A stretch of 64,000 bases of DNA from Planctomycetia bacterium (GTDB lineage: Bacteria; Planctomycetota; Planctomycetia; Pirellulales; PNKZ01): NCBI GenBank assembly GCA_021413845.1, contig JAIOPP010000096.1:1-64000 (forward strand), written 5' to 3'. Under the pieces are notes generated by a model. It was given only the letters and a program-made list of their open reading frames with translations, ran no database searches and was not told the origin of the DNA. Position numbers and translations under genes: made by a program. Positions 1-64,000 of the stretch are shown piece after piece; the stretch's first letter is position 1, and the number at the start of each line of letters is the position of its first letter.

Positions 1-180
1 GAAACATCACGGCCGCCGGACCCTGCTTTACGAACGGCGCAAAGATCGATGACAACATCGCTTAACTCCGAGACGATGCCCCGAAGAAAAGTCTCGCAAC
101 CCCTCGTGAAAAAGCAACCCCGCTAGCTTCACAACCCTGGGGCTTACCCCCCCGTCAGACTCATTGCCTTCCGGTGCCGT

Positions 181-456
181 ATGCCTAATCGGATTCTTCG
201 ACGGTCTGCGCTTCGTTGGTTTGCGGCGTTCTTGATCCTCGCTCAGGGGGTGGTTCCCGCTCGGCTCTTGGCCGACCCGTCGGGGGGCGTCGTGGCGGCC
301 GGTAGCGCGGCGATTCACGTCGCGCCCAACCACGTCGAAGTGACGCAGCAAAGCGATCGCGCGGTCATCAACTGGAACAGCTTCTCCGTCGGCGCCGGGC
401 AAGCGGTGAACTTCCACTTGCCGGGGGCCAACTCGCGCGGGGAGCCGCGCTTGTAA
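181..456 (+). pseudogene. N-terminal fragment of a filamentous-haemagglutinin-type (TPS domain) adhesin
   Basis: An open frame of 91 codons starts with a basic, hydrophobic signal peptide (about residues 1-32, ending near LLADP). It runs into the opening of a two-partner-secretion haemagglutination domain: the segments IHVAPNHVEVTQQSDRAVIN, WNSFSVGAGQAVNF and LPGANS are typical of that fold. Family members are usually many hundreds to thousands of residues long and are exported to the cell surface. Here homology stops at about base 435 and the frame ends at 456. From about 430 onward the opposite strand encodes a Cas4 fragment, so the adhesin gene was cut by a rearrangement. It is almost certainly non-functional, although a short exported peptide could still be made. 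The family call rests on motif recognition only. Confidence 0.6.
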
Positions 457-794
457 TCGACGGGCACAACCACGCCGTCGTCGGCTTCGATCAGATCCAT
501 CTTCGCGATCAGCCCATGGCGCTCGCTCGACAGCGTCACGCTTCGGGCATGGATCGCATCTTCGGGCGAAAGCTCTTCGGCCGGCGCGAGCTCACCCTTG
601 CCGCTATCGACCTTCGTATGCCGGAGCGCACCTTCGACCGTTTCGCGATTGTGTTTGAAGACCCCTTCGACATGTTCGTAGAAGTAAAGCCGCGGACAAT
701 AGACGAACTCGTTGAGCATGCGGGCCGGAAGGTAGTCCCGAGCGTCCTCGTCGGGCATCGAGATCGGCAAAGCGGTCGACATGGGGATACCCAT
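430..794 (-). pseudogene. cas4: N-terminal fragment of Cas4 (probably from a Cas4-Cas1 fusion)
   Basis: Read on the minus strand from an ATG at 794 (an alternative ATG is at 782), the protein shows the Cas4 opening NEFVYCPRLYFYEHVEGVF, the motif-I His in GALRHTKVD, IHARSVTLSSERHGLIAKMD with the motif-II Asp, and VVPVDYKRG with the motif-III Asp-x-Lys. It resembles the Cas4 half of Cas4-Cas1 fusions from type I-G (formerly I-U) CRISPR loci. After SPREL, at about base 432, the frame enters antisense adhesin DNA and homology is lost. The C-terminal iron-sulfur cysteines of Cas4 and all of Cas1 are missing. No array or other cas gene is visible nearby. This is the dead relic of an adaptation module. 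Cas4 identity is fairly secure; the subtype is an inference. Confidence 0.7.
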
Positions 795-1165
795 GGAATG
801 TCGATCCCCTCGGAAGAGTGTGATGCCAGAACATAACGGTTGCCGGGCCGAACGCAAGTTTTGCGGCAGCAATCGCTGGGAAAGCGGCTCATCTCCGCCG
901 CCGTATCGAGTGCGGAAGTAACCTAGCGGCAGGCTTGGACAGATCGAGTCACACGTGCCATTTGTTCAGTGATGTAAACACACGTGGCTATTCGCCTTTA
1001 ATGCATGGCGAGGTGCGCAAGCTCCACGAGGAACGCATCAAGCGACCCGTGATTCTCGACGACGTCAAACCAACAACGAAAATGCGATACGAAGACGTTG
1101 CTGAACGAGCTGACCACGTTCAAGCGATGATCGATGGTTCGTCGAGGTCGAGCACTTGAGAGACT
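795..1165. other. Non-coding or decayed interval between cas4 relic and integrase relic
   Basis: No convincing intact gene is visible. A 74-codon open frame at 935-1159 (plus strand) encodes a charged peptide containing HGEVRKLHEERIKRP and TKMRYEDVAERADHVQ. It does not match a family I can name and could be a scrap of a longer protein. The stretch lies between two gene fragments and looks like part of the same decayed accessory segment. Confidence 0.4.
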
Positions 1166-1495
1166 GTGAGCCGATCAAGCTCAAGCTTTGCCGTCATGAA
1201 GGCCAACGAGCTTATTGCTAGCGCCCGGCGGAAGTGGCCGCCATGGCTGAACTCAGCCGCGTGCGAGATGAACGGTCGGTCGGAGAGTGTCGTCATGAAA
1301 TGGGTCGGCCACGCGGATAGCGCTAGGGTCCGCCAATATTTTCACCTACACGACGAGAAGTTCCACCGCCTTATGCAAGGCTTGGATCTTCTCGGCAAGT
1401 CCGTCGGATGTTCCGACGGAACAGTATTCAAAGGCGAGAGAAGAAGCAGGCCCACCGCCGAATCAGCTAGGTTCGCAATCGACACGATGGCCTGA
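1166..1495 (+). pseudogene. C-terminal remnant of a tyrosine recombinase (phage/island integrase)
   Basis: The middle of this short frame encodes SESVVMKWVGHADSARVRQY followed by FHLHDEKFHRLMQGL. This matches the end of planctomycete-type tyrosine recombinases: the lGHxDsxmVrhYyHLHD block carries the motif-II His and the active-site Tyr region. The upstream catalytic domain and N-terminal core-binding domain are absent, and the first residues do not look like an integrase. It is therefore a broken gene. It lies just before the 3' end of a tRNA gene (tRNA at 1592-1665), a classic site for integrase-driven insertion. A past integration at this tRNA is an inference; no flanking att repeat was found by eye. 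Confidence 0.6.
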
Positions 1496-1591
1496 TTGCC
1501 CCACTGATTGACTCAGTTGCGTCCGCGCCTAGACTCGATCGATTGAAATGCCCAAATGTGCAGCATTTCAAACGATCGAGGTAAAATCTAA

Positions 1592-1665
1592 TAGCGGGGA
1601 CGGGACTCGAACCCGTGACAGCCGGATTATGAATCCGGTACTCTAACCAACTGAGCTACCCCGCC
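1592..1665 (-). tRNA. tRNA-Met (anticodon CAT)
   Basis: The minus strand folds into a full cloverleaf. The acceptor stem is GGCGGGG paired with CCCCGCT (one G-U at the end), then discriminator A at 1592. The D arm has AGCTCAGTTGG. The anticodon stem CCGGA/TCCGG encloses the loop TTCATAA with anticodon CAT. The T arm is ACGGG-TTCGAGT-CCCGT. No CCA is encoded. The acceptor pairing and GTAGCTCAG start look like elongator Met rather than initiator. A CAT tRNA could also be the Ile isoacceptor with modified C34, which sequence alone cannot exclude. Its 3' end faces the integrase relic. Confidence 0.93.
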
Positions 1666-1978
1666 CGAAAGCAAACCACCAGTTTAACGCCGCGACGGGT
1701 CGGGTCAAGACGCTCGGCATCGCCGGCAAGCGATCTCAAATCGCGATCTGAGCAAGCATTCGCGGGCTTCGACGTCGCAATCGGCCTGCATCCTTGCGAC
1801 ACCGATCATCGCGGACTGGTTCACGCCACCAAATATCGGTTGTGCGCAAGAACTCCGTGGGTCGCTGCGCTCCTTGACGAAGTCGACGCGAGGCATTTAC
1901 GATTGACGGATTATTCACGCTTAACCGCCTCCATCTAGATCGCTCGCTCCGCGCACCGAAGATCGCTATCGAATCGTT
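1666..1978. other. Intergenic region upstream of the aspartate-pathway operon
   Basis: About 310 bases separate the tRNA gene from hom. No plausible gene, hairpin terminator or clear promoter was recognised. The hom and tRNA genes are divergent, so both promoters must lie here. Confidence 0.5.
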
Positions 1979-3277
1979 ATGGAAAAGACCAAGATCGGCA
2001 TCGTCGGACTCGGAACCGTCGGCTCGGGCGTCGCCAAGTTGCTGCTCGACCACGGCGACCGCACCGCGCGACATGCCGGCCGAACGCTCTGGGTCGAAGA
2101 AGTCGTCGTGCGCGACCTGAAGAAGCCGCGCGATTGCGAACTTCCGAGCGGCATCGTTTCCGACGACTTGTCCCGCATTACCGGCAATCCGGAAATCAAA
2201 GCTGTCGCACACTTGGTCGGCGGTTTGGAGCCGGCCCGCTCGATCATGCTCAAGCTCTTGGAAAGCGGCAAAGACGTCGTCACCGCGAACAAAGCGCTGC
2301 TCGCCGAACATGGCCCGGAGTTGTTCGACAGAGCCCGCGAACTGGGGCGCTCGATCGCGTTCGAGGCTTCGGTGGCCGGCGGCATTCCGATCATTTGCAA
2401 CATCAGCCAATGCCTTTCGGCCAACCAGCTCGAATCGCTTACAGGCATTCTGAACGGCACGTGTAACTACATCCTCACGCAAATGAGCGAGCAGGGGGCC
2501 GACTATGCGACGGCCTTGGCGGAAGCTCAGCGGCTAGGCTTCGCCGAAGCCGACCCGACGCTCGACGTCGACGGTAGCGACACGGCTCAGAAACTCGCGA
2601 TCCTCGCGCATCTGGCGTTCGGTAGCCGCGTCCGCTGGAGCGATATACCGCGCACCGGCATCGACAAGCTCGAAGCGGAAGACATCGAATACGCTAGCGA
2701 GCTTGGCTACCGCATCAAGTTGCTGGCCGTGGCGAAGCTCGTCGGCGACGGCCTGCAGATGCACGTCGCGCCGACGCTCGTAAAGTCGGGCACTCCGCTA
2801 GCCGAAGTGCGCGGCGCGTTCAACGCCGTCAGCGTCGTCGGCGATGCCGTCGGGCCGTTGTTCTTCCACGGCCTCGGGGCAGGGCAGATGCCGACCGCTT
2901 CGGCCGTCGTCGCCGACTTGATCGACACGGTCGTCGGCCGCACCGCGATTACGTTCCGCACGCTCGAACTGTGGTCGAAGCGCGAGGCGCGGGTCGCTTC
3001 GTGCGACTTCTCCGACGCAACCGGCCGGTACTATATGCGGTTTCACGTCGCCGATCGGCCGGGCGTGATGGCCGAGATTACCGGCGTTCTCGGACGGCTC
3101 GGCATTTCGATCGCTTCGGTTATTCAGCATGAGCACAAAGGGGGCGACGCGGGCGTCGTCCCACTCGTCATCATCACGCACGAGACGACCGAAGGGGCCA
3201 CGCAAAAAGCGATGGCGGAAATGGATCGCCTAAAGTGCATCCGGCCCGGAAGCGTGCGGATGGGTATTCGAGGTTAA
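1979..3277 (+). CDS. hom: Homoserine dehydrogenase
   Basis: Catalyses the NAD(P)H-dependent reduction of aspartate semialdehyde to homoserine in the threonine/methionine branch. The N-terminus has the Rossmann motif GLGTVGSGVAKLL (residues 8-20). The central catalytic domain contains ANKALLAEHGPELF, EASVAGGIPI, the signature LTGILNGTCNYILTQM, and GFAEADPTLDVDGSDTAQKL. The C-terminus, from about residue 348 (YYMRFHVADRPGVMAEIT), is an ACT domain of the kind that binds threonine for feedback inhibition. Its 432 residues are a normal family length. It is the first gene of a same-strand set: the ApgM-like gene follows after 88 bases, then lysC. The start at 1979 is the only Met immediately before the nucleotide-binding motif. 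Confidence 0.96.
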   Translation: MEKTKIGIVGLGTVGSGVAKLLLDHGDRTARHAGRTLWVEEVVVRDLKKPRDCELPSGIVSDDLSRITGNPEIKAVAHLVGGLEPARSIMLKLLESGKDVVTANKALLAEHGPELFDRARELGRSIAFEASVAGGIPIICNISQCLSANQLESLTGILNGTCNYILTQMSEQGADYATALAEAQRLGFAEADPTLDVDGSDTAQKLAILAHLAFGSRVRWSDIPRTGIDKLEAEDIEYASELGYRIKLLAVAKLVGDGLQMHVAPTLVKSGTPLAEVRGAFNAVSVVGDAVGPLFFHGLGAGQMPTASAVVADLIDTVVGRTAITFRTLELWSKREARVASCDFSDATGRYYMRFHVADRPGVMAEITGVLGRLGISIASVIQHEHKGGDAGVVPLVIITHETTEGATQKAMAEMDRLKCIRPGSVRMGIRG

Positions 3278-3365
3278 GGCGAAGACGCTCGCCGGCGAGC
3301 GTTGGCGAGGGATTCGATTCGGATCCGATGAGCGATTCTTTTGCGACGAAACGAGTACGGTATTT

Positions 3366-4568
3366 ATGAAGTATGCGATTGTGATTCCCGACGGCTGTGC
3401 CGACGAACCGCAAGCCTCGCTCGGCGGCAAGACTCCGCTCCAAGCGGCGAACGTGCCGAATATGGACGCCATCGTGCAAGCCGGAATCGTCGGCCGAGCG
3501 AATAATGTTCCTCCTTCGTTGCCGGCCGGGTCCGACGTCGCCAACCTAAGCTTGCTCGGCTACAACCCGCTCGAACACTTCACCGGCCGCGCACCGCTCG
3601 AAGCTGCAGCACAGGGGATTCCGTTGGCCGCCGCCGATTGGGCGATTCGCTGCAACATCGTGACGGTCGAAGACCAGACGATGAAGAGCTTCACGGCTGG
3701 GCACATCTCGACCGAAGAAGCGACGCGCCTGCTTGTGACCGCGCAAGAGCACCTCGGCAACTCGGAGCTGACGTTCTATCCCGGCGTCAGCTACCGCAAC
3801 CTTCTGCTCTATCGACCCGGCAGTGGCGCGGCTCCTTTCTCGAACGACACGCGCACAACGCCACCGCACGACCTGACCGACAAATCGGTGCTCGACGACT
3901 ATCCGCGCGGCCCCGGCGGGGGCTTGCTCGTCGAACTGATGAGTTCGAGCGTCGGGCTTTTCGCCGACCATCCGGTCAACGCCGAACGGAAAGCGGCCGG
4001 CAAGCCCGTCGCCACGAACATTTGGCTCTGGGGGCAAGGACGTGCGCCGGCGCTGAAGTCGTTTCAAGAACTTTACGGCAAGAGCGGCGCGATGATCACC
4101 GCGGTCGACTTGCTGCGCGGGCTTGCGGCGCTCGTCGGCTGGAAGCGGATCGAAGTTCCCGGTGCAACCGGCTATCTCGACACCGACTATGCGGCGAAGG
4201 GGCGTTACGCGATCGAAGCGTTGAACGACGTCGACGTCGTCTGCGTGCATGTCGAAGCGACGGATGAAGCGTCGCACGAAGGGCGCGGCGATGCGAAGAT
4301 CCAAGCGCTCGAAGAGATCGACGCGAAGATCGTCGGCCCGTTGCATGCCGCGCTCAAGAAATACGGCGACTATCGCATTCTCGTTTCACCCGACCACCCG
4401 ACGCCGATTCGGACGAAGACCCACAGTCATGGGCTCGTGCCGCTGGCGATCTGTGGAACCGGAATTAAGCCCGACACTGCACAAACCTACGACGAAGTGG
4501 CGGCCGCCGCATCGCTGATCGCTTTCGACGAAGGCTACAAGATGATGTCATACTTCCTCGGCAAATAA
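3366..4568 (+). CDS. ApgM-family metalloenzyme; probable non-canonical homoserine kinase (or cofactor-independent phosphoglycerate mutase)
   Basis: A 400-residue member of the archaeal-type cofactor-independent phosphoglycerate mutase family, within the alkaline phosphatase-like metalloenzyme superfamily. Visible hallmarks are the N-terminal MKYAIVIPDGCADEP with a metal-binding Asp, LQAANVPNMDAI, the catalytic-Ser region LPAGSDVANLSLLGY, VHVEATDEASHEG with metal ligands, and SPDHPTPIRTKTHSHG. A branch of this family has been proposed to replace ThrB homoserine kinase because it occurs beside threonine genes in genomes lacking ThrB. Here it lies between homoserine dehydrogenase and aspartate kinase, 88 and 52 bases away, which fits that role well. 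Family membership is seen in the sequence; the kinase function is inferred from context. Glycolytic mutase activity is the alternative. Confidence 0.85.
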   Translation: MKYAIVIPDGCADEPQASLGGKTPLQAANVPNMDAIVQAGIVGRANNVPPSLPAGSDVANLSLLGYNPLEHFTGRAPLEAAAQGIPLAAADWAIRCNIVTVEDQTMKSFTAGHISTEEATRLLVTAQEHLGNSELTFYPGVSYRNLLLYRPGSGAAPFSNDTRTTPPHDLTDKSVLDDYPRGPGGGLLVELMSSSVGLFADHPVNAERKAAGKPVATNIWLWGQGRAPALKSFQELYGKSGAMITAVDLLRGLAALVGWKRIEVPGATGYLDTDYAAKGRYAIEALNDVDVVCVHVEATDEASHEGRGDAKIQALEEIDAKIVGPLHAALKKYGDYRILVSPDHPTPIRTKTHSHGLVPLAICGTGIKPDTAQTYDEVAAAASLIAFDEGYKMMSYFLGK

Positions 4569-4620
4569 GCTCCTTTCAAAAAGCTCGTTCGTCTCGACTA
4601 TCGTTTACGGATTATTCGCA

Positions 4621-6408
4621 ATGCCTCTCATCGTTCAGAAGTTCGGCGGTTCCAGCGTGGCCGACACGCAGAAGATACTCGCCGCGGCGCGCAAAGCCAT
4701 TCGCGCTCAGCAAGAAGGAAACCAAGTCGTGACGGTCGTCAGCGCGATGGGCGACAGCACCGACGATTTGATCGAACTGGCGAACCAAATTTCGGATAGT
4801 CCGCCGGCCCGCGAAATGGACATGCTCCTCTCAACCGGCGAGCAGGTGAGTGTGGCGCTGATGGCGATGGCCGTCCACGCGCTCGGGCATCAGGCCGTGA
4901 GCATGACCGGTGCGCAGATGGGAATCGAGACGAGCAGCGTCCACGGCAAGGCTCGGATCAACACGATCAAGTCCGACCGCTTGCGCAAAGCGCTCGACGC
5001 CGGCAACATCGTGATCGCCGCGGGCTTTCAAGGGATCGACGAAAACCTGAACATCACGACCTTGGGGCGCGGCGGCAGCGACACGACGGCCGTGGCTTTG
5101 GCGGCGGTGCTCGGAGCCGACGCGTGCGAGATCTATACCGATGTCGACGGGGTCTGCACCACCGATCCGCGATTGCTGCCGGAAGCGCGGCGAGTTAAGC
5201 AGATCAGCTACGACGAGATGCTCGAACTGGCGAGCCTCGGAGCAGGGGTGATGCATAGCCGGTCGATCGAGTTCGGCAAGAAATTCGGCGTGCCGATCCA
5301 TGTGCGCAGCAGCTTTACCGACATTCCCGGCACGATGATCATGGCGCTCGGCGAAGCGCCTAATCAAGCGGTTTGCGGAGCGACGCTCGTAAAGAACGAG
5401 GCCCGCGTAACGATCCTCGGCGTGCCCGACGTGCCGGGCTCCAGCCATACGATCTTCTCGAAGATCGCGGCGAAGAACGTGACGGTCGACATGATCGTGC
5501 AAAACGTCGCCGCCGACGGCCGCGCCGACATTTCGTTTACCGTCGTGCGCGAAGAACTTCCTGCCACGCTTAGAGCGGTAGAGGAAGCGGTTCACGAGCT
5601 CGGGGCCGAAGGATTCACGAGCGACGAGAACGTATCGAAGGCTTCGGTCGTAGGGCAGGGAATGGCCGAGCAAACCGGCGTGGCTCAAAGAATGTTCCGT
5701 AGCTTGGCCGACGCAGGCATCAACATCCAAATGATTACGACCAGCGAGATCAAGATCTCGGTGCTGGTGTCGCGCGAGCAGGGGGCCGCCGCGCTGCGCA
5801 CGGTGCATCAAGCGTTCGAGCTGCATAAAGTTCCGGAGAAGCTCAACCCATCCGCTTCCGAGGCACACGCCGCGATGAAGCCCGGCAATGCCGCGGCGGT
5901 CGTGGAGCGTTTGCAAGGGGTGCAAGGGATGGAAGATCTCACGATCGACGAAGTTCGGATCGACGACACGCAAGCGCGCGTGACGATTTCCGGTGTGCCC
6001 GACACGCCGGGCATCGCTGCGAAGGTGTTCGAACGGATCGCGGCCGACGGCATCTTCGTCGACATGATCGTGCAAAGCTTCGGACGCAACGGCAAAGCCA
6101 ACTTGAGCCTCACGATTCCTCGCGGAGACCTGGCGAAGGCGCTGAAAACCGCCGAGGATCTCGTCAAGCAATTCTCCTGCGGGCCGGTTTCGAGCGCGCC
6201 GAAAGTAGTGAAGCTTTCGGTTTCCGGAATCGGCATGCGCAGCCATACCGGCGTCGCGATTCGGATGTTCCGAGCGCTGTCGGAAGCGGGCATCAACGTC
6301 GACATGATCAACACGAGCGAGATGCGCGTGAACGTCGTCGTCGACGGGGCGGCCGGCGAGCGCGGCCTAGCGGCATTGCAACAAGCCTTCGCCGATACGA
6401 TGCGGTAG
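4621..6408 (+). CDS. lysC: Aspartate kinase with four ACT domains
   Basis: Phosphorylates aspartate, the first step toward lysine, threonine and methionine. The kinase domain spans about residues 1-245: VQKFGGSSVADTQKI, AMGDSTDDL, FQGIDENLNITTLGRGGSDT, EIYTDVDGVCTTDPR and SYDEMLELASLGAGVMHSRS. The regulatory part is twice the usual size. ACT-type segments begin near residues 261 (ARVTILGVPDVPG), 339 (KASVVGQGMAEQTGV), 451 (ARVTISGVPDTPG) and 530 (KLSVSGIGMRSHTGV), giving two tandem pairs and 595 residues against the more usual 400-450. Four-ACT aspartate kinases are known from cyanobacteria and some other lineages. It is the last gene of the hom operon. Allosteric control by lysine and threonine is inferred from the domain content. 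Confidence 0.96.
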   Translation: MPLIVQKFGGSSVADTQKILAAARKAIRAQQEGNQVVTVVSAMGDSTDDLIELANQISDSPPAREMDMLLSTGEQVSVALMAMAVHALGHQAVSMTGAQMGIETSSVHGKARINTIKSDRLRKALDAGNIVIAAGFQGIDENLNITTLGRGGSDTTAVALAAVLGADACEIYTDVDGVCTTDPRLLPEARRVKQISYDEMLELASLGAGVMHSRSIEFGKKFGVPIHVRSSFTDIPGTMIMALGEAPNQAVCGATLVKNEARVTILGVPDVPGSSHTIFSKIAAKNVTVDMIVQNVAADGRADISFTVVREELPATLRAVEEAVHELGAEGFTSDENVSKASVVGQGMAEQTGVAQRMFRSLADAGINIQMITTSEIKISVLVSREQGAAALRTVHQAFELHKVPEKLNPSASEAHAAMKPGNAAAVVERLQGVQGMEDLTIDEVRIDDTQARVTISGVPDTPGIAAKVFERIAADGIFVDMIVQSFGRNGKANLSLTIPRGDLAKALKTAEDLVKQFSCGPVSSAPKVVKLSVSGIGMRSHTGVAIRMFRALSEAGINVDMINTSEMRVNVVVDGAAGERGLAALQQAFADTMR

Positions 6409-6411
6409 CTC

Positions 6412-7545
6412 TTACGCAGTCGGCTCGGCACCGCGACCTAGCGGCATCCGATGCGTCGGCATCGGACGGCCGGGGCGAAAGCTTTGCATCTCGGTTACGT
6501 CCGCTACGAGCGACCACGCCTTCGCCGTTTCCGCGGAGACCTTGCGCACGAGTTCGGCCAGCAACTCGGGATCGAGCGCGACTCGGGCATTGACCGTGAG
6601 ATCGATCTCGTCGACCTCGGCATTCGAGGCGACGGAGATTTCAGGGGGCACATCCGAACAGACCCAATTCACGATCGCGGTCGAGTCGCCCGCCGTGGCG
6701 AGCACTTTGAGATGAGCCGGCTCGGCGTCGACTGCAAGGCAAGCCGTGGCGAGCCGTTCGAGGAAGTCGACGAGGAAACGATCGACGTTAATCCGCGAAT
6801 CCTTCGGCGACGGGGAACGAAATCCGACGGTGCAGTTGAGCCAACCGAGCTCGGCCTCTCCTGCGGCGTAGATGTCGTAATCCATCGCCGGCGTATCGGT
6901 TCGTGGATCGATCGTGCGCCCGACTTCCGCCAAGAACGCAGCGAAACCAGCACCGGACCGGGCACTGAGCGGGATGACCTTCTTGCCGGGAAATCGTTGC
7001 TCGATCAATTGCGTGATCCGCAACAGTTCGTCGGACGTGAGCTTATCGACCTTGTTGACGACGACGAGATCGGCCTCTTCCAATTGCTTGAGAAAGATGT
7101 ATGCCGCTTTGGGCGAGAACCCCATATCGCTTCGATCGCCGAGAATCTTGAGACCATGCTCCGGCTTCAACAGCACCGTGAGCGGGGCGGCTTCGATTTC
7201 GGCAGCGTAAAACTTTCGTAACGGCTCCAGCACTGTCGCGGCAAGGTCGGTGCAGCTACCGACCGGTTCGGCCAGAATCACGTCCGGCCGCTGTTCGGCG
7301 GAGAGTTGAGCGACCACATCCGTCAGATCGTTGAACTTGCAGCAGAAGCAAGCGCCGGTCACTTCGCCGACATCGAACCCTTGCGCTCGAAGCGACATCG
7401 TATCGACGAGGCCATGAGCTTGATCGTTCGTAACGATCCCCACCTTGAGCCCTTGGTCCGTATAATGGCGGGCCATGCGGGCAATGGTCGTCGTCTTACC
7501 GGCCCCGAGAAAGCCCCCGATCATGATGTATCGCAGTCTGTTCAT
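6412..7545 (-). CDS. CobW/CobW-C family (G3E) GTPase, putative metallochaperone
   Basis: A 377-residue G3E-type P-loop GTPase. Near the N-terminus it has the Walker A motif GGFLGAGKTTTIARM (residues 11-25), followed by the metal-binding CxCC motif in GACFCCKFNDL, the Walker B/G3 region ILAEPVGSC, and the base-recognition motif NKVDKL. Relatives insert or deliver metals such as cobalt or zinc to target enzymes. The C-terminal part is divergent, so the metal and client cannot be named. The gene is convergent with lysC, whose stop codon lies only 3 bases away. No metal enzyme adjoins it. Confidence 0.88.
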   Translation of the reverse strand: MNRLRYIMIGGFLGAGKTTTIARMARHYTDQGLKVGIVTNDQAHGLVDTMSLRAQGFDVGEVTGACFCCKFNDLTDVVAQLSAEQRPDVILAEPVGSCTDLAATVLEPLRKFYAAEIEAAPLTVLLKPEHGLKILGDRSDMGFSPKAAYIFLKQLEEADLVVVNKVDKLTSDELLRITQLIEQRFPGKKVIPLSARSGAGFAAFLAEVGRTIDPRTDTPAMDYDIYAAGEAELGWLNCTVGFRSPSPKDSRINVDRFLVDFLERLATACLAVDAEPAHLKVLATAGDSTAIVNWVCSDVPPEISVASNAEVDEIDLTVNARVALDPELLAELVRKVSAETAKAWSLVADVTEMQSFRPGRPMPTHRMPLGRGAEPTA

Positions 7546-7741
7546 CGGAGAAATTCCGCACTCTAAGGCTAATACCGGGCGAGAACGAATCGCGAAGCTT
7601 CAAAAAGCACGAGCGGCGGGGCATCGCGACGCATTGCAGTCGAAGAGCGATTAGAATATGCCGGGCGACGATGCGATGCCAGTAGGGCGTGCGGCGGAAG
7701 CAGTTCGCTAAGACGGCCAACAAACTATCGAGACTGATCAC

Positions 7742-8962
7742 GTGACTGATTACGAGTCTTGGACTCCAGCGATCATGGGGGGCGAGCGTGCGTTTCCCGA
7801 GGGCCCGCCGGCTTGGCCGCCGCCGGACGAAGACGTTCTTGCGGCCTTGCAGAAAGCCTATCGCGACGGTTCTTGGGGACGCTACGAAGGGCCGAACCTT
7901 GAGGCGCTGATCACGGCGTTGCAAGAGTTGTTGAAGGTCCCGCATATCTTGCCTTGTAGCTCGGGAACGATTGCCGTTGAAATTGCGCTACGCGGTTTGG
8001 GGGTCGAGCCCCGCGATGAAGTGATTCTGGGAGCTTATGATTTTCCGGGCAATTTTCGTGCGATCGAAGCGATCGGCGCGACGCCGGTGTTGATCGACTT
8101 AGATCCGCAGACTCGCTGTATCGACGTCGACCAAGCCGCCGCCGCATGCGGCCCGCTCACGAAAGCGATGATCGCGACCCATCTGCATGGGGCGGTCGTC
8201 GACATGCGGCGTTTGCGCGAGCTTGCCGACGACCGTAAGTTCCGGATCGTCGAGGATGCATGCCAGTGCTCGGGAGCCGTGGTTCAAGGGATGCCAGCGG
8301 GCACATGGGGAGATGCGGGGGTCTTTAGCTTCGGCGGCAGCAAGCTCCTCACGGCCGGCCGTGGCGGTGCCGTATTTACGGCTCGGGCGGACGTTTATCA
8401 ACGCATGAAGATTTTCAACGAACGGGGCAACGCGGCATTTCCACTAAGCGAGTTGCAAGCGGCCGTACTAATGCCGCAACTGGAGAAACTGCCGGCGCGA
8501 GGCATTGCCCGGCGTTCCGCCGCGCGGCGCTTGGCCGCCGCTTTAGCCGAAGCACCGGGACTGATCCCCGTGCCGACGGAACCGAGCGATTGCCGGCCCG
8601 AGTTCTACAAACTGGGACTGATGTTCGATCTTCGCCCCCAGGAAAGCGGCGAAGATATTTCTTTAAGCCGCGATGCATTCGGCAACGCCGCACGAGCCGA
8701 GGGAATTGCGCTCGACCCGGGGTTTCGCGGCTTCCTGCGGCGCACTCGGCGGCGATGCCGGCAGATCGGCGATTGCCCGATCGCGCGGTGTGCGGCCGAA
8801 CGGACTCTCGTGCTGCATCACCCGATCTTGATGGAATCGGAAGATGCCATCGATCGCGTTGCAACGACGCTGCGGCATCTTCTAACGGCATTTCGCGACG
8901 GTGCCGGCACGTGCTCCGATCCAAAAACTTCTTCCACGCCCCGGGATAAAGCTCGACCATGA
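7742..8962 (+). CDS. DegT/DnrJ/EryC1/StrS family PLP-dependent aminotransferase
   Basis: 406 residues of the sugar-aminotransferase type. It shows the N-terminal WGRYEGPNLEALITALQELL, the LPCSSGTIAVEIALRGLGV substrate/PLP region, the PLP-contacting Asp/Gln in VEDACQCSGA, and the Schiff-base lysine in FSFGGSKLLTAGRGGAVF, then FNERGN. Such enzymes transfer an amino group to keto-sugars for surface polysaccharides or natural products; some act as dehydratases instead. No nucleotide-sugar genes are adjacent, so the substrate is unknown. Its last four bases overlap the surE start (ATGA), indicating translational coupling. Confidence 0.9.
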   Translation: MTDYESWTPAIMGGERAFPEGPPAWPPPDEDVLAALQKAYRDGSWGRYEGPNLEALITALQELLKVPHILPCSSGTIAVEIALRGLGVEPRDEVILGAYDFPGNFRAIEAIGATPVLIDLDPQTRCIDVDQAAAACGPLTKAMIATHLHGAVVDMRRLRELADDRKFRIVEDACQCSGAVVQGMPAGTWGDAGVFSFGGSKLLTAGRGGAVFTARADVYQRMKIFNERGNAAFPLSELQAAVLMPQLEKLPARGIARRSAARRLAAALAEAPGLIPVPTEPSDCRPEFYKLGLMFDLRPQESGEDISLSRDAFGNAARAEGIALDPGFRGFLRRTRRRCRQIGDCPIARCAAERTLVLHHPILMESEDAIDRVATTLRHLLTAFRDGAGTCSDPKTSSTPRDKARP

Positions 8963-9681
8963 GCCTGCGATTCTTAGTTTCCAACGACGATGGATACGAC
9001 GCGCCGGGAATCGAAGCACTCGTTGCCGTGCTGCGGAAGTTCGGCACGACGACCGTCGTAGCCCCGCTAGCCGAGCAGTCGGGCTGCGGACATCGCGTGA
9101 CGACGCATCAACCGCTGACGCTCAAGCAAATCGGCGACGATTGGTACAGCCTCGACTGTACGCCGGCCGATTGCGTGCGGGTCGCGATCTCGCACCTCAA
9201 GCTGGAGGTCGACTTCGTCGTCGCGGGAATCAATGCCGGCGGCAATCTCGGTTGCGACGTGTTTATGTCGGGAACCGTCGCTGCGGCCCGCGAAGCCGCG
9301 TTATTAGGCGTGCCGAGCATCGCCGTTTCTCAATATCGTCGCACGCGCGAGCCCGTGGATTGGGAGCGTGCCCAGCGCTGGATCACGCCGGCCATTCAGA
9401 AATGCCTAGAGGAGCCTCGACAGCTTGGCGTCTACTGGAATCTCAATCTGCCTGACCCTGCCATCACGCCCGACGCCGGCAACGGCACGGCGTATGTGCC
9501 GCCGATCATCCGTTGCCCTCTCGACACGAATCCGCTCGCATTCCGGTACGAACGCCAAGACGACCACCTCGTTTACCGAGGCACTTATCAAGAACGTGGT
9601 CGGACTCCGGAGTACGACGTCGCCGTTTGCTTCGACGGGTCGATTAGCATGACCCGCCTGCAACTCAGCCTGCATGCATAG
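8959..9681 (+). CDS. surE: 5'/3'-nucleotidase SurE
   Basis: A 240-residue SurE-family phosphatase that hydrolyses nucleoside monophosphates and short polyphosphates in the cytoplasm. The metal-binding signature is at the N-terminus (FLVSNDDGYDAPGIEAL). It is followed by VVAPLAEQSGCGH, the DCTPADCVRVAIS segment, GINAGGNLGCDVFMSGTVAA with the second metal-site Asn, and AREAALLGVPSIAVS. Length and motif order are normal for the family. The start overlaps the aminotransferase stop codon, so the two are probably co-transcribed, although they share no obvious pathway. Confidence 0.95.
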   Translation: MSLRFLVSNDDGYDAPGIEALVAVLRKFGTTTVVAPLAEQSGCGHRVTTHQPLTLKQIGDDWYSLDCTPADCVRVAISHLKLEVDFVVAGINAGGNLGCDVFMSGTVAAAREAALLGVPSIAVSQYRRTREPVDWERAQRWITPAIQKCLEEPRQLGVYWNLNLPDPAITPDAGNGTAYVPPIIRCPLDTNPLAFRYERQDDHLVYRGTYQERGRTPEYDVAVCFDGSISMTRLQLSLHA

Positions 9682-9743
9682 AGCAGGCTTGGACCGGGAA
9701 TGGATTGCCTCGGAATATGGACACGCTTGGGAAACTCGCAGCG

Positions 9744-10037
9744 TTACTTCGACGGGCGAAGCGTTTGCTGAATGATTTCCCGAATGCGGTTCTGTCCGAC
9801 GTGCTTCGCACGCATCGTGGCGACCGCTATGCCACGGCTCTGCGGAGCATCGTGGGATACGGACGGGGCAGCGCCCACGGATTCGAGAATCGCTTCAAGC
9901 TCGCCCCGCATGATTTTGCAATCCGAGGGAGCTTCGATTCCCAGGCTGACACGGTTGCCGGAAAGGCGTTGGACCGTGATGACGATGTTGTCGCCGATTC
10001 GAATTTGTTCGCCTTGCTTACGGCTGAGTACGAGCAT
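9744..10037 (-). CDS. csrA: CsrA carbon-storage regulator with C-terminal extension
   Basis: A 97-residue RNA-binding translational regulator. Residues 1-50 are a standard CsrA domain: MLVLSRKQGEQIRIGDNIVI, then GNRVSLGIEAPSDCKIMRGEL. Typical CsrA proteins end near residue 60-65. Here a further 35 or so residues (from about SVGAAPSV) end in a basic, possibly helical tail (NRIREIIQQTLRPSK). A good ribosome-binding site (GGAGG, 8 bases before the ATG) supports the start at 10037. CsrA binds GGA motifs in mRNA leaders and often controls flagellar or central-carbon genes. The gene stands alone, convergent with surE. Confidence 0.93.
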   Translation of the reverse strand: MLVLSRKQGEQIRIGDNIVITVQRLSGNRVSLGIEAPSDCKIMRGELEAILESVGAAPSVSHDAPQSRGIAVATMRAKHVGQNRIREIIQQTLRPSK

Positions 10038-10737
10038 GGATCCATCCTCCGTGAAATTTTCAGTGAAACACGACGGGAGCGTTTTTGCTCCTGCCGCACA
10101 ATCCTTTGATCACGCTTCAACCACGGCGTCTGATCCTGCCTAAAAGACGTCGGCGTTTGCCGGTGAACGGCTAAATTCAGTCGCAAACCGGATACCGCTT
10201 AGAGCAAAATTCTTGGGGCCGACAGCGATCGCTCTCCAACTTATTTGCCACAAACAACTTATAGAAAACACAAATCACCACACACATGCTCGTCGGTCGA
10301 CATGTCGCAACTTTCGTGTCTCACATTGAGAAACTTGTCTCAAAATCAGAAGAATCTGGTTATTTTTCGCTCTCCAGACTGATTCGCCATCGACCAGTTT
10401 TACCGAGTATTTTGCCCCCTGATTCGCAACCGACTGCGACAGAACGTCGCTCTATGCAATTATGAAAACGAGCCTTAAGGCAGAGATTTTGATTGCATGT
10501 CGGAAGCAAGCTTCGCTTTTGTGTCACAGTCGTTGGCGATCGCTAAGCGAGTGAACACCAGATTCAAAGACCTTGCTTGGCCCGAACACATCTCGAACGT
10601 TGCCCGACGATCACTAAGGAAACGGGCGAAAAGATCTTTGCGCCGAAACTCGTAAACGTCTAACCGGAGCCTAACCCTCCGTCGATAAATTCATACTGCT
10701 ATGGAACTTTTTCGCTCACGTAACCTATATTGAATAC
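10038..10737. other. 700-base intergenic region between csrA and the Nudix gene
   Basis: No credible coding region was found on either strand. The stretch is more AT-rich than its surroundings, with runs such as TTATAGAAAACACAAATCA and TGGTTATTTTTCGC. It must hold the csrA promoter on the left and the Nudix promoter on the right. No cloverleaf or terminator hairpin was recognised. A small RNA is possible but unsupported. Confidence 0.4.
10703..10737 (+). promoter_or_regulatory. Candidate promoter giving a leaderless Nudix mRNA
   Basis: A -10 like hexamer TATATT lies at 10726-10731. The usual six-to-seven-base spacing puts transcription start at or next to the A of the ATG at 10738. The -35 region is weak (around 10702-10708). 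No Shine-Dalgarno-like sequence precedes the ATG. This is a pattern seen by eye only. Confidence 0.3.
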
Positions 10738-11172
10738 ATGAAGCAAAGTTCGAACCCGAATTCGCATGCTTGTGCAATTCCCTACCGCATCGCCGGGGGC
10801 CGGGTCGAGGTTTGCATCGTCACCACGGTGCGCAAACAGCGCTGGGTGTTTCCCAAGGGTTACGTCGAAGACGGCGAAACCGAAGCGGAAGCGGCCTTAA
10901 AAGAGGCTTTCGAGGAAGCAGGCCTGATCGGCCGCATCGCCGGCAACTCGGTCGGCAGTTACGAACGCCGCAAGCTAGGTCTTATTTGCCGAGTGGCTTG
11001 CTACTTGATGCAAGTCGAAGAGTGCCAACGCGCTTGGGATGAATCCAGCGTGCGCCGACGACGCTGGGTGCCGGCCTCCGAGGCACTCGCCGAACTCGGC
11101 CAAAAAGAGCAACGAAGCATTTACGCTTCGATCTTGCGCCGCCTCGAACGACGCCGTCCGAAGGCGGGCTAA
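10738..11172 (+). CDS. Nudix hydrolase
   Basis: A 144-residue Nudix (MutT-like) pyrophosphohydrolase. The Nudix box lies at about residues 40-62: GYVEDGETEAEAALKEAFEE followed by AGL. It fits Gx5Ex7REUxEExGU with Lys in place of the Arg. The preceding QRWVFPKG and following GSYERRKLGLICRVACYLM resemble diadenosine-polyphosphate or inositol-pyrophosphate phosphatases of the DIPP type, whose boxes are likewise preceded by WxxPKG. Substrates cannot be settled from sequence. The gene is monocistronic, convergent with the Gfo/Idh-type gene, and may be translated from a leaderless mRNA. Confidence 0.9.
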   Translation: MKQSSNPNSHACAIPYRIAGGRVEVCIVTTVRKQRWVFPKGYVEDGETEAEAALKEAFEEAGLIGRIAGNSVGSYERRKLGLICRVACYLMQVEECQRAWDESSVRRRRWVPASEALAELGQKEQRSIYASILRRLERRRPKAG

Positions 11173-11236
11173 CCGCTTAGCGACGTCGGTCCCTTGATGA
11201 GTCCGGCCGCTCGTTTCATTTGGCGATTTAACGCGA

Positions 11237-12286
11237 CTATTTCGACGTGGCCGAACTAGGCTTCTTCGCACGCTCTAAGATATCGGCGATCAGCACGCTC
11301 TTACCGCCGAGGCGCTTGCTCTCGTCGGCCGCTTCCATAAATGCCACGAGATTGATCGTCGTTTCTTTTGCGACCGGCGGTTTCCCCGTCTTAAAGAATC
11401 CGGCGATCTCGACCAAAAGGGGTCCATACCCGCCCCCCTTGCGCTCTTCGGCCGGTCCTGCTCCCGTGCTACCGAAGACGAACGCTCCGTACCCGGATTT
11501 GCCGGATCGAATGCCGCGGAAGGTTCCTACGCGGCCTTCCTTCCATACGCCCGACACGACATGCGTGTCCGGAGTCGCGACACACGCCACGCTCTCGCAA
11601 CCGTCGCCCATGATGGTGAACAGAATTTCAACACCATGAATGCCGTACCAGAACAGGTCGGGATGATGTTCTTCGAGCGAACAAGGGCCGTACGACAAGC
11701 AGCCGAGAACATCGCCGAACGGCTTCTCGGCGTTAACCGCCGCAATGCCGGGATAGTAGCGGAGCGACGAGCTGGAAAAAATCGGAGTGCCGGATTCTTC
11801 CGCGAGCCGGTAGATTTCCAATGTGTCCGCGAGCGATGCGGCGATCGGTTTGTCGATGAACATCGGCTTCTTTTTGGCGGCGTTCTTATTCGCCTCGAAC
11901 ACCGGGCGAGCTTGGGCCAAGTGCGGCCGGCCATCGACGCTTTCCAGCAGAATGGCATCGACTTTCGGCAACAACGCTTCGACCGAGTCGACGATCTCGA
12001 CCCCTTGCTTACTCAATTGCTCGGTAAAGCCGGCAACGCGAGAATGGCTCGAATGCACATCGCTCGACCCGCCGGGAAACGCCGCCACGACTTTCATCCC
12101 AGCCAAAGGGCTATCGGCCTTCGCGTTGTTGATAGCCCCCGTGAATGCCGGCGCATGCGAAGTGTCGAGTCCGATGATCCCGATCTTGATGAGTTCGCTT
12201 TTCGCAGCATCCTCGGCTTGAGCCGGCAACGCTCCCGAGACGAAAACGGTCAGCGCGATGAAGACGCGATGAAGACGGAAGCGCAT
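11237..12286 (-). CDS. Secreted Gfo/Idh/MocA-family oxidoreductase
   Basis: 349 residues from the ATG at 12286, chosen because GGAG precedes it and a clear signal peptide follows (FIALTVFVSGALPAQAED). The mature part starts with a Rossmann fold (IKIGIIGLDTSHAPAFTGAI). It continues with VDAILLESVDGRPHLAQA, the family-typical FIDKPIAASLADTLEIYRLA, and a C-terminal domain with HHPDLFWYGIHGVEILFTIM. Planctomycetes encode many exported proteins of this family, thought to act on sugars in the periplasm. The EKP motif is IDKP here. Dehydrogenase activity and substrate are unproven. The frame stays open further upstream, but there it lies antisense to the TPR gene at 12464 and is not coding. Confidence 0.87.
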   Translation of the reverse strand: MRFRLHRVFIALTVFVSGALPAQAEDAAKSELIKIGIIGLDTSHAPAFTGAINNAKADSPLAGMKVVAAFPGGSSDVHSSHSRVAGFTEQLSKQGVEIVDSVEALLPKVDAILLESVDGRPHLAQARPVFEANKNAAKKKPMFIDKPIAASLADTLEIYRLAEESGTPIFSSSSLRYYPGIAAVNAEKPFGDVLGCLSYGPCSLEEHHPDLFWYGIHGVEILFTIMGDGCESVACVATPDTHVVSGVWKEGRVGTFRGIRSGKSGYGAFVFGSTGAGPAEERKGGGYGPLLVEIAGFFKTGKPPVAKETTINLVAFMEAADESKRLGGKSVLIADILERAKKPSSATSK

Positions 12287-12463
12287 GGCAGATTCTCCAA
12301 GGGGGCGGCAGGCAGGGGAGTGCGGTCGGGGAACTCTTCGCAACCAAGAAATCGAAACCAGGAAATCGCGGCCGAAAAAATTCGACCTTTCATAACGAGT
12401 TTCATTGCTCGGCGAAGTGAACTCAGTTAGTCTACTCGCCGCCCCTACCCACGGAAAGCACCG

Positions 12464-13168
12464 ATGAAAAAAAGCTGCCGCCTTCTTCCATTCGCGCTCA
12501 TAGTTATGGCCGCCGCTTGCTATTTCGAGCAACCGGCGACGTTCGTCGAGGGTGCCGAACCCGTCGTGCCGAAAGCAACCGCCGAAACTCCCGACATGCT
12601 CGAGCAGCGTGGCAGCGACCATTTCCGTGCAAGTCGATTCACCGCTTCGGTCGCCGATTTCGATCAAGAGATCAAGCTCGATCCACGGCGAGCCCCTTGG
12701 CACTGGAAACGTGGCATCTCGCTCTACTATGCCGGCCGCTATGCCGATGGCGCCAAGCAATTCGAGGGGTATCAAACCGTCGACGGCAACGACGTCGAGA
12801 ATGCGGTGTGGCGATTTCTCTGCCAAGCTCGCGATCCGAATGTCGGCCTCGAAAAGGCGCGGCGCGAGATGCTGACGATCAAAGACGATCGCCGAGTTCC
12901 CATGACGCAAATCTATGCGCTGTACCACGGCGACCTCAAGCCCGACGATGTGGTTGCGGCGGCGAAATTAGGAAATCCTCCCGAATCGGTCCTAGCTCAA
13001 CGCCTGTTCTACGCACACCTCTATCTCGGCCTCTATTTCGAGGTGTTGGGGGATCTGCCGGCGGCCAAGCTTCAAATGAAGGAAGCAGTGGCGCGAAAGA
13101 TCGACCACTACATGGGGGACGTCGCCGTAGTGCACGAGAAGTTGCTCGCCGCGAAAACCGCGAAATAG
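12464..13168 (+). CDS. Exported TPR-repeat protein
   Basis: 234 residues. An N-terminal hydrophobic stretch (LLPFALIVMAAAC) looks like a signal peptide; the Cys could be a lipid site but the lipobox is poor. A TPR region follows (about residues 45-105: MLEQRGSDHFRASRFTASVA, WKRGISLYYAGRYADGAKQF) with further helical repeats toward the C-terminus (LYLGLYFEVLGDLPAAKLQM). It resembles NlpI-like periplasmic scaffold proteins. No enzymatic motif is visible. It is divergent from the Gfo/Idh gene, sharing a 177-base promoter region. Confidence 0.78.
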   Translation: MKKSCRLLPFALIVMAAACYFEQPATFVEGAEPVVPKATAETPDMLEQRGSDHFRASRFTASVADFDQEIKLDPRRAPWHWKRGISLYYAGRYADGAKQFEGYQTVDGNDVENAVWRFLCQARDPNVGLEKARREMLTIKDDRRVPMTQIYALYHGDLKPDDVVAAAKLGNPPESVLAQRLFYAHLYLGLYFEVLGDLPAAKLQMKEAVARKIDHYMGDVAVVHEKLLAAKTAK

Positions 13169-13331
13169 CCCCCCGCTTGCCGGCATCGCCGGAATATGAA
13201 AGGGTTACCGAGCCAATCCCCAGGTCGATCTAGGGAATACGCGCGCCCGGTTGTTAGAATTTGCGCCGATTCGGTTTTCTAAGATTGTCGGTTCCGTTCA
13301 TCTCGGATTATCCCGCTAAGGTATTTCAACG

Positions 13332-13958
13332 ATGCCGCTCGCACTCAAAACGAAAAGCCAATGGTGCACCGAGGTCGTCAACATGGCGTTTTCGGACATC
13401 CAACGGGATCAACAGTTGCTCAACGCCTTGAGCAAAGCGCTGAAGGCAGCGAAGAGCGACGAACAGTTTATGTATCTCAACGATAAAAAACGCGACCCGA
13501 CGTATCTCTACGAGACATACGTGAAGAACACGAATCTTCCCCGATTCGTCAACGTTTCGGCTTCGATGATGCGCGCTTGCGCTGCGGTGGCCGCGGATCC
13601 GAAGAAGCTCTCGGCCGAAATTGCGAAGGTCACCTCCGAGGTCCAGCAACTCTTCTCGCAAAACCTACGACCGACGTTCATGGCTTCGACGTCGTGCGAC
13701 ACTTGGTGCGACCTTCAAAACGAAGAACTCGCCAAGGCCGACTGCGTGAAGCGAGGCAAGAAGCTCGCCAAGATCCTCGGCATCGATGCCAGAATGATCG
13801 CCCAAGCGCTCACGGCGATTGCGATCGCGCGCTTCAAGAAGGACAAGAAGGGGATCGCAGACGCAATGGCCGAAATCCAAGCTGAAGGGGATAAGGCCAA
13901 GGCTAAGGAAATCGAAAAACTCATTCTGAGCGAGCTCGAAAACATGGGATTGCGATAA
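13332..13958 (+). CDS. Conserved-looking hypothetical protein, helical
   Basis: I do not recognise this 208-residue protein. It is rich in Lys, Ala and Glu and predicted mostly helical by composition, with no signal peptide or membrane segment. A central Cys-bearing stretch (STSCDTWCDLQNEELAKADC) could bind metal or form disulfides. The C-terminus is an amphipathic Lys/Glu helix (GIADAMAEIQAEGDKAKAKE), possibly coiled coil. It stands alone between the TPR gene and phoD, on the same strand, with about 160-180 base gaps each side. Confidence 0.65.
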   Translation: MPLALKTKSQWCTEVVNMAFSDIQRDQQLLNALSKALKAAKSDEQFMYLNDKKRDPTYLYETYVKNTNLPRFVNVSASMMRACAAVAADPKKLSAEIAKVTSEVQQLFSQNLRPTFMASTSCDTWCDLQNEELAKADCVKRGKKLAKILGIDARMIAQALTAIAIARFKKDKKGIADAMAEIQAEGDKAKAKEIEKLILSELENMGLR

Positions 13959-14136
13959 AGATCCCTACCGCCGAACCGACGGCGCTTCGATAGCGACGGA
14001 AAACGCCTGCGCTCGTTGCGGCATCTGGCTTCATGGCACCGAGCGGCTAGACTGACGAATCGATCCGGATCCCGCACGACCTGCGCGCCGCGATCCGTTT
14101 TCGTTTTTCCCGCCCACTCCCTTAGGCTTCACTCCT

Positions 14137-15711
14137 ATGTGTGCTTTGCGGATCGATGTGCCGGGCCGTGCATGGAGTCGTCGAGCCGTGTTGAAGGCCG
14201 GTGCTGCCGTGAGCTTCTGGCCGCTGCTCGGCGTGCCGGCTTCCGCGCTTGCGAAGAAGTTCGTCGCGACCGGCGACTATCCGTTCACGCTCGGCGTGGC
14301 GTCCGGAGATCCGCTCCCCGACGGCTTCGTGATCTGGACTCGACTGGCACCGAAGCCGCTCGCAGGGGGCGGCATGCCGGAGGAGAACGTCGAAGTTCGC
14401 TATCAGGTCGCCACGGATGAAAAGATGACGCAAGTCGTCGCGAAGGGAACCGCGATCGCCACACCCGACCTCGCTCACTCGGTACATGTCGAGGTGGTGG
14501 GCTTAGAGCCCGCGCGGTGGTACTTCTATCAATTCTCGGCCTCGGGCGAAACGAGCCCGGTCGGCCGAAGCCGAACGGCACCGAAGCTCGACTCGATTCC
14601 CGATCGCCTTCGTTTCGCTTTCGCATCGTGCCAACACTTCGAGCAAGGGCTATTCACCGCCTACAAGCACATGGCGGCGGAAGACCTCGACTTCATCGCG
14701 CATCTCGGCGATTACATCTACGAATACGCGGGCAAAGAAAAGCAAGTGCGAAAGCATGTCGGGCCGGTGCTCGACTTGCTCGTCGACTATCGCAACCGCC
14801 ACGCACAATACAAGACCGACGAACATCTCCAAGCGGCGCATGCGAAGTGTCCGTGGCTCGTCACTTGGGACGATCATGAATTCGCGAACAACTGCGCAGG
14901 CCTGATCTCCGAGAAGTTCGACGAAACGCCCGAGGTCTACACGCGGCGTCGCGTGAACGCTTATCGCGCCTACTACGAACACATGCCGCTTCGCGTCGCG
15001 CAAGTGCCGCAAGGGCCGTCGATGCGGCTCTACCGAGAAGTCCCGTTCGGCGGCTTGGCCGACTTCCAGATTCTCGACACCCGTCAGTATCGCACCGACC
15101 AGCCGTGCGGCGACGGCAACAAGCTCCCGTGTCCCGAGGTTTACTCGAAACGGGGCACGATGCTCGGCGAGCGCCAAGAGGCTTGGCTTTATAAAGCGTT
15201 GAAGAAGTCGCTGGCGAAATGGAATGTGCTGACCCAGCAAGTGATGATGGCCCGCGTCGACCGGATGCCGGGCATGCTCGAAGCGTACAGCATGGATCAA
15301 TGGCCCGGCTACGAAGCCAATCGCCAACGGGTACTGAAATTCTTCGCTGAAAACCCCGCGTTGAATCCGATCGTCGTTGCCGGCGACATTCACTCGAACT
15401 GGGCCAACGACCTACAAGTCGATTCGGCCGATCCGAAGTCGCCGATCGTCGCGACGGAGTTCGTCGGCACTTCGCTCAGCTCCGGCGGCGACGGGCAAGA
15501 AGCCAACAAAAACAGTTCCACGACGCTTTCGGAGAACCCGTTCGTCAAATTCTACAATGCCGAGCGGGGCTACGTGTCGTGCGACGTTTCGGCGAAAGAA
15601 TGGAAGACGCATTACCGCACGCTGCCGTTCGTGACGAAGCCCGATGCGCCGCTCGTGACTCGAAAGACGTTCGTCGTCGAACATGGCAAGCCGGGGGCGA
15701 AGGAAGCGTAA
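14137..15711 (+). CDS. phoD: PhoD-family alkaline phosphatase (Tat-exported)
   Basis: 524 residues. The N-terminus has a twin-arginine signal (SRRAVLKAG then a hydrophobic stretch ending ASALA), as expected for PhoD, which folds with metals before export. An N-terminal PhoD domain is visible (TLGVASGDPLPDGFVIWTRL), followed by the metallophosphatase core: RFAFASCQHFEQGLFTAYKH, IAHLGDYIYEYAGKE, TWDDHEFANN and VVAGDIHSNW with the metal-ligand His/Asp residues. The enzyme releases phosphate from phosphomonoesters and diesters outside the cytoplasm. Length and motif order are typical. No Pho-box was identified upstream. Confidence 0.93.
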   Translation: MCALRIDVPGRAWSRRAVLKAGAAVSFWPLLGVPASALAKKFVATGDYPFTLGVASGDPLPDGFVIWTRLAPKPLAGGGMPEENVEVRYQVATDEKMTQVVAKGTAIATPDLAHSVHVEVVGLEPARWYFYQFSASGETSPVGRSRTAPKLDSIPDRLRFAFASCQHFEQGLFTAYKHMAAEDLDFIAHLGDYIYEYAGKEKQVRKHVGPVLDLLVDYRNRHAQYKTDEHLQAAHAKCPWLVTWDDHEFANNCAGLISEKFDETPEVYTRRRVNAYRAYYEHMPLRVAQVPQGPSMRLYREVPFGGLADFQILDTRQYRTDQPCGDGNKLPCPEVYSKRGTMLGERQEAWLYKALKKSLAKWNVLTQQVMMARVDRMPGMLEAYSMDQWPGYEANRQRVLKFFAENPALNPIVVAGDIHSNWANDLQVDSADPKSPIVATEFVGTSLSSGGDGQEANKNSSTTLSENPFVKFYNAERGYVSCDVSAKEWKTHYRTLPFVTKPDAPLVTRKTFVVEHGKPGAKEA

Positions 15712-15908
15712 GATCGTCACCTTGATTTCAAACAATCGACCGAATGAGGAAGGGCGATGGCCATTTCAACAAGCGTAGTAAAGGTTGCAGGGACAACGAA
15801 AGAATTGATCAAAAGCGCGTCTCGTGTTTTAAATTCGTTTCTTCAAAAGCCAATGAAGGAAGCAGGGGGCGCGTTGAGCGACTCAGGTTTATTCTCGCGT
15901 CCTTTGCC

Positions 15909-17036
15909 ATGGAAACATTTCTAATGACGATAAAATTTCTTCGGCATTTCCTTTCGGCATTCGCGTTCTGCGTGGCGCTCGTGACGCTGCGTACCGCATG
16001 GTCCGCCGAGATCCCGACGAAAGTCGATGAGACTGCGCGTTGGGAAAACATCTCCGACGAGTTCTTCAAACGAATCGGAGTGCAGGACAAAACGCCGAAC
16101 CACCTGCGGCGGTGCTTGGGCATGGCCGTGGCCCCGACCGGCCAGATCTTCATCGTCACCGGAGACGGCAACGGAATTTGTACGAGCAAGGACCAGGGCG
16201 CCACATGGACCGTGGGTTCCAAGAGCGATGCCGGCGGAAGCGGTATCACCGGTCGGTGCGAGACCGGCTTCAGTTTCTCGATGGCCTATCCCTACGACGG
16301 CAGGCTGGCGTTTTTTTGTATCGATGGAACCGGCGGTATCACACTCGACGGCGGCGCCGCTTGGCGCCCCTTCGGCAAACTGCTTCGGATGCTCGAATAT
16401 GCCGACATGGATTGGAGCGAGCGCGATCCGCAAACGATATTCGGTTTACTGCATGAGCCCTACTATACCGTGCTGAGTATCGATGGCGGAAAGAGTTGGC
16501 GACAGATCTACAAAGAGAGCGAAAACGCCCAAGACAACCGCCACGCGCTCGGCCTCTACTACGGGCTCGCCGACTCCGAAACCCTACTTCGCTCCCACAT
16601 CGATCAAGGAGGGATCGCCATGAGCAAGGACGCGGGTCGAACTTGGACCGGCGTTGCGAAATTTCACATCGTTGGACGGCGACCCGTGCACTTCGGAAAG
16701 AAAACGTATTGGCTCGCCAACGAAGGAGTCGTCGTTTCCGAAAACGGTACCGACTGGACGCTGACGGGGAAGGGCCCGGAAATGCCCCTCTTCGGCCCTT
16801 ACTTCGGCGAGGACGACCGGCAGATGCTGGTCGTTTCGGAGCGGGCCTTTTCCATCTCTCGCGATGGCGGCAAGACATGGCGAGAGGTCGCGCCGACATT
16901 TTCCCCGCCCGACGGCATGAGAAAAAAGATCACCGCCAATGGATCGTTTAATTACTTCGGTTGGGACGCCAAGCACGACTACCTCTACGCTTCAGGGCTC
17001 GGCGCATCGATTTACCGGTTGAAGTTGGCCCCCTGA
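15909..17036 (+). CDS. Exported BNR/Asp-box repeat protein (sialidase-like beta-propeller)
   Basis: 375 residues from the ATG at 15909 (an alternative ATG is at 15924). The frame is open further upstream but that part lacks protein character. A signal peptide (FLRHFLSAFAFCVALVTLRT ending near SAE) is followed by at least four Asp-box repeats: SKDQGATWTV, SIDGGKSWRQ, SKDAGRTWTG and SRDGGKTWRE. These mark a beta-propeller as in sialidases and photosystem-assembly Ycf48-like proteins. None of the sialidase catalytic residues can be assigned, so enzymatic activity is unknown. Confidence 0.8.
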   Translation: METFLMTIKFLRHFLSAFAFCVALVTLRTAWSAEIPTKVDETARWENISDEFFKRIGVQDKTPNHLRRCLGMAVAPTGQIFIVTGDGNGICTSKDQGATWTVGSKSDAGGSGITGRCETGFSFSMAYPYDGRLAFFCIDGTGGITLDGGAAWRPFGKLLRMLEYADMDWSERDPQTIFGLLHEPYYTVLSIDGGKSWRQIYKESENAQDNRHALGLYYGLADSETLLRSHIDQGGIAMSKDAGRTWTGVAKFHIVGRRPVHFGKKTYWLANEGVVVSENGTDWTLTGKGPEMPLFGPYFGEDDRQMLVVSERAFSISRDGGKTWREVAPTFSPPDGMRKKITANGSFNYFGWDAKHDYLYASGLGASIYRLKLAP

Positions 17037-17226
17037 CCGGAATGGAGCCCGTTCTCGAGCTCTACGGCGACCGCGAGTCACCGCGCGACGCGCTTCCGCG
17101 GGCCCCTAGCCGTTTTGCCGGCGTGGTTTTACAATTTGCCGTTTAGCCGAAGCGGCCGGGGACGAGCTTGCGACGAGATCGTCGACCGTCGCTCCCGTTC
17201 GTCGGCAGCCACGAATCTCTCCTGCG

Positions 17227-18027
17227 GTGTATATCATGGGCTTGCGCGAACGGAAGCCGATCTTTCCCGGCGTCATCGAGATCAACTATCAAGCCGGCGA
17301 GCGCTTCGGCTGCAACGTCTATTTGATTTACGATGGCAACGAATGGCTCCTCATCGATATCGGTTTCGATGAGTCGGTCGACGAAATCGTCGACCTGATT
17401 CGCGGCCTCGACTTCCCGCTGTCGGCCTGCAAGACGATCGTCGCGACGCATGCCGACGTCGACCACGTACAAGGGCTTGCGCGTCTGAAACAAGCCCTGC
17501 GCACGACGGTGACCGCCCATCCGTTGGCCGTCGAAACGCTCGTGCAAGGGGATCCGATCAAGACTTTTTCGGAGATCTCGGCGCAGAAGATCCATATTCC
17601 GATGCCGGTCATTCCGAAGGTCGAGCATACGGTCGTCGAAGGAGATCGGATCAAGGTCGGCGCACTCGAACTGGAGGTCTGGCACACCCCCGGCCATACC
17701 GACAGCCAACTCTCGTTTCGACTCGGCAACCTGCTCCTCTGCGGCGACAACATCTACCGCGACGGCTGCGTCGGCGTGATCGATGCCCATCACGGCAGCG
17801 ATATCAAAGCGTTCGTCCAGTCGCTCCGCCGGATTAGAGCCTCGAACGTCGAATGGATGTTGCCGAGCCACGGCCCGATCTTCCGTAAAGACGATACCCA
17901 GCTCGATCGGACGATCGCCCGCCTCGAAGGGTATCTCCACATGGCCGACTTCGGTACTTGTGCTATCGATTGGCCGCTGATGGACGAATTCGATCGGGAA
18001 CTGGCTGAAGGCAAGATGCCGAGCTAG
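17227..18027 (+). CDS. Metallo-beta-lactamase-fold hydrolase
   Basis: 266 residues (an ATG nine bases downstream, at 17236, is an equally good start). The fold is clear: CNVYLIYDGNEWLLIDIGFD, the metal motif region VATHADVDHVQGL, LELEVWHTPGHTDSQLSF with the next His, LLCGDNIYRDGCVGVID, and the final PSHGPIF. The canonical HxHxDH motif reads HADVDH, so the second metal His is Asp. That could shift metal preference or reduce the site to mononuclear. The relatives include glyoxalase-II-like and lactonase-like enzymes; the substrate is unknown. Confidence 0.88.
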   Translation: MYIMGLRERKPIFPGVIEINYQAGERFGCNVYLIYDGNEWLLIDIGFDESVDEIVDLIRGLDFPLSACKTIVATHADVDHVQGLARLKQALRTTVTAHPLAVETLVQGDPIKTFSEISAQKIHIPMPVIPKVEHTVVEGDRIKVGALELEVWHTPGHTDSQLSFRLGNLLLCGDNIYRDGCVGVIDAHHGSDIKAFVQSLRRIRASNVEWMLPSHGPIFRKDDTQLDRTIARLEGYLHMADFGTCAIDWPLMDEFDRELAEGKMPS

Positions 18028-18338
18028 TTCGCGACGGCGAACTCGTACGACCGCGAAACCGCAAGCGGCGTTGCTACACTGCTTGCGGGTTCGCGGCCGC
18101 ATAAGCTACCGGGTCGTTAAAGTCGCATGATTTTCCAGCCGGCAAGCGTTCGGTTGTGCCGCCTCTAGCGAACATTCGCTCATTACCGGCAATAACGGTT
18201 GCCGATCCTCTACGGTAGACCCAGCGCTGCAGACCGCGCGGGCTCCGAATGCTATCGCCCCGAATGCTTGCGATCGGCCCGAAGAGCTTCCGTCGCGAAA
18301 ACGTGCCCGCGCGTTATCGATAACACAGGGGAAACCAG
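18028..18338. other. Intergenic region, 311 bases
   Basis: No gene, RNA fold or terminator was recognised between the MBL hydrolase and the small secreted-protein gene. It presumably holds the promoter of the latter. Confidence 0.4.
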
Positions 18339-18659
18339 ATGATTCGCCGTACGCTTTTGCTCGCCGTGGTTGCGCTCGGATTGGTCGGCTCGCTGACCAG
18401 CTCGGCGGACGCCGGCGCCTACGGTCGCCAGTGGGGCCACAGCACTCCATCGACCGACTGGAACAAGTTCTACCACTACCCGTACGTGTACTATCCGCAG
18501 AACTATTGGTCGAGCGATTACTACAAGAGTAGCGAGAGCTTGTACTATCGGTATCCGGCGGAAATGCGCATCCCGGTCTACAACAAAGCTTGGCAGAACG
18601 AATACCCGCAAGCGCGCCGCTACCACCAAGGCCACCACTTCCAACTGGACGTGTTCTAA
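18339..18659 (+). CDS. Small Tyr-rich secreted protein
   Basis: 106 residues with a clean signal peptide (LLLAVVALGLVGSLTSSADA, cleavage after ADA). The mature 80 residues are packed with aromatic residues: FYHYPYVYYPQNYWSSDYYK and SLYYRYPAEMRIPVYN. Proteins with YPxNYW-type stretches are frequent in planctomycetes and are sometimes labelled calmodulin-binding, without functional proof. The Tyr-rich surface suggests a cell-envelope structural or adhesive role. No enzyme motif is seen. It is convergent with the peptidase gene to the right. Confidence 0.78.
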   Translation: MIRRTLLLAVVALGLVGSLTSSADAGAYGRQWGHSTPSTDWNKFYHYPYVYYPQNYWSSDYYKSSESLYYRYPAEMRIPVYNKAWQNEYPQARRYHQGHHFQLDVF

Positions 18660-18713
18660 GCTCTTGTCGGTGGTCCGGAAGCGTTGCCCGTCGGGTTAAA
18701 AACAGGAGCCGCC

Positions 18714-19925
18714 TTAGGCGCTCCACGTGCGAGCGAAATCGTAGAGGATTTCGCTCGCCGGCGCTAGTTCGTCGAGCGGCAGCCACTCGTCGCACGTATG
18801 CGCCTGATCGATGCTGCCGGGCCCGAATACGACCGACGGCACGTCGGCCGCGGCGATGCGCGAGCCATCGGTGCCGAAGGCAACGCCGATCTTCGCACCT
18901 CTGCCCGAACGAGCCCGCGAAACTTCGGACAACCGCTCGGCCAGCGCGGCGTTCTTATCGTCCGGCATCGGCAGACTCGCATTGAACGGGGTCTCGTGTT
19001 CGATCGACGAGCCGAGCGCTACGATCTCGGGACGCTTGGCGAGCCAGTCGAGAATGTGCTTCTGCGCAGCGGCGGGGGTTTCGCCGGGAATCACGCGGCG
19101 ACAAAGCTCGATCGTCGCTTTGTCGGGCACCGTGTTGCAACTGATGCCGCCGCGAATGATACCGACGCTCAACGTCGGCTGCCCGCAGAGAGGATGTCGC
19201 CCGAGCGTCGGGCAAACTTCCTTGGCGTATTCTTCGAGAGCAAGCAACACGCGGGCCATTTTATAAACCGCATTGTCGCCCATGTGCGGCTGCGAACTAT
19301 GCGCCGCGCGGCCATGCGTGTGGATCCGCCAGCGCATCGTGCCTTTGTGCGCCACCACGACATCGAGGCTCGTCGGCTCGGCAACGACGCACACATCCGG
19401 ACGCTTCGGGACGAATTCGTCGTGCTTCGACTCGGTCCAAAGTTTGGTGAGTGCCGTGGCACCGGTAAAACCGAATTCCTCGTTCACGACGCAAGCCAAT
19501 ACGACCGTCGGCCGCCCTTTGGGCCGTTCAATATTTAGGCGCTCCATCGCGCCGATCATCGCCGTCATCCCGCCTTTGATATCGCAGGAGCCGCGGCCGT
19601 AGATCCGGCCATCCTTGATCTCCGGCTTCCAAGGGTCGATCGTCATGCCTTGGACCGGCACGGTGTCTTGGTGCGCTTCGAGCAACACCAACGGCCCCCC
19701 TTTCTCAGGCGGCGGGAGGTCGCCGTCGACACGGATCAGGATATTCTCACGCTTCTCCGAGACGAAATACCGCTTGTAGCGCAGGTTCAATCGCTGGAAC
19801 AGCTTTTCGAGATACTCGGTTACGCGGTATTCGAGATACTCAGGCCCTTCGAGCGGAAGCCCCATCGGGTTGACGCTAGGAATCGCGATGAGATCTGCCA
19901 GAGTCGCCGTGAGATCAATCGGCAT
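18714..19925 (-). CDS. M20-family metallopeptidase (ArgE/DapE-like)
   Basis: 403 residues from the ATG at 19925, which AAGGA precedes. Metal ligands are visible in LLEAHQDTVPVQGM and GRGSCDIKGGMTAMI, followed by the catalytic Glu in VVNEEFGFTG. The dimerisation domain has WRIHTHGRAAHSSQPHMGDN, and the last ligand region is VFGPGSIDQAHTCDEW. The family deacylates N-acetylornithine or N-succinyl-diaminopimelate, or cleaves small peptides. The two biosynthetic roles cannot be distinguished here. It stands alone, divergent from the nuo operon. Confidence 0.9.
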   Translation of the reverse strand: MPIDLTATLADLIAIPSVNPMGLPLEGPEYLEYRVTEYLEKLFQRLNLRYKRYFVSEKRENILIRVDGDLPPPEKGGPLVLLEAHQDTVPVQGMTIDPWKPEIKDGRIYGRGSCDIKGGMTAMIGAMERLNIERPKGRPTVVLACVVNEEFGFTGATALTKLWTESKHDEFVPKRPDVCVVAEPTSLDVVVAHKGTMRWRIHTHGRAAHSSQPHMGDNAVYKMARVLLALEEYAKEVCPTLGRHPLCGQPTLSVGIIRGGISCNTVPDKATIELCRRVIPGETPAAAQKHILDWLAKRPEIVALGSSIEHETPFNASLPMPDDKNAALAERLSEVSRARSGRGAKIGVAFGTDGSRIAAADVPSVVFGPGSIDQAHTCDEWLPLDELAPASEILYDFARTWSA

Positions 19926-20459
19926 GCGGAAGTCCTTCGTAACGATCGGGAGCGGGGGCGTAGAAGGCCGACACAGAGCATCGGCGACAAAGCATAGCGG
20001 CGTTGTGGCGAAGATTCTAACCGATTCGTAACTGGATCCGTAATGTGCTTCCAAGCGATAAGAATTCGTCGTGCAAAACGGCTAGCGAGCCCCCGTTTGC
20101 AACCATCATTGAGCAAGCCGAATCCACGAAGATCGAAAGCGGTAGACACGCTTTGAGCCCCTTCGTTTGAGGGCGTGAATCATGCCGCACCTTGTTGATA
20201 CTTCGTCACAAGATGCCATTTCGCGAACTCCTGAATTTCAAGCTACTTCCGTCGCGTCGAAAGACTTACTAATAGTTCGCGATTGACTCCGTCGATTGTC
20301 TTGACCACTTACGACGCTAGCCTTACCATTGCGACTTACTCGACCGGATGGCTCGGGTTTATTTTTCGCCGGCGTTCGTGAAACGATTCACAAAGTCGCT
20401 TGCTGCGGTCGGAGTCGTCGTGTTGAGTATCGCCATAAGCTGTTAATCGGGTTGCCGTT
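19926..20459. other. Intergenic region upstream of the nuo operon
   Basis: 534 bases lie between the divergent peptidase gene and nuoA. No coding region or RNA fold was recognised. A candidate sigma-70-type promoter is listed separately. Confidence 0.45.
20301..20329 (+). promoter_or_regulatory. Candidate sigma-70-type promoter of the nuo operon
   Basis: TTGACC at 20301-20306 (5 of 6 to consensus) is separated by 17 bases from TACCAT at 20324-20329 (4 of 6). It lies about 130 bases before nuoA. The spacing is ideal but the -10 is weak, and similar matches occur by chance. Confidence 0.35.
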
Positions 20460-20882
20460 ATGCAAACGATCGGACTCACGATCCCGATTTTCCTGTTCCT
20501 CATTATCGCTACCGCGCAAGCGACGGCGATGCTGTTGATGGGGCGCATCTTCGGCCCCTCGCGCAATACCGCCGTGAAAGAGATGCCGTATGAGAGCGGC
20601 ATGGATCCGATTCACGACACGCGTCGTCGATTCGATATCCGCTTCCATTTGGTTGCGATCGCCTTCCTCGTTTTCGACGTCGAAGTGCTGTTCATGTATC
20701 CTTGGGCCGTGGCCGCGAGGCGCGCCGCCGAAGGCCAGCCGGCGCGAGGCATCGATGCGGCCGTCGCGCAAGGAATGGTTGCCGATCGCGGAATCGTTTT
20801 CGGTGTGATGATGTTCTTCATCGCGCTGTTCGCCGTGGGATTTGTGTACGCGTTGCGCAAAGGGGTGTTTCGATGGCGATAG
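20460..20882 (+). CDS. nuoA: NADH-quinone oxidoreductase subunit A
   Basis: A 140-residue membrane subunit of complex I. Three hydrophobic helices are visible: [20 protein letters not shown], the [20 protein letters not shown] segment characteristic of NuoA, and [20 protein letters not shown]. The loop [10 protein letters not shown] carries the conserved ExG region near the quinone site. The protein is slightly longer than usual because of an Ala/Arg-rich loop before the last helix. It is the first gene of a complete 14-gene nuo operon. Its end overlaps nuoB by 10 bases. Confidence 0.95.
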
Positions 20883-21478
20883 AGTTGCCTGAAAACGTCG
20901 TCATCAGCAAGCTCGACGAGTTGGCAAGTTGGTGCCGCAAGAACAGCCTCTGGCCGATGCCGTTTGCGACCGCTTGCTGCGGCATCGAGCTCATGGCTAC
21001 CGGTGCGAGCAAGCACGATATCGCGCGCTTCGGCGCCGAAGTGTTTCGCTTCAGCCCACGCCAGTGCGATCTCATGATCGTCGCGGGGCGCGTGGTCATG
21101 AAGATGCTCCCGGTCTTGCAGCGCATCTGGCAGCAAATGAACGAACCCAAGTGGTGCATTTCGATGGGGGCTTGCGCCAGCACCGGCGGAGTGTTCGACA
21201 CCTACTCCGTCGTGCAGGGGATCGATCGCTTTATCCCCGTCGATATGTACGTTCCCGGCTGTCCGCCTCGTCCGGAACAACTCATTCAGGCCATCATCGA
21301 CCTGCAAGACAAGATCCAGCGCGAAGGAACGATGTCGGGCAAGGAATTCAACACCGACGCCCGCCAACAACGGAAGCGAGCCTTGATCGAATTGCCGATT
21401 ATCTCACGCGGCGAGAGCCCCAACCTCGGCCCTCCGGGCGAAGGGCTTCCGGGCATCGTGGCCGGCTTGATGCGTTAG
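20873..21478 (+). CDS. nuoB: NADH-quinone oxidoreductase subunit B
   Basis: 201 residues from the ATG at 20873, which overlaps the nuoA end. The frame is open further upstream but that part is antisense noise within nuoA. This peripheral-arm subunit binds the terminal 4Fe-4S cluster N2. Its ligands are the adjacent Cys pair in [11 protein letters not shown], the Cys in [10 protein letters not shown] and the Cys in VPGCPPRPE. The [20 protein letters not shown] region is typical. The C-terminal 40 residues are a variable tail. Confidence 0.97.
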
Positions 21479-21530
21479 GGCCTGAACCGTCGCTGAAGAA
21501 GTTGCGAAGTCGAATCGAGGAGGTTGATTC

Positions 21531-22034
21531 ATGTCCGTTGCCGGCGCAGAAACTTTGAAAGCCTTGGAAACCGCACTCGGCGCCGTCCAGCAAAGCGAGT
21601 TTCGCGGGCAGACGCGCGTAGTCGTTCCCAAAGAGAAACTCGCCGACGTATTTACGACCTTGCGCAACGGTCGCGGCTTCGACCAACTGGTCGATGTGAC
21701 GTGCGTCGATTACCTCGCCTACCGCGATGCCACCGATCGCTTCGGACTCGTGTACCTGCTCACTTCGACGACCACGAACGAGCGGATCACGCTCCGTGTG
21801 TTCGTGAACGAGCCGGACCCGACCGTCGTCTCCGCGACCGGCTGGTGGGAAGGGGCCAACTGGCTCGAGCGCGAAGTGTGGGACATGTTCGGCATCACGT
21901 TCGATGGTCATCCCGATCATCGCCGCATCCTTTGCCCCGACGAGTTCACCGCGTTTCCGTTGCGAAAAGATTACCCGCTGCAAGGTCGCGGCGAACGTCA
22001 CAACTTTCCCGTGCTCACGCGAAATCAGGCTTAA
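21531..22034 (+). CDS. nuoC: NADH-quinone oxidoreductase subunit C
   Basis: A 167-residue peripheral-arm subunit (30-kDa type). The signature block is visible as WEGANWLEREVWDMFGITFD then GHPDHRRILCPDEFTAFPLR, KDYPLQG. It is a separate protein, not the NuoCD fusion found in enterobacteria. Its stop overlaps the nuoD start by one base (TAATG), so the two are translationally coupled. It has no cofactor of its own. Confidence 0.96.
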   Translation: MSVAGAETLKALETALGAVQQSEFRGQTRVVVPKEKLADVFTTLRNGRGFDQLVDVTCVDYLAYRDATDRFGLVYLLTSTTTNERITLRVFVNEPDPTVVSATGWWEGANWLEREVWDMFGITFDGHPDHRRILCPDEFTAFPLRKDYPLQGRGERHNFPVLTRNQA

Positions 22035-23269
22035 TGGTTATGGGCTCGGCACCCGCTTCGACACGCAAGCTCGACATCGCACACGACGAGCAGCAGGATT
22101 ATCTGTGGACGCTGAATTTCGGCCCACAGCATCCGGCTACGCATACGACGCTGCGCATCGTGATGAAGCTCGACGGCGAACGCGTAGTCGATGCGATGCC
22201 CGACATCGGCTATCTGCATTCCGGGTTCGAGAAGCTCGGCGAAAGCCTCGACTATAATCAGTATGTCACCGTCACCGACCGGATGAACTACATTTCGCCG
22301 ATGGCGAACAATGTGGCCTGGCATGGCGCAGTCGAAAAGCTGCTCGGCATCGAGCTCACTCCGCGCTGCAAATACATTCGGACGATCATCTCCGAACTGG
22401 CCCGCATCAGCGACCACTTGCTCTGCAACGGCGCGGTCGGCCTCGATGCCGGAGCGTTCACGTTCTTCCTCTACGCTTTCAATAAGCGGGAAGACATCTA
22501 CGACATCTTCGAGACGCTCTGCGGCGCCCGTTTCACGAACAGCTACACGCGCACCGGCGGCCTTTCGCAAGACATCACGCCGCTCGTGATCGAGAAGATT
22601 CGCCGCTTCATCAAGACTTTCCCCAAAGTGCTCGACGACATGGAGCGGCTGCTGAATCGCAACCGAATCTTCATCGATCGCACGAAAGGGGTCGGTGTTC
22701 TTTCGAAGGAAGAAGCGCTCAGCCGCAGCGTGACCGGTCCGCTTGCCCGAGCCTCGGGCGTGTCGCGCGATTTGCGCAAAGACGAGCCTTATCTAGCGTA
22801 TTCCGATTTCGATTTCATCGTGCCGTGCTCGAAGACCGGCGACTGCTTCGCGCGCTACTTGGTTCGCCAAGAAGAGATGAAGCAAAGCCTCGCGATCATT
22901 ACGCAAGCGGTCGAAAACATTCCGGCCGGACCGATCAACGTCGGCATCGATCAGCGCACCACGATCCCGAACAAGCGAATGGTCTACTCGACCATCGAAG
23001 GGACGATTTCGCACTTCGAACTCGCCATGGCGAACCGCGGCTTCGAGACGCCGTTCGAAGAGTCGTATTCCGCGATTGAAAGCCCTAACGGCGAGCTCGG
23101 TTTCTATCTCGTCGGCAACGGTAACGACGTCGCCTATCGAGCCCGCTGCCGGCCGCCGTCGTACATCCACTTCGCCTTGTTCCCGTATCTGATTCGCGGA
23201 CATACGCTGTCGGATGTGGTCGCCGTGTTGGGAAGCTTGAATATCATCGCCGCGGAACTGGATCGATAA
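22034..23269 (+). CDS. nuoD: NADH-quinone oxidoreductase subunit D
   Basis: 411 residues from the ATG at 22034 (a second ATG lies six bases on). The 49-kDa subunit forms the quinone-binding pocket with NuoB. Hallmarks are LNFGPQHPATHTTLRIVMKL with the conserved His pair, the PDIGYLHSGFEKLGE loop, YNQYVTVTDRMNYISPM with the quinone-contacting Tyr, ISELARISDHLL, and the C-terminal RCRPPSYIHF. Length is normal. The frame stays open upstream through nuoC in another reading frame and is not coding there. Confidence 0.97.
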   Translation: MVMGSAPASTRKLDIAHDEQQDYLWTLNFGPQHPATHTTLRIVMKLDGERVVDAMPDIGYLHSGFEKLGESLDYNQYVTVTDRMNYISPMANNVAWHGAVEKLLGIELTPRCKYIRTIISELARISDHLLCNGAVGLDAGAFTFFLYAFNKREDIYDIFETLCGARFTNSYTRTGGLSQDITPLVIEKIRRFIKTFPKVLDDMERLLNRNRIFIDRTKGVGVLSKEEALSRSVTGPLARASGVSRDLRKDEPYLAYSDFDFIVPCSKTGDCFARYLVRQEEMKQSLAIITQAVENIPAGPINVGIDQRTTIPNKRMVYSTIEGTISHFELAMANRGFETPFEESYSAIESPNGELGFYLVGNGNDVAYRARCRPPSYIHFALFPYLIRGHTLSDVVAVLGSLNIIAAELDR

Positions 23270-23286
23270 CGTCGAAAGCAAGTGTC

Positions 23287-23784
23287 ATGATCGCAACACC
23301 ACGCATCCTTACCGACGAAATGGTCGCCGAGATCAAGGCGTTCATTCCGCGCTATCCGTCGAAGCAAGCGGTCACGCTCCCGGCGTTGCACATCGTCAAC
23401 GATCGGTTGCGCTACGTCCCGTTTCAAGCGGTAATCGAAGTCGCCGAAATCCTCGGGCTCGCGCCGGCGCAAGTGCAAGACACGCTCAGCTTCTACGGCT
23501 ACTTCAAACAAGACAAGCCGCACGGTGAAACGCGGGCCTGGGTCTGCCGCTCGATCGCTTGTGCGCTCCGGGGTGCCGACGATCTGATCGAACACATGTG
23601 CCACAAGGCCGGCGTCGCCCCCGGCGGCACGACGCCCGACGGCAAGCTCACCATCGAGTTCGCCGAATGCCTCGGCGCATGCGAGTATGCCCCTTGCATG
23701 CTTGCCGGCGAAGAACTGGTGAAAGATTTAACGAACGAAAAGGCCGATGCTTTTATCGCCTCGCAAACATCGAGTGCGAAATAG
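23287..23784 (+). CDS. nuoE: NADH-quinone oxidoreductase subunit E
   Basis: A 165-residue thioredoxin-like 2Fe-2S subunit (24-kDa type). The helical N-terminus runs through LTDEMVAEIKAFIPRYPSKQ and IVNDRLRYVPFQAVIEVAEI. The cluster N1a ligands are the Cys pair in VCRSIACALRGADDL and the pair in ECLGACEYAPCM. It forms the NADH-dehydrogenase module with NuoF and NuoG. It lies 17 bases after nuoD. Confidence 0.96.
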   Translation: MIATPRILTDEMVAEIKAFIPRYPSKQAVTLPALHIVNDRLRYVPFQAVIEVAEILGLAPAQVQDTLSFYGYFKQDKPHGETRAWVCRSIACALRGADDLIEHMCHKAGVAPGGTTPDGKLTIEFAECLGACEYAPCMLAGEELVKDLTNEKADAFIASQTSSAK

Positions 23785-23840
23785 TTGCTCCCGACTCGGA
23801 TGCAACGAGAGAGACATAAAACTTCGCGGCCCGGAACATC

Positions 23841-25196
23841 ATGGCAAAATTCGAACCCGTCCTCCTCGCCAATATCAACAAGCCCGACTCGCACACGCTT
23901 AAAGTGTACGAGGCGAACGGCGGCTATCGCGCGCTTCGCAAAGCGCTCAAGGAGATGACGACCGACCAAGTGATCGACGTCGTCAAGACGAGCGGCTTGC
24001 GGGGTCGTGGCGGAGCGGGTTTCCCGACGGGCTTGAAATGGACGTTCTTGCCGAAGAACCATCCCGGCCCGATCTATATGTGCATCAACGCCGACGAAAG
24101 CGAGCCGGGCACATTCAATAATCGCTACTTGATGGAGCTTGATCCGCATCAGGTGATCGAAGGGATCATCTTGAGTTGCTATGCGACGAAAGCGACTACG
24201 GCGTACCTCTATATTCGAGTCGAGTATCCGTTGTCGCGACGCCGGCTACAGTCGGCAATCGACGAATGCTACGCCTCGGGCTTGCTCGGAAAAAACATTC
24301 TCGGCTCGGCCTTCTCGCTCGATATCTTCATTCATGTCGGCGCTGCTGCTTATATCTGCGGTGAAGAAACCGGCCTGATCGAGAGCCTGGAAGGAAAGCG
24401 GGCTTGGCCGCGCATCAAGCCGCCGTTCCCTGCGATTGAAGGAGTGTTCCGCAAGCCGACCGTCGTGAACAACATCGAGACCGCGGCCTGCGTGACGCAG
24501 ATCGTCGATCGGGGTGCCGATTGGTTTAAATCGATCGGCGTACCTGCCGACCCTAAGAACCCGCGCGATCCGGGCAGCTACGGCCCGAAGCTTTATTGCC
24601 TCAGCGGCCACGTCAACAAGCCGGGCTGTTACGAAGCTCCGCTCGGGATCACGCTTCGGCAACTCATCGATGAGTACGGCGAAGGGATTTGGAAAGGGCG
24701 CAAAGCTAAGGCGGCGATCCCCGGCGGCATCAGCATGGGCTTGTTCACCGAAGCGGAGTTCGACACGCCGCTCGATTTTGCAGGGCCGGGCAAGGTCGGG
24801 TGCTTGGGGCTCGGCACGGCAGCCGTCGTCGTGATGGACGAGACGGTGAGCATGGTCGACTTCCTGCACAACAGTTGTCGCTTCTTCGCACACGAAAGCT
24901 GCGGGCAATGCACTCCCTGTCGTGAAGGAACTCACTGGTCGCTCACGATGCTCGACCGCATCAAGGCCGGCAAAGGTCGCCTCCGCGATCTCGACCTGCT
25001 GCTCGAGATCGGCGACTCGATCGGCATCATTCCCGGCACGACGATCTGCGGCCTTTCGGACGGCGCAGCCTGGCCGATCAAGAACGCGATCCGCAAGTTC
25101 CGCAGCGAATTCGAGGACTACATCAAACGCACGAACCCGACGGGTTACATGGTCAAGGATCCGGTGATGGCGTTGCCGATCTTGGCGCACCACTGA
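23841..25196 (+). CDS. nuoF: NADH-quinone oxidoreductase subunit F
   Basis: A 451-residue NADH- and FMN-binding subunit (51-kDa type). The nucleotide site is shown by SGLRGRGGAGFPTGLKWTF, and the FMN site by CINADESEPGTFNNR and AAYICGEETGLIESLEGK. The 4Fe-4S cluster N3 ligands are in ESCGQCTPCREGTHW and TICGLSDGAAWPIKN. The gene is complete. Downstream spacing to nuoG is 484 bases because a four-helix-bundle gene unit has been inserted there; other junctions in the operon are 0-90 bases. Confidence 0.97.
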   Translation: MAKFEPVLLANINKPDSHTLKVYEANGGYRALRKALKEMTTDQVIDVVKTSGLRGRGGAGFPTGLKWTFLPKNHPGPIYMCINADESEPGTFNNRYLMELDPHQVIEGIILSCYATKATTAYLYIRVEYPLSRRRLQSAIDECYASGLLGKNILGSAFSLDIFIHVGAAAYICGEETGLIESLEGKRAWPRIKPPFPAIEGVFRKPTVVNNIETAACVTQIVDRGADWFKSIGVPADPKNPRDPGSYGPKLYCLSGHVNKPGCYEAPLGITLRQLIDEYGEGIWKGRKAKAAIPGGISMGLFTEAEFDTPLDFAGPGKVGCLGLGTAAVVVMDETVSMVDFLHNSCRFFAHESCGQCTPCREGTHWSLTMLDRIKAGKGRLRDLDLLLEIGDSIGIIPGTTICGLSDGAAWPIKNAIRKFRSEFEDYIKRTNPTGYMVKDPVMALPILAHH

Positions 25197-25199
25197 GAG

Positions 25200-25229
25200 A
25201 AGTCAGAAGTGAAAATGCAAAATGCAAAA
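25200..25229. repeat. Left inverted repeat of the four-helix-bundle unit
   Basis: It contains AAGTCAGAA and TGCAAAATGCAAAA separated by seven bases. The second half is itself a tandem of TGCAAAA. The start codon of the enclosed gene (25222) is inside it. Its partner is at 25645-25667. Confidence 0.75.
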
Positions 25230-25611
25230 CGGCGGAGACGTTGAATCAAACAAGAAACGAGACCTTGCCGAGAGAACAAAGCAATTTGCGATCCGAGTCA
25301 TTCGACTGTATTCATCGCTCCCCAAAAACGACGGCGCGGCCCAGATACTCGGAAAACAAATATTACGAAGTGGAACTTCCGTAGGTGCTCAGTATCGCGA
25401 AGCGATGCGAGCGCGATCGACAGTGGAGTTCATCAGTAAGATTCAATCGAGTTTGCAGGAGTTGGAAGAAACTCGATATTGGCTGGAGTTATTGATCGAA
25501 GCGGAGTTGGTACCCATCAAAAGGCTCGCGCCGCTTTTGGAAGAATCTATGGAATTGATCGCGATTTTGGTCGCATCGACGAAAACAGCAAAGCGAAGGT
25601 CGAAAGAATAA
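25222..25611 (+). CDS. Four-helix-bundle protein (23S rRNA intervening-sequence/S23 type)
   Basis: 129 residues. The family pattern is clear: RDLAERTKQFAIRVIRLYSS, LPKNDGAAQILGKQILRSGT, SVGAQYREAMRARSTVEFIS, then KIQSSLQELEETRYWLELLI and a final helix with LLEESMELIAILVASTK. This matches the IVP/S23 four-helix-bundle family, named for open frames in intervening sequences of 23S rRNA and structurally similar to the Avd protein of diversity-generating retroelements. Its function is unknown; nucleic-acid binding has been suggested. It lies between nuoF and nuoG in the same direction, so it is likely read from the nuo transcript. Its ATG lies in the left inverted repeat, so translation initiates in repeat-derived sequence. 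Confidence 0.9.
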   Translation: MQNGGDVESNKKRDLAERTKQFAIRVIRLYSSLPKNDGAAQILGKQILRSGTSVGAQYREAMRARSTVEFISKIQSSLQELEETRYWLELLIEAELVPIKRLAPLLEESMELIAILVASTKTAKRRSKE

Positions 25612-25644
25612 ACGAACGACTATGTAGGCATTCTTCTTCCGAAC

Positions 25645-25667
25645 TTTTGCATTTTGCATTCTGACTT
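25645..25667. repeat. Right inverted repeat of the four-helix-bundle unit
   Basis: It contains TTTTGCATTTTGCA then TTCTGACTT, the reverse complement of the left repeat minus its seven-base insertion. It lies 14 bases before the nuoG ATG, so it probably now provides or masks the nuoG ribosome-binding region. Confidence 0.75.
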
Positions 25668-25680
25668 TTGAGTTTGATTT

Positions 25681-27321
25681 ATGGGCATCGTCTTAGTTGA
25701 CGGAATTGAAGTAACGGTCGGTGACAACGAACGCCTCAACGGCATTCAAGCCGCCGAGCGCGCCGGCATCGAAGTGCCGCACTACTGCTGGCATCCGGGC
25801 CTGTCGGTCGTTGCGAGTTGCCGCATGTGCTTGGTCGAGCAGGGGACGAAGAACCCGCAAACGGGCAAGATCGACATGCTGCCGAAGGTCGTTCCGGCTT
25901 GCCAAACGCCGGCGAAAGACGGAACCGTCTTCATCACGAACAGCGCCAAGGTGGAACAATGCCGCGCTCAAGTCGAAGAAGCTTTGCTGATCGACCATCC
26001 GATCGACTGCCCGATCTGCGATAAGGCGGGCGAATGTCGGTTGCAAGACTACCACTTCGCACACGGCCAAGACGAGCGCCGCGCCGACATCCGTCCGTTT
26101 CACAGCAAGAAACGGGACATGGGAGACACGGTCTCCTTGTTCGTCGATCGCTGCGTGATGTGTACTCGCTGCGTCCGATTCACGCGCGAGATCACCGGCA
26201 CCAGCGAGTTGATGGTCATCAATCGTGGCAGCCACGAAGAAATCGATGTGTTTCCCGGCTATCCGCTCGACAATAAAATGTCGGGCAACGTCGTCGACCT
26301 TTGCCCGGTCGGAGCGCTCGGCGACAAGGACTTCATGTACCAACAGCGTGTTTGGTTCATGAAGTCGCACGACGGCATCTGCACGAACTGCTCGGGCGGC
26401 TGCAACTTGCACATCGACGAAAACCAAGATCACATCTACCGGCTTCGCCCGCGCGAGAACATGGAAGTGAACAAATGGTGGCTCTGCGACGAAGGTCGCT
26501 ACGGCTATCACCACGTTCACGCCGAAGACCGTCTCGTCGGCCCGAAACGGAAAGAGGGGCCCAAGCACGTCATCATCGAGTGGAGCACCGTCACCACGGA
26601 GTTGAAGGCGAAGCTGAAATCGGTGGGCCCGTTGGCCGCCGTCATTTCGCCGCACCTGACGCTCGAAGAAGCGTACCTGCTGATTAAGTTCATCCGTGGG
26701 CTCGATCCCAATGCGATCCTGGCGCTCGGGCCGGTGCAGGTCGTCGGGTCGGATGAAACGTACCCCGGCGGCTTCACGATCCATGCCGAAAAGGCTCCGA
26801 ATCGGCGCGGCATCAAGATGCTGCTCTCGCACTTCGGCGGCCGAACGATGAACTTCGACGACCTGACGGCCGAGATCGCCAAAGGCGCCGTCCGCGGGGC
26901 GTGGGTCTCCGGCGGTTATCGCCTGAAGGGTTGGAACGACGCTGACGTCGCCGCCAAGTTCGCGAAGCTCGACCTCCTCGTCGTGCAAGACATGTTCGCC
27001 TCGCCGCTGTGGGACCTCGCCACGTACCAGTTACCGGGCGGGGCTTTCGCCGAACGGGACGGCTCCTACGTCAACTTCGCGGGTCGTTTGCAATCGGCCA
27101 AGTGGGCCATTCGCCCGCCGGTCGGCGCGTGGGTCGAAGGGCAATTGCTTCATCGTCTGCTCGACCGTCCGGGCCTGTTCAACGGTCGCAAGGTACTCAC
27201 CGAGTTGGCCCAAGAGATTCCGGCGTTCCATCTGGCGCTCAACGAGGTGCCGTCGACGGGCCTCGATCTGACCGTGAACATGATCGCCGCAAACGGCGAG
27301 GTGGCGGCGCAACCCGTTTAG
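25681..27321 (+). CDS. nuoG: NADH-quinone oxidoreductase subunit G
   Basis: A 546-residue iron-sulfur subunit. The 2Fe-2S ligands are in VPHYCWHPGLSVVASCRMCL and PACQTPAKDG. The His-Cys 4Fe-4S site is HPIDCPICDKAGECRLQDYH, the next 4Fe-4S group is CVMCTRCVRFTREITG with DLCPVGAL, and the extra N7-type group is CTNCSGGCNLH with WWLCDEGR. A shortened molybdopterin-oxidoreductase-like C-terminal domain follows; no cofactor is expected. Many NuoG proteins have 700-900 residues, so this is a compact form. It passes electrons from NuoF/E toward NuoI. Initiation is close behind the inserted unit's right repeat. Confidence 0.95.
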   Translation: MGIVLVDGIEVTVGDNERLNGIQAAERAGIEVPHYCWHPGLSVVASCRMCLVEQGTKNPQTGKIDMLPKVVPACQTPAKDGTVFITNSAKVEQCRAQVEEALLIDHPIDCPICDKAGECRLQDYHFAHGQDERRADIRPFHSKKRDMGDTVSLFVDRCVMCTRCVRFTREITGTSELMVINRGSHEEIDVFPGYPLDNKMSGNVVDLCPVGALGDKDFMYQQRVWFMKSHDGICTNCSGGCNLHIDENQDHIYRLRPRENMEVNKWWLCDEGRYGYHHVHAEDRLVGPKRKEGPKHVIIEWSTVTTELKAKLKSVGPLAAVISPHLTLEEAYLLIKFIRGLDPNAILALGPVQVVGSDETYPGGFTIHAEKAPNRRGIKMLLSHFGGRTMNFDDLTAEIAKGAVRGAWVSGGYRLKGWNDADVAAKFAKLDLLVVQDMFASPLWDLATYQLPGGAFAERDGSYVNFAGRLQSAKWAIRPPVGAWVEGQLLHRLLDRPGLFNGRKVLTELAQEIPAFHLALNEVPSTGLDLTVNMIAANGEVAAQPV

Positions 27322-27410
27322 CAAGTCGCGGGGCATGCCCCGTCCTAGAAGCAAGAAATTCCGCGGGGCATGAAGTCCTGCGGCTAACCTTAGAACACCG
27401 AACTGATAAC
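27322..27410. repeat. Short palindromic/direct repeat in the nuoG-nuoH spacer
   Basis: The 89-base spacer holds a perfect 12-base palindrome GGGGCATGCCCC (27330-27341). An 11-base direct repeat CGCGGGGCATG occurs at 27327-27337 and 27362-27372. It may be a small dispersed repeat or an mRNA hairpin between the two cistrons. Confidence 0.55.
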
Positions 27411-28652
27411 ATGCTCGCCATTTCCATCGAAGCTCTCATCAAGATCGCGCTGCTCATGGGCGGGCTCATGACCGCCGCGGCGTACTTCGTCTTGCTCGAG
27501 CGCTGGATCGCCGCGTGGGTGCAAGACCGCAAGGGGCCGAATCGCGTCGGCATCCCGTTTACGAAGATCAAGCTTTTCGGACTCGGGCAGCCATTGGCCG
27601 ACGGCTTGAAGTTCATCTTCAAGGAAGAACACACGCCGCGCCACGTCGACAAGATCCTCTTCACGCTCGCGCCGATCTCGATTCTCAGCGCGGCGCTAGC
27701 CGTGTATGCCTGCATCCCGTTCGGCAGCGTGTTGCCGAAGGGAGCGATTCCGGGGGTCGATCATCAGATCGAGCTCATCGCCGCACCGGGTATCGATGTC
27801 GGCATGATCTACATCTTCGCGCTGTCGAGCATCGCCGTATACGGCGTGATCCTCGGTGGCTGGGCCAGCAACAGCAAATACAGTCTCCTCGGCGGCTTGC
27901 GATCCAGCGCGCAGCTCATCGCCTATGAGCTTCCGATGGGGCTCTCGATCATCGGCGTCGTGCTGCTCTCCGGTTCGCTGCGGCTCGAAGACGTCATCGG
28001 CTCGCAAGCTTCGAGCGGCATGTGGAACGCGTTCGCACAGCCGCTGGGCTTCGTGATCTTCGTCGTCGCTTCGTTCGCCGAAGCGGCCCGATTGCCGTTC
28101 GATTTGCCGGAAGCCGAGCAAGAACTCGTCGGCGGCTACCATACCGAGTATTCCGGCATGCGGCTGATCGTGTACCTGATCGCCGAATTCCTGCACATGA
28201 TCACCGCTTCGTTCTTGATCGTGATCTTGTTTCTCGGCGGCTGGCATCTCTGGGGCATCACAGGCAGCACGAACGAAGTCACTTGGTTCCAAGCGATCGC
28301 ACGGATCGTCGTGTTGAACGTGAAGATCTTCGGCGTCATCGTGTTCTTCATGATGATCCGCTGGAGCTGGCCTCGCTTTCGCTTCGATCAGCTCATGTCG
28401 CTCGCCTGGAAGGTGATGCTGCCGCTTGGGCTCGTGAACTTGGTCGCCGTAGCTTGCTTCGTCGAATATGAAGCTCCGTTGAAAGCAAAGCTCGGCGTCT
28501 TAGGGCTTACCGCAGCCATGTGGGGCTTATCGCTCCTGGCATGGATCGCCGCCGGCATTCTCGCGCCGTTGCACACCGACAACTCCGCTCGCAAAGATGA
28601 ATTCGTGTTGGCCGCCGAAGACCGTAATCTCGGTCTCCGCTCACACGTTTAA
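27411..28652 (+). CDS. nuoH: NADH-quinone oxidoreductase subunit H
   Basis: 413 residues from the ATG at 27411. This membrane subunit links the quinone cavity to the proton-pumping arm. Typical blocks are FVLLERWIAAWVQDRKGPNR followed by VGIPFTKIKLFGLGQPLADG, LGGWASNSKYSLLGGLRSSA, YELPMGLSIIG, and ARLPFDLPEAEQELVGGYHT with EYSGMR. About eight transmembrane helices are present. The C-terminal helix and tail are longer than usual. The frame is open upstream into nuoG but is not coding there. Confidence 0.96.
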   Translation: MLAISIEALIKIALLMGGLMTAAAYFVLLERWIAAWVQDRKGPNRVGIPFTKIKLFGLGQPLADGLKFIFKEEHTPRHVDKILFTLAPISILSAALAVYACIPFGSVLPKGAIPGVDHQIELIAAPGIDVGMIYIFALSSIAVYGVILGGWASNSKYSLLGGLRSSAQLIAYELPMGLSIIGVVLLSGSLRLEDVIGSQASSGMWNAFAQPLGFVIFVVASFAEAARLPFDLPEAEQELVGGYHTEYSGMRLIVYLIAEFLHMITASFLIVILFLGGWHLWGITGSTNEVTWFQAIARIVVLNVKIFGVIVFFMMIRWSWPRFRFDQLMSLAWKVMLPLGLVNLVAVACFVEYEAPLKAKLGVLGLTAAMWGLSLLAWIAAGILAPLHTDNSARKDEFVLAAEDRNLGLRSHV

Positions 28653-28666
28653 GGGATACACGTTTC

Positions 28667-29200
28667 ATGAAGCCGGATGATCCGAAAGTCAAATGGGTCG
28701 AAGAACCCAAGCTCGGCCTCGCAGGCAAGATGTACTTGCCTGCGCTGATCCAAGGCTTGGCCGTAACGACGAAACATTTGTTCGCTCCGAAGATGACGGT
28801 CAGCTTTCCCGAGCAACGCCCGGAGATCGGCAACCCGTTGATCTATCGGGGCGTGCATCGACTCAACAAAGACGAACAAGGCCGCGTCAAATGCGTCGCG
28901 TGCTTCCTCTGTGCTACGGCCTGCCCGGCACACTGCATCGACATCATCGCGGCCCCGAGCCCGTGGCCGGATCGGGATAAATACTGCGAAAGCTTCACGA
29001 TCGACGAACTCCGCTGCATCTTCTGCGGCATGTGCGAAGAAGCCTGCCCGGTCGATGCCGTCGAGTTGACGAGCCTGTTCGATCTCACCGGCCGTAGCCG
29101 TGAAGAGATGATTTTCGACAAGGAAAAACTTTTGAGCGTATACGACATGACCAAAGACGCCGAGCCGATGAAGTCGGCTTCGCTCGGAGGTGCGCCATGA
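28667..29200 (+). CDS. nuoI: NADH-quinone oxidoreductase subunit I
   Basis: A 177-residue ferredoxin-like subunit with two 4Fe-4S clusters (N6a and N6b). The ligand motifs are CVACFLCATACPAHC and CIFCGMCEEACPVDA. The preceding ERPEIGN-like region (PEQRPEIGNPLIYRGVHRLN) is typical. It relays electrons from NuoG to NuoB. It starts 14 bases after nuoH and overlaps nuoJ by 4 bases. Confidence 0.97.
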   Translation: MKPDDPKVKWVEEPKLGLAGKMYLPALIQGLAVTTKHLFAPKMTVSFPEQRPEIGNPLIYRGVHRLNKDEQGRVKCVACFLCATACPAHCIDIIAAPSPWPDRDKYCESFTIDELRCIFCGMCEEACPVDAVELTSLFDLTGRSREEMIFDKEKLLSVYDMTKDAEPMKSASLGGAP

Positions 29201-29943
29201 CGTCGAAAGAAATCGCTCTGCTCGTCGCACCGTCGCTGCTGCTTGCCGTTGGTCTGTGGATGCTTCTGCCGCGCGGCACGTCGCGAGGCAAAGCCGTCGG
29301 GCTGCTCTTCACGACGATTTCGCTCGGTTTATTCGCCGGCCGGCTTTGGCCGCTCGAAGACTTGGTGAGCGATGCCGTGTTCTATTCGATGGCGGCGGTC
29401 ACGCTCGCCTCGGCGATCGGCGCCGTCACGATGCGCAGCCCCGTCTATTGTGCGATTTGGTTCGCGTTGACGTTGCTCGGCACCGCGGGCCTGTTTTTCT
29501 TTCAAGGCGCGCAGTTTCTCGGCGTCGCGACGATCGTCGTCTACGCCGGTGCGATCCTCGTCACGTTCTTGTTCGTGCTCATGCTGAGCAGCCCGGAAGG
29601 GAACGCACTGTACGATCGCTTGAGTTGGGAAGCGTTCATCTCGGCGGCGACGGGAGCCGTGCTGGTTTGCCTGCTGACATGGACCGCGGCGTCGAACAAC
29701 TTTCGCCCGGCGAACGGCAAGCGGATCGAAGGCCCGGCGCAGATCGTCTTCTCGTCGTCGAACGAAGAGCAGGGCAAAAAGATCCTCTCGCAGAATCACG
29801 TCGAGAAGCTTGGGGCCGAGCTTTTTTCGCGACACCTAGCGGCGGTCGAAGTCGGCGGCACGTTGCTGCTCGTCGCGCTCGTCGGAGCCATCGCCGTCGC
29901 CTCGCACGGCCAAAGCGCCATGGAGGAAAGTCGCGATGCCTAA
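29197..29943 (+). CDS. nuoJ: NADH-quinone oxidoreductase subunit J
   Basis: A 248-residue membrane subunit with five hydrophobic helices. Recognisable blocks are AVTLASAIGAVTMRSPVYCA and FFQGAQFLGVATIVVYAGAI then LVTFLFVLMLSS, the pi-bulge helix of NuoJ. Two extra helices at the N-terminus and a long loop around residues 165-210 (KRIEGPAQIVFSSSNEEQGK) make it longer than many homologues. Its stop overlaps the nuoK start by 8 bases. Confidence 0.94.
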   Translation: MTSKEIALLVAPSLLLAVGLWMLLPRGTSRGKAVGLLFTTISLGLFAGRLWPLEDLVSDAVFYSMAAVTLASAIGAVTMRSPVYCAIWFALTLLGTAGLFFFQGAQFLGVATIVVYAGAILVTFLFVLMLSSPEGNALYDRLSWEAFISAATGAVLVCLLTWTAASNNFRPANGKRIEGPAQIVFSSSNEEQGKKILSQNHVEKLGAELFSRHLAAVEVGGTLLLVALVGAIAVASHGQSAMEESRDA

Positions 29944-30397
29944 CGCTCATGCCGTAGCCGAAATTCATCTCCTGGAAAACTATCTCCTCGTCGGCGGACT
30001 GTTGTTCGCCATCGGGCTCGTCGGCTTTCTCAGCCGGCGCAATATGATCGTGATGTTCCTCGCCGCCGAAATGATGTTGCAAGGGGTGTCGGTCAGCCTC
30101 GTCGGGTGGGGCCGGTTCCACAACGACTGGGGCGGTCAGATGCTCGTTATTTTCATTCTCACTGTCGCCGCTTGCGAAGCTGCGATTGCGCTCGCTCTGG
30201 TGCAAATGTTGTTCTATCGCGGCGGCAATCTCGATATCGCGCTCTGGCAGAACCTCCGCGAGTCGAATCAGCCCCGCTATGTGGATCGCGAAATTCCGCC
30301 GAGCGACGACGACAAGATGACGTTCCCGAAGCTCACCCCTTCCGGCATTGATCCGCACATCCAAGTAGAAGAAACGATTCACCGTACCCATGTTTAA
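29936..30397 (+). CDS. nuoK: NADH-quinone oxidoreductase subunit K with C-terminal extension
   Basis: 153 residues; typical NuoK has about 100. Three helices are visible with the conserved acidic residues: GGLLFAIGLVGFLSRRNMIV, MFLAAEMMLQGVSVSLVGWG, and IFILTVAACEAAIALALVQM. After LFYRGGNLDI a hydrophilic tail of about 45 residues (ALWQNLRESNQPRYVDREIP, then DDDKMTFPKL) extends beyond the family core. It takes part in proton translocation with NuoJ and NuoN. It overlaps nuoL by 8 bases. Confidence 0.94.
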   Translation: MPNAHAVAEIHLLENYLLVGGLLFAIGLVGFLSRRNMIVMFLAAEMMLQGVSVSLVGWGRFHNDWGGQMLVIFILTVAACEAAIALALVQMLFYRGGNLDIALWQNLRESNQPRYVDREIPPSDDDKMTFPKLTPSGIDPHIQVEETIHRTHV

Positions 30398-32486
30398 CTT
30401 TAGCTTGAACGAGATCGAGAAATTGGTCGTCTTGATACCGACGTTGCCGCTCGCGGCGACGTTGGTCACGGCGATTCTCGGCAAACGTTGGTTGAAAGAG
30501 CGGAGCCACTGGCCGGTCCTCTTTGCGTTCGCCGCCGCCTTCTTGGTCAGCCTGCAATTACTGTCCGTCGTCAACGGAAAAGTTCACGAAGCTCATGCCC
30601 AAGGCTATGCCGACGGCGGCTTCTCGCAAACCGTGACGCTCTGGCAATGGGTGGTCGTCGAAGATGCCGCCAAGGTCGACGGCAAGCTGCGCGACTTCGT
30701 CGTCGACATCACGCTGCGCGCCGATCCGCTCACGTCGATCATGCTCTGCATGGTCACGTTCGTCGCCACGCTCGTCGTCATCTACGCGTCGGGCTACATG
30801 CATGGCGATCCCGGCTACTGGCGATTCTTCTCCTATGTCGGGCTCTTCGTCTTCTCGATGACCATGCTCGTCTCCGTCAGCAACTTCTTGCTGCTCTATG
30901 TGTTCTGGGAGTCGGTCGGCGTTTGCAGCTACTTGCTGATCGGATTTTGGTTTGAAAAGCCCGAGGCTGCGGCGGCCGGTAAAAAGGCGTTTCTAGTCAA
31001 TCGGATCGGCGACTTCGGTTTCGCACTTGGCGTGTTCCTGATCTTCCTCACCTACGGCACGCTCAATTTCCACGACACGGAGGGAGTCGCCGGCGTCACG
31101 GGCGTTCTCAGTGCGACATCAGTGACGAACCCGAACTTCTACGTCGGCGGCAGCATCGGCACGGCGATCGCGCTGCTGTTGTTCGTTGGTGCTTGCGGCA
31201 AGAGCGCTCAGTTTCCTCTGCATGTGTGGCTCCCCGACGCGATGGAAGGCCCGACCCCGGTCAGCGCGCTCATCCACGCCGCAACGATGGTCACCGCCGG
31301 CGTCTATATGGTGACGCGCTGCACGCCGCTCTATGCCGTTTCGGAAACGGCGCAGGTGGTCGTTGCTTCGGTCGGCATGTTTACTGCCCTACTCGCCGGC
31401 CTTATCGCCCTCACGCAAAATGATCTCAAACGGGTGATGGCCTACTCGACCGTGAGCCAGCTCGGCTACATGTTCCTCGGGCTCGGCACAGGCAGCCTCG
31501 CGGGCATCACCGGCGGCATGTTCCACTTGTTCACGCATGCCTTCTTCAAGGCGCTATTGTTCCTCGGGGCCGGAAGCGTGATGCACGCGATGCATCATGT
31601 GATCGACATGCGCCGCTTCAGCGGCTTGCGGCATATCATGCCGTGGACGCATAAGACCTTTTGGTTCGGCTGCTTGGCGCTGTCGGGTGTGTTCCCGTTC
31701 GCCGGTTTCTTCAGCAAAGACATGATTATCGCCGCCGTGCATGATCGGGCACACGACCCGAACCTCGGCCATCACGGCTTGTACACGATCCTCTATTGGG
31801 CGGCGTTGTTCACGGCCTTTCTCACGGCGTTCTACACGTTCCGCGCGTTGTTTCTCACGTTCTTCGGCCCGCTCAAGACGCCGGCGGAAGCCCATCACCC
31901 GCATGAGTCGCCTCGGAGCATGACCGTTCCGCTGGTCGTTCTCGCGATCTGTGCCGTGTCGGTCGGTGCGTTGCTCGAGCACTCGTTCGCACATTTGCTG
32001 TGGCATACTCCTTCGCTCGCTTACGACAAGTTCGCTGCGGCAGCCGCGAAAGGGGTTGAGTTTCACTTCGATGTCGCCGCTCTGAGCACGGTCGCGGCGG
32101 CAGTCGGCATCGGCCTCGCCGCGTTCATGTATCTCGGCAAGCGCAGCGAAGCGGAACAAGTGGCCGAGTTCGCCAGCACCCGTCGCGGACTCTGGCTCTA
32201 TCAACTCTCGCAACATAAGTTCTATTTCGACGAACTGTACCAAGTGTTCTTCGTTTGGCCGCTTCGCGGACTGGCTTGGGTCAGCTATGCGATCGATCGA
32301 TTCGTCATCGATGGCTTGGTGAATCTCACCGGTCGCGTGCCGCAAGTCGCCGGGGCGCTGTTGCGTTCGCTACAGACCGGCATGGTTCAGTTCTACGCGT
32401 TGGCGATGGTGCTCGGGATGTTGGTGTTGTTCGGATCGTTGAGGTTTACGGCGTTGCTCAAGCCGTTGATGGAAACGAAGTTGTAA
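30390..32486 (+). CDS. nuoL: NADH-quinone oxidoreductase subunit L
   Basis: The 698-residue largest antiporter-like subunit. The core includes ADPLTSIMLCMVTFVATLVV, YMHGDPGYWRFFSYVGLFVF, FWESVGVCSYLLIGFWFEKP with the key Glu, CGKSAQFPLHVWLPDAMEGP and TPVSALIHAATMVTAGVYMV, followed by LTQNDLKRVMAYSTVSQLGY. The C-terminal part carries the lateral helix that couples the pump units. A His/Ala-containing loop lies near KTPAEAHHPHESPRS. Gene order and length are normal. Confidence 0.96.
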   Translation: MFNFSLNEIEKLVVLIPTLPLAATLVTAILGKRWLKERSHWPVLFAFAAAFLVSLQLLSVVNGKVHEAHAQGYADGGFSQTVTLWQWVVVEDAAKVDGKLRDFVVDITLRADPLTSIMLCMVTFVATLVVIYASGYMHGDPGYWRFFSYVGLFVFSMTMLVSVSNFLLLYVFWESVGVCSYLLIGFWFEKPEAAAAGKKAFLVNRIGDFGFALGVFLIFLTYGTLNFHDTEGVAGVTGVLSATSVTNPNFYVGGSIGTAIALLLFVGACGKSAQFPLHVWLPDAMEGPTPVSALIHAATMVTAGVYMVTRCTPLYAVSETAQVVVASVGMFTALLAGLIALTQNDLKRVMAYSTVSQLGYMFLGLGTGSLAGITGGMFHLFTHAFFKALLFLGAGSVMHAMHHVIDMRRFSGLRHIMPWTHKTFWFGCLALSGVFPFAGFFSKDMIIAAVHDRAHDPNLGHHGLYTILYWAALFTAFLTAFYTFRALFLTFFGPLKTPAEAHHPHESPRSMTVPLVVLAICAVSVGALLEHSFAHLLWHTPSLAYDKFAAAAAKGVEFHFDVAALSTVAAAVGIGLAAFMYLGKRSEAEQVAEFASTRRGLWLYQLSQHKFYFDELYQVFFVWPLRGLAWVSYAIDRFVIDGLVNLTGRVPQVAGALLRSLQTGMVQFYALAMVLGMLVLFGSLRFTALLKPLMETKL

Positions 32487-32561
32487 GTCTAGGTTGGGCG
32501 CGTCTACGTTAGGCCCTGTTACGAGTGCCGCTGCGGCACGACAAAGCGAAGGACGTTTTCG

Positions 32562-34367
32562 GTGAATCTGCTTGCCACGACTATCTTGATACCGCTCGTC
32601 GGAGTCGGCCTGATCTGGGCCTTATCCGACGGCAGCCGACATGTGGCTCGCTGGATCGCGCTGGCGACCTCGCTCGTTACGCTCTATTGGGCGGCGAAGT
32701 GCCTCTTCGCTACGCCTCTGCCCGCTTGCGACGTCCCTTGGTTTACTTCCGCCAACGTCGACATCCGTTTCAACCTGGGCCTCGACGGGCTGAGCTTGTG
32801 GATGTTCGGCCTCAGCGCGCTGCTTTCGGTTACGGCTGTGTTGGTGAGTTGGGAAGCGATAGAAGAGCGAGGGCCGCTCTTCTATTCGTTGCTGCTGATC
32901 TTAGAAACCGGCATGCTCGGCGTCTTCGCCGCGCGCGATGTCTTATTGTTCTACGTGTTTTTCGAGTTCACGCTGATCCCGCTCTTCTTCTTGATCGGCA
33001 TCTGGGGAAGCGAACAGCGACGCTATGCGGCCGTGAAGTTCTTCTTGTTCACCTTGGCCGGAAGCATGCTGACGTTCCTCGGCATGTTGGCGATCGTCGC
33101 GTTGCACTACCAAAACAATCCGGCGGGCGGACTGACGTTCAGCATCCCGACAATCACACAAGGCCTAGCCGTGCATCCGCTCACGGCAGCGCAACAATTT
33201 TGGATCTTCCTAGCCCTGTTCGCAGGCTTCGCGATCAAGGTCCCGCTGTTCCCGTTGCATACCTGGCTGCCGCTCGCGCACGTGCAAGCTCCCACGGCCG
33301 GCTCCGTCTTGCTTGCCGGCATCTTATTGAAGATCGGCACCTACGGCTTCCTCCGCTTCAACATGGCGATGCTTCCCGACGCCACGGTCGCATGCATGCC
33401 GTGGGTCTTATGGCTCGCCGCCGGGGGGATTATCTACGGCGCACTCGTCGCGCTCGCGCAAGGCGACGTCAAACGCCTGATCGCTTATTCGTCCGTGAGC
33501 CATCTCGGCTACTGCATGCTCGGCCTCTTCGCCTTGAACCCGCTCGGCATGCAGGGAGGCGTGTTGCAAATGATTAACCACGGCATTTCCACCGGCGGCT
33601 TGTTCGCCGTGTTCGGCATGATCTACGAGCGTTACCATTCGCGCGAGATCAATAAGTTCGGCGGACTAGCGAAGCGAATTCCGATCCTTTCGCTCTTTAT
33701 GTTGATCTTTACGTTCTCCAGCATCGGCTTGCCCGGCATGAACGGCTTCACCGGCGAGTTCATGATCTTGCTCGGCATTTTTCAGCGCGGCTATTTGAAT
33801 CCTGCGCCTGGTTTGCAAGTGCAATGGATGACGATCTCCGTGCTCGCCGTGTTCGGTGTCGTCCTCGGGGCATGGTATATGCTTTGGCTCTACCAGCGCG
33901 TCTTCTTCGGGCCGCTTCGCGAGCCGGGCCATGAACCGGCACCGGCGGCAAGTGCGGCGCACGCTTCCCACGCACACGATGCGCATAGCCACGATGCCCA
34001 CGGTCAGGGCGCCGCACACGGCCACGATGCACACGGCCATGCCGAAGATCACGGCGCGTCGTCGATCCGCGACATGAGTTGGCGCGAGTTCTGGGCCGTT
34101 GCCCCGCTCGTGGTCTTCGTCTTTTGGATCGGCCTCAAGCCGCAAACGTTTCTCGCTCCGATGCAGGCCGATATCGGTGCCGTAACGACGAAAGTCGAAA
34201 TCGCGTTCGCCGCGCATCAGTGGCCGGTAGCCGATCATACTCAGGTTGCGACGCAGCCGATGGTAGAAAATCCCGCGGTCGATCACACTGCCGCTAATCA
34301 ACGTAAAGCCGTGTCCGAAAAGTCGGCGTCGTCCGACAAGGTGGAGGATTTCGCTCGTGTCGAATGA
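32562..34367 (+). CDS. nuoM: NADH-quinone oxidoreductase subunit M with a His-rich loop
   Basis: 601 residues, starting with GTG at 32562 (MNLLATTILIPLVGVGLIWA if read as Met). The antiporter-like core has GLDGLSLWMFGLSALLSV, YVFFEFTLIPLFFLIGIWGS with the pump Glu, FALFAGFAIKVPLFPLHTWL-like text (IKVPLFPLHTWLPLAHVQAP), and DVKRLIAYSSVSHLGYCMLG. Between the last helices, at about residues 456-499, is a hydrophilic insertion with 12 His among some 43 residues (HASHAHDAHSHDAHG and HGHDAHGHAEDHG). The C-terminal tail after about residue 560 is charged and poorly conserved. Its end overlaps nuoN by 11 bases. Confidence 0.94.
   Translation: MNLLATTILIPLVGVGLIWALSDGSRHVARWIALATSLVTLYWAAKCLFATPLPACDVPWFTSANVDIRFNLGLDGLSLWMFGLSALLSVTAVLVSWEAIEERGPLFYSLLLILETGMLGVFAARDVLLFYVFFEFTLIPLFFLIGIWGSEQRRYAAVKFFLFTLAGSMLTFLGMLAIVALHYQNNPAGGLTFSIPTITQGLAVHPLTAAQQFWIFLALFAGFAIKVPLFPLHTWLPLAHVQAPTAGSVLLAGILLKIGTYGFLRFNMAMLPDATVACMPWVLWLAAGGIIYGALVALAQGDVKRLIAYSSVSHLGYCMLGLFALNPLGMQGGVLQMINHGISTGGLFAVFGMIYERYHSREINKFGGLAKRIPILSLFMLIFTFSSIGLPGMNGFTGEFMILLGIFQRGYLNPAPGLQVQWMTISVLAVFGVVLGAWYMLWLYQRVFFGPLREPGHEPAPAASAAHASHAHDAHSHDAHGQGAAHGHDAHGHAEDHGASSIRDMSWREFWAVAPLVVFVFWIGLKPQTFLAPMQADIGAVTTKVEIAFAAHQWPVADHTQVATQPMVENPAVDHTAANQRKAVSEKSASSDKVEDFARVE
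33928..34056 (+). repeat. Histidine-rich low-complexity segment inside nuoM
   Basis: The DNA is a degenerate tandem of CACGATGC-like units encoding (A/S/G)H(D/G)AH repeats. Twelve His codons fall in about 43 codons. It lies in a loop between transmembrane helices and could bind Zn, Ni, Co or Cu ions, or be a neutral expansion. Confidence 0.75.
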
Positions 34368-35940
34368 TACCGTTTCGATTCTAATTCCTGAGCTGATCCT
34401 CGTTCTCACGGCGACGTTAATCTACACGGCCGGCGCATTTCTGCCCGGCAAGAAGTTCTGGGGCGCGATCGCGCTGCTCGGCATCGTCGCAGCGGCGTTC
34501 GTATTGCGCGGCCAGTATCATCATTGGTTCCTCCCCACCGGCGCGCATGTGCCGATGTTGACGGCGCCGGTCGGCGGTCCGCTCGCGGTCGATCTCTTCG
34601 GCCAATACATCCGCTTCTTGGCGCTCTTGGTCGGCGGGATTTTCATTCTCACGGCATCGCGCCCGCAGAACGAGAAACTGGTGCCCGAGTACATCGGCAC
34701 GGTCCTCATGTCGATTGCCGGGTTGATGTTGGTCGGCGGTGCAGGGGAGTTGACGCTTCTTTTCCTCGGTTTGGAACTGATTTCCATTCCGACCTACGTG
34801 TTGTTGTTCCTGGGTCGCAAAGATATCGCCGGCGCAGAGTCGGCAGCCAAGTATTTCTTCCTTAGTATTCTTTCGTCCGCCATCACTCTCTACGGCTTCA
34901 GCTTTCTCTACGGCGTCGGCGGATCGACGCGGCTCGACGACATCCAAGCGGCGCTCTCCGCCTCGCTTGCGAGCGTTCCCGGCGCAACGGCCTCGTCCTA
35001 CGCACAACTCGCTCTGGTGCTCGTCATCGCAGGGCTTGGGTTTAAGATCGCCGCCGTGCCGTTTCATTTCTACGCGCCGGATGTTTACCAAGGCACTACG
35101 CACGCCAACGCCGGTTTGCTGGCCGTATTGCCGAAAATCGCCGGCATCGCCGCGCTGATTCGCATCGTCTCGATCGCGATGCCCGGTACGGAAGAGACGG
35201 GCATACGCGTCACGATGATTCTTGCCATCATCACGATGACGCTCGGGAATGTCGTCGCGCTTTGGCAAACCGATATTCGCCGAATGCTCGCCTACTCATC
35301 GATCGCGCACGCCGGCTATATGCTCGTCGGTCTCGCAGTCGATCTTGCCGCTCGTCGATCGGGCATCGACACGGTCGATGGCGTCGGTGCGGCTCTCTTC
35401 TACGTCGCGGTTTATTCACTCGCCACAGCCGGCACATTCGCCGGCCTCACCTACCTCAGCGGCCGCAAGAAGCAAATCGATACGCTGGAAGACCTAGCCG
35501 GTATCGGTCGGGCCTATCCGGCCACGGCTTTAGCGATCGCCGTGTTCATGTTCAGCCTTACCGGCCTGCCGCCGCTCGCCGGCTTCTGGGGTAAATTCGA
35601 ACTGTTCTCCGGCGCGGTAAAGATCGGCTTAGCGGGAGATACCGCACCGAAACTTTCCGGTTGGTTTCTAGTGTTGTCGGTCGTCGGGGTGTTGAATGCC
35701 GCGGTTTCGGCTGCGTACTATCTGCGAATCATCGGCGTGATGTACTTTCGCGAGCCGACGACATCGACGAAGGCCGAAGGCGGCCTCGGCCCGAAGCTCG
35801 CCATGTTCGCTTGCGCGGCTCTAACGATCTTCATCGGCCTAAGCCCGGGCATGCTCTCGCAAGGCTCGAATGCCGCTGCCGAGTCGGCTCGTGTGTCCGG
35901 TGAGAGTGCCCCGGCTCCTTCGCAGCACGCTTCGCGCTGA
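34357..35940 (+). CDS. nuoN: NADH-quinone oxidoreductase subunit N
   Basis: A 527-residue antiporter-like subunit and the last gene of the complex I operon. Visible blocks are GELTLLFLGLELISIPTYVL with the pump Glu, AESAAKYFFLSILSSAITLY, FKIAAVPFHFYAPDVYQGTT, and ITMTLGNVVALWQTDIRRML then AYSSIAHAGYMLVGL, and TGLPPLAGFWGKFELFSGAV. About fourteen helices are expected. The C-terminal tail is Ala/Ser-rich and variable. With nuoA-M this gives all fourteen subunits of a proton-pumping NADH:quinone oxidoreductase. Confidence 0.95.
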   Translation: MSNDTVSILIPELILVLTATLIYTAGAFLPGKKFWGAIALLGIVAAAFVLRGQYHHWFLPTGAHVPMLTAPVGGPLAVDLFGQYIRFLALLVGGIFILTASRPQNEKLVPEYIGTVLMSIAGLMLVGGAGELTLLFLGLELISIPTYVLLFLGRKDIAGAESAAKYFFLSILSSAITLYGFSFLYGVGGSTRLDDIQAALSASLASVPGATASSYAQLALVLVIAGLGFKIAAVPFHFYAPDVYQGTTHANAGLLAVLPKIAGIAALIRIVSIAMPGTEETGIRVTMILAIITMTLGNVVALWQTDIRRMLAYSSIAHAGYMLVGLAVDLAARRSGIDTVDGVGAALFYVAVYSLATAGTFAGLTYLSGRKKQIDTLEDLAGIGRAYPATALAIAVFMFSLTGLPPLAGFWGKFELFSGAVKIGLAGDTAPKLSGWFLVLSVVGVLNAAVSAAYYLRIIGVMYFREPTTSTKAEGGLGPKLAMFACAALTIFIGLSPGMLSQGSNAAAESARVSGESAPAPSQHASR

Positions 35941-35992
35941 TTGGCGAGGAAGCCGGTTAGTCTCTTTGCATTTCGCAGCATACAATAGGCGC

Positions 35993-37438
35993 ATGCCTCC
36001 ACGCGGCGCACTCAAAGAGCTAGGGCGTCTGTTCGACGCGATGCCGGATCCGATCTACGTGATCGACGATCGACGTCGGATCGTGTATCTCAATGCTGCT
36101 TGCGCCGAATGGGCCAGCGCATCCGTCGAGGAACTGATCGGCCGCGAGTGCCGCTATCGTTCCGATGCCGAGCCCAACGTCGATCGACTTACCGCCATCG
36201 CCGACGCACTCTGTCCATCGCCCGAGGCAATGTTAGGGCGTTACACGATCACGGAAATCGTCCTACCCCAATCCGCCGGCGACGCGCCGAGCTCGCGGCT
36301 CGCGCACTTTCTTCCGTTGGGTTCCGCAACGTCCGGCATCGCGACCGTCGTCGCATGGTTTCCCTCTGCGGAAGCGGTCGCTGAAGAACAAGCGGAACGA
36401 CTACGCAAGGAGTCGGAATCGCAACGGCTTCATGTGCTCACGGCAAAAGTTCGTCGCGACGCCGCCTTGCGCTACGCGTTGGGCAGGCTGCTCGGCGATA
36501 GTCCGGCGATGCGTCGTGTTCGCAGCCAGGTCGTCGTGGCAGCCGGCGTCGGAGCGTCGCTCTCGATCGTGGGTCCGGCAGGAAGCGGCCGCGCGCATGC
36601 GGCTCGCACCGTGCATTATCATCGCGCCGCATCGAACGATGCCGGTATGCCGCCGGCCGCATTGACTCCGTTGGCCGCAGAGAATTTAAGGCCGGGGTTG
36701 CTGCAAGAAACGATTTGTGGTCTCTCGCGCGAGGCGCAGACCTCGGGCCGAGCGAGCACTTTATTGCTTACCGACGTCGACCGCTTGCCGCTCGACTCGC
36801 AAGCGGAATTAACGGGCTACTTTCGACTCGGCGACTTACCGCTGCGGATTATTTCGACGTCTCAAACCGCCTTGGAATCCGTTGCACGCAACAATAACTT
36901 CCGAGCCGATCTGGCCGCGTATTTAAGTACGCTGACGATCGAGATTCAGCCCCTCGCGTCACGCCCGGAAGATATCGGCCTGCTCGCGCAATCGTTTTTG
37001 GAAGAGCTCAACCTGGAAGAACATCGGCAACTCGCCGGCTTCACTCCGGAAGCGCTCGATCGCTTGCTCCGTCATCCGTGGCCGGGCGAAGCTCGTGAAC
37101 TGTGTGACCTCGTTGCACAAGCTTGTGCCGCCGCGGAAGGACCGTTGGTCGGCGTCGACGACTTGCCTCGTCGCTTGGCGCTTGCAGCAGACGCGGCACG
37201 CTTCGCTCCGCCGCAAGACGAAGCGATCGTGTTGGATGATTTTCTTGCGGACATCGAGAAACAACTCATCGAACGGGCCATGCATCGAGCCCGCGGTAAC
37301 AAAACCTTGGCAGCCAAGCTGCTCGGCTTGCCGCGGCCTCGGTTGTACCGTCGCATGGTACAGCTCGGGCTGGAAGTCGGCCCGGTCGTCTTCGAAGAAA
37401 TGAACGAGTCGAGCGAAGATTCTCCCCCGAAGAAATAG
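35993..37438 (+). CDS. PAS - degenerate AAA+ - Fis-type HTH regulator
   Basis: 481 residues from the ATG at 35993. An N-terminal PAS-like domain (about 10-60: MPDPIYVIDDRRRIVYLNAA) is followed by a helical linker and a domain with the layout of an NtrC-type AAA+ module (about 160-380). Walker A is altered to GPAGSGRAHAART, without the Lys. The Walker B-like LLLTDVDRLP lacks the second acidic residue. The GAFTGA loop that contacts sigma-54 is absent. The C-terminus (DDFLADIEKQLIERAMHRAR then GNKTLAAKLLGLPRPRLYRR) is a Fis-type DNA-binding helix-turn-helix. It probably binds DNA but neither hydrolyses ATP nor activates sigma-54. It starts 52 bases after nuoN. Confidence 0.8.
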   Translation: MPPRGALKELGRLFDAMPDPIYVIDDRRRIVYLNAACAEWASASVEELIGRECRYRSDAEPNVDRLTAIADALCPSPEAMLGRYTITEIVLPQSAGDAPSSRLAHFLPLGSATSGIATVVAWFPSAEAVAEEQAERLRKESESQRLHVLTAKVRRDAALRYALGRLLGDSPAMRRVRSQVVVAAGVGASLSIVGPAGSGRAHAARTVHYHRAASNDAGMPPAALTPLAAENLRPGLLQETICGLSREAQTSGRASTLLLTDVDRLPLDSQAELTGYFRLGDLPLRIISTSQTALESVARNNNFRADLAAYLSTLTIEIQPLASRPEDIGLLAQSFLEELNLEEHRQLAGFTPEALDRLLRHPWPGEARELCDLVAQACAAAEGPLVGVDDLPRRLALAADAARFAPPQDEAIVLDDFLADIEKQLIERAMHRARGNKTLAAKLLGLPRPRLYRRMVQLGLEVGPVVFEEMNESSEDSPPKK

Positions 37439-37553
37439 CTGCCGATTTCAACGCAGATGCGGCCGCGCTTGGCCGGTTGTCAACTCTCGGAGCGGCATCT
37501 AAACTATCTCGGCACGGACTTATCTCACGGATTAAAACTCACGGAGATGCGCA

Positions 37554-38033
37554 GTGCATCCGATTCCGCTGGTGATTTGCGAACGAACCGGCGACTGGGC
37601 CGAAGCGTTTCGCCGAGCCGCGGAAAGTTTCGGCGGGCATGCGACTTTGCGAACGATCGAAACTCGCTCGTCGGCAGAGTGCCGCCGGCGACTTTCCGAA
37701 CGACGATCCACATCGGCCGGACTACCGCTCTTGATCGAGTTGTCGATCGGCGGGGGGAGCGAAGTCTGCGAATTGTTGGCTTGGCATGCGCGCCGCTTCG
37801 GAAACGCACCGAGGATGGTCGTTGCATCCCGGGGGTTTGTCGATTACGAAGTCGTGATGCGCGAGGCGGGAGCCACGCTCTTCGTCGCGAGTTCGCGTGA
37901 TCTGCGATCGTGCGTCGCAGAGTACTTACGATTCCGCGACGATCCAGCACACGTACCGCTTGAAGATGAAAGAACGATCCCCGCACGGCTTCGCGATTCA
38001 CTCCCCTGGGAACCGCGAAACGAAGCCGTTTGA
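37554..38033 (+). CDS. Small alpha/beta protein, possibly a degenerate receiver-like partner
   Basis: 159 residues, starting with GTG at 37554 (no in-frame ATG fits). The order is IPLVICERTGDWAEAFRRAA, then GLPLLIELSIGGGSEVCELL, RMVVASRGFVDYEVVMREAG and ATLFVASSRDLRSCVAEYLR. This alternating strand-helix pattern recalls a response-regulator receiver domain, but the phospho-acceptor Asp and the Lys are not in place. No HTH is present. It follows the PAS/AAA-like regulator by 115 bases on the same strand and could be its partner. I do not recognise a named family. Confidence 0.6.
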   Translation: MHPIPLVICERTGDWAEAFRRAAESFGGHATLRTIETRSSAECRRRLSERRSTSAGLPLLIELSIGGGSEVCELLAWHARRFGNAPRMVVASRGFVDYEVVMREAGATLFVASSRDLRSCVAEYLRFRDDPAHVPLEDERTIPARLRDSLPWEPRNEAV

Positions 38034-38072
38034 CTCCTCCCTTACATACATTTTTAGATTGCGATTTCGATT

Positions 38073-39149
38073 ATGGGTGCCGCTCCTACCGCTGCCGAAG
38101 TGCTTGCGACCTTGTCGGGAATTCAAGATCCTGAGACGGGGCGCAATGCCGTACAACAAGGGCAGCTTCGCGACGTGTCGATCTCGCCGGAAAGCATCGG
38201 GGTTACCTTTGCGCTGACGACCCATTCGGCTCCGCTCCGTCGACCTGCGCGGGAAGAAGTCGAACTGGTTCTGCGCTCGAAGTATCCGAGCTATAAGGTC
38301 GAGGTTCGTGATGCCGTTCACGATCGAGCCCCCGTGGCGCTCGGCGAGATCGGCCTGACGGCGAAGACCGTGATTGCCGTCGGAAGCGGCAAGGGAGGGG
38401 TCGGCAAGAGCACGATGGCCGCGGGAATCGCCTTCGGATTGCATCGCGCGGGCTGCAAGGTCGGGCTACTCGATGCCGATGTTTACGGCCCCAGCGTGCC
38501 GCACCTGCTCGGCTTGAAAGGCCGGCCGGAGATCGTCGACAAAAAGATCCAAGCGCACGAGCTCGAAGGGATGAAAGTCATGTCGATCGGCTTCCTCGTC
38601 GAAGCGGGCGAACCGATCGTATGGCGCGGACCGATGCTGCACGGCGCCATCTCGCAGATGCTCCGTGACACGAACTGGGGCGCGCTCGACTATCTCATCA
38701 TCGACATGCCGCCGGGCACGGGGGACATCGCCCTGACGCTTTCCCAAATCCTACCGCTGTCGGGCTCCGTGATCGTCTGCACGCCGCAAGATGTGGCTCT
38801 GATCGACGCCGTGAGAGCGATCGCGATGTTTCGCAAGGTCAACATCCCGGTCCTCGGCCTGGTCGAGAACATGAGCTACTTCTTGTGCCCTGATAACGGC
38901 AAGCGCTACGACATCTTCGGCAACGGCGGCGCGAAGCGCAAGGCCGAAGAACTCAACGTGCCGTTTCTCGGCGAGGTGCCGATCAACATTCAGATTCGGA
39001 TCAACGGCGACGAAGGAAAGCTCGCGGGTAACTTCTCGAACGTCGATACCGAGCCGTTCTTTCAAGCGGTCGTCGAGAAGCTCGTGCGACAGTTGAGCAA
39101 TGCCGTGAAGGTTGCGAAGCCGTTACCGTCGCTTTCGGTTCTGAAGTAG
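38073..39149 (+). CDS. apbC: Mrp/ApbC-type P-loop ATPase (iron-sulfur carrier family)
   Basis: 358 residues. An N-terminal MIP18/DUF59-like domain (about 1-85: EVLATLSGIQDPETGRNAVQ) precedes the deviant Walker A ATPase domain GSGKGGVGKSTMAAGIAFGL. VGLLDADVYGPSVPHLLGL, then YLIIDMPPGTGDIALTLSQI and the C-terminal NMSYFLCPDNGKRYDIFG follow. Family members assemble or carry 4Fe-4S clusters using a bridging CxxC. Here that motif reads CPDN, leaving one Cys, so cluster bridging in the usual way is doubtful. Length is normal. Confidence 0.93.
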   Translation: MGAAPTAAEVLATLSGIQDPETGRNAVQQGQLRDVSISPESIGVTFALTTHSAPLRRPAREEVELVLRSKYPSYKVEVRDAVHDRAPVALGEIGLTAKTVIAVGSGKGGVGKSTMAAGIAFGLHRAGCKVGLLDADVYGPSVPHLLGLKGRPEIVDKKIQAHELEGMKVMSIGFLVEAGEPIVWRGPMLHGAISQMLRDTNWGALDYLIIDMPPGTGDIALTLSQILPLSGSVIVCTPQDVALIDAVRAIAMFRKVNIPVLGLVENMSYFLCPDNGKRYDIFGNGGAKRKAEELNVPFLGEVPINIQIRINGDEGKLAGNFSNVDTEPFFQAVVEKLVRQLSNAVKVAKPLPSLSVLK

Positions 39150-39159
39150 GCCGCGCCGG

Positions 39160-39672
39160 CTAAGCGCCTGTGTCGATACCGACGGCACCCGACGCTTGGA
39201 CGAGTGCGAACTTGCGGATCCATTCGAGTTGTCGATTCTTTTCGGCGACTTCTTTGTCTGCGGCCATGAGATCGGAAGCCGAGACGCTCGGCTTCTGTGC
39301 CCGAAGCGCATCGCGCGCGGCGGTGCTTTGAGCCAGCTTTTTCTCCAGCATGCTCGTCAGATCGACAGGCTGATCGGAATCGATGCCGTCTTGCTCTAAA
39401 TCCGCACGGACTTTGTTGAGATCACGGAGATCGATATCCGTGATTTCGCCGGCACCATGCAGTTCTTGCGCAAGATCACCCAACTCGCGAGGCGTAATCG
39501 CCGAAACGTCGTAGCGCGATAGGATCTCGTGAAACTCAGCGCCGCCGGTAGTGCCTCCCGTAGCCTTGGGCCGGTCCAAGGCGGCGATCGGCGAGCTGCT
39601 TCCTGAAGATGGATTCGACTGCCCGAGCGAGAGCGGATTGAGCAATTGCTTGGCGATACCGTTGATCTGCAT
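39160..39672 (-). CDS. Hypothetical soluble protein
   Basis: 170 residues from the ATG at 39672. I do not recognise the family. The N-terminus (MQINGIAKQLLNPLSLGQSN) is followed by a Ser/Gly-rich linker. Next comes a helical segment EFHEILSRYDVSAITPRELG then DLAQELHGAGEITDIDLRDL. The C-terminus is helical (MLEKKLAQSTAARDALRAQK and EKNRQLEWIRKFALVQASGA). It has no signal peptide. The layout vaguely recalls small proteins in flagellar loci, but there is no flagellar gene nearby. It is convergent with the Mrp gene. Confidence 0.6.
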   Translation of the reverse strand: MQINGIAKQLLNPLSLGQSNPSSGSSSPIAALDRPKATGGTTGGAEFHEILSRYDVSAITPRELGDLAQELHGAGEITDIDLRDLNKVRADLEQDGIDSDQPVDLTSMLEKKLAQSTAARDALRAQKPSVSASDLMAADKEVAEKNRQLEWIRKFALVQASGAVGIDTGA

Positions 39673-39855
39673 CGGAGCACCGTCGCGTGAGGAAGTTGTA
39701 TTCCTCACATGTAATGCAACGGACGTGCCGAATGTCGCCGTGCGGCGCGCAAGCAGCTACTTCTCGGGAAAGACGAACGTTTCGCGATCACAGTTCGACG
39801 AAAAGGCTTCTGCCGGCGGCAAAAGCAGCGCGTCCGACGAGCTAATTCGGCGCGT

Positions 39856-40497
39856 CTATTCCGCTTTGCGAAACTCGCTGCGGTACACCGGCAATTCGTT
39901 GCGCCGCGTACGTCGTTCGAAGTGTGTTCTATAATCGAGCTCATGCTCGGCAAGCTTTTCTTGAACGGGAAGGGGCCCGATCAGGGCCGTTTGTGCGATC
40001 AACTCCAGCGACGAGAGATAGTATTCCTCGACGTCGGTCCAGAAATGCAGCGAGCCGCCGGGAACCAGCACCCGTTGAACATCGACGAGAAACGCTTCGT
40101 TGACGACGCGCCTTTTCTTATGGCGGGCCTTCCACCATGGGTCGGGAAAGTAGACGTGGACGGCAGCGATGCCCGCGGTCGGCAAGAACTCCCGAAAGAG
40201 CCGCAAGCCGTCGCCTGAAATCATAGCGGCGTTCGCCGCGCCGGCCTTCACAAGCTGCGCTGCGCAATGCGCGGCGTATTTCTTCGCGACTTCCACGCCG
40301 AGAAAATTTCGTTCGGGTGCCGAAGTCGCCGCATGGCTAATGAATAATCCTTTGCCGCTTCCCATCTCGACTTCCCACGGGGCATCGCGCCCGAACAAAG
40401 CGGCACCGCTCAAAGGCGGCGTGAGTTGCTCAAGCGTATAAAGATGCTTCGAAAGATCGAGTTGCGGGTTCAGCTTTCGCAAGGCGCGACGAGCCAT
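39856..40497 (-). CDS. trmB: tRNA (guanine-N7-)-methyltransferase
   Basis: 213 residues from the ATG at 40497. It methylates G46 of tRNAs with S-adenosylmethionine. The SAM site is WEVEMGSGKGLFISHAATSA, followed by NFLGVEVAKKYAAHCAAQLV. The TrmB signature VHVYFPDPWWKARHKKRRVV is present, as is the C-terminal TDVEEYYLSSLELI. Length is typical. It follows the FabZ-like gene on the same strand with a 79-base gap. Confidence 0.95.
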   Translation of the reverse strand: MARRALRKLNPQLDLSKHLYTLEQLTPPLSGAALFGRDAPWEVEMGSGKGLFISHAATSAPERNFLGVEVAKKYAAHCAAQLVKAGAANAAMISGDGLRLFREFLPTAGIAAVHVYFPDPWWKARHKKRRVVNEAFLVDVQRVLVPGGSLHFWTDVEEYYLSSLELIAQTALIGPLPVQEKLAEHELDYRTHFERRTRRNELPVYRSEFRKAE

Positions 40498-40576
40498 CGG
40501 ATATCGACTCTCTTGTGGGATCTGGGAAAGCGATCGATAGGAGCTCGGCAAAAGCGCATCGGCGCAAGGAGCGAAT

Positions 40577-41125
40577 TTACGGTTGCTGCTTCGAGGTCGC
40601 GGCAATGAGGTCGTCGGCCGGAAGGGCGATTCCCAAGATTTCGCCTTCGCCTACGAGGTTCTGATTCACAAAGGCTTGAAACCGGCTCGTCACTAACGAG
40701 CCTTTGCGAACCTTCGTCAATTGCGTAACGACCACCAGCCGCTGCCCGGGCTGCACGACTCCGCGGAATCGCACATCGTTCATCCCGCCGAAGCCTAAGG
40801 TCGCATTGCTGCCGAGCAAATTGTTGCGCTGCGAAAAGAAGCTACAGAGCTGCGCCGCAATCTCGCACATGATCACACCCGGCAAGAGCGGCATGCCCGG
40901 CATGTGGCCCCGAATCCAGAACTCGTCGGGTCCGAGATCCTTATAACCGACGGCGATCAGCTTGACTGGATCTTCGTGACAGACGCAGGTGAGCTGCTCC
41001 ATCTCGAACCGCTGCCGATTGTATCGACGTATGGCTTCCAGATCGGCGACCACGCGATTGACGTCGAATTCCGAAAAATCAATGATCAGTTCTTTTGATT
41101 TCGCCATCTTAGAATTCTCCGACAT
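40577..41125 (-). CDS. FabZ-like 3-hydroxyacyl-ACP dehydratase (hotdog fold)
   Basis: 182 residues. The FabZ/FabA signature is FWIRGHMPGMPLLPGVIMCE, with the catalytic His in GHMPG and the Glu further on in MCEIAAQLCSFF. NDVRFRGVVQPGQRLVVVTQ follows, as in FabZ. An N-terminal extension of about 40 residues precedes the fold. It could serve fatty-acid synthesis or a specialised acyl-ACP path. Planctomycetes often carry several FabZ paralogues, so the main housekeeping role is not certain. Confidence 0.88.
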   Translation of the reverse strand: MSENSKMAKSKELIIDFSEFDVNRVVADLEAIRRYNRQRFEMEQLTCVCHEDPVKLIAVGYKDLGPDEFWIRGHMPGMPLLPGVIMCEIAAQLCSFFSQRNNLLGSNATLGFGGMNDVRFRGVVQPGQRLVVVTQLTKVRKGSLVTSRFQAFVNQNLVGEGEILGIALPADDLIAATSKQQP

Positions 41126-41310
41126 CGCACGACCGCGGCGCGCCGCTATCGTGCATGCATCCGATCTGATTTCCGACGTAGCCGCCGTCGGCTCGTAGGC
41201 GACCGTGTGAAAACGGCCGAGGAAAGCGCATACCTTCGCAGCGAAAGCCGCCTACCGCTCAGGTCGTTCAGTCGAGCCGGCGGCAACTCCAACAATCGCG
41301 GAGACCTTAC

Positions 41311-41409
41311 TTAGGTCTTCACGACACGGCGCTTCGCGCGACGGGCCTTAGCGTTGGCAGGGCGAGCGCCGTGGTTCGCTTTTTTCAACTTGTGGTGCGG
41401 TTTCGTCAT
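41311..41409 (-). CDS. Very small, highly basic protein (32 residues)
   Basis: On the minus strand an ATG at 41409 opens a 32-codon frame ending at a TAA (41313-41311). A good ribosome-binding site (AAGGGA) lies 8-9 bases upstream. The product starts MTKPHHKLKKANHGARPANA and ends in KARRAKRRVVKT: 13 of the 32 residues are Lys or Arg, and there are no acidic residues. This composition is like the smallest ribosomal proteins (bL36, bTHX, bL34), though it matches none of them by motif. It is likely real, given the signal and composition. A ribosome- or nucleic-acid-binding role is an inference. Confidence 0.6.
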   Translation of the reverse strand: MTKPHHKLKKANHGARPANAKARRAKRRVVKT

Positions 41410-41513
41410 GTCACATTCCCTTACTTTGCAGCTCTAAAAAATCGACAAGCACATAGGTTAGCATGGGTGCCGATTGTCGCAAAGGTGTCCGACCCCCGTT
41501 TTACCGCAGACCC

Positions 41514-41562
41514 ACGAAAAAACCCGACGATTCGCCGCCAAAACAGGGGCGACGTCGGGTTT
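41514..41562 (-). terminator. Rho-independent terminator of the giant TPR gene
   Basis: Read on the minus strand, AAACCCGACG and its complement CGTCGGGTTT form a 10-base stem. It is followed by a T-run (TTTTTTCG). It lies just past the stop codon of the gene at 41570. Confidence 0.75.
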
Positions 41563-41569
41563 CGTCGGC

Positions 41570-44500
41570 TCAGCGAACGATCGTCGGATCGAGCTCCAAG
41601 GCTCGGCGACGATCGGCTTGAGCGTTCTCAAACGCCCCTCGTTCGGCGTAGAGCCGGCTCCGTTCGAAATAGGCCTCGGCCGATTGCGGGTTGAGCTTAA
41701 TGGCGATGCTCAACTCGGCCACCGCTTCGCGTGCGTTGCCGAGTTCCGAGTGTGCTTTGGCGCGACAAAGCCGAATCTCGGAATCTTGCGGTGCCAGGGC
41801 CACCGCCGCATCGAAATCGGCGAGCGAGCTGTCGCGATTGCGCAACAAAGCGTAAGCCATTCCGCGACGGCAGAGCGTAGCGACATCCCCAGGGTTCTTC
41901 GCCAGAGCGGTGGTGAAGTCGGAGATCGCTTCATTGGTCATGCCGGACGCTAAGCGAACATAACCTCGTTCGCTCAGCGTTCCTTCGTCGGTGGCATTCA
42001 CGCGAATCGCCTCGTCCAGGTCGGCGAGAGCCTCGGGAAGTTTTCCCGACTGCATATGGATGGCAGCCCGCAATCGGAAGGCCTCGACATGGCTTGGATT
42101 GAGCCGCAAACCTACGCCGAGGTCTTCCAACGCGGCAGACGAATCACCGAGCTCCAGCGACGTCTTCGCGCGCTCGTAGTATCGCAGACTATCGCCGGGA
42201 TTAACCGATAGCTCCTCGGTGAGTCGCTTGAGGTCCGTTTCCAACGTGGCGCGATCGCGAGCGGGTGCGCTCGGCAACTTCGCCGGCTCGGCTTTCGGAG
42301 CCTCGGCCTGGTCGCTGACCATCGCGGCATCCGTCATATCCACAGGTGCCGCAGGAATGGCAACCGGCGGCATGATCTCAGGCAAAGTCGGTTTCTCCGC
42401 CACCGGCTCCGTCGTTACAACCGGCGTTACCTTAGGGGAATCCATCGCCCGATCATCGCTCACGATCGCCGTGGCCTTATCGTCACTAACGATTGCCGTA
42501 GCCTTGTCGTCGCTTGCAATCGCGGCTCCGAGCGTCGAGAGCTTGCCGAGGTTCGTCGGTTCGGCCGGCGTCGGACGAGGCTCGCTGAACATGCCTTGAA
42601 AAGCCGAACGATCCGACGGCGTGGCAGGAAGGTCGGCGGTTGCCGAGCCTGACGGCTGCGGAACCGCAGGAGCTTCCGTAGCCGGCGGAGTAGCTTCGGG
42701 GGCCGCGTTCGGCGACTCCGATAACTTCGGCGACTCCGGCAGCTCCGGTTTCGGCTGCTCCGGCTTCGACTGCACGATGGAATCATCTCCGGCGAATGCC
42801 GTTGCGCCAGATAAGACCGGCTCCGGGACGGCCGCTAGTTCGGCATTTCCCATCGCATACTTCGGACCGGTCTTTGCCAAACTTGGATCCAACGCCAGCG
42901 CCGCTTCGCGGTCGGCTTTCGCTTCCGACATTCTGTTGAGCATCGACAAGCAGTGGCCGCGCTCGATGAGCGCGTGGGCATGCTGATCATCAAGGCGAAT
43001 GGCGACCGTATAGTCGTCGCAAGCTTCCGTAAACTGTTGCGTAACGTATCGCACATGGGCCCGACCGTAGTAGCCGTTCGACAGGCCGGGAGCGAGCTTC
43101 ACCGCTTGATTGAAGTCGGCGAGCGCTTCCGCGGTTCGATCGCTTTCCATCAGCAAATGCCCACGGCGGCAGAAGACCAGAGGATCGGTCGGGTTCATTT
43201 CGATGGCTTGCCGATAGGCCGCGAGTGCGCCGTTCGCATTCCCTTCGTTTTCCAGTTTCAAGCCGCGACGGTATTCCGTTTCGGCAATCAACATCACATC
43301 GGGAGCAACGACTACGGGGGCCGGCTGAGGGGCGACATTAGCCGGCGATTCCGGTTCGTCACCGACGATCACGGTCGCTCCGCCGTCAGGCAACGACTTC
43401 CGTGCGTCTTCGATCGCAGAAGCGATCCGCTGCTCGCTCTGAGAATCCGAAATTCTCGAAGGAAGTACGAAGCCTTGAGCTTGCCGACGCTTGAAGATTT
43501 CACTCGCCGACAATTCGATCGGCGATTCCATTTCACGCGTGGCGATGCGATCCGTCGCTTGGCTCATCGGCAGCTCGGCGGAAGGAACTGCTCCCACCGA
43601 TGCGGGAGTTTGCTCGACCTCGACGGGAGTCGTGTTGGTGAGTAGGGGCGAAGTCGAAACGACGGCTTTCGGCATCGCGGCGATTGCCGCAGGAACGAGC
43701 GTCGCGGTTTCCGTCGGCAGTGCCGCAGCGATCGGGGCCGTAGGCAACGGCGTGCTTTCGCTCGCAGCACCTTGAGGTGGTTCGGTCGGAGCGGCAGCGG
43801 GTGTTGCTGCGACTTGCGCCGGTGCTGCTACGCTCGGCTCAACGGCAGGGGATACCGGAGTCGCTGCGGAGGCTTCCGTCGGCAACTCCATCGGCACGAT
43901 CGGCGGCAACGCGACGATTTGAGCAGGCATCAAAACGCCAGGCTCGACCACAGGGGGTGCCGGTGTGAAAACGGGAGCAGGTGCCACGGTCGGTATTTCC
44001 ATCGGCACGATCGGCGGTAATCCCGCCGCGGGCGCCGGCACCGCGACGAGAGGTTCAACTACTGGAGGCGCTGAAGGAACGGCGGCAACAGGAGCTTCCG
44101 CCGGCTTTTCCATAGGAGCGATGGGGGGCAATTCCGCAACTTGCGCCGGCATCGCGACGACAGGCATGGCCGCAGGTGGAGTAGGCGTAACTGACGGAAC
44201 TTCGGCCGGCAGTTCCATCGGAACGATCGGCGGCAACGTTGCAACCGGCGTTGAGGCTGGCTGTGGCGGAGTTGTTCCGAGCGGCGCGGCCGACGGAGGA
44301 AGCGGAATCAATGCCGCGTCGGCGGCCGGCGACTCCGCCGGAGTCTTCGCAACAATCGTTGGAGGATTCGCCGCAGGAGCCGCTATCGAAGCTTCTACGG
44401 GAGTTGCACCGGGAACTAATTTCGCCGGCTCGGTTGTCGGCATAACTTCCGCAGCCATCGGCTCCACGTTCGGGTTCGTAGCAACCTCGGTCGCTTGAGG

Positions 44501-45559
44501 TGCAACTACCGGCGAGGCGGCGATCGCTCCCGAAGCGATATTCGGTTGTTTGTCGGTAGGTTGCTTATCGGTCGTCGAAGCTTCCGGCGCATTCCCGGGA
44601 ACGGCAGACGGGGTCAAGCTCTTCGTCGTGTTGGCATCGGCGGGAGTTCGGCCTGGAGTGCCGACGGAGTTGTTTAACGGCGGTGTTGTTAAGTCTGGAA
44701 TTTTCCCCGTCGACGGCATCGGGGAACTTTCGGTGACGCTCGTGCGCCGGTCCTTCGGAATCCCGCTACTCATGCCCGAGCCTTGCGGCAACGTAGTGGA
44801 GCCGGACGGCGACACGGTGCCGTCCTTAAGCCGGGAAGAGGAAGGAGGGGCGACGTCGGCGAGGATCGGATGTTTTTCGAAGGGAATCAATCGACCTTGC
44901 ATTCTTCGATCGGCAGTCGTGTTCGCCGGCGACTCCTGCATGAGGTCGGTTGTGATCGGCGTCCGTTGAGGCGAGGCTCCGCCGTTCAATGAAACGACAT
45001 TGCCGCTGAGCGAGCCGGCGGTGCTCGCCGTCACGACTTGCGAAACCTCGAGCGTCGGATCAAGACGTTTCGCCATCGCGATGCTCGAAGCCGCGGCCCG
45101 ATCGTCGCCGATCAACTTCAAGGCTTGGCCGCGTAGGAAATGGACCCGCGCATAAGAAGGATCGATGCGCAAAGCCATCTCGAGATCGGGCATCGCTTCC
45201 TTGAGCTTGCCCAGCGACAAATTTGCGAAGCCGCGATAAGCGAACGCCTCGGCATGCGTCGGTTGCAAACGAAGCGCGAAATTGAGATCGACCAGGGCGC
45301 TTTCATACTGACCCAGTTCCGCGTAAAGCTTGCCTCGGGCGACATACGCTTGCACGAACTGCGGATTCAGGCGAAGAGCGTCGTTGAAGGCATCGAGAGC
45401 TTTGTTGCGGTCGCCGTTGGCTAAGTGGTAACGCCCGATGTGAAACGAATCGAGAGCTGCAAGACCGGCGTAGGCAGGCCGCGGTGCGCCGGACATAAGT
45501 CCCAATAGGCCGAGTATCACACCGGTCCATAGGAATCGTTTTCTGGCTTTACCGGTCAC
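41570..45559 (-). CDS. Giant exported TPR protein with Pro/Ala-rich central region
   Basis: 1329 residues, starting with GTG at 45559 behind a GGGAG ribosome-binding site. A signal peptide (FLWTGVILGLLGLMSGAPRP) is followed by TPR repeats at about 30-190 (YVARGKLYAELGQYESALVD). A Pro/Ala/Thr-rich region runs from about 190 to 740. Middle TPRs are at about 748-903, a second low-complexity linker follows, and TPRs occupy about 1103-1329. The central region has four imperfect copies of a 35-40-residue unit with LPPIVPMELP. A linker has SDDKATAIV repeated three times. The TPRs suggest a protein-binding scaffold in the periplasm; the Pro-rich part may span cell-wall space. No catalytic motif is seen. 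Confidence 0.82.
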   Translation of the reverse strand: MTGKARKRFLWTGVILGLLGLMSGAPRPAYAGLAALDSFHIGRYHLANGDRNKALDAFNDALRLNPQFVQAYVARGKLYAELGQYESALVDLNFALRLQPTHAEAFAYRGFANLSLGKLKEAMPDLEMALRIDPSYARVHFLRGQALKLIGDDRAAASSIAMAKRLDPTLEVSQVVTASTAGSLSGNVVSLNGGASPQRTPITTDLMQESPANTTADRRMQGRLIPFEKHPILADVAPPSSSRLKDGTVSPSGSTTLPQGSGMSSGIPKDRRTSVTESSPMPSTGKIPDLTTPPLNNSVGTPGRTPADANTTKSLTPSAVPGNAPEASTTDKQPTDKQPNIASGAIAASPVVAPQATEVATNPNVEPMAAEVMPTTEPAKLVPGATPVEASIAAPAANPPTIVAKTPAESPAADAALIPLPPSAAPLGTTPPQPASTPVATLPPIVPMELPAEVPSVTPTPPAAMPVVAMPAQVAELPPIAPMEKPAEAPVAAVPSAPPVVEPLVAVPAPAAGLPPIVPMEIPTVAPAPVFTPAPPVVEPGVLMPAQIVALPPIVPMELPTEASAATPVSPAVEPSVAAPAQVAATPAAAPTEPPQGAASESTPLPTAPIAAALPTETATLVPAAIAAMPKAVVSTSPLLTNTTPVEVEQTPASVGAVPSAELPMSQATDRIATREMESPIELSASEIFKRRQAQGFVLPSRISDSQSEQRIASAIEDARKSLPDGGATVIVGDEPESPANVAPQPAPVVVAPDVMLIAETEYRRGLKLENEGNANGALAAYRQAIEMNPTDPLVFCRRGHLLMESDRTAEALADFNQAVKLAPGLSNGYYGRAHVRYVTQQFTEACDDYTVAIRLDDQHAHALIERGHCLSMLNRMSEAKADREAALALDPSLAKTGPKYAMGNAELAAVPEPVLSGATAFAGDDSIVQSKPEQPKPELPESPKLSESPNAAPEATPPATEAPAVPQPSGSATADLPATPSDRSAFQGMFSEPRPTPAEPTNLGKLSTLGAAIASDDKATAIVSDDKATAIVSDDRAMDSPKVTPVVTTEPVAEKPTLPEIMPPVAIPAAPVDMTDAAMVSDQAEAPKAEPAKLPSAPARDRATLETDLKRLTEELSVNPGDSLRYYERAKTSLELGDSSAALEDLGVGLRLNPSHVEAFRLRAAIHMQSGKLPEALADLDEAIRVNATDEGTLSERGYVRLASGMTNEAISDFTTALAKNPGDVATLCRRGMAYALLRNRDSSLADFDAAVALAPQDSEIRLCRAKAHSELGNAREAVAELSIAIKLNPQSAEAYFERSRLYAERGAFENAQADRRRALELDPTIVR
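43880..44235 (-). repeat. Imperfect tandem repeats encoding LPPIxPMExP units
   Basis: Four degenerate units of about 105-120 bases within the giant TPR gene each encode a variant of LPPI(V/A)PME(L/K/I)P followed by Ala/Pro/Val-rich text. They mark an expanding or contracting low-complexity region. Confidence 0.7.
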
Positions 45560-45960
45560 GGCAAATCTCCCGCTAGCACGAACTCAAGACGAATGCGCAG
45601 CCGATCCCGTAAGAATCGGATTAATGCTTATCTTCGGTAGAAGCCCTCCAGTCGATTCAGTTTCTTCAAGGGAAGTCAGGGAAATTTTAGCGACTAGCAC
45701 CCTTCGTCCGTGCGTAACGATCGTAGCAGCGACTGCCGGCTCGACTCTGCAAGCATCGAACATAGGACCACCGACTAACCCGGTTGACCGTCGCAGCTTC
45801 TCCCCTCGTTACCGACCAACGAATTTGCAACTTCCTCATAAACGGAATAATCGAAGTCATCGGTGCAGTCCGAAGAAAGAAATAAGACCGACTTCGTTCG
45901 GCTCGCGCAGAGCGTGTATGCCGGCGACGCCCAACGACCAGATGTTCGGATGGAGTACCT
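45560..45960. other. Divergent intergenic region, 401 bases
   Basis: Between the giant TPR gene (leftward) and the lipoprotein gene (rightward). No coding region was supported. Promoters for both directions should be here; no strong hexamer pair was picked out. Confidence 0.4.
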
Positions 45961-46890
45961 ATGCTACGGACCGTCATCGGATTCACGATCGGACTCGTCT
46001 TACTGACGACCGGATGCGCTGATTTCCAAGAGCTCTCGATCGAGCAACGCAATCGCAATGCGGCTTATTGCGCATGGAAACGTGTTCGTTGGGAATATCA
46101 GCAGCAAGGCGTTCCGTATCGAATTCGCGAGCATGTCGGGCGAGGCTTTCAACAGGGCTACTATGACGTATCGATGGGCAGTAGCGGACAAATCCCGCTG
46201 TTTCCTCCGAACGACTATTGGGGCGTGAAGTATCAAAGCGCAGAAGGAAGCGCTTATATCGGAGCTTGGTTCCGAGGTTATCAAGACGGCGCAATCGCCG
46301 CGGAGAAGGATGGCTTAGCGTCGTTTAATCAAATTCCATCCTCGTGGGCTCCTCCTGCAACACCTAGCGATCCGACGGGCGCTCTCACGCGAGGCGAGTT
46401 CGACGGAGATGAAATAGTACCGGCCGTTCCTACGATACCTCCGACGAACGGCCCTCCGCTGACGGTGCCGATGCAACCGGGACCGAACGAGCTCCCGCCG
46501 CTGCTTCAACCGGAGATGCCGGCCACGCCGCCGTCGCTGCCGCTACCGGTGCTTCCGCTGCCGACCGCTCCTAGCCCAACCGTTCCGGGTCCGGTAGTAC
46601 CGAACCCCACAACGCCAGCGCCGACGGGCACGCCTGGGACGATGAAGCTTCCGCCGCCGCCCGGTGCGACCACAACTCCTACATTGAACCCTGCTACTCC
46701 GGTTCCGTCAGGCACTCGACCAGCGACAACGCCGGCGATTCCGGCGCCGGTTCCGACACCCACGAAACCACGCGACCCTATCGGCGGAAGACAAACATTG
46801 TTCTTCCCCGAGGTCTCCGACGTGCCTTCCGCTCAGCTTTCTCTTTTCGGCAGACCTGTTGAACCGAGCGCTCCCGAGGCCGCACGCTAA
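45961..46890 (+). CDS. Proline-rich lipoprotein
   Basis: 309 residues with a lipoprotein signal: GFTIGLVLLTTGCADFQEL, lipobox LTTGC. The first 140 residues form a possible domain with many aromatic residues (AYCAWKRVRWEYQQQGVPYR, then GRGFQQGYYDVSMGSSGQIP). The second half is almost pure Pro/Thr/Ala (for example PAPTGTPGTMKLPPPPGATT), suggesting an extended cell-wall-spanning stalk. It precedes the Wza-like export gene on the same strand by 144 bases. A part in surface polysaccharide handling is an inference from context. Confidence 0.75.
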   Translation: MLRTVIGFTIGLVLLTTGCADFQELSIEQRNRNAAYCAWKRVRWEYQQQGVPYRIREHVGRGFQQGYYDVSMGSSGQIPLFPPNDYWGVKYQSAEGSAYIGAWFRGYQDGAIAAEKDGLASFNQIPSSWAPPATPSDPTGALTRGEFDGDEIVPAVPTIPPTNGPPLTVPMQPGPNELPPLLQPEMPATPPSLPLPVLPLPTAPSPTVPGPVVPNPTTPAPTGTPGTMKLPPPPGATTTPTLNPATPVPSGTRPATTPAIPAPVPTPTKPRDPIGGRQTLFFPEVSDVPSAQLSLFGRPVEPSAPEAAR

Positions 46891-47034
46891 CGCGACATAA
46901 AACATCGAACCAATAGACGACAAACCTCGCGACAGCCGGACTTGTCTCGACGTTCCAAAACACATTGCGAGCGATTGCTCGCCGTAGGCAGATACATCAT
47001 GCAGATAAAAATTGCTCTTGGGGGATGTCACCCA

Positions 47035-48330
47035 ATGTCGCACACACGATCGAAGACCCACGCTTGGGCATTGCTGGCAGCATTCGCCGGTGTCGCACTG
47101 AGCGGCTGCTCGAGCGTGGCGTTGAAAGGCGTGCCGGCCAATCGCTTACCGCGCTGGATTCTCGGCGAAGAACGAGCGACTCGGCAGCCCATCAATTTGA
47201 TACGCTTGCGACAAGACCCGCCCGCCGTTTACCAACTCGGGCCTCGCGACGTTCTCGGCATCTACATTCAAGGTGTGCTCGGAAGCGAAGAAGTTCCGCC
47301 GGAAGTCCATTTTCCGACAGACAGCAAGCTTCCTCCCGCGCTTGGTTATCCGATTCCGATTCGCGAAGACGGTACGCTCGCGCTTCCGCTCATCGAGCCG
47401 GTCAAGATCACCGGCATGACGTTGTCGCAAGCCGAAAAGGAAATTCGCGACACCTACATCCGAGAAGGGATCTTAGTGCCGGGACGTGATCGAATCTTAG
47501 TGACCTTGATGCGAAAGCGAACGTATCAAGTGGTCGTCGTTCGCGAAGACTTAGGGTCGCAACAGTCGGCAGGGCAGGGGATTCTCCTCGCAGGTCCGTC
47601 GAAGCGAGGCAATGCCTTCACCGTCGACATGAACGCCTATGAAAACGACGTCATGCACGCGCTCGCCGCGACCGGTGGTTTGCCGGGTCTCGATGCGAAA
47701 AACGAGATCCTCATTCTGCGCGGAACGTTTGCCGACGCTCAATCGCGAACCGGCCTCATTCAAGACATGGTGAACTGCGGCCCGTATAACGGCGCAAGCG
47801 ACTTGGTTCGCAGAAACCCCAACATCATTCGTATCCCGTTGCGTGCCGAGCCGGGACGCGAACTCGCACGACTTACGGAAGACGATATCATCCTGAACAC
47901 GGGCGACATCATCTTCATCGAGACGCGTGAACGAGAGGTCTACTACACCGGAGGCGTGCTGCCCGGCCGCGAAATACCGCTGCCTCGCGATTACGATCTC
48001 GATGTTCTTTCCGCGATTTCGGTCGCCGGCGGAACCGTCGCGTCGGGAGCCGGCCAAGGGAGCTTCGGTCGAGGCGGCGGCGTAGGGGGCGGCAACGGAT
48101 CGAGCAGCGGTGTGCTCCCTCCGACGCAGATCATCGTCATCCGCAAGCTGCCGAACGGCTCGAACATTCCAATCAAGATCAACCTCAATCGGGCACTTAC
48201 CGACCCGAGCCAACGGATTCTGATTCAACCGGGCGACTACGTGTTATTGCAATACACGCCGTTGGAAATCGCCATCAACCAAGTGGTCGGCAGCATCAGC
48301 TTCAGCTACTTCCTGAATCGACTCCAGTAA
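47035..48330 (+). CDS. Wza-like polysaccharide biosynthesis/export lipoprotein
   Basis: 431 residues from the ATG at 47035 (GGGGGA upstream). The lipobox is FAGVALSGC. The polysaccharide-export domain starts at YQLGPRDVLGIYIQGVLGSE and runs through PIPIREDGTLALPLIEPVKI and TGMTLSQAEKEIRDTYIREG. SLBB-like segments follow (YYTGGVLPGREIPLPRDYDL, DVLSAISVAGGTV), with a Gly/Ser-rich loop (GRGGGVGGGNGSSSGVLPPT) in between. The C-terminus QRILIQPGDYVLLQYTPLEI then a final amphipathic helix fits an outer-membrane pore. Such proteins form the channel for capsule or exopolysaccharide. The partner tyrosine kinase and transferases are not in the window. Confidence 0.9.
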   Translation: MSHTRSKTHAWALLAAFAGVALSGCSSVALKGVPANRLPRWILGEERATRQPINLIRLRQDPPAVYQLGPRDVLGIYIQGVLGSEEVPPEVHFPTDSKLPPALGYPIPIREDGTLALPLIEPVKITGMTLSQAEKEIRDTYIREGILVPGRDRILVTLMRKRTYQVVVVREDLGSQQSAGQGILLAGPSKRGNAFTVDMNAYENDVMHALAATGGLPGLDAKNEILILRGTFADAQSRTGLIQDMVNCGPYNGASDLVRRNPNIIRIPLRAEPGRELARLTEDDIILNTGDIIFIETREREVYYTGGVLPGREIPLPRDYDLDVLSAISVAGGTVASGAGQGSFGRGGGVGGGNGSSSGVLPPTQIIVIRKLPNGSNIPIKINLNRALTDPSQRILIQPGDYVLLQYTPLEIAINQVVGSISFSYFLNRLQ

Positions 48331-48351
48331 TCGCAAGCGAGACCAAGAAGC

Positions 48352-49278
48352 TTAAGTTCGACTGCGGAACAGCGGGCTCCACGAATCGATGGCCGATTTG
48401 TTGAGACCGGATGCCACGGCGGCGTCGAAGTCGCGTCGAGCGCGTACCGTCTCGCCTTGCATGAGATAGCCCAAAGCTCGCAACAAATGGGCATCGGGGA
48501 TACCGGCCTTCACTTTGAGGGCCGCCGACGAATCTTCAACGATGTCTTTGGGGCGTCGACGATGGAAATTCGCGACGGCACGATTGAGGAGGGCCGCGAG
48601 GTGATCGGGTTGAACCGCCACGACTCGGCTGAAGTCGTCCACGGCGAGTCCATAATCGCGCTGACGGGAATGGAGATTGCCGCGATGCAAGTACAACTCC
48701 GTTTCCGACGGAGCTAAGCTAATCGCAATATCGAGCGCTGCCGCAGCTCGCGCGACTTCCTCCAATTGCAATCGTGCGACCGCTTCGAAAAAGAACGGGC
48801 GGAAGTCACGCGGATCCGCCTTCTGCGCCGTTTCGAAATGCGACACGGCTGCCGGCATCTTTCCTTGATTCAAGGCTTCCAGTCCGGCGCGCAATTCTCG
48901 CTCGAACGGCGACACCTTGCCTTTTTGCGTGCCGAGGTCGGCGAAGGCAAAGCGTAGATCTCCATCACGCGGCGAAAGACCGACGGACGACGAAGCGAAG
49001 CTTTCCCAATCGGAGTCTTGCGGCAATCTCGCAACCGTCGCTCCTCCATCAGCCATGGCCGGAAGAGATTCGACGCGCATGGTCGATAGGCTCGGCTGAG
49101 AAACTTCTACGTTCGGCAATGTAATCGCCGATCCGCCGGTGATCTCCGGAAGCGGCTGCCCCTCTATATCCGATTTTACGATCCGGGGCTCTTGCCTTCC
49201 GCAACCGGCAAGCATCGCGAGGGCCCAAAAAATCGCACGGCCGTTTCGGGTTTTCGCCATACTGCGGCTCGCCGCCAT
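48352..49278 (-). CDS. TPR lipoprotein
   Basis: 308 residues. The start at 49278 is favoured by AAGGA ten bases upstream; a second Met lies at codon 7. The lipobox is ALAMLAGC, so the protein is membrane-anchored after export. An unstructured region of about 90 residues is followed by TPR units: GLEALNQGKMPAAVSHFETA, LYLHRGNLHSRQRDYGLAVD and HLLRALGYLMQGETVRARRD. No catalytic residues are seen. It converges with the Wza-like gene. Confidence 0.82.
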   Translation of the reverse strand: MAASRSMAKTRNGRAIFWALAMLAGCGRQEPRIVKSDIEGQPLPEITGGSAITLPNVEVSQPSLSTMRVESLPAMADGGATVARLPQDSDWESFASSSVGLSPRDGDLRFAFADLGTQKGKVSPFERELRAGLEALNQGKMPAAVSHFETAQKADPRDFRPFFFEAVARLQLEEVARAAAALDIAISLAPSETELYLHRGNLHSRQRDYGLAVDDFSRVVAVQPDHLAALLNRAVANFHRRRPKDIVEDSSAALKVKAGIPDAHLLRALGYLMQGETVRARRDFDAAVASGLNKSAIDSWSPLFRSRT

Positions 49279-49419
49279 ACCAACGAGGTCCTTGCACGAA
49301 AGGCAGATGTATACGTCTAGTATAAGCTCTGCTTCGTCGTCGGCAAAAGAATAGCCGGCGAAGAGAAGCTTCTACGCGAGCACTCGCCGATCCCTGCTGA
49401 TTTCTCCGAGCAGCAAGCC

Positions 49420-49476
49420 GGCAAAAAACAAAAAAACCGAGCCGAAGAAATCTTTGACAGATTCTTCGGCTCGGTT
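49420..49476 (-). terminator. Rho-independent terminator of the cold-shock gene
   Basis: A near-perfect 15-base stem (AACCGAGCCGAAGAA at 49435-49449 with its complement at 49462-49476) is followed, on the minus strand, by TTTTTTTGTTTTTTGC. It is strong and correctly placed downstream of the cold-shock gene. Confidence 0.88.
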
Positions 49477-49561
49477 GAGATCGCTTCGGTTCGAATCAGC
49501 TTAACGAAGATCGTTGAGCGCTCGAACTTGAGATACTACATGCACGTTCTAGCGCGAATCA

Positions 49562-49759
49562 CTAGAGGGGCTTCACGTTTTCGGCGCAAGGGCCTTTCGG
49601 TCCGCGACCTTCCGTGTACGTGACCTTTTGTCCTTCGCGGAGGTCGTCGAAATTGACGCCCTGTACGCTCGACGAATGGAAAAACAGGTCCTTTTCGCTT
49701 CCGGTCTTGATGAACCCGAAGCCTTTGTCCGTCAACTTCTTGATGCTACCTTCGGCCAT
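49562..49759 (-). CDS. Cold-shock-domain protein
   Basis: A 65-residue single cold-shock domain (CspA-like). RNP1 is KGFGFIKTG and RNP2 is DLFFHSSSV, both involved in single-stranded RNA/DNA binding. The fold is complete: MAEGSIKKLTDKGFGFI, then REGQKVTYTEGRGPKGPCAE. It acts as an RNA chaperone that prevents mRNA secondary structure. A strong terminator follows it. The upstream 240 bases may hold a regulatory leader. Confidence 0.95.
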   Translation of the reverse strand: MAEGSIKKLTDKGFGFIKTGSEKDLFFHSSSVQGVNFDDLREGQKVTYTEGRGPKGPCAENVKPL

Positions 49760-49999
49760 TGCGTTTCTCTTCTCTTCGTGATTGCTGGTACGGATGCCAC
49801 CAAACTACAGCGTAGCCGGAGACCATCCAAAGAATGCCGAAGTCTACCCCACTTCTATGCCTTCTTGCAACACCGCAATCGGGACAAATTTGAAAATCGA
49901 CTCCGAAAACATGTCGAGACGGACCAAAAACACCCTGTTTCACGCACTAAAAGTAAGAAATGCGCCTGAAAGGTCTCACACACCGTAGGGCGATGCCGC

Positions 50000-50284
50000 T
50001 TAATGCTTGTAGATCTTATGTTGCGGACGGCCCGAAAGAATCTGCTCTTTGCCCCAGGTCGTCACGTCTTTGAATGCCTGACTCCGTATGAAATCCAAGA
50101 AGGCTTGCTCTTCCGACCATTCGCTGGTGATGAGGTAAGAAGCGTCGTCGACGACATCTTTCCAAAGCGTCGAGCTCGTATGATTCGGAGCGGCTCGTAA
50201 GGCCTCGAGCACGGCAGCGAATTTCTCTTCGAAGTCTTTTTGCTTACCCGGAATAACGTGATAGTTCATGCCGACGGTGATCAT
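50000..50284 (-). CDS. Antibiotic biosynthesis monooxygenase (ABM)-domain protein
   Basis: 94 residues of a dimeric alpha/beta barrel ABM fold: MITVGMNYHVIPGKQKDFEE, then FAAVLEALRAAPNHTSSTLW, DDASYLITSEWSEEQAFLDF and the tail IRSQAFKDVTTWGKEQIL. Members include haem-degrading monooxygenases and quinol monooxygenases. The haem-contact residues cannot be identified, so the substrate is unknown. It stands alone on the minus strand. Confidence 0.85.
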   Translation of the reverse strand: MITVGMNYHVIPGKQKDFEEKFAAVLEALRAAPNHTSSTLWKDVVDDASYLITSEWSEEQAFLDFIRSQAFKDVTTWGKEQILSGRPQHKIYKH

Positions 50285-50347
50285 GAGCGGTCTCTCTGCT
50301 TGAATAGGGGACGTCGCGGTGCATTGCGGCGAATAAAAATGTAGCGA

Positions 50348-50388
50348 TAAAAAAACGGGAGGGGCGACCGTAAGGGCACCCCTCCCGC
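50348..50388 (-). terminator. Rho-independent terminator of the RRM gene
   Basis: On the minus strand CGGGAGGGG and its complement CCCCTCCCG form a stem with an internal loop. It is followed by a run of seven T's. It lies about 45 bases beyond the RNA-binding protein gene. Confidence 0.85.
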
Positions 50389-50431
50389 AATGTCTTTTCT
50401 TAGGACTGGCTTTCGAGCGACTTAGAATCGC

Positions 50432-50791
50432 TTAGTAGCGACGTCCGCCGCCACCACCGCCGCCACCACCGTAGCCGCCGCGGCCACCGCCGCCGCCGCC
50501 ACCGTAGCCGCCACGACCACCACCGCCGCCGCCGCCACCGCTCTCGCGAGGCTTGGCTTCGTTGACGGTCAAAGCACGACCGTCATGTTCCTTTTCGTTC
50601 AACGCATTGATGGCTTGTTGAGCCGCGTTGTCGTCCGCCATTTCGACGAATCCGAAGCCTTTGCTCCGACCCGTATCACGATCCTGGATGACCTGAGCGC
50701 TGTTCACAGTGCCGAACTCTGCGAACAAGGATTCCAACGCGTCGTTCGTGACGCTGTAACTCAAGTTACCGACGTATAGTCTCTTTCCCAC
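50432..50791 (-). CDS. Glycine-rich RRM RNA-binding protein
   Basis: 119 residues from a GTG at 50791. This start is preferred because AGGAG lies nine bases upstream and the product then begins at the RRM (GKRLYVGNLSYSVTNDALES). The RRM has RNP2 LYVGNL and RNP1 KGFGFVEM. The tail (about 85-119) is almost all Gly with Arg/Tyr (GGGRGGYGGGGGG units), like the glycine-rich RNA-binding proteins of cyanobacteria and plants, which respond to cold. It is monocistronic with its own terminator. Confidence 0.92.
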   Translation of the reverse strand: MGKRLYVGNLSYSVTNDALESLFAEFGTVNSAQVIQDRDTGRSKGFGFVEMADDNAAQQAINALNEKEHDGRALTVNEAKPRESGGGGGGGGRGGYGGGGGGGRGGYGGGGGGGGGRRY

Positions 50792-51151
50792 CGTAACACT
50801 CCTAATGGCGACCCGTGCACTACTTTCGGGGTCGCGTCGAAAGGGACCAAAATGGCGGCCGACCAGGTGGAAGAACGAGAAAACGGGCGGTCTGGTCACC
50901 AAGGATCAGGCAGTGCGATTCGCGTCTACAAACCAACCGCGTGCATTTTACCATATTCCGCCATTAGGACTAGACATCTTTTTGGAAATCCGTAAGCAAC
51001 GGCCCTCCGAGAGCCTCGGGTCGCAATAGCGAAGCCCCACTTCCAACTCTTCAAAAACCGAAGCCATCGAGGCCGCAGCGACGTAAATGGAAAGATGGGC
51101 GGCATATGCCACCGCCCAACACCAACACGATTCAGCCATCGACACGATGCT

Positions 51152-51946
51152 TTAAGCAGGCATTCGTTCTCTTGCGGCAGGATCTTGTCGATAGAATTCT
51201 CGCATCATTCCGTATAAGTCCTCTAGACGGCTTTTCATCACGGCCGGCCTTTCGAAAAACAGTTCGGTGGCGACGGCGAAAAACTCCGCGATGTTCGTCG
51301 CTCCATAACAATCCAGCGGCGTCGCTCGTCCTAGTTCGCAGTCGTCGACCAGTTGCCGATAACGGCGCCGAATCACTTCGGTCCAACGTCGATCTTGGTC
51401 GACCGATTCAAGCGGCGGCGTGCCGTCGACATCCCGTCCGTTGAGCATATCCAGTTGATGCGCGAACTCGTGCAACACGACATTGTGCCCGCGGCGTTCG
51501 CCTCGTCCTTCTTTGAGCACATCGCCCCAAGCTAAAATCACGGGCCCTCGATACCAAGCTTCGCCGAGTCGCGCGGAGTCGCCGACTTCGACGACCCCTC
51601 CGACTTTCGCCGTTTCACGTTCCGCAACATACGTGTCGGGATAAACGAGCACCGACAAGACATGATCGAAATACTGGCTCGGAAGGCCTAGCGTCAGAAT
51701 CGCCACCTGCGCCGCAATGGTCACGCGAATCTCATCGGTCATCGTCAGGCCGTTGCACGCTTCCCAGTTTTTCTCGGCGACGAACACCTGCACGTAACCG
51801 TGAACTTGCGATCGCTCGTCTTCGGTAAGAGTGCCGTACAGGTGGACGTTCTTTTCGATCGCCTGCAGCCATTCGAGAGGGAACGGCCGCGTCAGTAATT
51901 TCTTGCGCCGATGCACTTTCAACCAATAGAACAACATGCGCGCCAC
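51152..51946 (-). CDS. mtfA: MtfA-like zinc metallopeptidase
   Basis: 264 residues. The zincin motif is VVLHEFAHQLDMLNG, and the third ligand lies in ATNIAEFFAVATELFFERP. The N-terminal RPFPLEWLQAIEKNVHLYGT and TEDERSQVHGYVQVFVAEKN, then WEACNGLTMTDEIRVTIAAQ, are typical of the family. In E. coli MtfA binds the Mlc repressor and relieves its effect on glucose transport genes. No Mlc or PTS gene is visible here, so the partner is unknown. It lies leftward of the CxxCH-protein gene on the same strand. Confidence 0.9.
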   Translation of the reverse strand: MARMLFYWLKVHRRKKLLTRPFPLEWLQAIEKNVHLYGTLTEDERSQVHGYVQVFVAEKNWEACNGLTMTDEIRVTIAAQVAILTLGLPSQYFDHVLSVLVYPDTYVAERETAKVGGVVEVGDSARLGEAWYRGPVILAWGDVLKEGRGERRGHNVVLHEFAHQLDMLNGRDVDGTPPLESVDQDRRWTEVIRRRYRQLVDDCELGRATPLDCYGATNIAEFFAVATELFFERPAVMKSRLEDLYGMMREFYRQDPAARERMPA

Positions 51947-52015
51947 TCGAATTCTTTTCTTGACGGCACCGCGAACGGCATTCGATCTTCGGTTCGACGA
52001 AGCAGACGCCGCGAT

Positions 52016-55000
52016 TTATTCCGCGATACCGCTCTCTAAGAACGCCAATAAATCCGCGATTTCTTCCAGCGTTAGCGAATCGAGCAACCCTTCCGGCATC
52101 GGCGACGTCCCGAGCGAACGATATTCGGCGATCTCCTGTTTGTCGAGTTCGATCGTTTGGCTCGGGCGCAAGGGATCGGTATTCAGCTTGAGTTTCGCCG
52201 AACGAAAATCTCCCTCGGATACGACCCGGCCCGTATGCACGAGGCCGCTTTCGGTAATCACTTGTGCGTTGCGATAATTCTCCGCCACCGAAAGCGAAGG
52301 GGCGATGATCGATTCCAAGATGTCGCGCCGGCTAAATCGACGTGCGACGAACGTAAGGTCGGGCCCCACGGCCGGCCCTGCGAGTCCTGAACGATGACAA
52401 CGGCTACACAAGGCGCCTCGAAACAAACTTGCGCCGCGCGCCGCATCTCCGGAGTGTCCTACGGAGCGATCTGCAGGGTCGGCATACACCACGGCCAAGT
52501 CAGCGACTTTCCATTTTTTTACCACCGGCCGCGTCGGCGGAAGCGGCTCTTCAACGTAGGTCGGCGCGTTCAAAACATCCGCTAATTGCCCTTTTTCGGC
52601 ATCGCTGAGCGTTGCCGTCGCCTCTTTACGAATGAGTTCCACGAACATCGGCATCCCCTGACCACCGATGAATCGCGAAGCTTCTTGCAACGTCTTGAAG
52701 TAAAAACGTCGGGAGTCTCGCGTCCAACCATCACGTTGATTCCGCAGCGCGAGCAGCCCGGCAAGGCGATCTTCTTGAATCGAGCTCTTAAGCAACGCTT
52801 TCGCAACATACTCGACGACCTGAGTTGCGATGCTCGGCTCATGCATATCGCCAAGTAAGCGCGCCACCCTACGCCGCAACTCGACGTTACTACCGTAAGG
52901 GCTGACTCGCAGCGATTCAGTGGATACGGAGTTCTCTCCAGCGAGTAACTGCTTACCGATCTTTGCCCGATGCTGCGCGAAAGCATCAGGAGCGAGCAGC
53001 CGACATTGATCGAACAAGTGGACCACGATCAAAGCCGTACCGACGTCGGCCTTTGCTAAATCGACGCTCGTAAGATACTGAAGAATGTCCGGCGCTGCGT
53101 CTTTTCGACCGGCTCGTATCAACATCATGGCCGCATCTAGGCGAACATCGTGCAGTGCGGACGTTTCACTCTCGGGAGCCGTCACCAGTTGCCGCATCTG
53201 CGGCGACCAACTTTCGATCGCTCGCTGCTCGATCGCAATGCGGGCCGCATGCCGGATCATCGGGTCGGAGCTTGCAAGCTGCGGCAACGACTTTGCGATA
53301 GCCTGAGAATCCGCCGTGCCATGCAGCGCTTCCAAACTCCGCCGAAGCGTCCGTTGTTCGCTCGCAAAAGATTCCGATTGCCGACGATGCACTTCGCCGT
53401 CGGCAGCCGAGGCGTTTACCGTCGGTTCCGGTTTCGGACCCGTAAACGCAACGCGATACAATGCCGACTGCGTCTTACGCCCACCGGTGATGAGATACAT
53501 CGCACCGTCGGGCCCCGCGGCAAGATCGGTAACGTTGAGAGGTTGCCCTTGCAGGAATAGCTCGAGCGCCGCGCGATAGCCGAAGCCATTGGGTGCCAAA
53601 TGAACCGCGAGCACTCTCCCGTAAGACCAATCAAGCACGAACAACGCCTCACGATACGGCGACGGAAACGCCAACTTCTCGCCGAACATCGCCGAGGTCG
53701 GCGAACCCCGTCCGACATCGATCAGCGGCAAGCCATTGTCGGGACGATCCGGAACTTCGACGGGCCACAAGTCGCCGTTATCGCGATAGCCGTAATCGGC
53801 TCCTGAGACAAGTTGGACGATCCGCGTCGGACGGTACCACGGCGTCGCCATATCGGATTCGTTGTCGGCATCGTACGTGAACACATCGCCGTTGGGATGC
53901 ACGGCCACGCCGTACGGGTTCCTTAATCCGGTGCAGATCAATTCCCAATGTTTCGCCTCTGCGTCGGTGCGAATCAGATGGCCTTCCCTGCGCGGAGGCT
54001 TGCCTTGGGCGATTAGTTGCCGCGATTCTCTGAGCGGAGACGTTCGATCGAGGATCGGCTCTCCCGGCGGGAAAACGCTATCTCCGTGCATCGAATAGAT
54101 TCGGCCCTCCGGAGCCGACGCGAGATCGTTACGGCCGTGCCCCACCTTACCTTTGAACTCTCGCAGCTTCGTTAGATCCGAAAACTTTCCGTCGCCGGTC
54201 GGCCTTGCGCTGAACATCGCTTGCGAATTGTTGGCATTGAGATAAAGCCGATCATAGGCGTAAAGCAAACCACGACATTCGTCGACCGGAAGTTTGACGT
54301 GCTCGACATGCGTCACCGACTTTCGAGCTTCGTCGAGCGTCAATTGGAGCAAGCCGCGATCTTCACGCGAAACCGTCAGCCGGCCCTGAGGCTCGAAGGC
54401 CATGCTGATCCAAGAACCTTCGTCGGGCAGGGCGGTTCGGAGGAGCGTGAGCTCGAATCCGGGCGCCGTCCAAAATCGAGGCGAGCGCTCTTTCTTCGTC
54501 GACGATAACGTCTGCTTCCACTGCTCGTAGTTTTCGAACGGCGAAATGATCGCGGGCCTGCGATCGATTCCCCACAATTCCGGCCGGACCTGCCCAAGCG
54601 ATTTCGCCGGACGACTTTCGGCGGCTGCCTCATCGACCTCCGATCGCAACGCATTCCACGTCGCATCGGATACGATCCCGGATCGCTCGCCGTTTTTCGT
54701 GAGGACCGTGAGAGAAAGTGCCACGGCCGGAGGCCCTTCGGCCGGGATCGCCGTGACCACCAGTTCGTTCTTGCCGCGCTGCATCCAACGGGTAACATCG
54801 AACTCCTGCGTCGGGCAATACGGCTCCAGCGTCAACGCCGTCCGACCGTTGATCACGACCGAAGCTCGACAGCCGTCAGCGGCAAGCTTCAGCCCCGCCG
54901 CTTGAATCGCGTCGACGAGTTCTATATTTTTCGTGAACCTACCGGTGGGACCTACAGCGCTGTCGTTCCAAATCCACTCTGGATTCGCAGAGGAGCTCTC

Positions 55001-55093
55001 GGCGGCGACGACATTCGCGCCGTAGAGGATCGTCGCGAAGAAAAGCAGGGACATCCGAATGAAACGCGCAACATCACCGAAGATTCTCGGCAT
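52016..55093 (-). CDS. Large exported PVC-type CxxCH haem protein with dehydrogenase-like beta-propeller
   Basis: 1025 residues with a signal peptide (SLLFFATILYGANVVAAESS). An N-terminal carbohydrate-binding-like region (about 30-130) precedes a PQQ/sorbosone dehydrogenase-type propeller (about 210-560: LLYAYDRLYLNANNSQAMFS, ICTGLRNPYGVAVHPNGDVF, DLAAGPDGAMYLITGG). HEAT-like helical repeats run from about 580 to 850. The C-terminal cytochrome-like domain is GASLFRGALCSRCHRSGLAG, with CSRCH binding haem. The PVC-type putative haem-binding domain is abundant in planctomycetes and is thought to support periplasmic oxidation of sugars. Substrate and electron acceptor are unknown. Confidence 0.9.
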   Translation of the reverse strand: MPRIFGDVARFIRMSLLFFATILYGANVVAAESSSANPEWIWNDSAVGPTGRFTKNIELVDAIQAAGLKLAADGCRASVVINGRTALTLEPYCPTQEFDVTRWMQRGKNELVVTAIPAEGPPAVALSLTVLTKNGERSGIVSDATWNALRSEVDEAAAESRPAKSLGQVRPELWGIDRRPAIISPFENYEQWKQTLSSTKKERSPRFWTAPGFELTLLRTALPDEGSWISMAFEPQGRLTVSREDRGLLQLTLDEARKSVTHVEHVKLPVDECRGLLYAYDRLYLNANNSQAMFSARPTGDGKFSDLTKLREFKGKVGHGRNDLASAPEGRIYSMHGDSVFPPGEPILDRTSPLRESRQLIAQGKPPRREGHLIRTDAEAKHWELICTGLRNPYGVAVHPNGDVFTYDADNESDMATPWYRPTRIVQLVSGADYGYRDNGDLWPVEVPDRPDNGLPLIDVGRGSPTSAMFGEKLAFPSPYREALFVLDWSYGRVLAVHLAPNGFGYRAALELFLQGQPLNVTDLAAGPDGAMYLITGGRKTQSALYRVAFTGPKPEPTVNASAADGEVHRRQSESFASEQRTLRRSLEALHGTADSQAIAKSLPQLASSDPMIRHAARIAIEQRAIESWSPQMRQLVTAPESETSALHDVRLDAAMMLIRAGRKDAAPDILQYLTSVDLAKADVGTALIVVHLFDQCRLLAPDAFAQHRAKIGKQLLAGENSVSTESLRVSPYGSNVELRRRVARLLGDMHEPSIATQVVEYVAKALLKSSIQEDRLAGLLALRNQRDGWTRDSRRFYFKTLQEASRFIGGQGMPMFVELIRKEATATLSDAEKGQLADVLNAPTYVEEPLPPTRPVVKKWKVADLAVVYADPADRSVGHSGDAARGASLFRGALCSRCHRSGLAGPAVGPDLTFVARRFSRRDILESIIAPSLSVAENYRNAQVITESGLVHTGRVVSEGDFRSAKLKLNTDPLRPSQTIELDKQEIAEYRSLGTSPMPEGLLDSLTLEEIADLLAFLESGIAE

Positions 55094-55278
55094 TACCGAC
55101 TCTCCGCGCTGAGACCCACGCTAGTTTCGAAACATCGCCCAGCATAACACGACGCGACGAGGTTATCACACCCTTGAAACGCGTCGGCTCTGCGTCTACC
55201 GGCCGCGATTCATGGCGCGCTACTTAACTTGGCGCGAATCATTGCTTCTTTCCGGGCGACTAGTCGGGTCCGGAGTTA
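55094..55278. other. Junction region between chromosome backbone and accessory segment
   Basis: 185 bases between the CxxCH-protein gene and the IS630-family end. No gene was recognised. Any remaining genes of the phage-like module that once lay downstream of the terminase are missing. Confidence 0.4.
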
Positions 55279-56079
55279 GAGCATTTTTCCCGAGGTCGTA
55301 GCGTAGCCGGAGTTGCGGAAGTAGTTGCGGCATTCGGTCGGAGCGAAGCGGTCGAGAAGTTTGCCGAGGAGCGACCAGAGACCGTCGACGGTGCGCTCTT
55401 TCGCGCTGCGGACGAGCCATTTGAGCTTGGCGAACGCTTGCCGCGCACCGACCGCTTCGATCGCCGCGCGGACGCCTGCGACTTTGTGGACCGAGAGGTT
55501 GTCCATCACGACGACATCGCCGGCGTGTAACGTCGGCGCGAGTTGCTGCTTGACGTAAGCCAAGAACGTCGGACCGTCGAGCGCGCCATCCACGACCATC
55601 GGCGCCGTGAGGCCGCTCGAGCGGAGCGCGGCGACGAACGTCGTCGACTTCCAATGTCCGTGCGGCGTCTTGTCGACCAAGCGTTCGCTCCGCGGCGCTC
55701 GGCCGCGCAAACGCGTCATGTTCGTCGCGGTCGAGGTCTCGTCGAGGAACACGTACCGCTCGACGGCGAGGCTCGTCATTTCGGCTTGCCACCGCGCACG
55801 TTCTTCGCGGACGTCGGGCCGGTCTTGCTCCGCGGCATGGACGACTTTTTTTTGAACGACAGCCGGAGGTCGTCGAGCGCGCGCCAGAGTGTCGTTACGC
55901 TGACGGCGACCGGCAACTCGGTCCGAAGTTCTTCCAGCGTCGCATCGGGTTGCTTGCGAACCAACGACCGCAGGAGTTCGGAGTGCTCCGCCAAGACCTT
56001 CTTCGCCGACTTCGGCCGCGACGAGCGGGGCGTCGTCTCGCCCGTCTCCCGACGCCGCTGCTTCAGGCGTCGAAGCCAC
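55276..56079 (-). CDS. IS630-family transposase, DDE catalytic part (orfB, by frameshift)
   Basis: The catalytic half follows a frameshift within an A8 run (55846-55853). It reads on from the first frame as KVVHAAEQDRPDVREERARW. The DDE residues lie in AVERYVFLDETSTATNMT, DVVVMDNLSVHKVAG and KERTVDGLWSLLGKLL. The genuine part begins at about 55850; the frame extends upstream to 56079 without homology. The C-terminus ends at FRNSGYATTSGKML with the stop TAA formed by the TA target duplication. It cuts and pastes the element at TA sites. Confidence 0.85.
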   Translation of the reverse strand: MASTPEAAASGDGRDDAPLVAAEVGEEGLGGALRTPAVVGSQATRCDAGRTSDRVAGRRQRNDTLARARRPPAVVQKKVVHAAEQDRPDVREERARWQAEMTSLAVERYVFLDETSTATNMTRLRGRAPRSERLVDKTPHGHWKSTTFVAALRSSGLTAPMVVDGALDGPTFLAYVKQQLAPTLHAGDVVVMDNLSVHKVAGVRAAIEAVGARQAFAKLKWLVRSAKERTVDGLWSLLGKLLDRFAPTECRNYFRNSGYATTSGKML

Positions 56080-56256
56080 GATTCACTGACGCGACACTTC
56101 GTCGCCGCCACCCGCGTCGACATTCCGCCGTCGCAATCTTCCAAGATCCGCGAACGCAGATCCCGAGAATAAGCATCCATGACAAGTCCTCCCGTGACTC
56201 GCCCCGTCTTACCTCATTCGCCGCAATCGCGCTAGACCCTCCGGAAAAATGCTCTA
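55277..56256. mobile_element. IS630-family insertion sequence
   Basis: A 976-base element (55279-56254) is flanked by a duplicated TA target (55277-55278 and 56255-56256), as expected for the IS630/Tc1/mariner superfamily. The terminal inverted repeats start GAGCATTTTTCC and end with its complement GGAAAAATGCTC. The next bases match further with one mismatch. Two overlapping reading frames encode the transposase. The TA copies form the last bases of both the transposase stop codon (TAA) and the stop codon of the neighbouring terminase gene. The copy looks intact and recent. Confidence 0.92.
55776..56180 (-). CDS. IS630-family transposase, helix-turn-helix part (orfA)
   Basis: 134 residues from the ATG at 56180. 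Paired HTH segments typical of IS630 are visible: MDAYSRDLRSRILEDCDGGM, then STRVAATKCRVSESWLRRLK, ending in VSVTTLWRALDDLRLSFKKK. From there the usual continuation (LHAAEQDRP-like) is in the other frame, so a -1 or +1 shift on the AAAAAAAA run joins it to the catalytic part. Residues after about 110 (SSMPRSKTGP) are out-of-frame readthrough. It provides inverted-repeat binding. Confidence 0.85.
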   Translation of the reverse strand: MDAYSRDLRSRILEDCDGGMSTRVAATKCRVSESWLRRLKQRRRETGETTPRSSRPKSAKKVLAEHSELLRSLVRKQPDATLEELRTELPVAVSVTTLWRALDDLRLSFKKKSSMPRSKTGPTSAKNVRGGKPK

Positions 56257-57777
56257 GCCGCCGTACTGGAAATGGGAATGCCACATCCGCAGCGCCAACA
56301 CTTGCACGTAATTCAAGGAATGGAGAGCATCGTCGTGTTGGTGTTCAGGACAAACGTAACGGACCGTTCGCAGGTAGGGATCGAACTCGGCCGTTTCGCA
56401 GGTGAATTGTTGGAGAAATTTTCCACAGTCGCCCACTTTCGGAAAAAGCGTCATCCGCTTCTTGATCCGCGTGAATAAACCGCCGATCGTGCCGCTGCGA
56501 TCGACGATCCATTTATATAGCACCCCATCTTGCTTCGGTTCTTGTTCGGTCGAGGAATACAGGATCGCGTAAATGGGAATTCGCGACTCGACTTTAGAGA
56601 AGAGCACGCGGTTGTAAACGCCGCCGTTCCCGCCGCCGTCGGCCGCGATGAACCGTACACGAAATTCGCGGCAGAGTTTGGCGACGGCGTCGGACACGAC
56701 CTCCGAATCCTCTTGGGCGCGCAATTGCTCGAAGCGCACGACGACGAAGTTCTTATCTTCCCGGATATAACCGATCGTCACGACGGTCGCGGAATGGACG
56801 CCTCCGCTCCAATCGATGCCGGCCAGCAAGCGGTCGCGATATTCGCGCGGGACATCCGCGAGTTTCGTCGCCATCGCTTGCTTCGTGCAGCAGGCCTCGA
56901 TCTCTTCGCGCGTGATGAGATGATCGCCGAGCTGCGTCGGCAGACCGAGACATTCGTTCTTGAAGCGGGCCGCATCGTAGGTCGCCTGCCGCAATAGAAT
57001 GTCATCGAACTTCAGCCACGGGACCATCAGGTGATTGATCCAAAATCCCTCACCCCAGCGTGATGCGGGATTTCGGGCCACCCAGCGTCCGTCGCGGGCC
57101 TGGATCGGTCCCCGGCAGTTGGGACAAACGAGTCCCGCAGGACCGATCAATTTATCGTCCGGAATGAAACTTAACTTGCAGGTATGGCAGGGAATGTGCC
57201 ATTCGTTGCCGGTCGATTGCTGAAAAATCGACTCCACATGGTTGTCTTCCCCCTTAGGGGTCGCCGTAAGGATGACGCGCGGCCGAGTGGAGTGCGATAA
57301 GGTCTCCTGGAGAACAGGCAGCGTTTGGTCGGCGATATCCTGGAACTCGTCGATGAACAACAGGTCCGCGCTTAATCCCCGGACGGGGTCGGCTGAATGG
57401 AACGCGGCGCGAATATACACCTCGGATCCGTTTCGAAAGCGCATGTGCTTGACCTGCGGGCGACGCCCTCGATTCCCTAATAAGAGGCGACTGACGACGG
57501 GACTTCCCTCGATCGCCGGAATGAGTCGCGACTTACTGAAGACGGCGGCCTGCTCCTGGCGGGGACAAACGAAAATCATGCTCGTTCCCGGGTTCGCAAT
57601 CGCTTCGTAAATGATCCGATTACAAAGTAGCGTTGATTTTTCGACCTGTCGGCTACACCGCAGGATGAGATGGCGGTCGATCGCCCCATAGACGCTCTTC
57701 AAGTACTCCCGGCCGGCGAACGAGATCGGCTGATTCCGCAAACGAATAAAATTTTTGCAGAACTTAAGAAGTCCCAT
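56254..57777 (-). CDS. Phage terminase large subunit (GpA-like)
   Basis: 507 residues from the ATG at 57777 (GGGGAA precedes it; a longer frame from 57891 is possible). The ATPase domain has RHLILRCSRQVEKSTLLCNR, where the usual QxGK[ST] Walker A reads QVEKST, then Walker B LLFIDEFQDIADQ, and coupling motif VILTATPKGEDN. A CxxC pair lies in HIPCHTCKLSF and VCPNCRGP. The nuclease domain has LAGIDWSGGVHSATVVTIGY, FIAADGGGNGGVYNRVLF and HQHDDALHSLNYV with metal-site acidic residues. It would package DNA into a capsid, but no portal, protease or capsid gene lies downstream. The stop codon TAG was created from TAA by the IS630 insertion, with no loss of protein. Confidence 0.88.
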   Translation of the reverse strand: MGLLKFCKNFIRLRNQPISFAGREYLKSVYGAIDRHLILRCSRQVEKSTLLCNRIIYEAIANPGTSMIFVCPRQEQAAVFSKSRLIPAIEGSPVVSRLLLGNRGRRPQVKHMRFRNGSEVYIRAAFHSADPVRGLSADLLFIDEFQDIADQTLPVLQETLSHSTRPRVILTATPKGEDNHVESIFQQSTGNEWHIPCHTCKLSFIPDDKLIGPAGLVCPNCRGPIQARDGRWVARNPASRWGEGFWINHLMVPWLKFDDILLRQATYDAARFKNECLGLPTQLGDHLITREEIEACCTKQAMATKLADVPREYRDRLLAGIDWSGGVHSATVVTIGYIREDKNFVVVRFEQLRAQEDSEVVSDAVAKLCREFRVRFIAADGGGNGGVYNRVLFSKVESRIPIYAILYSSTEQEPKQDGVLYKWIVDRSGTIGGLFTRIKKRMTLFPKVGDCGKFLQQFTCETAEFDPYLRTVRYVCPEHQHDDALHSLNYVQVLALRMWHSHFQYGG

Positions 57778-58273
57778 GGGAATTCCCCATGGCGCGCGCC
57801 ACGATCGCAGCGAGTTGTTCTTCCGAAAGAAATGCCGCCAAGTCATTCGCCATTTCGGGATGTCGTGCGACCATTTCGACCAGGGCTTCATCGGCGGTCC
57901 CTGAATGGCGCTCGGTCCCGCTTCGCTGACGGTAGTGCTGCAGGAGCGCTGTATAGCTGGCGTGCATCGTTCGCGCCTGTCCGATGGACACCCTGCCGAG
58001 CAAGACGAGTGGCGGTATGCCGCTCAAAGCGGCTAGACATTCCTCCTCGCTCAAGATTCGCGGCACGTGCGGACGACGCGCGTCGCGGCGGTAGTTTTCG
58101 GATCCATGATCGCCCGGCGGATCGCTCCGATGCGATTGTTGCCGGCGCGACTCCTGTTGACGGTCGGTTTGCGGCTGCGCGGCCTCGGCAGCGTTCCGGT
58201 CGGTGCCGCCGTGGTTCTCGGACCGCTCGTTCGCGGCCTGGTCGTCCGGACTTGGTAAAAGGGGAAATGTCAT
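57764..58273 (-). CDS. Hypothetical protein in the terminase module
   Basis: 169 residues; its end overlaps the terminase start by 14 bases, indicating coupling. The N-terminal 70 residues are Arg/Gln/Ser/Asp-rich and disordered (RNAAEAAQPQTDRQQESRRQ). The C-terminal part is helical with RILSEEECLAALSGIPPLVL and ARTMHASYTALLQHYRQRSG, then MVARHPEMANDLAAFLSEEQ. Position and helical content allow a terminase small-subunit or accessory DNA-recognition role, but I cannot assign a family. Confidence 0.65.
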   Translation of the reverse strand: MTFPLLPSPDDQAANERSENHGGTDRNAAEAAQPQTDRQQESRRQQSHRSDPPGDHGSENYRRDARRPHVPRILSEEECLAALSGIPPLVLLGRVSIGQARTMHASYTALLQHYRQRSGTERHSGTADEALVEMVARHPEMANDLAAFLSEEQLAAIVARAMGNSHGTS

Positions 58274-58412
58274 CGCACAGTCCTTTGCGCTGGTCGATCG
58301 CCGGAAGGGAATGTCGACCGCTTCACGCAGTGGTCACTTCCCTCGGCGAATTCGGAACTTCGTGTCGGTAAACTCGGCTTCGTTTTGATTTAGGAAAGAG
58401 TCCAGGTTGGGG

Positions 58413-59513
58413 TTAGTCGTTCTCCGGCGGCCGCCGGATCTGCGTTGCGGAGGACGCTTGGCTCAGTCGATCGCTTTGATCGGCGAAGTATCGGTCCAGT
58501 CCCGCCAATTGAGAACTGCCGTCCTCGGCGGCGAGCGAGAGGCGGATCTTCTCAATCATCGAGCGCACGGTCGCGACACGGAGTATGCCGATCCTCGTGG
58601 CCAACTGCGCGGCGTGGAGGGCGGGGCACCACAATAAATGGCGGATGGCGTCGAACCAGAGCCGCAGCGGCAGCGGGGAGTCAGACATGATGGTCGTCGC
58701 CCGTATGCCGCTCTGCCGTTTGCAAATCCGGCATTCCCAGCACTTGTGACGCGAAAAGATCCGGCCTTGTTTCGCCCGGCAATGCGGGCAACGTACCGCC
58801 CCTCGCAGCCAACGATCCGCGAGATACCGCTCGCACGCCGCCTCGTCGGCGAACCCGAGCGGCGGCATCGCAAGTCCGCGTTGTGCACGGCGCGCGTTTT
58901 GAAGAGATTCCAACCGTTCCAACGTTTTCAGGAAGGCGCGTGAGCGATGCAGACTGTGTCGTTCGCAACGATCCGCCGCCGCCACGGTCAACGCCGCCGC
59001 TAAACCGGCATCCTCCGCCGCAACATCGGCCGCCTGTGGCATTCCCGGCAACCAAGCGGGGAGCAGCAGCGCCGTCTGGCGCGCGACCGCAGCGACCCCC
59101 TGGTCCCATTTCTCGCTGGCGGCGGCATGGCGGGCGAGTTCATGGACGAGCAGCGTCTCGGTCGCGCCGGAGGGCTGGTACTCCTCGATAAGGCGACGCC
59201 GCAACTGTTCTTGAAACGTCCGTTCCAGCACGGGTGGAAGAGCTCGCTCCTCGGCGCTGGACTCACGCAGATCGTCCACCTGCTCCGCTGCGGCACCCTC
59301 CGGCGTCGACGCTCCGCAAGCGATCGGACCAGCGCGATTCCGTTCTCCTTCCCACGCCTGATTTTGCCTGGTTGCGCAGGAGGAAAATTCCGTTGTGCTC
59401 CGCCCCGCGATGAAGGATGATTCGGAGATTGCGCGATCTGCCGATGCTTGGCGATCGGCATCCCGCTTCGGTCGACCATCCGTCATCGGTGTCGTCGCGC
59501 TTTGGCCATCCAT
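58413..59513 (-). CDS. Protein with transposase-type zinc-ribbon domain, first gene of the terminase module
   Basis: 366 residues from the ATG at 59513, which GGAG precedes. The first 100 residues are disordered. A helical region (LERTFQEQLRRRLIEEYQPS, GATETLLVHELARHAAASEK) resembles planctomycete proteins of the type with LVxELA motifs. From about residue 245 there is an IS1595-type zinc ribbon: GAVRCPHCRAKQGRIFSRHK followed by CWECRICKRQSGIRATTIMS and SPLPLRLWFDAIRHLLW. No DDE catalytic domain follows, so it is not a full transposase. The Cys ligands suggest DNA binding. It is transcribed away from the divergent repressor and leads into the 169-residue gene and the terminase. Confidence 0.72.
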   Translation of the reverse strand: MDGQSATTPMTDGRPKRDADRQASADRAISESSFIAGRSTTEFSSCATRQNQAWEGERNRAGPIACGASTPEGAAAEQVDDLRESSAEERALPPVLERTFQEQLRRRLIEEYQPSGATETLLVHELARHAAASEKWDQGVAAVARQTALLLPAWLPGMPQAADVAAEDAGLAAALTVAAADRCERHSLHRSRAFLKTLERLESLQNARRAQRGLAMPPLGFADEAACERYLADRWLRGAVRCPHCRAKQGRIFSRHKCWECRICKRQSGIRATTIMSDSPLPLRLWFDAIRHLLWCPALHAAQLATRIGILRVATVRSMIEKIRLSLAAEDGSSQLAGLDRYFADQSDRLSQASSATQIRRPPEND

Positions 59514-59559
59514 GGCGGATCTCCGCAAAGTCCAGAAAAATTTCACACGCGAGAACGTT

Positions 59560-59583
59560 CCCTATTAGAATATCCTTATAGGG
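59560..59583. promoter_or_regulatory. Candidate operator between divergent zinc-ribbon and repressor genes
   Basis: In the 100-base divergent region an inverted repeat CCCTAT ... ATAGGG with a 12-base spacer sits 30 bases before the repressor ATG. The surrounding AT-rich sequence (AGAATATCCTTATAGGG) could hold promoters in both directions. A repressor binding here is an inference from position. Confidence 0.45.
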
Positions 59584-59613
59584 TATCTCGGTCAAGAACC
59601 ATAAAACTGAAAT

Positions 59614-60291
59614 ATGACGCAAGAACCACATAAAGCCACCCCTTTCGAAGGTGTTGAGAGCGATCTGGCGGATCTCCCCCGTAAGCGGCTGGAAAAGCTG
59701 CTGGAAGCCATGGAAGAGCGGGGCATTTCGCAAGCCGACGTCGCAAAACGGGTAGCGGTTCCCGCGCCCTATCTCTCTGACGTGAAGATCGGGCGGCGTC
59801 CGCTGTCGGAGTTATTTGCGCGGCGGTTCTTTGAGGAATTCGGCGTCGACCACCAGTGGCTTTTAGGCCAACAAGGCTCGATGGAGGTCCCGCCGTTCGG
59901 TAGCTCCTCGCTCGGCGACGGGCGACGCGTCTGGCTGCCGGCCTTCGCACATCCGATTTCGGGGGATCCCACAGGCTGGAGCAACTGGGATGGGACGTGC
60001 GTGGAGCTCGCCGGGATGGCCGCGATACGCGTCCTGTTCGCCGAGCGACCGTACATCCTCCGATTCGGCGTCGACGATCGACGGGGGCGACTCCGGCGCG
60101 GCGACTTGGTGCTCATTTCGCAGGCGATCGACGCCTCGGCCGAGATCCAGGTTGTGAAAGCAGCGAGGAAGATGTTCTTAGCGCGCCGTGCACCGGATGG
60201 GACCTGGGAGCGCTTGAGCACCGACGGAACGATCGACGTCGAACCGGTCGTGATAGGACACTGCGTCGGCGTCATATGGAGCGCGTTGTAA
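59614..60291 (+). CDS. Phage-type repressor: HTH plus degenerate S24-like domain
   Basis: 225 residues. An XRE-type HTH lies at about 24-70 (RLEKLLEAMEERGISQADVA, then KRVAVPAPYLSDVKIGRRPL). The C-terminal half has a LexA/CI peptidase-like layout: a beta-rich region with PYILRFGVDDRRGRLRRGDL, VLISQAIDASAEIQVVKAAR. In the place of the usual G-D-S-M nucleophile serine motif the text reads VDDRR, so self-cleavage is doubtful. The final IGHCVGVIWSAL strand matches the family end. It is divergent from the terminase module and likely controls it. Confidence 0.75.
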   Translation: MTQEPHKATPFEGVESDLADLPRKRLEKLLEAMEERGISQADVAKRVAVPAPYLSDVKIGRRPLSELFARRFFEEFGVDHQWLLGQQGSMEVPPFGSSSLGDGRRVWLPAFAHPISGDPTGWSNWDGTCVELAGMAAIRVLFAERPYILRFGVDDRRGRLRRGDLVLISQAIDASAEIQVVKAARKMFLARRAPDGTWERLSTDGTIDVEPVVIGHCVGVIWSAL

Positions 60292-61259
60292 CAGGGAAAG
60301 CTTCGGCCTCAACGGCCCGAACGAGGCTCGGCAGGCGCCGCGTCCTTCGATATTGCCGACGATCGGCTCACGGCGACGTACCGAGCTGCAGTTCACGCCC
60401 TATGGGAGCGTACCGCGTTCCCGATGATTCGGCGAATTCCTTTCGCATGTGCACTTGCGCGCTGTGCGAGCGACGTCGACCGCATCGCCGGCAACGATCG
60501 GAGTAGTGACGACGAAAATCGACTTTTCATGGACTCGGCGATCCGCCTTCAACCTGAAATCCTGCCGTCGGTGCTATGCACTTGAGGTCGATAAAAGCAA
60601 AATCGCCGAAGGGCACCTTGCCGTCCGCGATTTTAGCTTCGCGACATGACGAGTCTCGGGGCGATAGGCCGCCGGCAGTACGGCGATCCTCCGAACTAGG
60701 GAGGTCTCGGTGGAGTTTCCTTTCAGCGGCCGAGCGCAGCGGTCGGGTACGTAGGGGAATTGCTTTTTTCGGTAACTTGATTTCTCACCATCGAACTTAA
60801 AAAACCGCTTTTTCGAGGCATATAAGGAGACCATGACTTAGCCGTCGCATTCCCCGTATCTCCTTGTTATTTCGTCAACGGCTCACGAGATCGACTAGGT
60901 CTCGCGTCGTCACCGGGAAGACGCAGGTTCGATCCGGTCACCGTGGGCTCCCTTGGCATTCGGCATGGAGCCCTGGCACTATTGCCGGCATCTTCGCGCA
61001 TTCAACCGCCGGGGATGGTCTTGTGATAAGGCTTCAACACCCGGGTCATCCGCTCGGCGGCGGCACGACGACCGACCGATCGGTTTTGGGAGGCTCCGAC
61101 GACGAAGCTTCCGATGGCTACGAAAGGTTCCTAAAAAACATATGCGAGCCGGAAATCGTACGGTTCATAAAGTACCTAGCCGGGGCGGTGGAGAGCGCCG
61201 AATTCTCATGCCTGCATCTTGATCGTCCCTGGAAACTCTAACAAGGAGAGACCAAGTTT
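60292..61259. other. 968-base stretch with no convincing gene
   Basis: Only short Arg-rich frames without ribosome-binding sites or family resemblance are present. The stretch may be decayed island DNA or a regulatory leader. A good ribosome-binding site appears only at its end, for the Ycf35-like gene. Confidence 0.45.
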
Positions 61260-61619
61260 ATGTCCCACATCGTTCAGATTCAGACCGAGGTGCGCGATCC
61301 GGTCGCCCTGACGACGGCCTGTGCTCGACTCGGACTACCTACGCCGATCCATCGGACCGTCATACTCTACCAAGCCGAAGCGACGGGCTTAGCAGTGGAG
61401 TTGCCGCGTTGGCGATACCCAGTCGTGTGTCAGACGGAGACCGGTCAACTTCGCTACGACAACTTCGGAGGTCGTTGGGGAGATCGGACCCAACTCGATC
61501 GGCTGCTTCAGATTTACGCGGTGGAAAAAGCTAAATCGGCGGCGCGGAAGCAGGGCTTCGGCGTGAGCGAGCGGACGCTCGAGGACGGGAGTATTTTAAT
61601 TCGGGTTCAGGCCGCTTGA
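61260..61619 (+). CDS. Ycf35-like protein (DUF1257)
   Basis: 119 residues behind AAGGAG (11 bases before the ATG). It opens MSHIVQIQTEVRDPVALTTA, matching the DUF1257/Ycf35 family of cyanobacteria and red-algal plastids, then VELPRWRYPVVCQTETGQLR and YDNFGGRWGDRTQLDRLLQI with YAVEKAKSAARKQGF. Function is unknown in all lineages. In several genomes it occurs next to DUF2997 and Ycf46-like AAA genes; here both follow, with wide gaps. The call rests on motif recognition. Confidence 0.8.
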   Translation: MSHIVQIQTEVRDPVALTTACARLGLPTPIHRTVILYQAEATGLAVELPRWRYPVVCQTETGQLRYDNFGGRWGDRTQLDRLLQIYAVEKAKSAARKQGFGVSERTLEDGSILIRVQAA

Positions 61620-61962
61620 GCTTGCGCGTCCGCTGCGTTCGATCTTCGCATGCGATTTTTATAAGCCTTGCGAAGCTGAGGCGATTCGTTCTCGGCGCTC
61701 GGCTTCGGCCTGGACGACGATCCCATGACCGTCTTTCACCTTTCGCCTGCGGTCGAAATGAAATGCGTGAGTCCGAATACCGTAAGGTTAAGGAAGACGG
61801 CACACAACGTCATGTCGATTTAAGCACCATGAACGTCGATGCGGAAGCGGCCCCGCAGCGAAGGCCGGTTGCCGACGCGTCCATGAAATCCTCAGAACGT
61901 AGTCGCGGCTTGAATTAGTTCGCTTTCACGGCAAGCACCTCCTTCATCTTTCGGAGAACGAC
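61620..61962. other. 343-base spacer between the Ycf35-like and DUF2997 genes
   Basis: No supported gene. A 100-codon Arg-rich frame (61616-61918) overlaps the preceding stop and has no family resemblance. Such a wide gap inside an otherwise co-directional cassette is unusual for an operon. Confidence 0.4.
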
Positions 61963-62181
61963 ATGCAAGACCGCATAACGGGTAACGCTGTATTTAAGAT
62001 CGTGGAAGTGGTCGTATCGCCAACGGGAGAGATCGTCATTCGGACCAAAGGATTCGTCGGTACGGCCTGCCGAGACGGGAGCCGGTTTCTCGAAGAAGCT
62101 CTCGGACGATGTCAGAACGAGCGGCTTACCACCGAATCGCACCAAGCTCTTCCCGTAGACGGACTATGGGTGAATCGCTGA
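61963..62181 (+). CDS. DUF2997-family small protein
   Basis: 72 residues behind CGGAGA. The core VFKIVEVVVSPTGEIVIRTK, GFVGTACRDGSRFLEEALGR matches the DUF2997 pattern (a beta hairpin, then xTxGFxGxxCxxAxxxLExALG). The conserved Cys is C38. The last 18 residues are variable. Function is unknown. DUF2997 proteins commonly sit next to DUF1257 genes, as here. Confidence 0.78.
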   Translation: MQDRITGNAVFKIVEVVVSPTGEIVIRTKGFVGTACRDGSRFLEEALGRCQNERLTTESHQALPVDGLWVNR

Positions 62182-62918
62182 CGAACGGTGCGTTAGCGAA
62201 AATCGTCGATCTCTTTTCGACTATCCGTATGAACGCGCCATTTCATCGTCATCAGGCGGCACTCGCTCAGCCGAGCTTTACACGCGGCAGCGTGACGGAT
62301 TCCTACGCGTGAAGTGATTCCGCGGCAAAAAATCCCGGCCGCCGGCACCGCGCAGTCGACGCCCCCTTGCTCACGAACCGTACTCCAGCCCCATTCTGCG
62401 AATCCGTCCTCCGCGGTAATGCGGCACGGGGGCGACGTTAAATCCATCAGCACGCAAGCGGATTGTCGAACGTCGATTCTTTTTATCACGCGGCAAGCGG
62501 CGACGCGGGATCGACGACGCCGGGTTTTCGTCACGGTAGTTGAAGTCCATTGTTTTGTGCCGTATCGACTGCGGCCCAAACGATGCAATCTGTTGTTCAA
62601 AAAGAGAGAGCCGTTTTGGAGCTGCTAGGTAGGCTACCACGCGCGACGGCTCGTGCTCATCGGCCTGAACGCCCATCACCAAGGGGACCCAATCCCGCTG
62701 TCGAGCGTTCGCTCGTGAGCGTCCGACCTTGCGCTCCCCGTAGGGTTCGCGGTCCAATCGCCAAAGCCACGCGACCATTCACAAGGCTTAGTATGCAGGG
62801 ACCCACCACCCGAAATATCGGCCGAAGAAGTCGTCGCGCCGGAGACGGCGACTTACATAAGCACCTTTTTCCCATCCGTCCTCGGCGTCCGGTTGCCGAC
62901 ACACCTCGGGAGCATTCC
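62182..62918. other. 737-base stretch with no convincing gene
   Basis: Several 70-135 codon frames exist on both strands, but none has family resemblance and good initiation signals. It separates the DUF2997 gene from the AAA+ ATPase gene. Confidence 0.4.
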
Positions 62919-64000
62919 ATGTCTTTGGCTCAGAGCTTGTCCGAATACATCCGTGCCTGTTTTACCGGGGTCTGGGTCGAAAGTCATGAACAGCAAGATG
63001 CACTTACCGAAATCGCCGGCCTCTGTCGCCGCGAACGGTGGCGACTCGCAACCTGGGACATCGATCGCGGACTCGACGTCGGCGATGACGGATCGTCGAT
63101 CTCTGCCGGACAGGATCCGCTCGCGGCCGTTCAAGCACTGAACCGGATGGCGTCGGCCGACGGCACCGCGATCTTGGTACTGCAGAACTTCCATCGGTTC
63201 ATGCAATCCGCCGAGATCGTGCAAGCACTTTTGCGACAGATCATTAACGGCAAGCAGCATCGGACCTTCGTCGTGGTCCTAGCTCCGCTGGTCCAGATAC
63301 CGCTCGAACTCGAAAAGTTGTTCGTCGTCGTGTCGCATGAGCTTCCCGGCCGCGAGCAGTTGTTAGAGATCGCCCGCGGGATCGCGACGGAAGCCGGTGA
63401 GTTACCGGAAGGTGCCGCACTCGACACCATGCTCGATTCGGCGGCGGGACTCACGCGTTACGAAGCGGAAGGGGCGTTCAGCCTAGCACTGGTTCGATGC
63501 GGTCGTATTCAAGCGGATGCGATCTGGGATTTGAAGGCCGGCATGCTGAAGAAGAGCGGCTTAATGTCGCTGCATCGCAACAGCGACGACTTTGAGAGTT
63601 TGGGCGGCCTCTCTGCGCTCAAAGCCTTCTGCAAACGCGCGCTGCTGCAGCCGGGACGAGGTCATCCACTCAAGCGTCCCCGGGGCGTGCTCTTGCTCTC
63701 ACCGCCGGGATGTGGCAAGTCGCAGTTCTGCAAAGCACTCGGCAAGGAAACCGGGCGGCCGGTGTTGATCCTCGACGTCGGGACGCTGATGGGCTCGCTC
63801 GTCGGTCAAACGGAAGAGCGGACGCGGCAGGCACTGCGAATCATCGAGGCCATGGCCCCGTGCGTGCTGATGGTCGACGAGGTCGAGAAGGCGTTCGCCG
63901 GGCTCGGTACGTCAGGCTCCGCCGATAGCGGCGTCTCGGCGCGGATGTTCGGTGCGTTCCTCAGCTGGCTCAACGACCACGAGTCCGACGTCTTCACGGT
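62919..64000 (+). CDS. Ycf46-like AAA+ ATPase (3' end beyond window)
   Basis: The frame is open from the ATG at 62919 (GGGAG upstream) to the window edge: 360 codons and two bases, with no stop seen. The N-terminal domain has ILVLQNFHRFMQSAEIVQAL then APLVQIPLELEKLFVVVSHE LPG, as in the Ycf46 family. The AAA+ domain has Walker A LLLSPPGCGKSQFCKALGKE, a sensor-region GSLVGQTEERTRQALRIIEA, and Walker B CVLMVDEVEKAFAG. Only the start of the lid region is inside the window. Ycf46 proteins are known from cyanobacteria and plastids, linked there to photosynthetic regulation, but occur widely in non-photosynthetic bacteria. Its placement with the Ycf35-like and DUF2997 genes suggests a functional set. 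Confidence 0.85.
   Translation, partial: MSLAQSLSEYIRACFTGVWVESHEQQDALTEIAGLCRRERWRLATWDIDRGLDVGDDGSSISAGQDPLAAVQALNRMASADGTAILVLQNFHRFMQSAEIVQALLRQIINGKQHRTFVVVLAPLVQIPLELEKLFVVVSHELPGREQLLEIARGIATEAGELPEGAALDTMLDSAAGLTRYEAEGAFSLALVRCGRIQADAIWDLKAGMLKKSGLMSLHRNSDDFESLGGLSALKAFCKRALLQPGRGHPLKRPRGVLLLSPPGCGKSQFCKALGKETGRPVLILDVGTLMGSLVGQTEERTRQALRIIEAMAPCVLMVDEVEKAFAGLGTSGSADSGVSARMFGAFLSWLNDHESDVFT

What the first reader, a model, noticed from the sequence alone, without database searches (positions are those of the whole stretch)
61260..64000. Ycf35-like, DUF2997 and Ycf46-like AAA+ cassette in accessory DNA of a non-photosynthetic bacterium
Seen: three co-directional genes with good ribosome-binding sites, a DUF1257 (Ycf35-like) protein, a DUF2997 protein and an AAA+ ATPase with Ycf46-like N-terminal text. 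Known: Ycf35 and Ycf46 are conserved in cyanobacteria and plastids, and their biochemical role is unclear. Inference: the three form a functional module, perhaps an ATPase with two small client or adaptor proteins, carried on a mobile segment. The wide gaps (343 and 737 bases) are odd and may hide decayed or unrecognised parts.
Basis: partly seen in the sequence, partly recalled or inferred. Interest (0 to 1): 0.78.

Follow-up and report, generated by a model that had tools for sequence, protein, structure and literature searches.

The report
Mobile AAA+ module with swappable arms
The three genes are the front end of a conserved six-gene ATPase module found across Planctomycetota, large phages and plasmids; in many planctomycetes it is followed by either a bacterial ubiquitin-like tagging system or a DNA clamp-and-nuclease set, which suggests a little-described mobile, probably anti-phage, machine.

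Summary
The genes at 61260-61619 (DUF1257-like), 61963-62181 (DUF2997) and 62919-64409 (AAA+ ATPase) are the 5' half of a conserved, ordered core: DUF1257, DUF2997, AAA+, a DUF3150-like protein, an 81-aa protein and a ~70-aa protein. Beyond base 64000 the contig carries the rest. Order was kept in 63 of 63 planctomycete loci. The core is followed by one of two largely exclusive arms: a ubiquitin-like set (ThiS-like Ubl, E2-RING-like protein, JAB, ThiF/E1) or a DNA set (DnaN-like clamp, c26, PD-(D/E)XK nuclease). The arm switched at least 14 times on the core's tree. The core also sits on phage-like contigs, some with a terminase, and on plasmids. Its planctomycete flanks are rich in DISARM, type I restriction and integrase genes. 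The window copy is interrupted and partly decayed, with no complete arm, but its ATPase and DUF3150-like genes are under purifying selection. A second, complete DNA-type copy lies elsewhere in the genome. Best reading: a mobile AAA+ conflict module, probably anti-phage (about 0.45); main rival, an element-maintenance core. No function was tested. No paper in the held library describes the module.

The parts
61260..61619 (+). DUF1257 (Ycf35)-like protein, 119 aa; first gene of the core
   Evidence: PF06868 16.6 bits, below the cut-off of 22.2; 53-66% identical to most module relatives; AlphaFold2 model pLDDT 90.4
61963..62181 (+). DUF2997 protein, 72 aa; second gene of the core
   Evidence: PF11211 45.9 bits against cut-off 24.1
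62919..64000 (+). AAA+ ATPase, 5' part; the gene ends at contig base 64409 (496 aa), Walker A PPGCGKS and Walker B LMVDE intact. The rest of the core lies beyond the window on the same contig (same numbering): DUF3150-like c2 66159-67115, c4 67115-67360, c11 about 67453-67674, frame-broken TOPRIM-like gene about 67853-68463, c26 69229-69693, all on the + strand; an antisense FemAB/GNAT gene at 64500-65753 interrupts it
   Evidence: PF00004 72.8 bits; phrog_8638 E=1.7e-61; continuation read in L001; dN/dS about 0.09 against the second copy
61620..61962 (.). abnormal spacer between DUF1257 and DUF2997 (343 bp)
   Evidence: largest of 68 loci, median of profile-match distances -7 bp; no other copy in the genome
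62182..62918 (.). spacer between DUF2997 and AAA (737 bp); relatives often have a TOPRIM-like gene here, none recognised in this copy
56254..57891 (-). phage terminase large subunit upstream (context, not core)
   Evidence: phrog_675 E=1.6e-57; about 32% identical over 412 aa to terminases placed the same way in viral contigs with the core
59614..60291 (+). CI-like repressor with N-terminal HTH (context, not core)
   Evidence: PF01381 26.9 bits; phrog_8, phrog_4 repressors

Best explanation
The three genes encode the ATPase end of a mobile AAA+ protein-remodelling module. Shown: DUF1257, DUF2997, AAA+, DUF3150-like, c4 and c11 are a conserved ordered core; in planctomycete islands the core is followed by one of two exchangeable arms, a ubiquitin-like conjugation set or a clamp/nuclease set; the islands carry integrases and known defence systems; the core also travels on phages and plasmids. 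Inferred: DUF1257 and DUF2997 are small adaptors of the ATPase, and the long DUF3150-like protein is its partner or substrate-holding subunit. On an infection signal the complex would remodel a target, and the arm would act on it, by tagging and untagging proteins (E1, E2-RING, JAB) or by acting on DNA at a sliding clamp with the PD-(D/E)XK nuclease. I take the most likely net role in the host islands to be anti-phage or inter-element conflict. The window copy keeps an ATPase under selection but has an interrupted gene order, a frameshifted TOPRIM gene and no complete arm, so it may work only with the complete DNA-type copy elsewhere in the genome, or be decaying.
For: Order conserved in 63/63 loci; c4 in 42/43 and c11 in 38/43 downstream. 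Arms: of 43 loci with enough downstream DNA, 20 have the Ub set and 18 have some DNA-arm gene, only 3 have both; Fisher p=0.0016. Arm state needs at least 14 changes on the core tree (shuffled mean 22), with supported sister loci carrying different arms. Flanks: 78 proteins around 19 loci hit 243 PADLOC families (DrmD x4, type I methylase x3-4) against 40 for a size-matched control from the same genomes, none of the listed ones with more than one member; Pfam shows 6 integrases, HsdM, HsdS, Mrr, GmrSD. Ub set: Ubl ThiS 26.6 bits over cut-off, ThiF 94.7 bits, Prok-JAB 18.6 bits (below cut-off) with JAMM residues visible; E2 domain with invariant HPH and Cys, model residues 94-226 matching E2/UEV folds at Z 6.3-6.9. 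Clamp: DnaN E=8e-5; nuclease: PDDEXK_1 109 bits. Selection: AAA dN/dS about 0.09, c2 0.07. Second complete DNA-type copy on contigs C32 and C54, which share an identical 141-bp end overlap.
Against: No function has been tested. A defence-island neighbourhood also fits cargo-carrying elements. The core without arms is common in phage-like contigs, where a host-defence role is odd. No PADLOC system model covers the module. PADLOC counts are redundant (several models per protein), so the ratio of families overstates the enrichment; the member counts are small. Eight of 43 loci have neither arm. In the window copy the frame of the TOPRIM gene is broken and the gaps are abnormal.
Confidence: 0.45

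Rival explanations
1. The core is a maintenance or replication-recombination module of integrative elements, prophages and plasmids. The clamp, TOPRIM-like protein and nuclease serve the element's own DNA, and the restriction systems nearby are separate cargo.
For: The core is on about 40 viral contigs, some with a terminase ~4 kb away in divergent orientation, and on Manganitrophus plasmids. In a Rhizobium phage the trio lies upstream of replicative helicase and DNA polymerase I genes. Integrases and recombinases are frequent in the flanks. The window has a terminase and repressor beside the core.
Against: The ubiquitin-like arm has no obvious role in replication. Host copies form almost one clade apart from the viral ones (3 changes), so they are not simply recent prophages. 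Integrase position relative to the core is not fixed.
Confidence: 0.33
2. The module is a housekeeping assembly or iron-sulphur/cofactor machine like the cyanobacterial DUF2997-ycf35-ferredoxin operon.
For: DUF2997, ycf35 and fed7 form a tricistronic operon in Synechocystis (PMC4284462). Distant planctomycetes have DUF1257-DUF2997 with the AAA gene in single-copy loci near non-mobile-looking genes.
Against: No ferredoxin was recognised in the module families clustered here. Up to seven copies per genome, mobile flanks and exchangeable arms do not look like housekeeping.
Confidence: 0.07
3. The window copy itself is a decaying remnant with no function, whatever the intact module does (not exclusive with the other readings).
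For: DUF1257-DUF2997 gap of 343 bp is the largest of 68 loci; TOPRIM gene frameshifted; no clamp, nuclease or Ub genes recognised beside it; antisense acyltransferase inserted.
Against: DUF1257, DUF2997, AAA, DUF3150-like and c4 frames are all open, and the AAA and DUF3150-like genes have dN/dS below 0.1 against the second copy; that ratio could partly reflect gene conversion or the second copy's own selection.
Confidence: 0.3

Closest known systems
FtsH-ternary conflict systems with tri-ligase Ubl conjugation (Kaur et al. 2020, PMC7159879)
   Same: AAA+ ATPase plus a complete E1, E2, RING, JAB and Ubl set, extra alpha-helical proteins, conflict context, presence in planctomycetes
   Different: Those systems are built on a MoxR-vWA pair plus a double FtsH AAA protein, with the Ubl fused to E2 and EAD1 and with caspase-like effectors. 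Here there is one AAA+ protein with DUF1257, DUF2997 and a DUF3150-like protein, a separate Ubl, an E2-like domain fused to the RING-like zinc region, and an alternative clamp/nuclease arm
Bacterial E1-E2-JAB operons (Iyer et al. 2006, PMC1779556; Bil and CBASS types)
   Same: E1-like ThiF, E2-like, JAB and Ubl in mobile operons
   Different: No AAA, DUF1257 or planctomycete mention in the 2006 paper; the E1 here is 219 aa, stand-alone, and far below the NCBIfam cut-offs of PRTRC and 6A-MBL, with only a partial weak match to BilD
Cyanobacterial DUF2997-ycf35-fed7 operon (PMC4284462)
   Same: DUF2997 next to DUF1257
   Different: Ferredoxin instead of AAA+ and DUF3150-like partners; opposite gene order
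Core-like gene sets on Manganitrophus plasmids (CP114559) and a Geminocystis plasmid (AP014825)
   Same: AAA, DUF1257, DUF2997, DUF3150 and a small protein; or RloB, DUF1257, DUF2997, AAA, DUF4007
   Different: Annotated only as domains of unknown function; no arm of either kind recognised there
IetAS / SgiAT AAA+-subtilisin pairs
   Same: Same broad AAA clade: IetA model E=4.6e-15 over the ATPase domain
   Different: No match outside the ATPase domain; no subtilisin partner recognised

Membership tests
DUF1257 / Ycf35 (PF06868) | score over the Pfam gathering cut-off | tested here: not met
   16.6 bits against 22.2; called DUF1257-like only
DUF1257 / Ycf35 (PF06868) | adjacent to DUF2997 | tested here: met
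   window 61260 and 61963; 17 of 17 PF06868 hits in 199 planctomycete genomes lie next to a DUF2997 hit
DUF2997 (PF11211) | score over the Pfam gathering cut-off | tested here: met
   45.9 bits against 24.1
AAA+ ATPase (PF00004) | domain score and Walker motifs | tested here: met
   72.8 bits against 21.2; PPGCGKS and LMVDE read in the sequence
Ycf46 | orthology to plastid/cyanobacterial chromosomal Ycf46, N-terminal domain included | not testable with these tools
   no Ycf46 model among the hits and no chromosomal cyanobacterial genome on hand; homologues at 31-35% identity over most of the protein on cyanobacterial plasmids
FtsH-ternary / MoxR-vWA conflict systems | MoxR AAA plus vWA protein in the operon | tested here: inconclusive
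   no vWA or MoxR recognised among the clustered module families, but only the commonest 25 Pfam families of the flanks were shown
PRTRC system | ThiF protein over the TIGR03736 cut-off | tested here: not met
   35.4 bits against 144.75 for the E1 of relative L041; the window copy has no E1
Bil / CBASS-type Ub systems | E1 of the Bil or CBASS type | tested here: not met
   BilD 21 bits, partial; E1-E2 fusion models match only their E1 part
IetAS | IetA-like ATPase over its whole length with IetS subtilisin partner | tested here: not met
   match limited to residues 253-429; no protease gene recognised beside it
Ubiquitin-conjugating enzyme fold (arm of relatives) | E2-like fold with catalytic Cys | tested here: inconclusive
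   model residues 94-226 match E2/UEV chains, Z 6.3-6.9, rmsd about 3.5, ~120 residues; invariant HPH and Cys; Foldseek best E=0.096 only
DnaN sliding clamp (arm of relatives) | profile match to solved beta clamps | tested here: met
   7rzm E=8e-5, over profile residues 188-254 only

The most novel reading that the evidence does not exclude
A widespread, undescribed class of modular conflict system in which one AAA+ core, shared with phages, is repeatedly re-coupled to either ubiquitin-like conjugation or a sliding clamp with nuclease, so that protein tagging and DNA attack are interchangeable outputs of the same ATPase sensor.
Probability: 0.35. Interest if true: 0.85.

Novelty: new variant of a known kind. 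Interest (0 to 1): 0.62.

Why it matters
Ycf35/DUF1257 and DUF2997 have had no known role and are known mainly from cyanobacteria and plastids. Placing them in a mobile AAA+ module with a fixed set of partners gives concrete, testable hypotheses. If the module is a defence system, it would be one in which the effector arm (ubiquitin-like tagging or clamp plus nuclease) has been swapped many times on a fixed core, a natural experiment on how a AAA+ machine couples to Ub-like conjugation in bacteria.

Tried and rejected
tblastn of the window DUF1257 protein against annotated phages found nothing, although HMMs later found it in Rhizobium phage L338C. PDB profile searches with DUF1257 and with the DUF3150-like protein found no relative; fold search with the DUF1257 model gave no confident solved fold and one viral model match (A0A7S5REL3, TM 0.73). 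No further copy of the gap DNA in the genome. No Ubl, E2-RING or module-type E1 found in this genome. The idea that the second copy (contig C32) lacks the DUF3150-like gene was dropped: it continues on contig C54. The 2006 Ub-systems paper and the held papers on DUF1257 and Ycf46 do not describe the module; Burroughs et al. 2011 on prokaryotic Ub systems, cited by PMC7159879, is not in the held library as far as I could find and could not be checked.

Full report
Check of the observation. DUF2997 and AAA pass their Pfam cut-offs; the DUF1257 match is below its cut-off at 16.6 against 22.2 bits. The window is the first 64000 bases of an 84426-base contig of a 7.08-Mb draft genome, so the region beyond the edge could be read. 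The AAA gene ends at 64409 and encodes 496 aa with intact Walker motifs.

The module is larger than three genes. I drew 40 stretches around DUF2997 hits from a phylum-wide search (44 of 294 genomes positive, up to seven copies in one genome), clustered their proteins and found fixed neighbours: AAA, DUF1257, a ~320-aa protein (c2), an 81-aa protein (c4) and a ~70-aa protein (c11). A profile of c2 against 84,980 species genomes gave 177 loci; the best 80 are labelled as planctomycetes almost throughout, one record naming only a bacterium. Among them the order DUF1257, DUF2997, AAA, c2, c4, c11 held in all 63 loci that could be judged. With at least 7 kb upstream, AAA was present in 35 of 39, DUF2997 in 34 and DUF1257 in 34. 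This set was chosen by c2; the set chosen by DUF2997 alone gives AAA in 37 of 40 and DUF1257 in 27 of 40. c2 homologues on plasmids are annotated DUF3150. The window contig has c2 at 66159-67115, c4 at 67115-67360, c11 near 67453-67674, a frame-broken TOPRIM-like gene and c26 at 69229-69693.

Two exchangeable arms. Downstream of c11, relatives carry either (a) a ThiS-like Ubl with a near-terminal conserved Gly, a protein with an E2-like domain followed by a Cys-rich zinc region, a JAB peptidase and a ThiF/E1, or (b) a DnaN-like clamp, c26 and a PD-(D/E)XK nuclease. Of 43 loci with enough sequence, 20 have the Ub set, and 18 have at least one DNA-arm gene; only three have both, and eight have neither (Fisher p=0.0016). 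On the c2 tree the arm changes at least 14 times (shuffled mean 22), and well-supported sister loci differ in arm, e.g. L120/L141 and L158/L162. The E2 reading rests on invariant HPH and Cys and on a model whose residues 94-226 match E2/UEV chains at Z 6.3-6.9; Foldseek alone was weak, so this is good but not conclusive.

Where it travels. Scans of viral contigs with c2 and DUF1257 profiles gave 35 and 13 loci (a few contigs shared), most with the five genes DUF1257, DUF2997, AAA, c2 and c4, in two main orders. Several carry a terminase of family phrog_675 in divergent orientation about 4 kb from DUF1257. The window has a terminase of the same family in the same relative position, about 32% identical; no planctomycete locus fetched has it. 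Host and viral copies are separate on the c2 tree except for one viral contig that holds the full Ub form and one host sequence. Plasmids of Manganitrophus and of the cyanobacterium Geminocystis carry the trio, the latter beside RloB-family and DUF4007 genes; a Rhizobium phage has it just upstream of replication genes.

Neighbourhood. Seventy-eight flank proteins from 19 loci matched 243 PADLOC families at E below 1e-15, led by DrmD (4 proteins) and type I methylases (3-4); a size-matched control of 78 proteins from the same genomes matched 40, those listed each with a single protein and mostly generic kinase or sigma-54 models. PADLOC holds many models per protein, so the counts of proteins, not of families, are the safer measure. 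Pfam adds six integrases, three recombinases, IS91 transposases, HsdS, Mrr and GmrSD.

State of this genome's copies. The window copy has the widest DUF1257-DUF2997 gap of 68 loci, a broken TOPRIM-like gene, an antisense FemAB/GNAT gene between AAA and c2, and no recognised clamp, nuclease or Ub genes. A second copy spans contigs C32 and C54, which share an identical 141-base end overlap: DUF1257 and DUF2997 (overlapping), AAA, c2, c4, c11, clamp, c26, nuclease, with antisense guest genes in three spacers. Between the copies AAA has 88% amino-acid identity and dN/dS about 0.09, c2 96% and 0.07, while DUF1257 has 59% and DUF2997 42% identity. The ATPase and its c2 partner are therefore constrained or exchanged between copies, and the two small proteins have diverged.

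Mechanism and rivals. What is shown is anatomy, conservation and context. That the proteins form one machine, that DUF1257 and DUF2997 are adaptors, and that the output is defence are inferences. Ub-like conjugation with AAA+ remodelling is an established theme in predicted bacterial conflict systems (PMC7159879), which makes defence the leading reading at about 0.45. An element-maintenance role (0.33) is favoured by the phage and plasmid copies and by the clamp and nuclease. A cofactor role like that suggested by the ferredoxin neighbour in the cyanobacterial operon is unlikely (0.07).

Novelty. No paper in the held library that names DUF1257, DUF2997, DUF3150 or Ycf46 was found to describe this module (titles and abstracts, with targeted reading of a few), but that library is partial and the 2011 paper on prokaryotic Ub systems was not available. 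I therefore file it as a new variant of a known kind (mobile AAA+/Ub-like conflict systems), not as categorically new.

Noticed in passing
window 56254-57891 and viral loci L185-L202, L219: Terminase of family phrog_675 lies divergent to the DUF1257 module in the window and in several viral contigs; intervening genes differ. Suggests a prophage remnant of a related phage, or a coincidence.
   Followed up: partly
contig base 64500-65753 (L001 4500-5753); L058 13083-13991; L244 4453-8649 and 12073-13656: Antisense guest genes (acyltransferase, NAD epimerase, peptidase-like, large kinase-like protein) sit in the spacers of both copies of the module in this genome; relatives often carry an HTH/c10 pair in the AAA-c2 spacer.
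   Followed up: partly
L245 (C61) and L246 (C1) of the same genome: Two more c11-clamp pairs occur without the AAA core, each preceded by a similar protein of about 250-340 aa that I could not assign.
   Followed up: no
L048, L049, L059, L064: In other planctomycetes DUF2997 and AAA lie near PilT-like, radical-SAM-like and zinc-ribbon proteins, apparently a non-mobile version of the pair.
   Followed up: no
L060, L066: DUF2997-AAA loci of a distant planctomycete family have their own ThiF-like protein and a helical protein, suggesting a separate link to E1-like enzymes.
   Followed up: no
L236 (CP052535) and 711 plasmid records: Homologues of the AAA protein are frequent on conjugative enterobacterial plasmids; in the one inspected a VWA-domain gene lies two genes upstream.
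   Followed up: no
window 55276-56180: IS630-type transposase split over two frames, at the left edge of the accessory segment.
   Followed up: partly
contig base 72344-77633 (L001 12344-17633): DnaE-type polymerase followed by two further genes that look like an ImuB/ImuA mutagenesis cassette marks the right edge of the accessory segment.
   Followed up: no
window 315-872: Possible Cas4-like fragment near the left end of the window.
   Followed up: no
13 of 39 loci, e.g. L113 3883, L134 5412: A lipoprotein-like, coiled-coil-like gene (c14) often precedes DUF1257.
   Followed up: no
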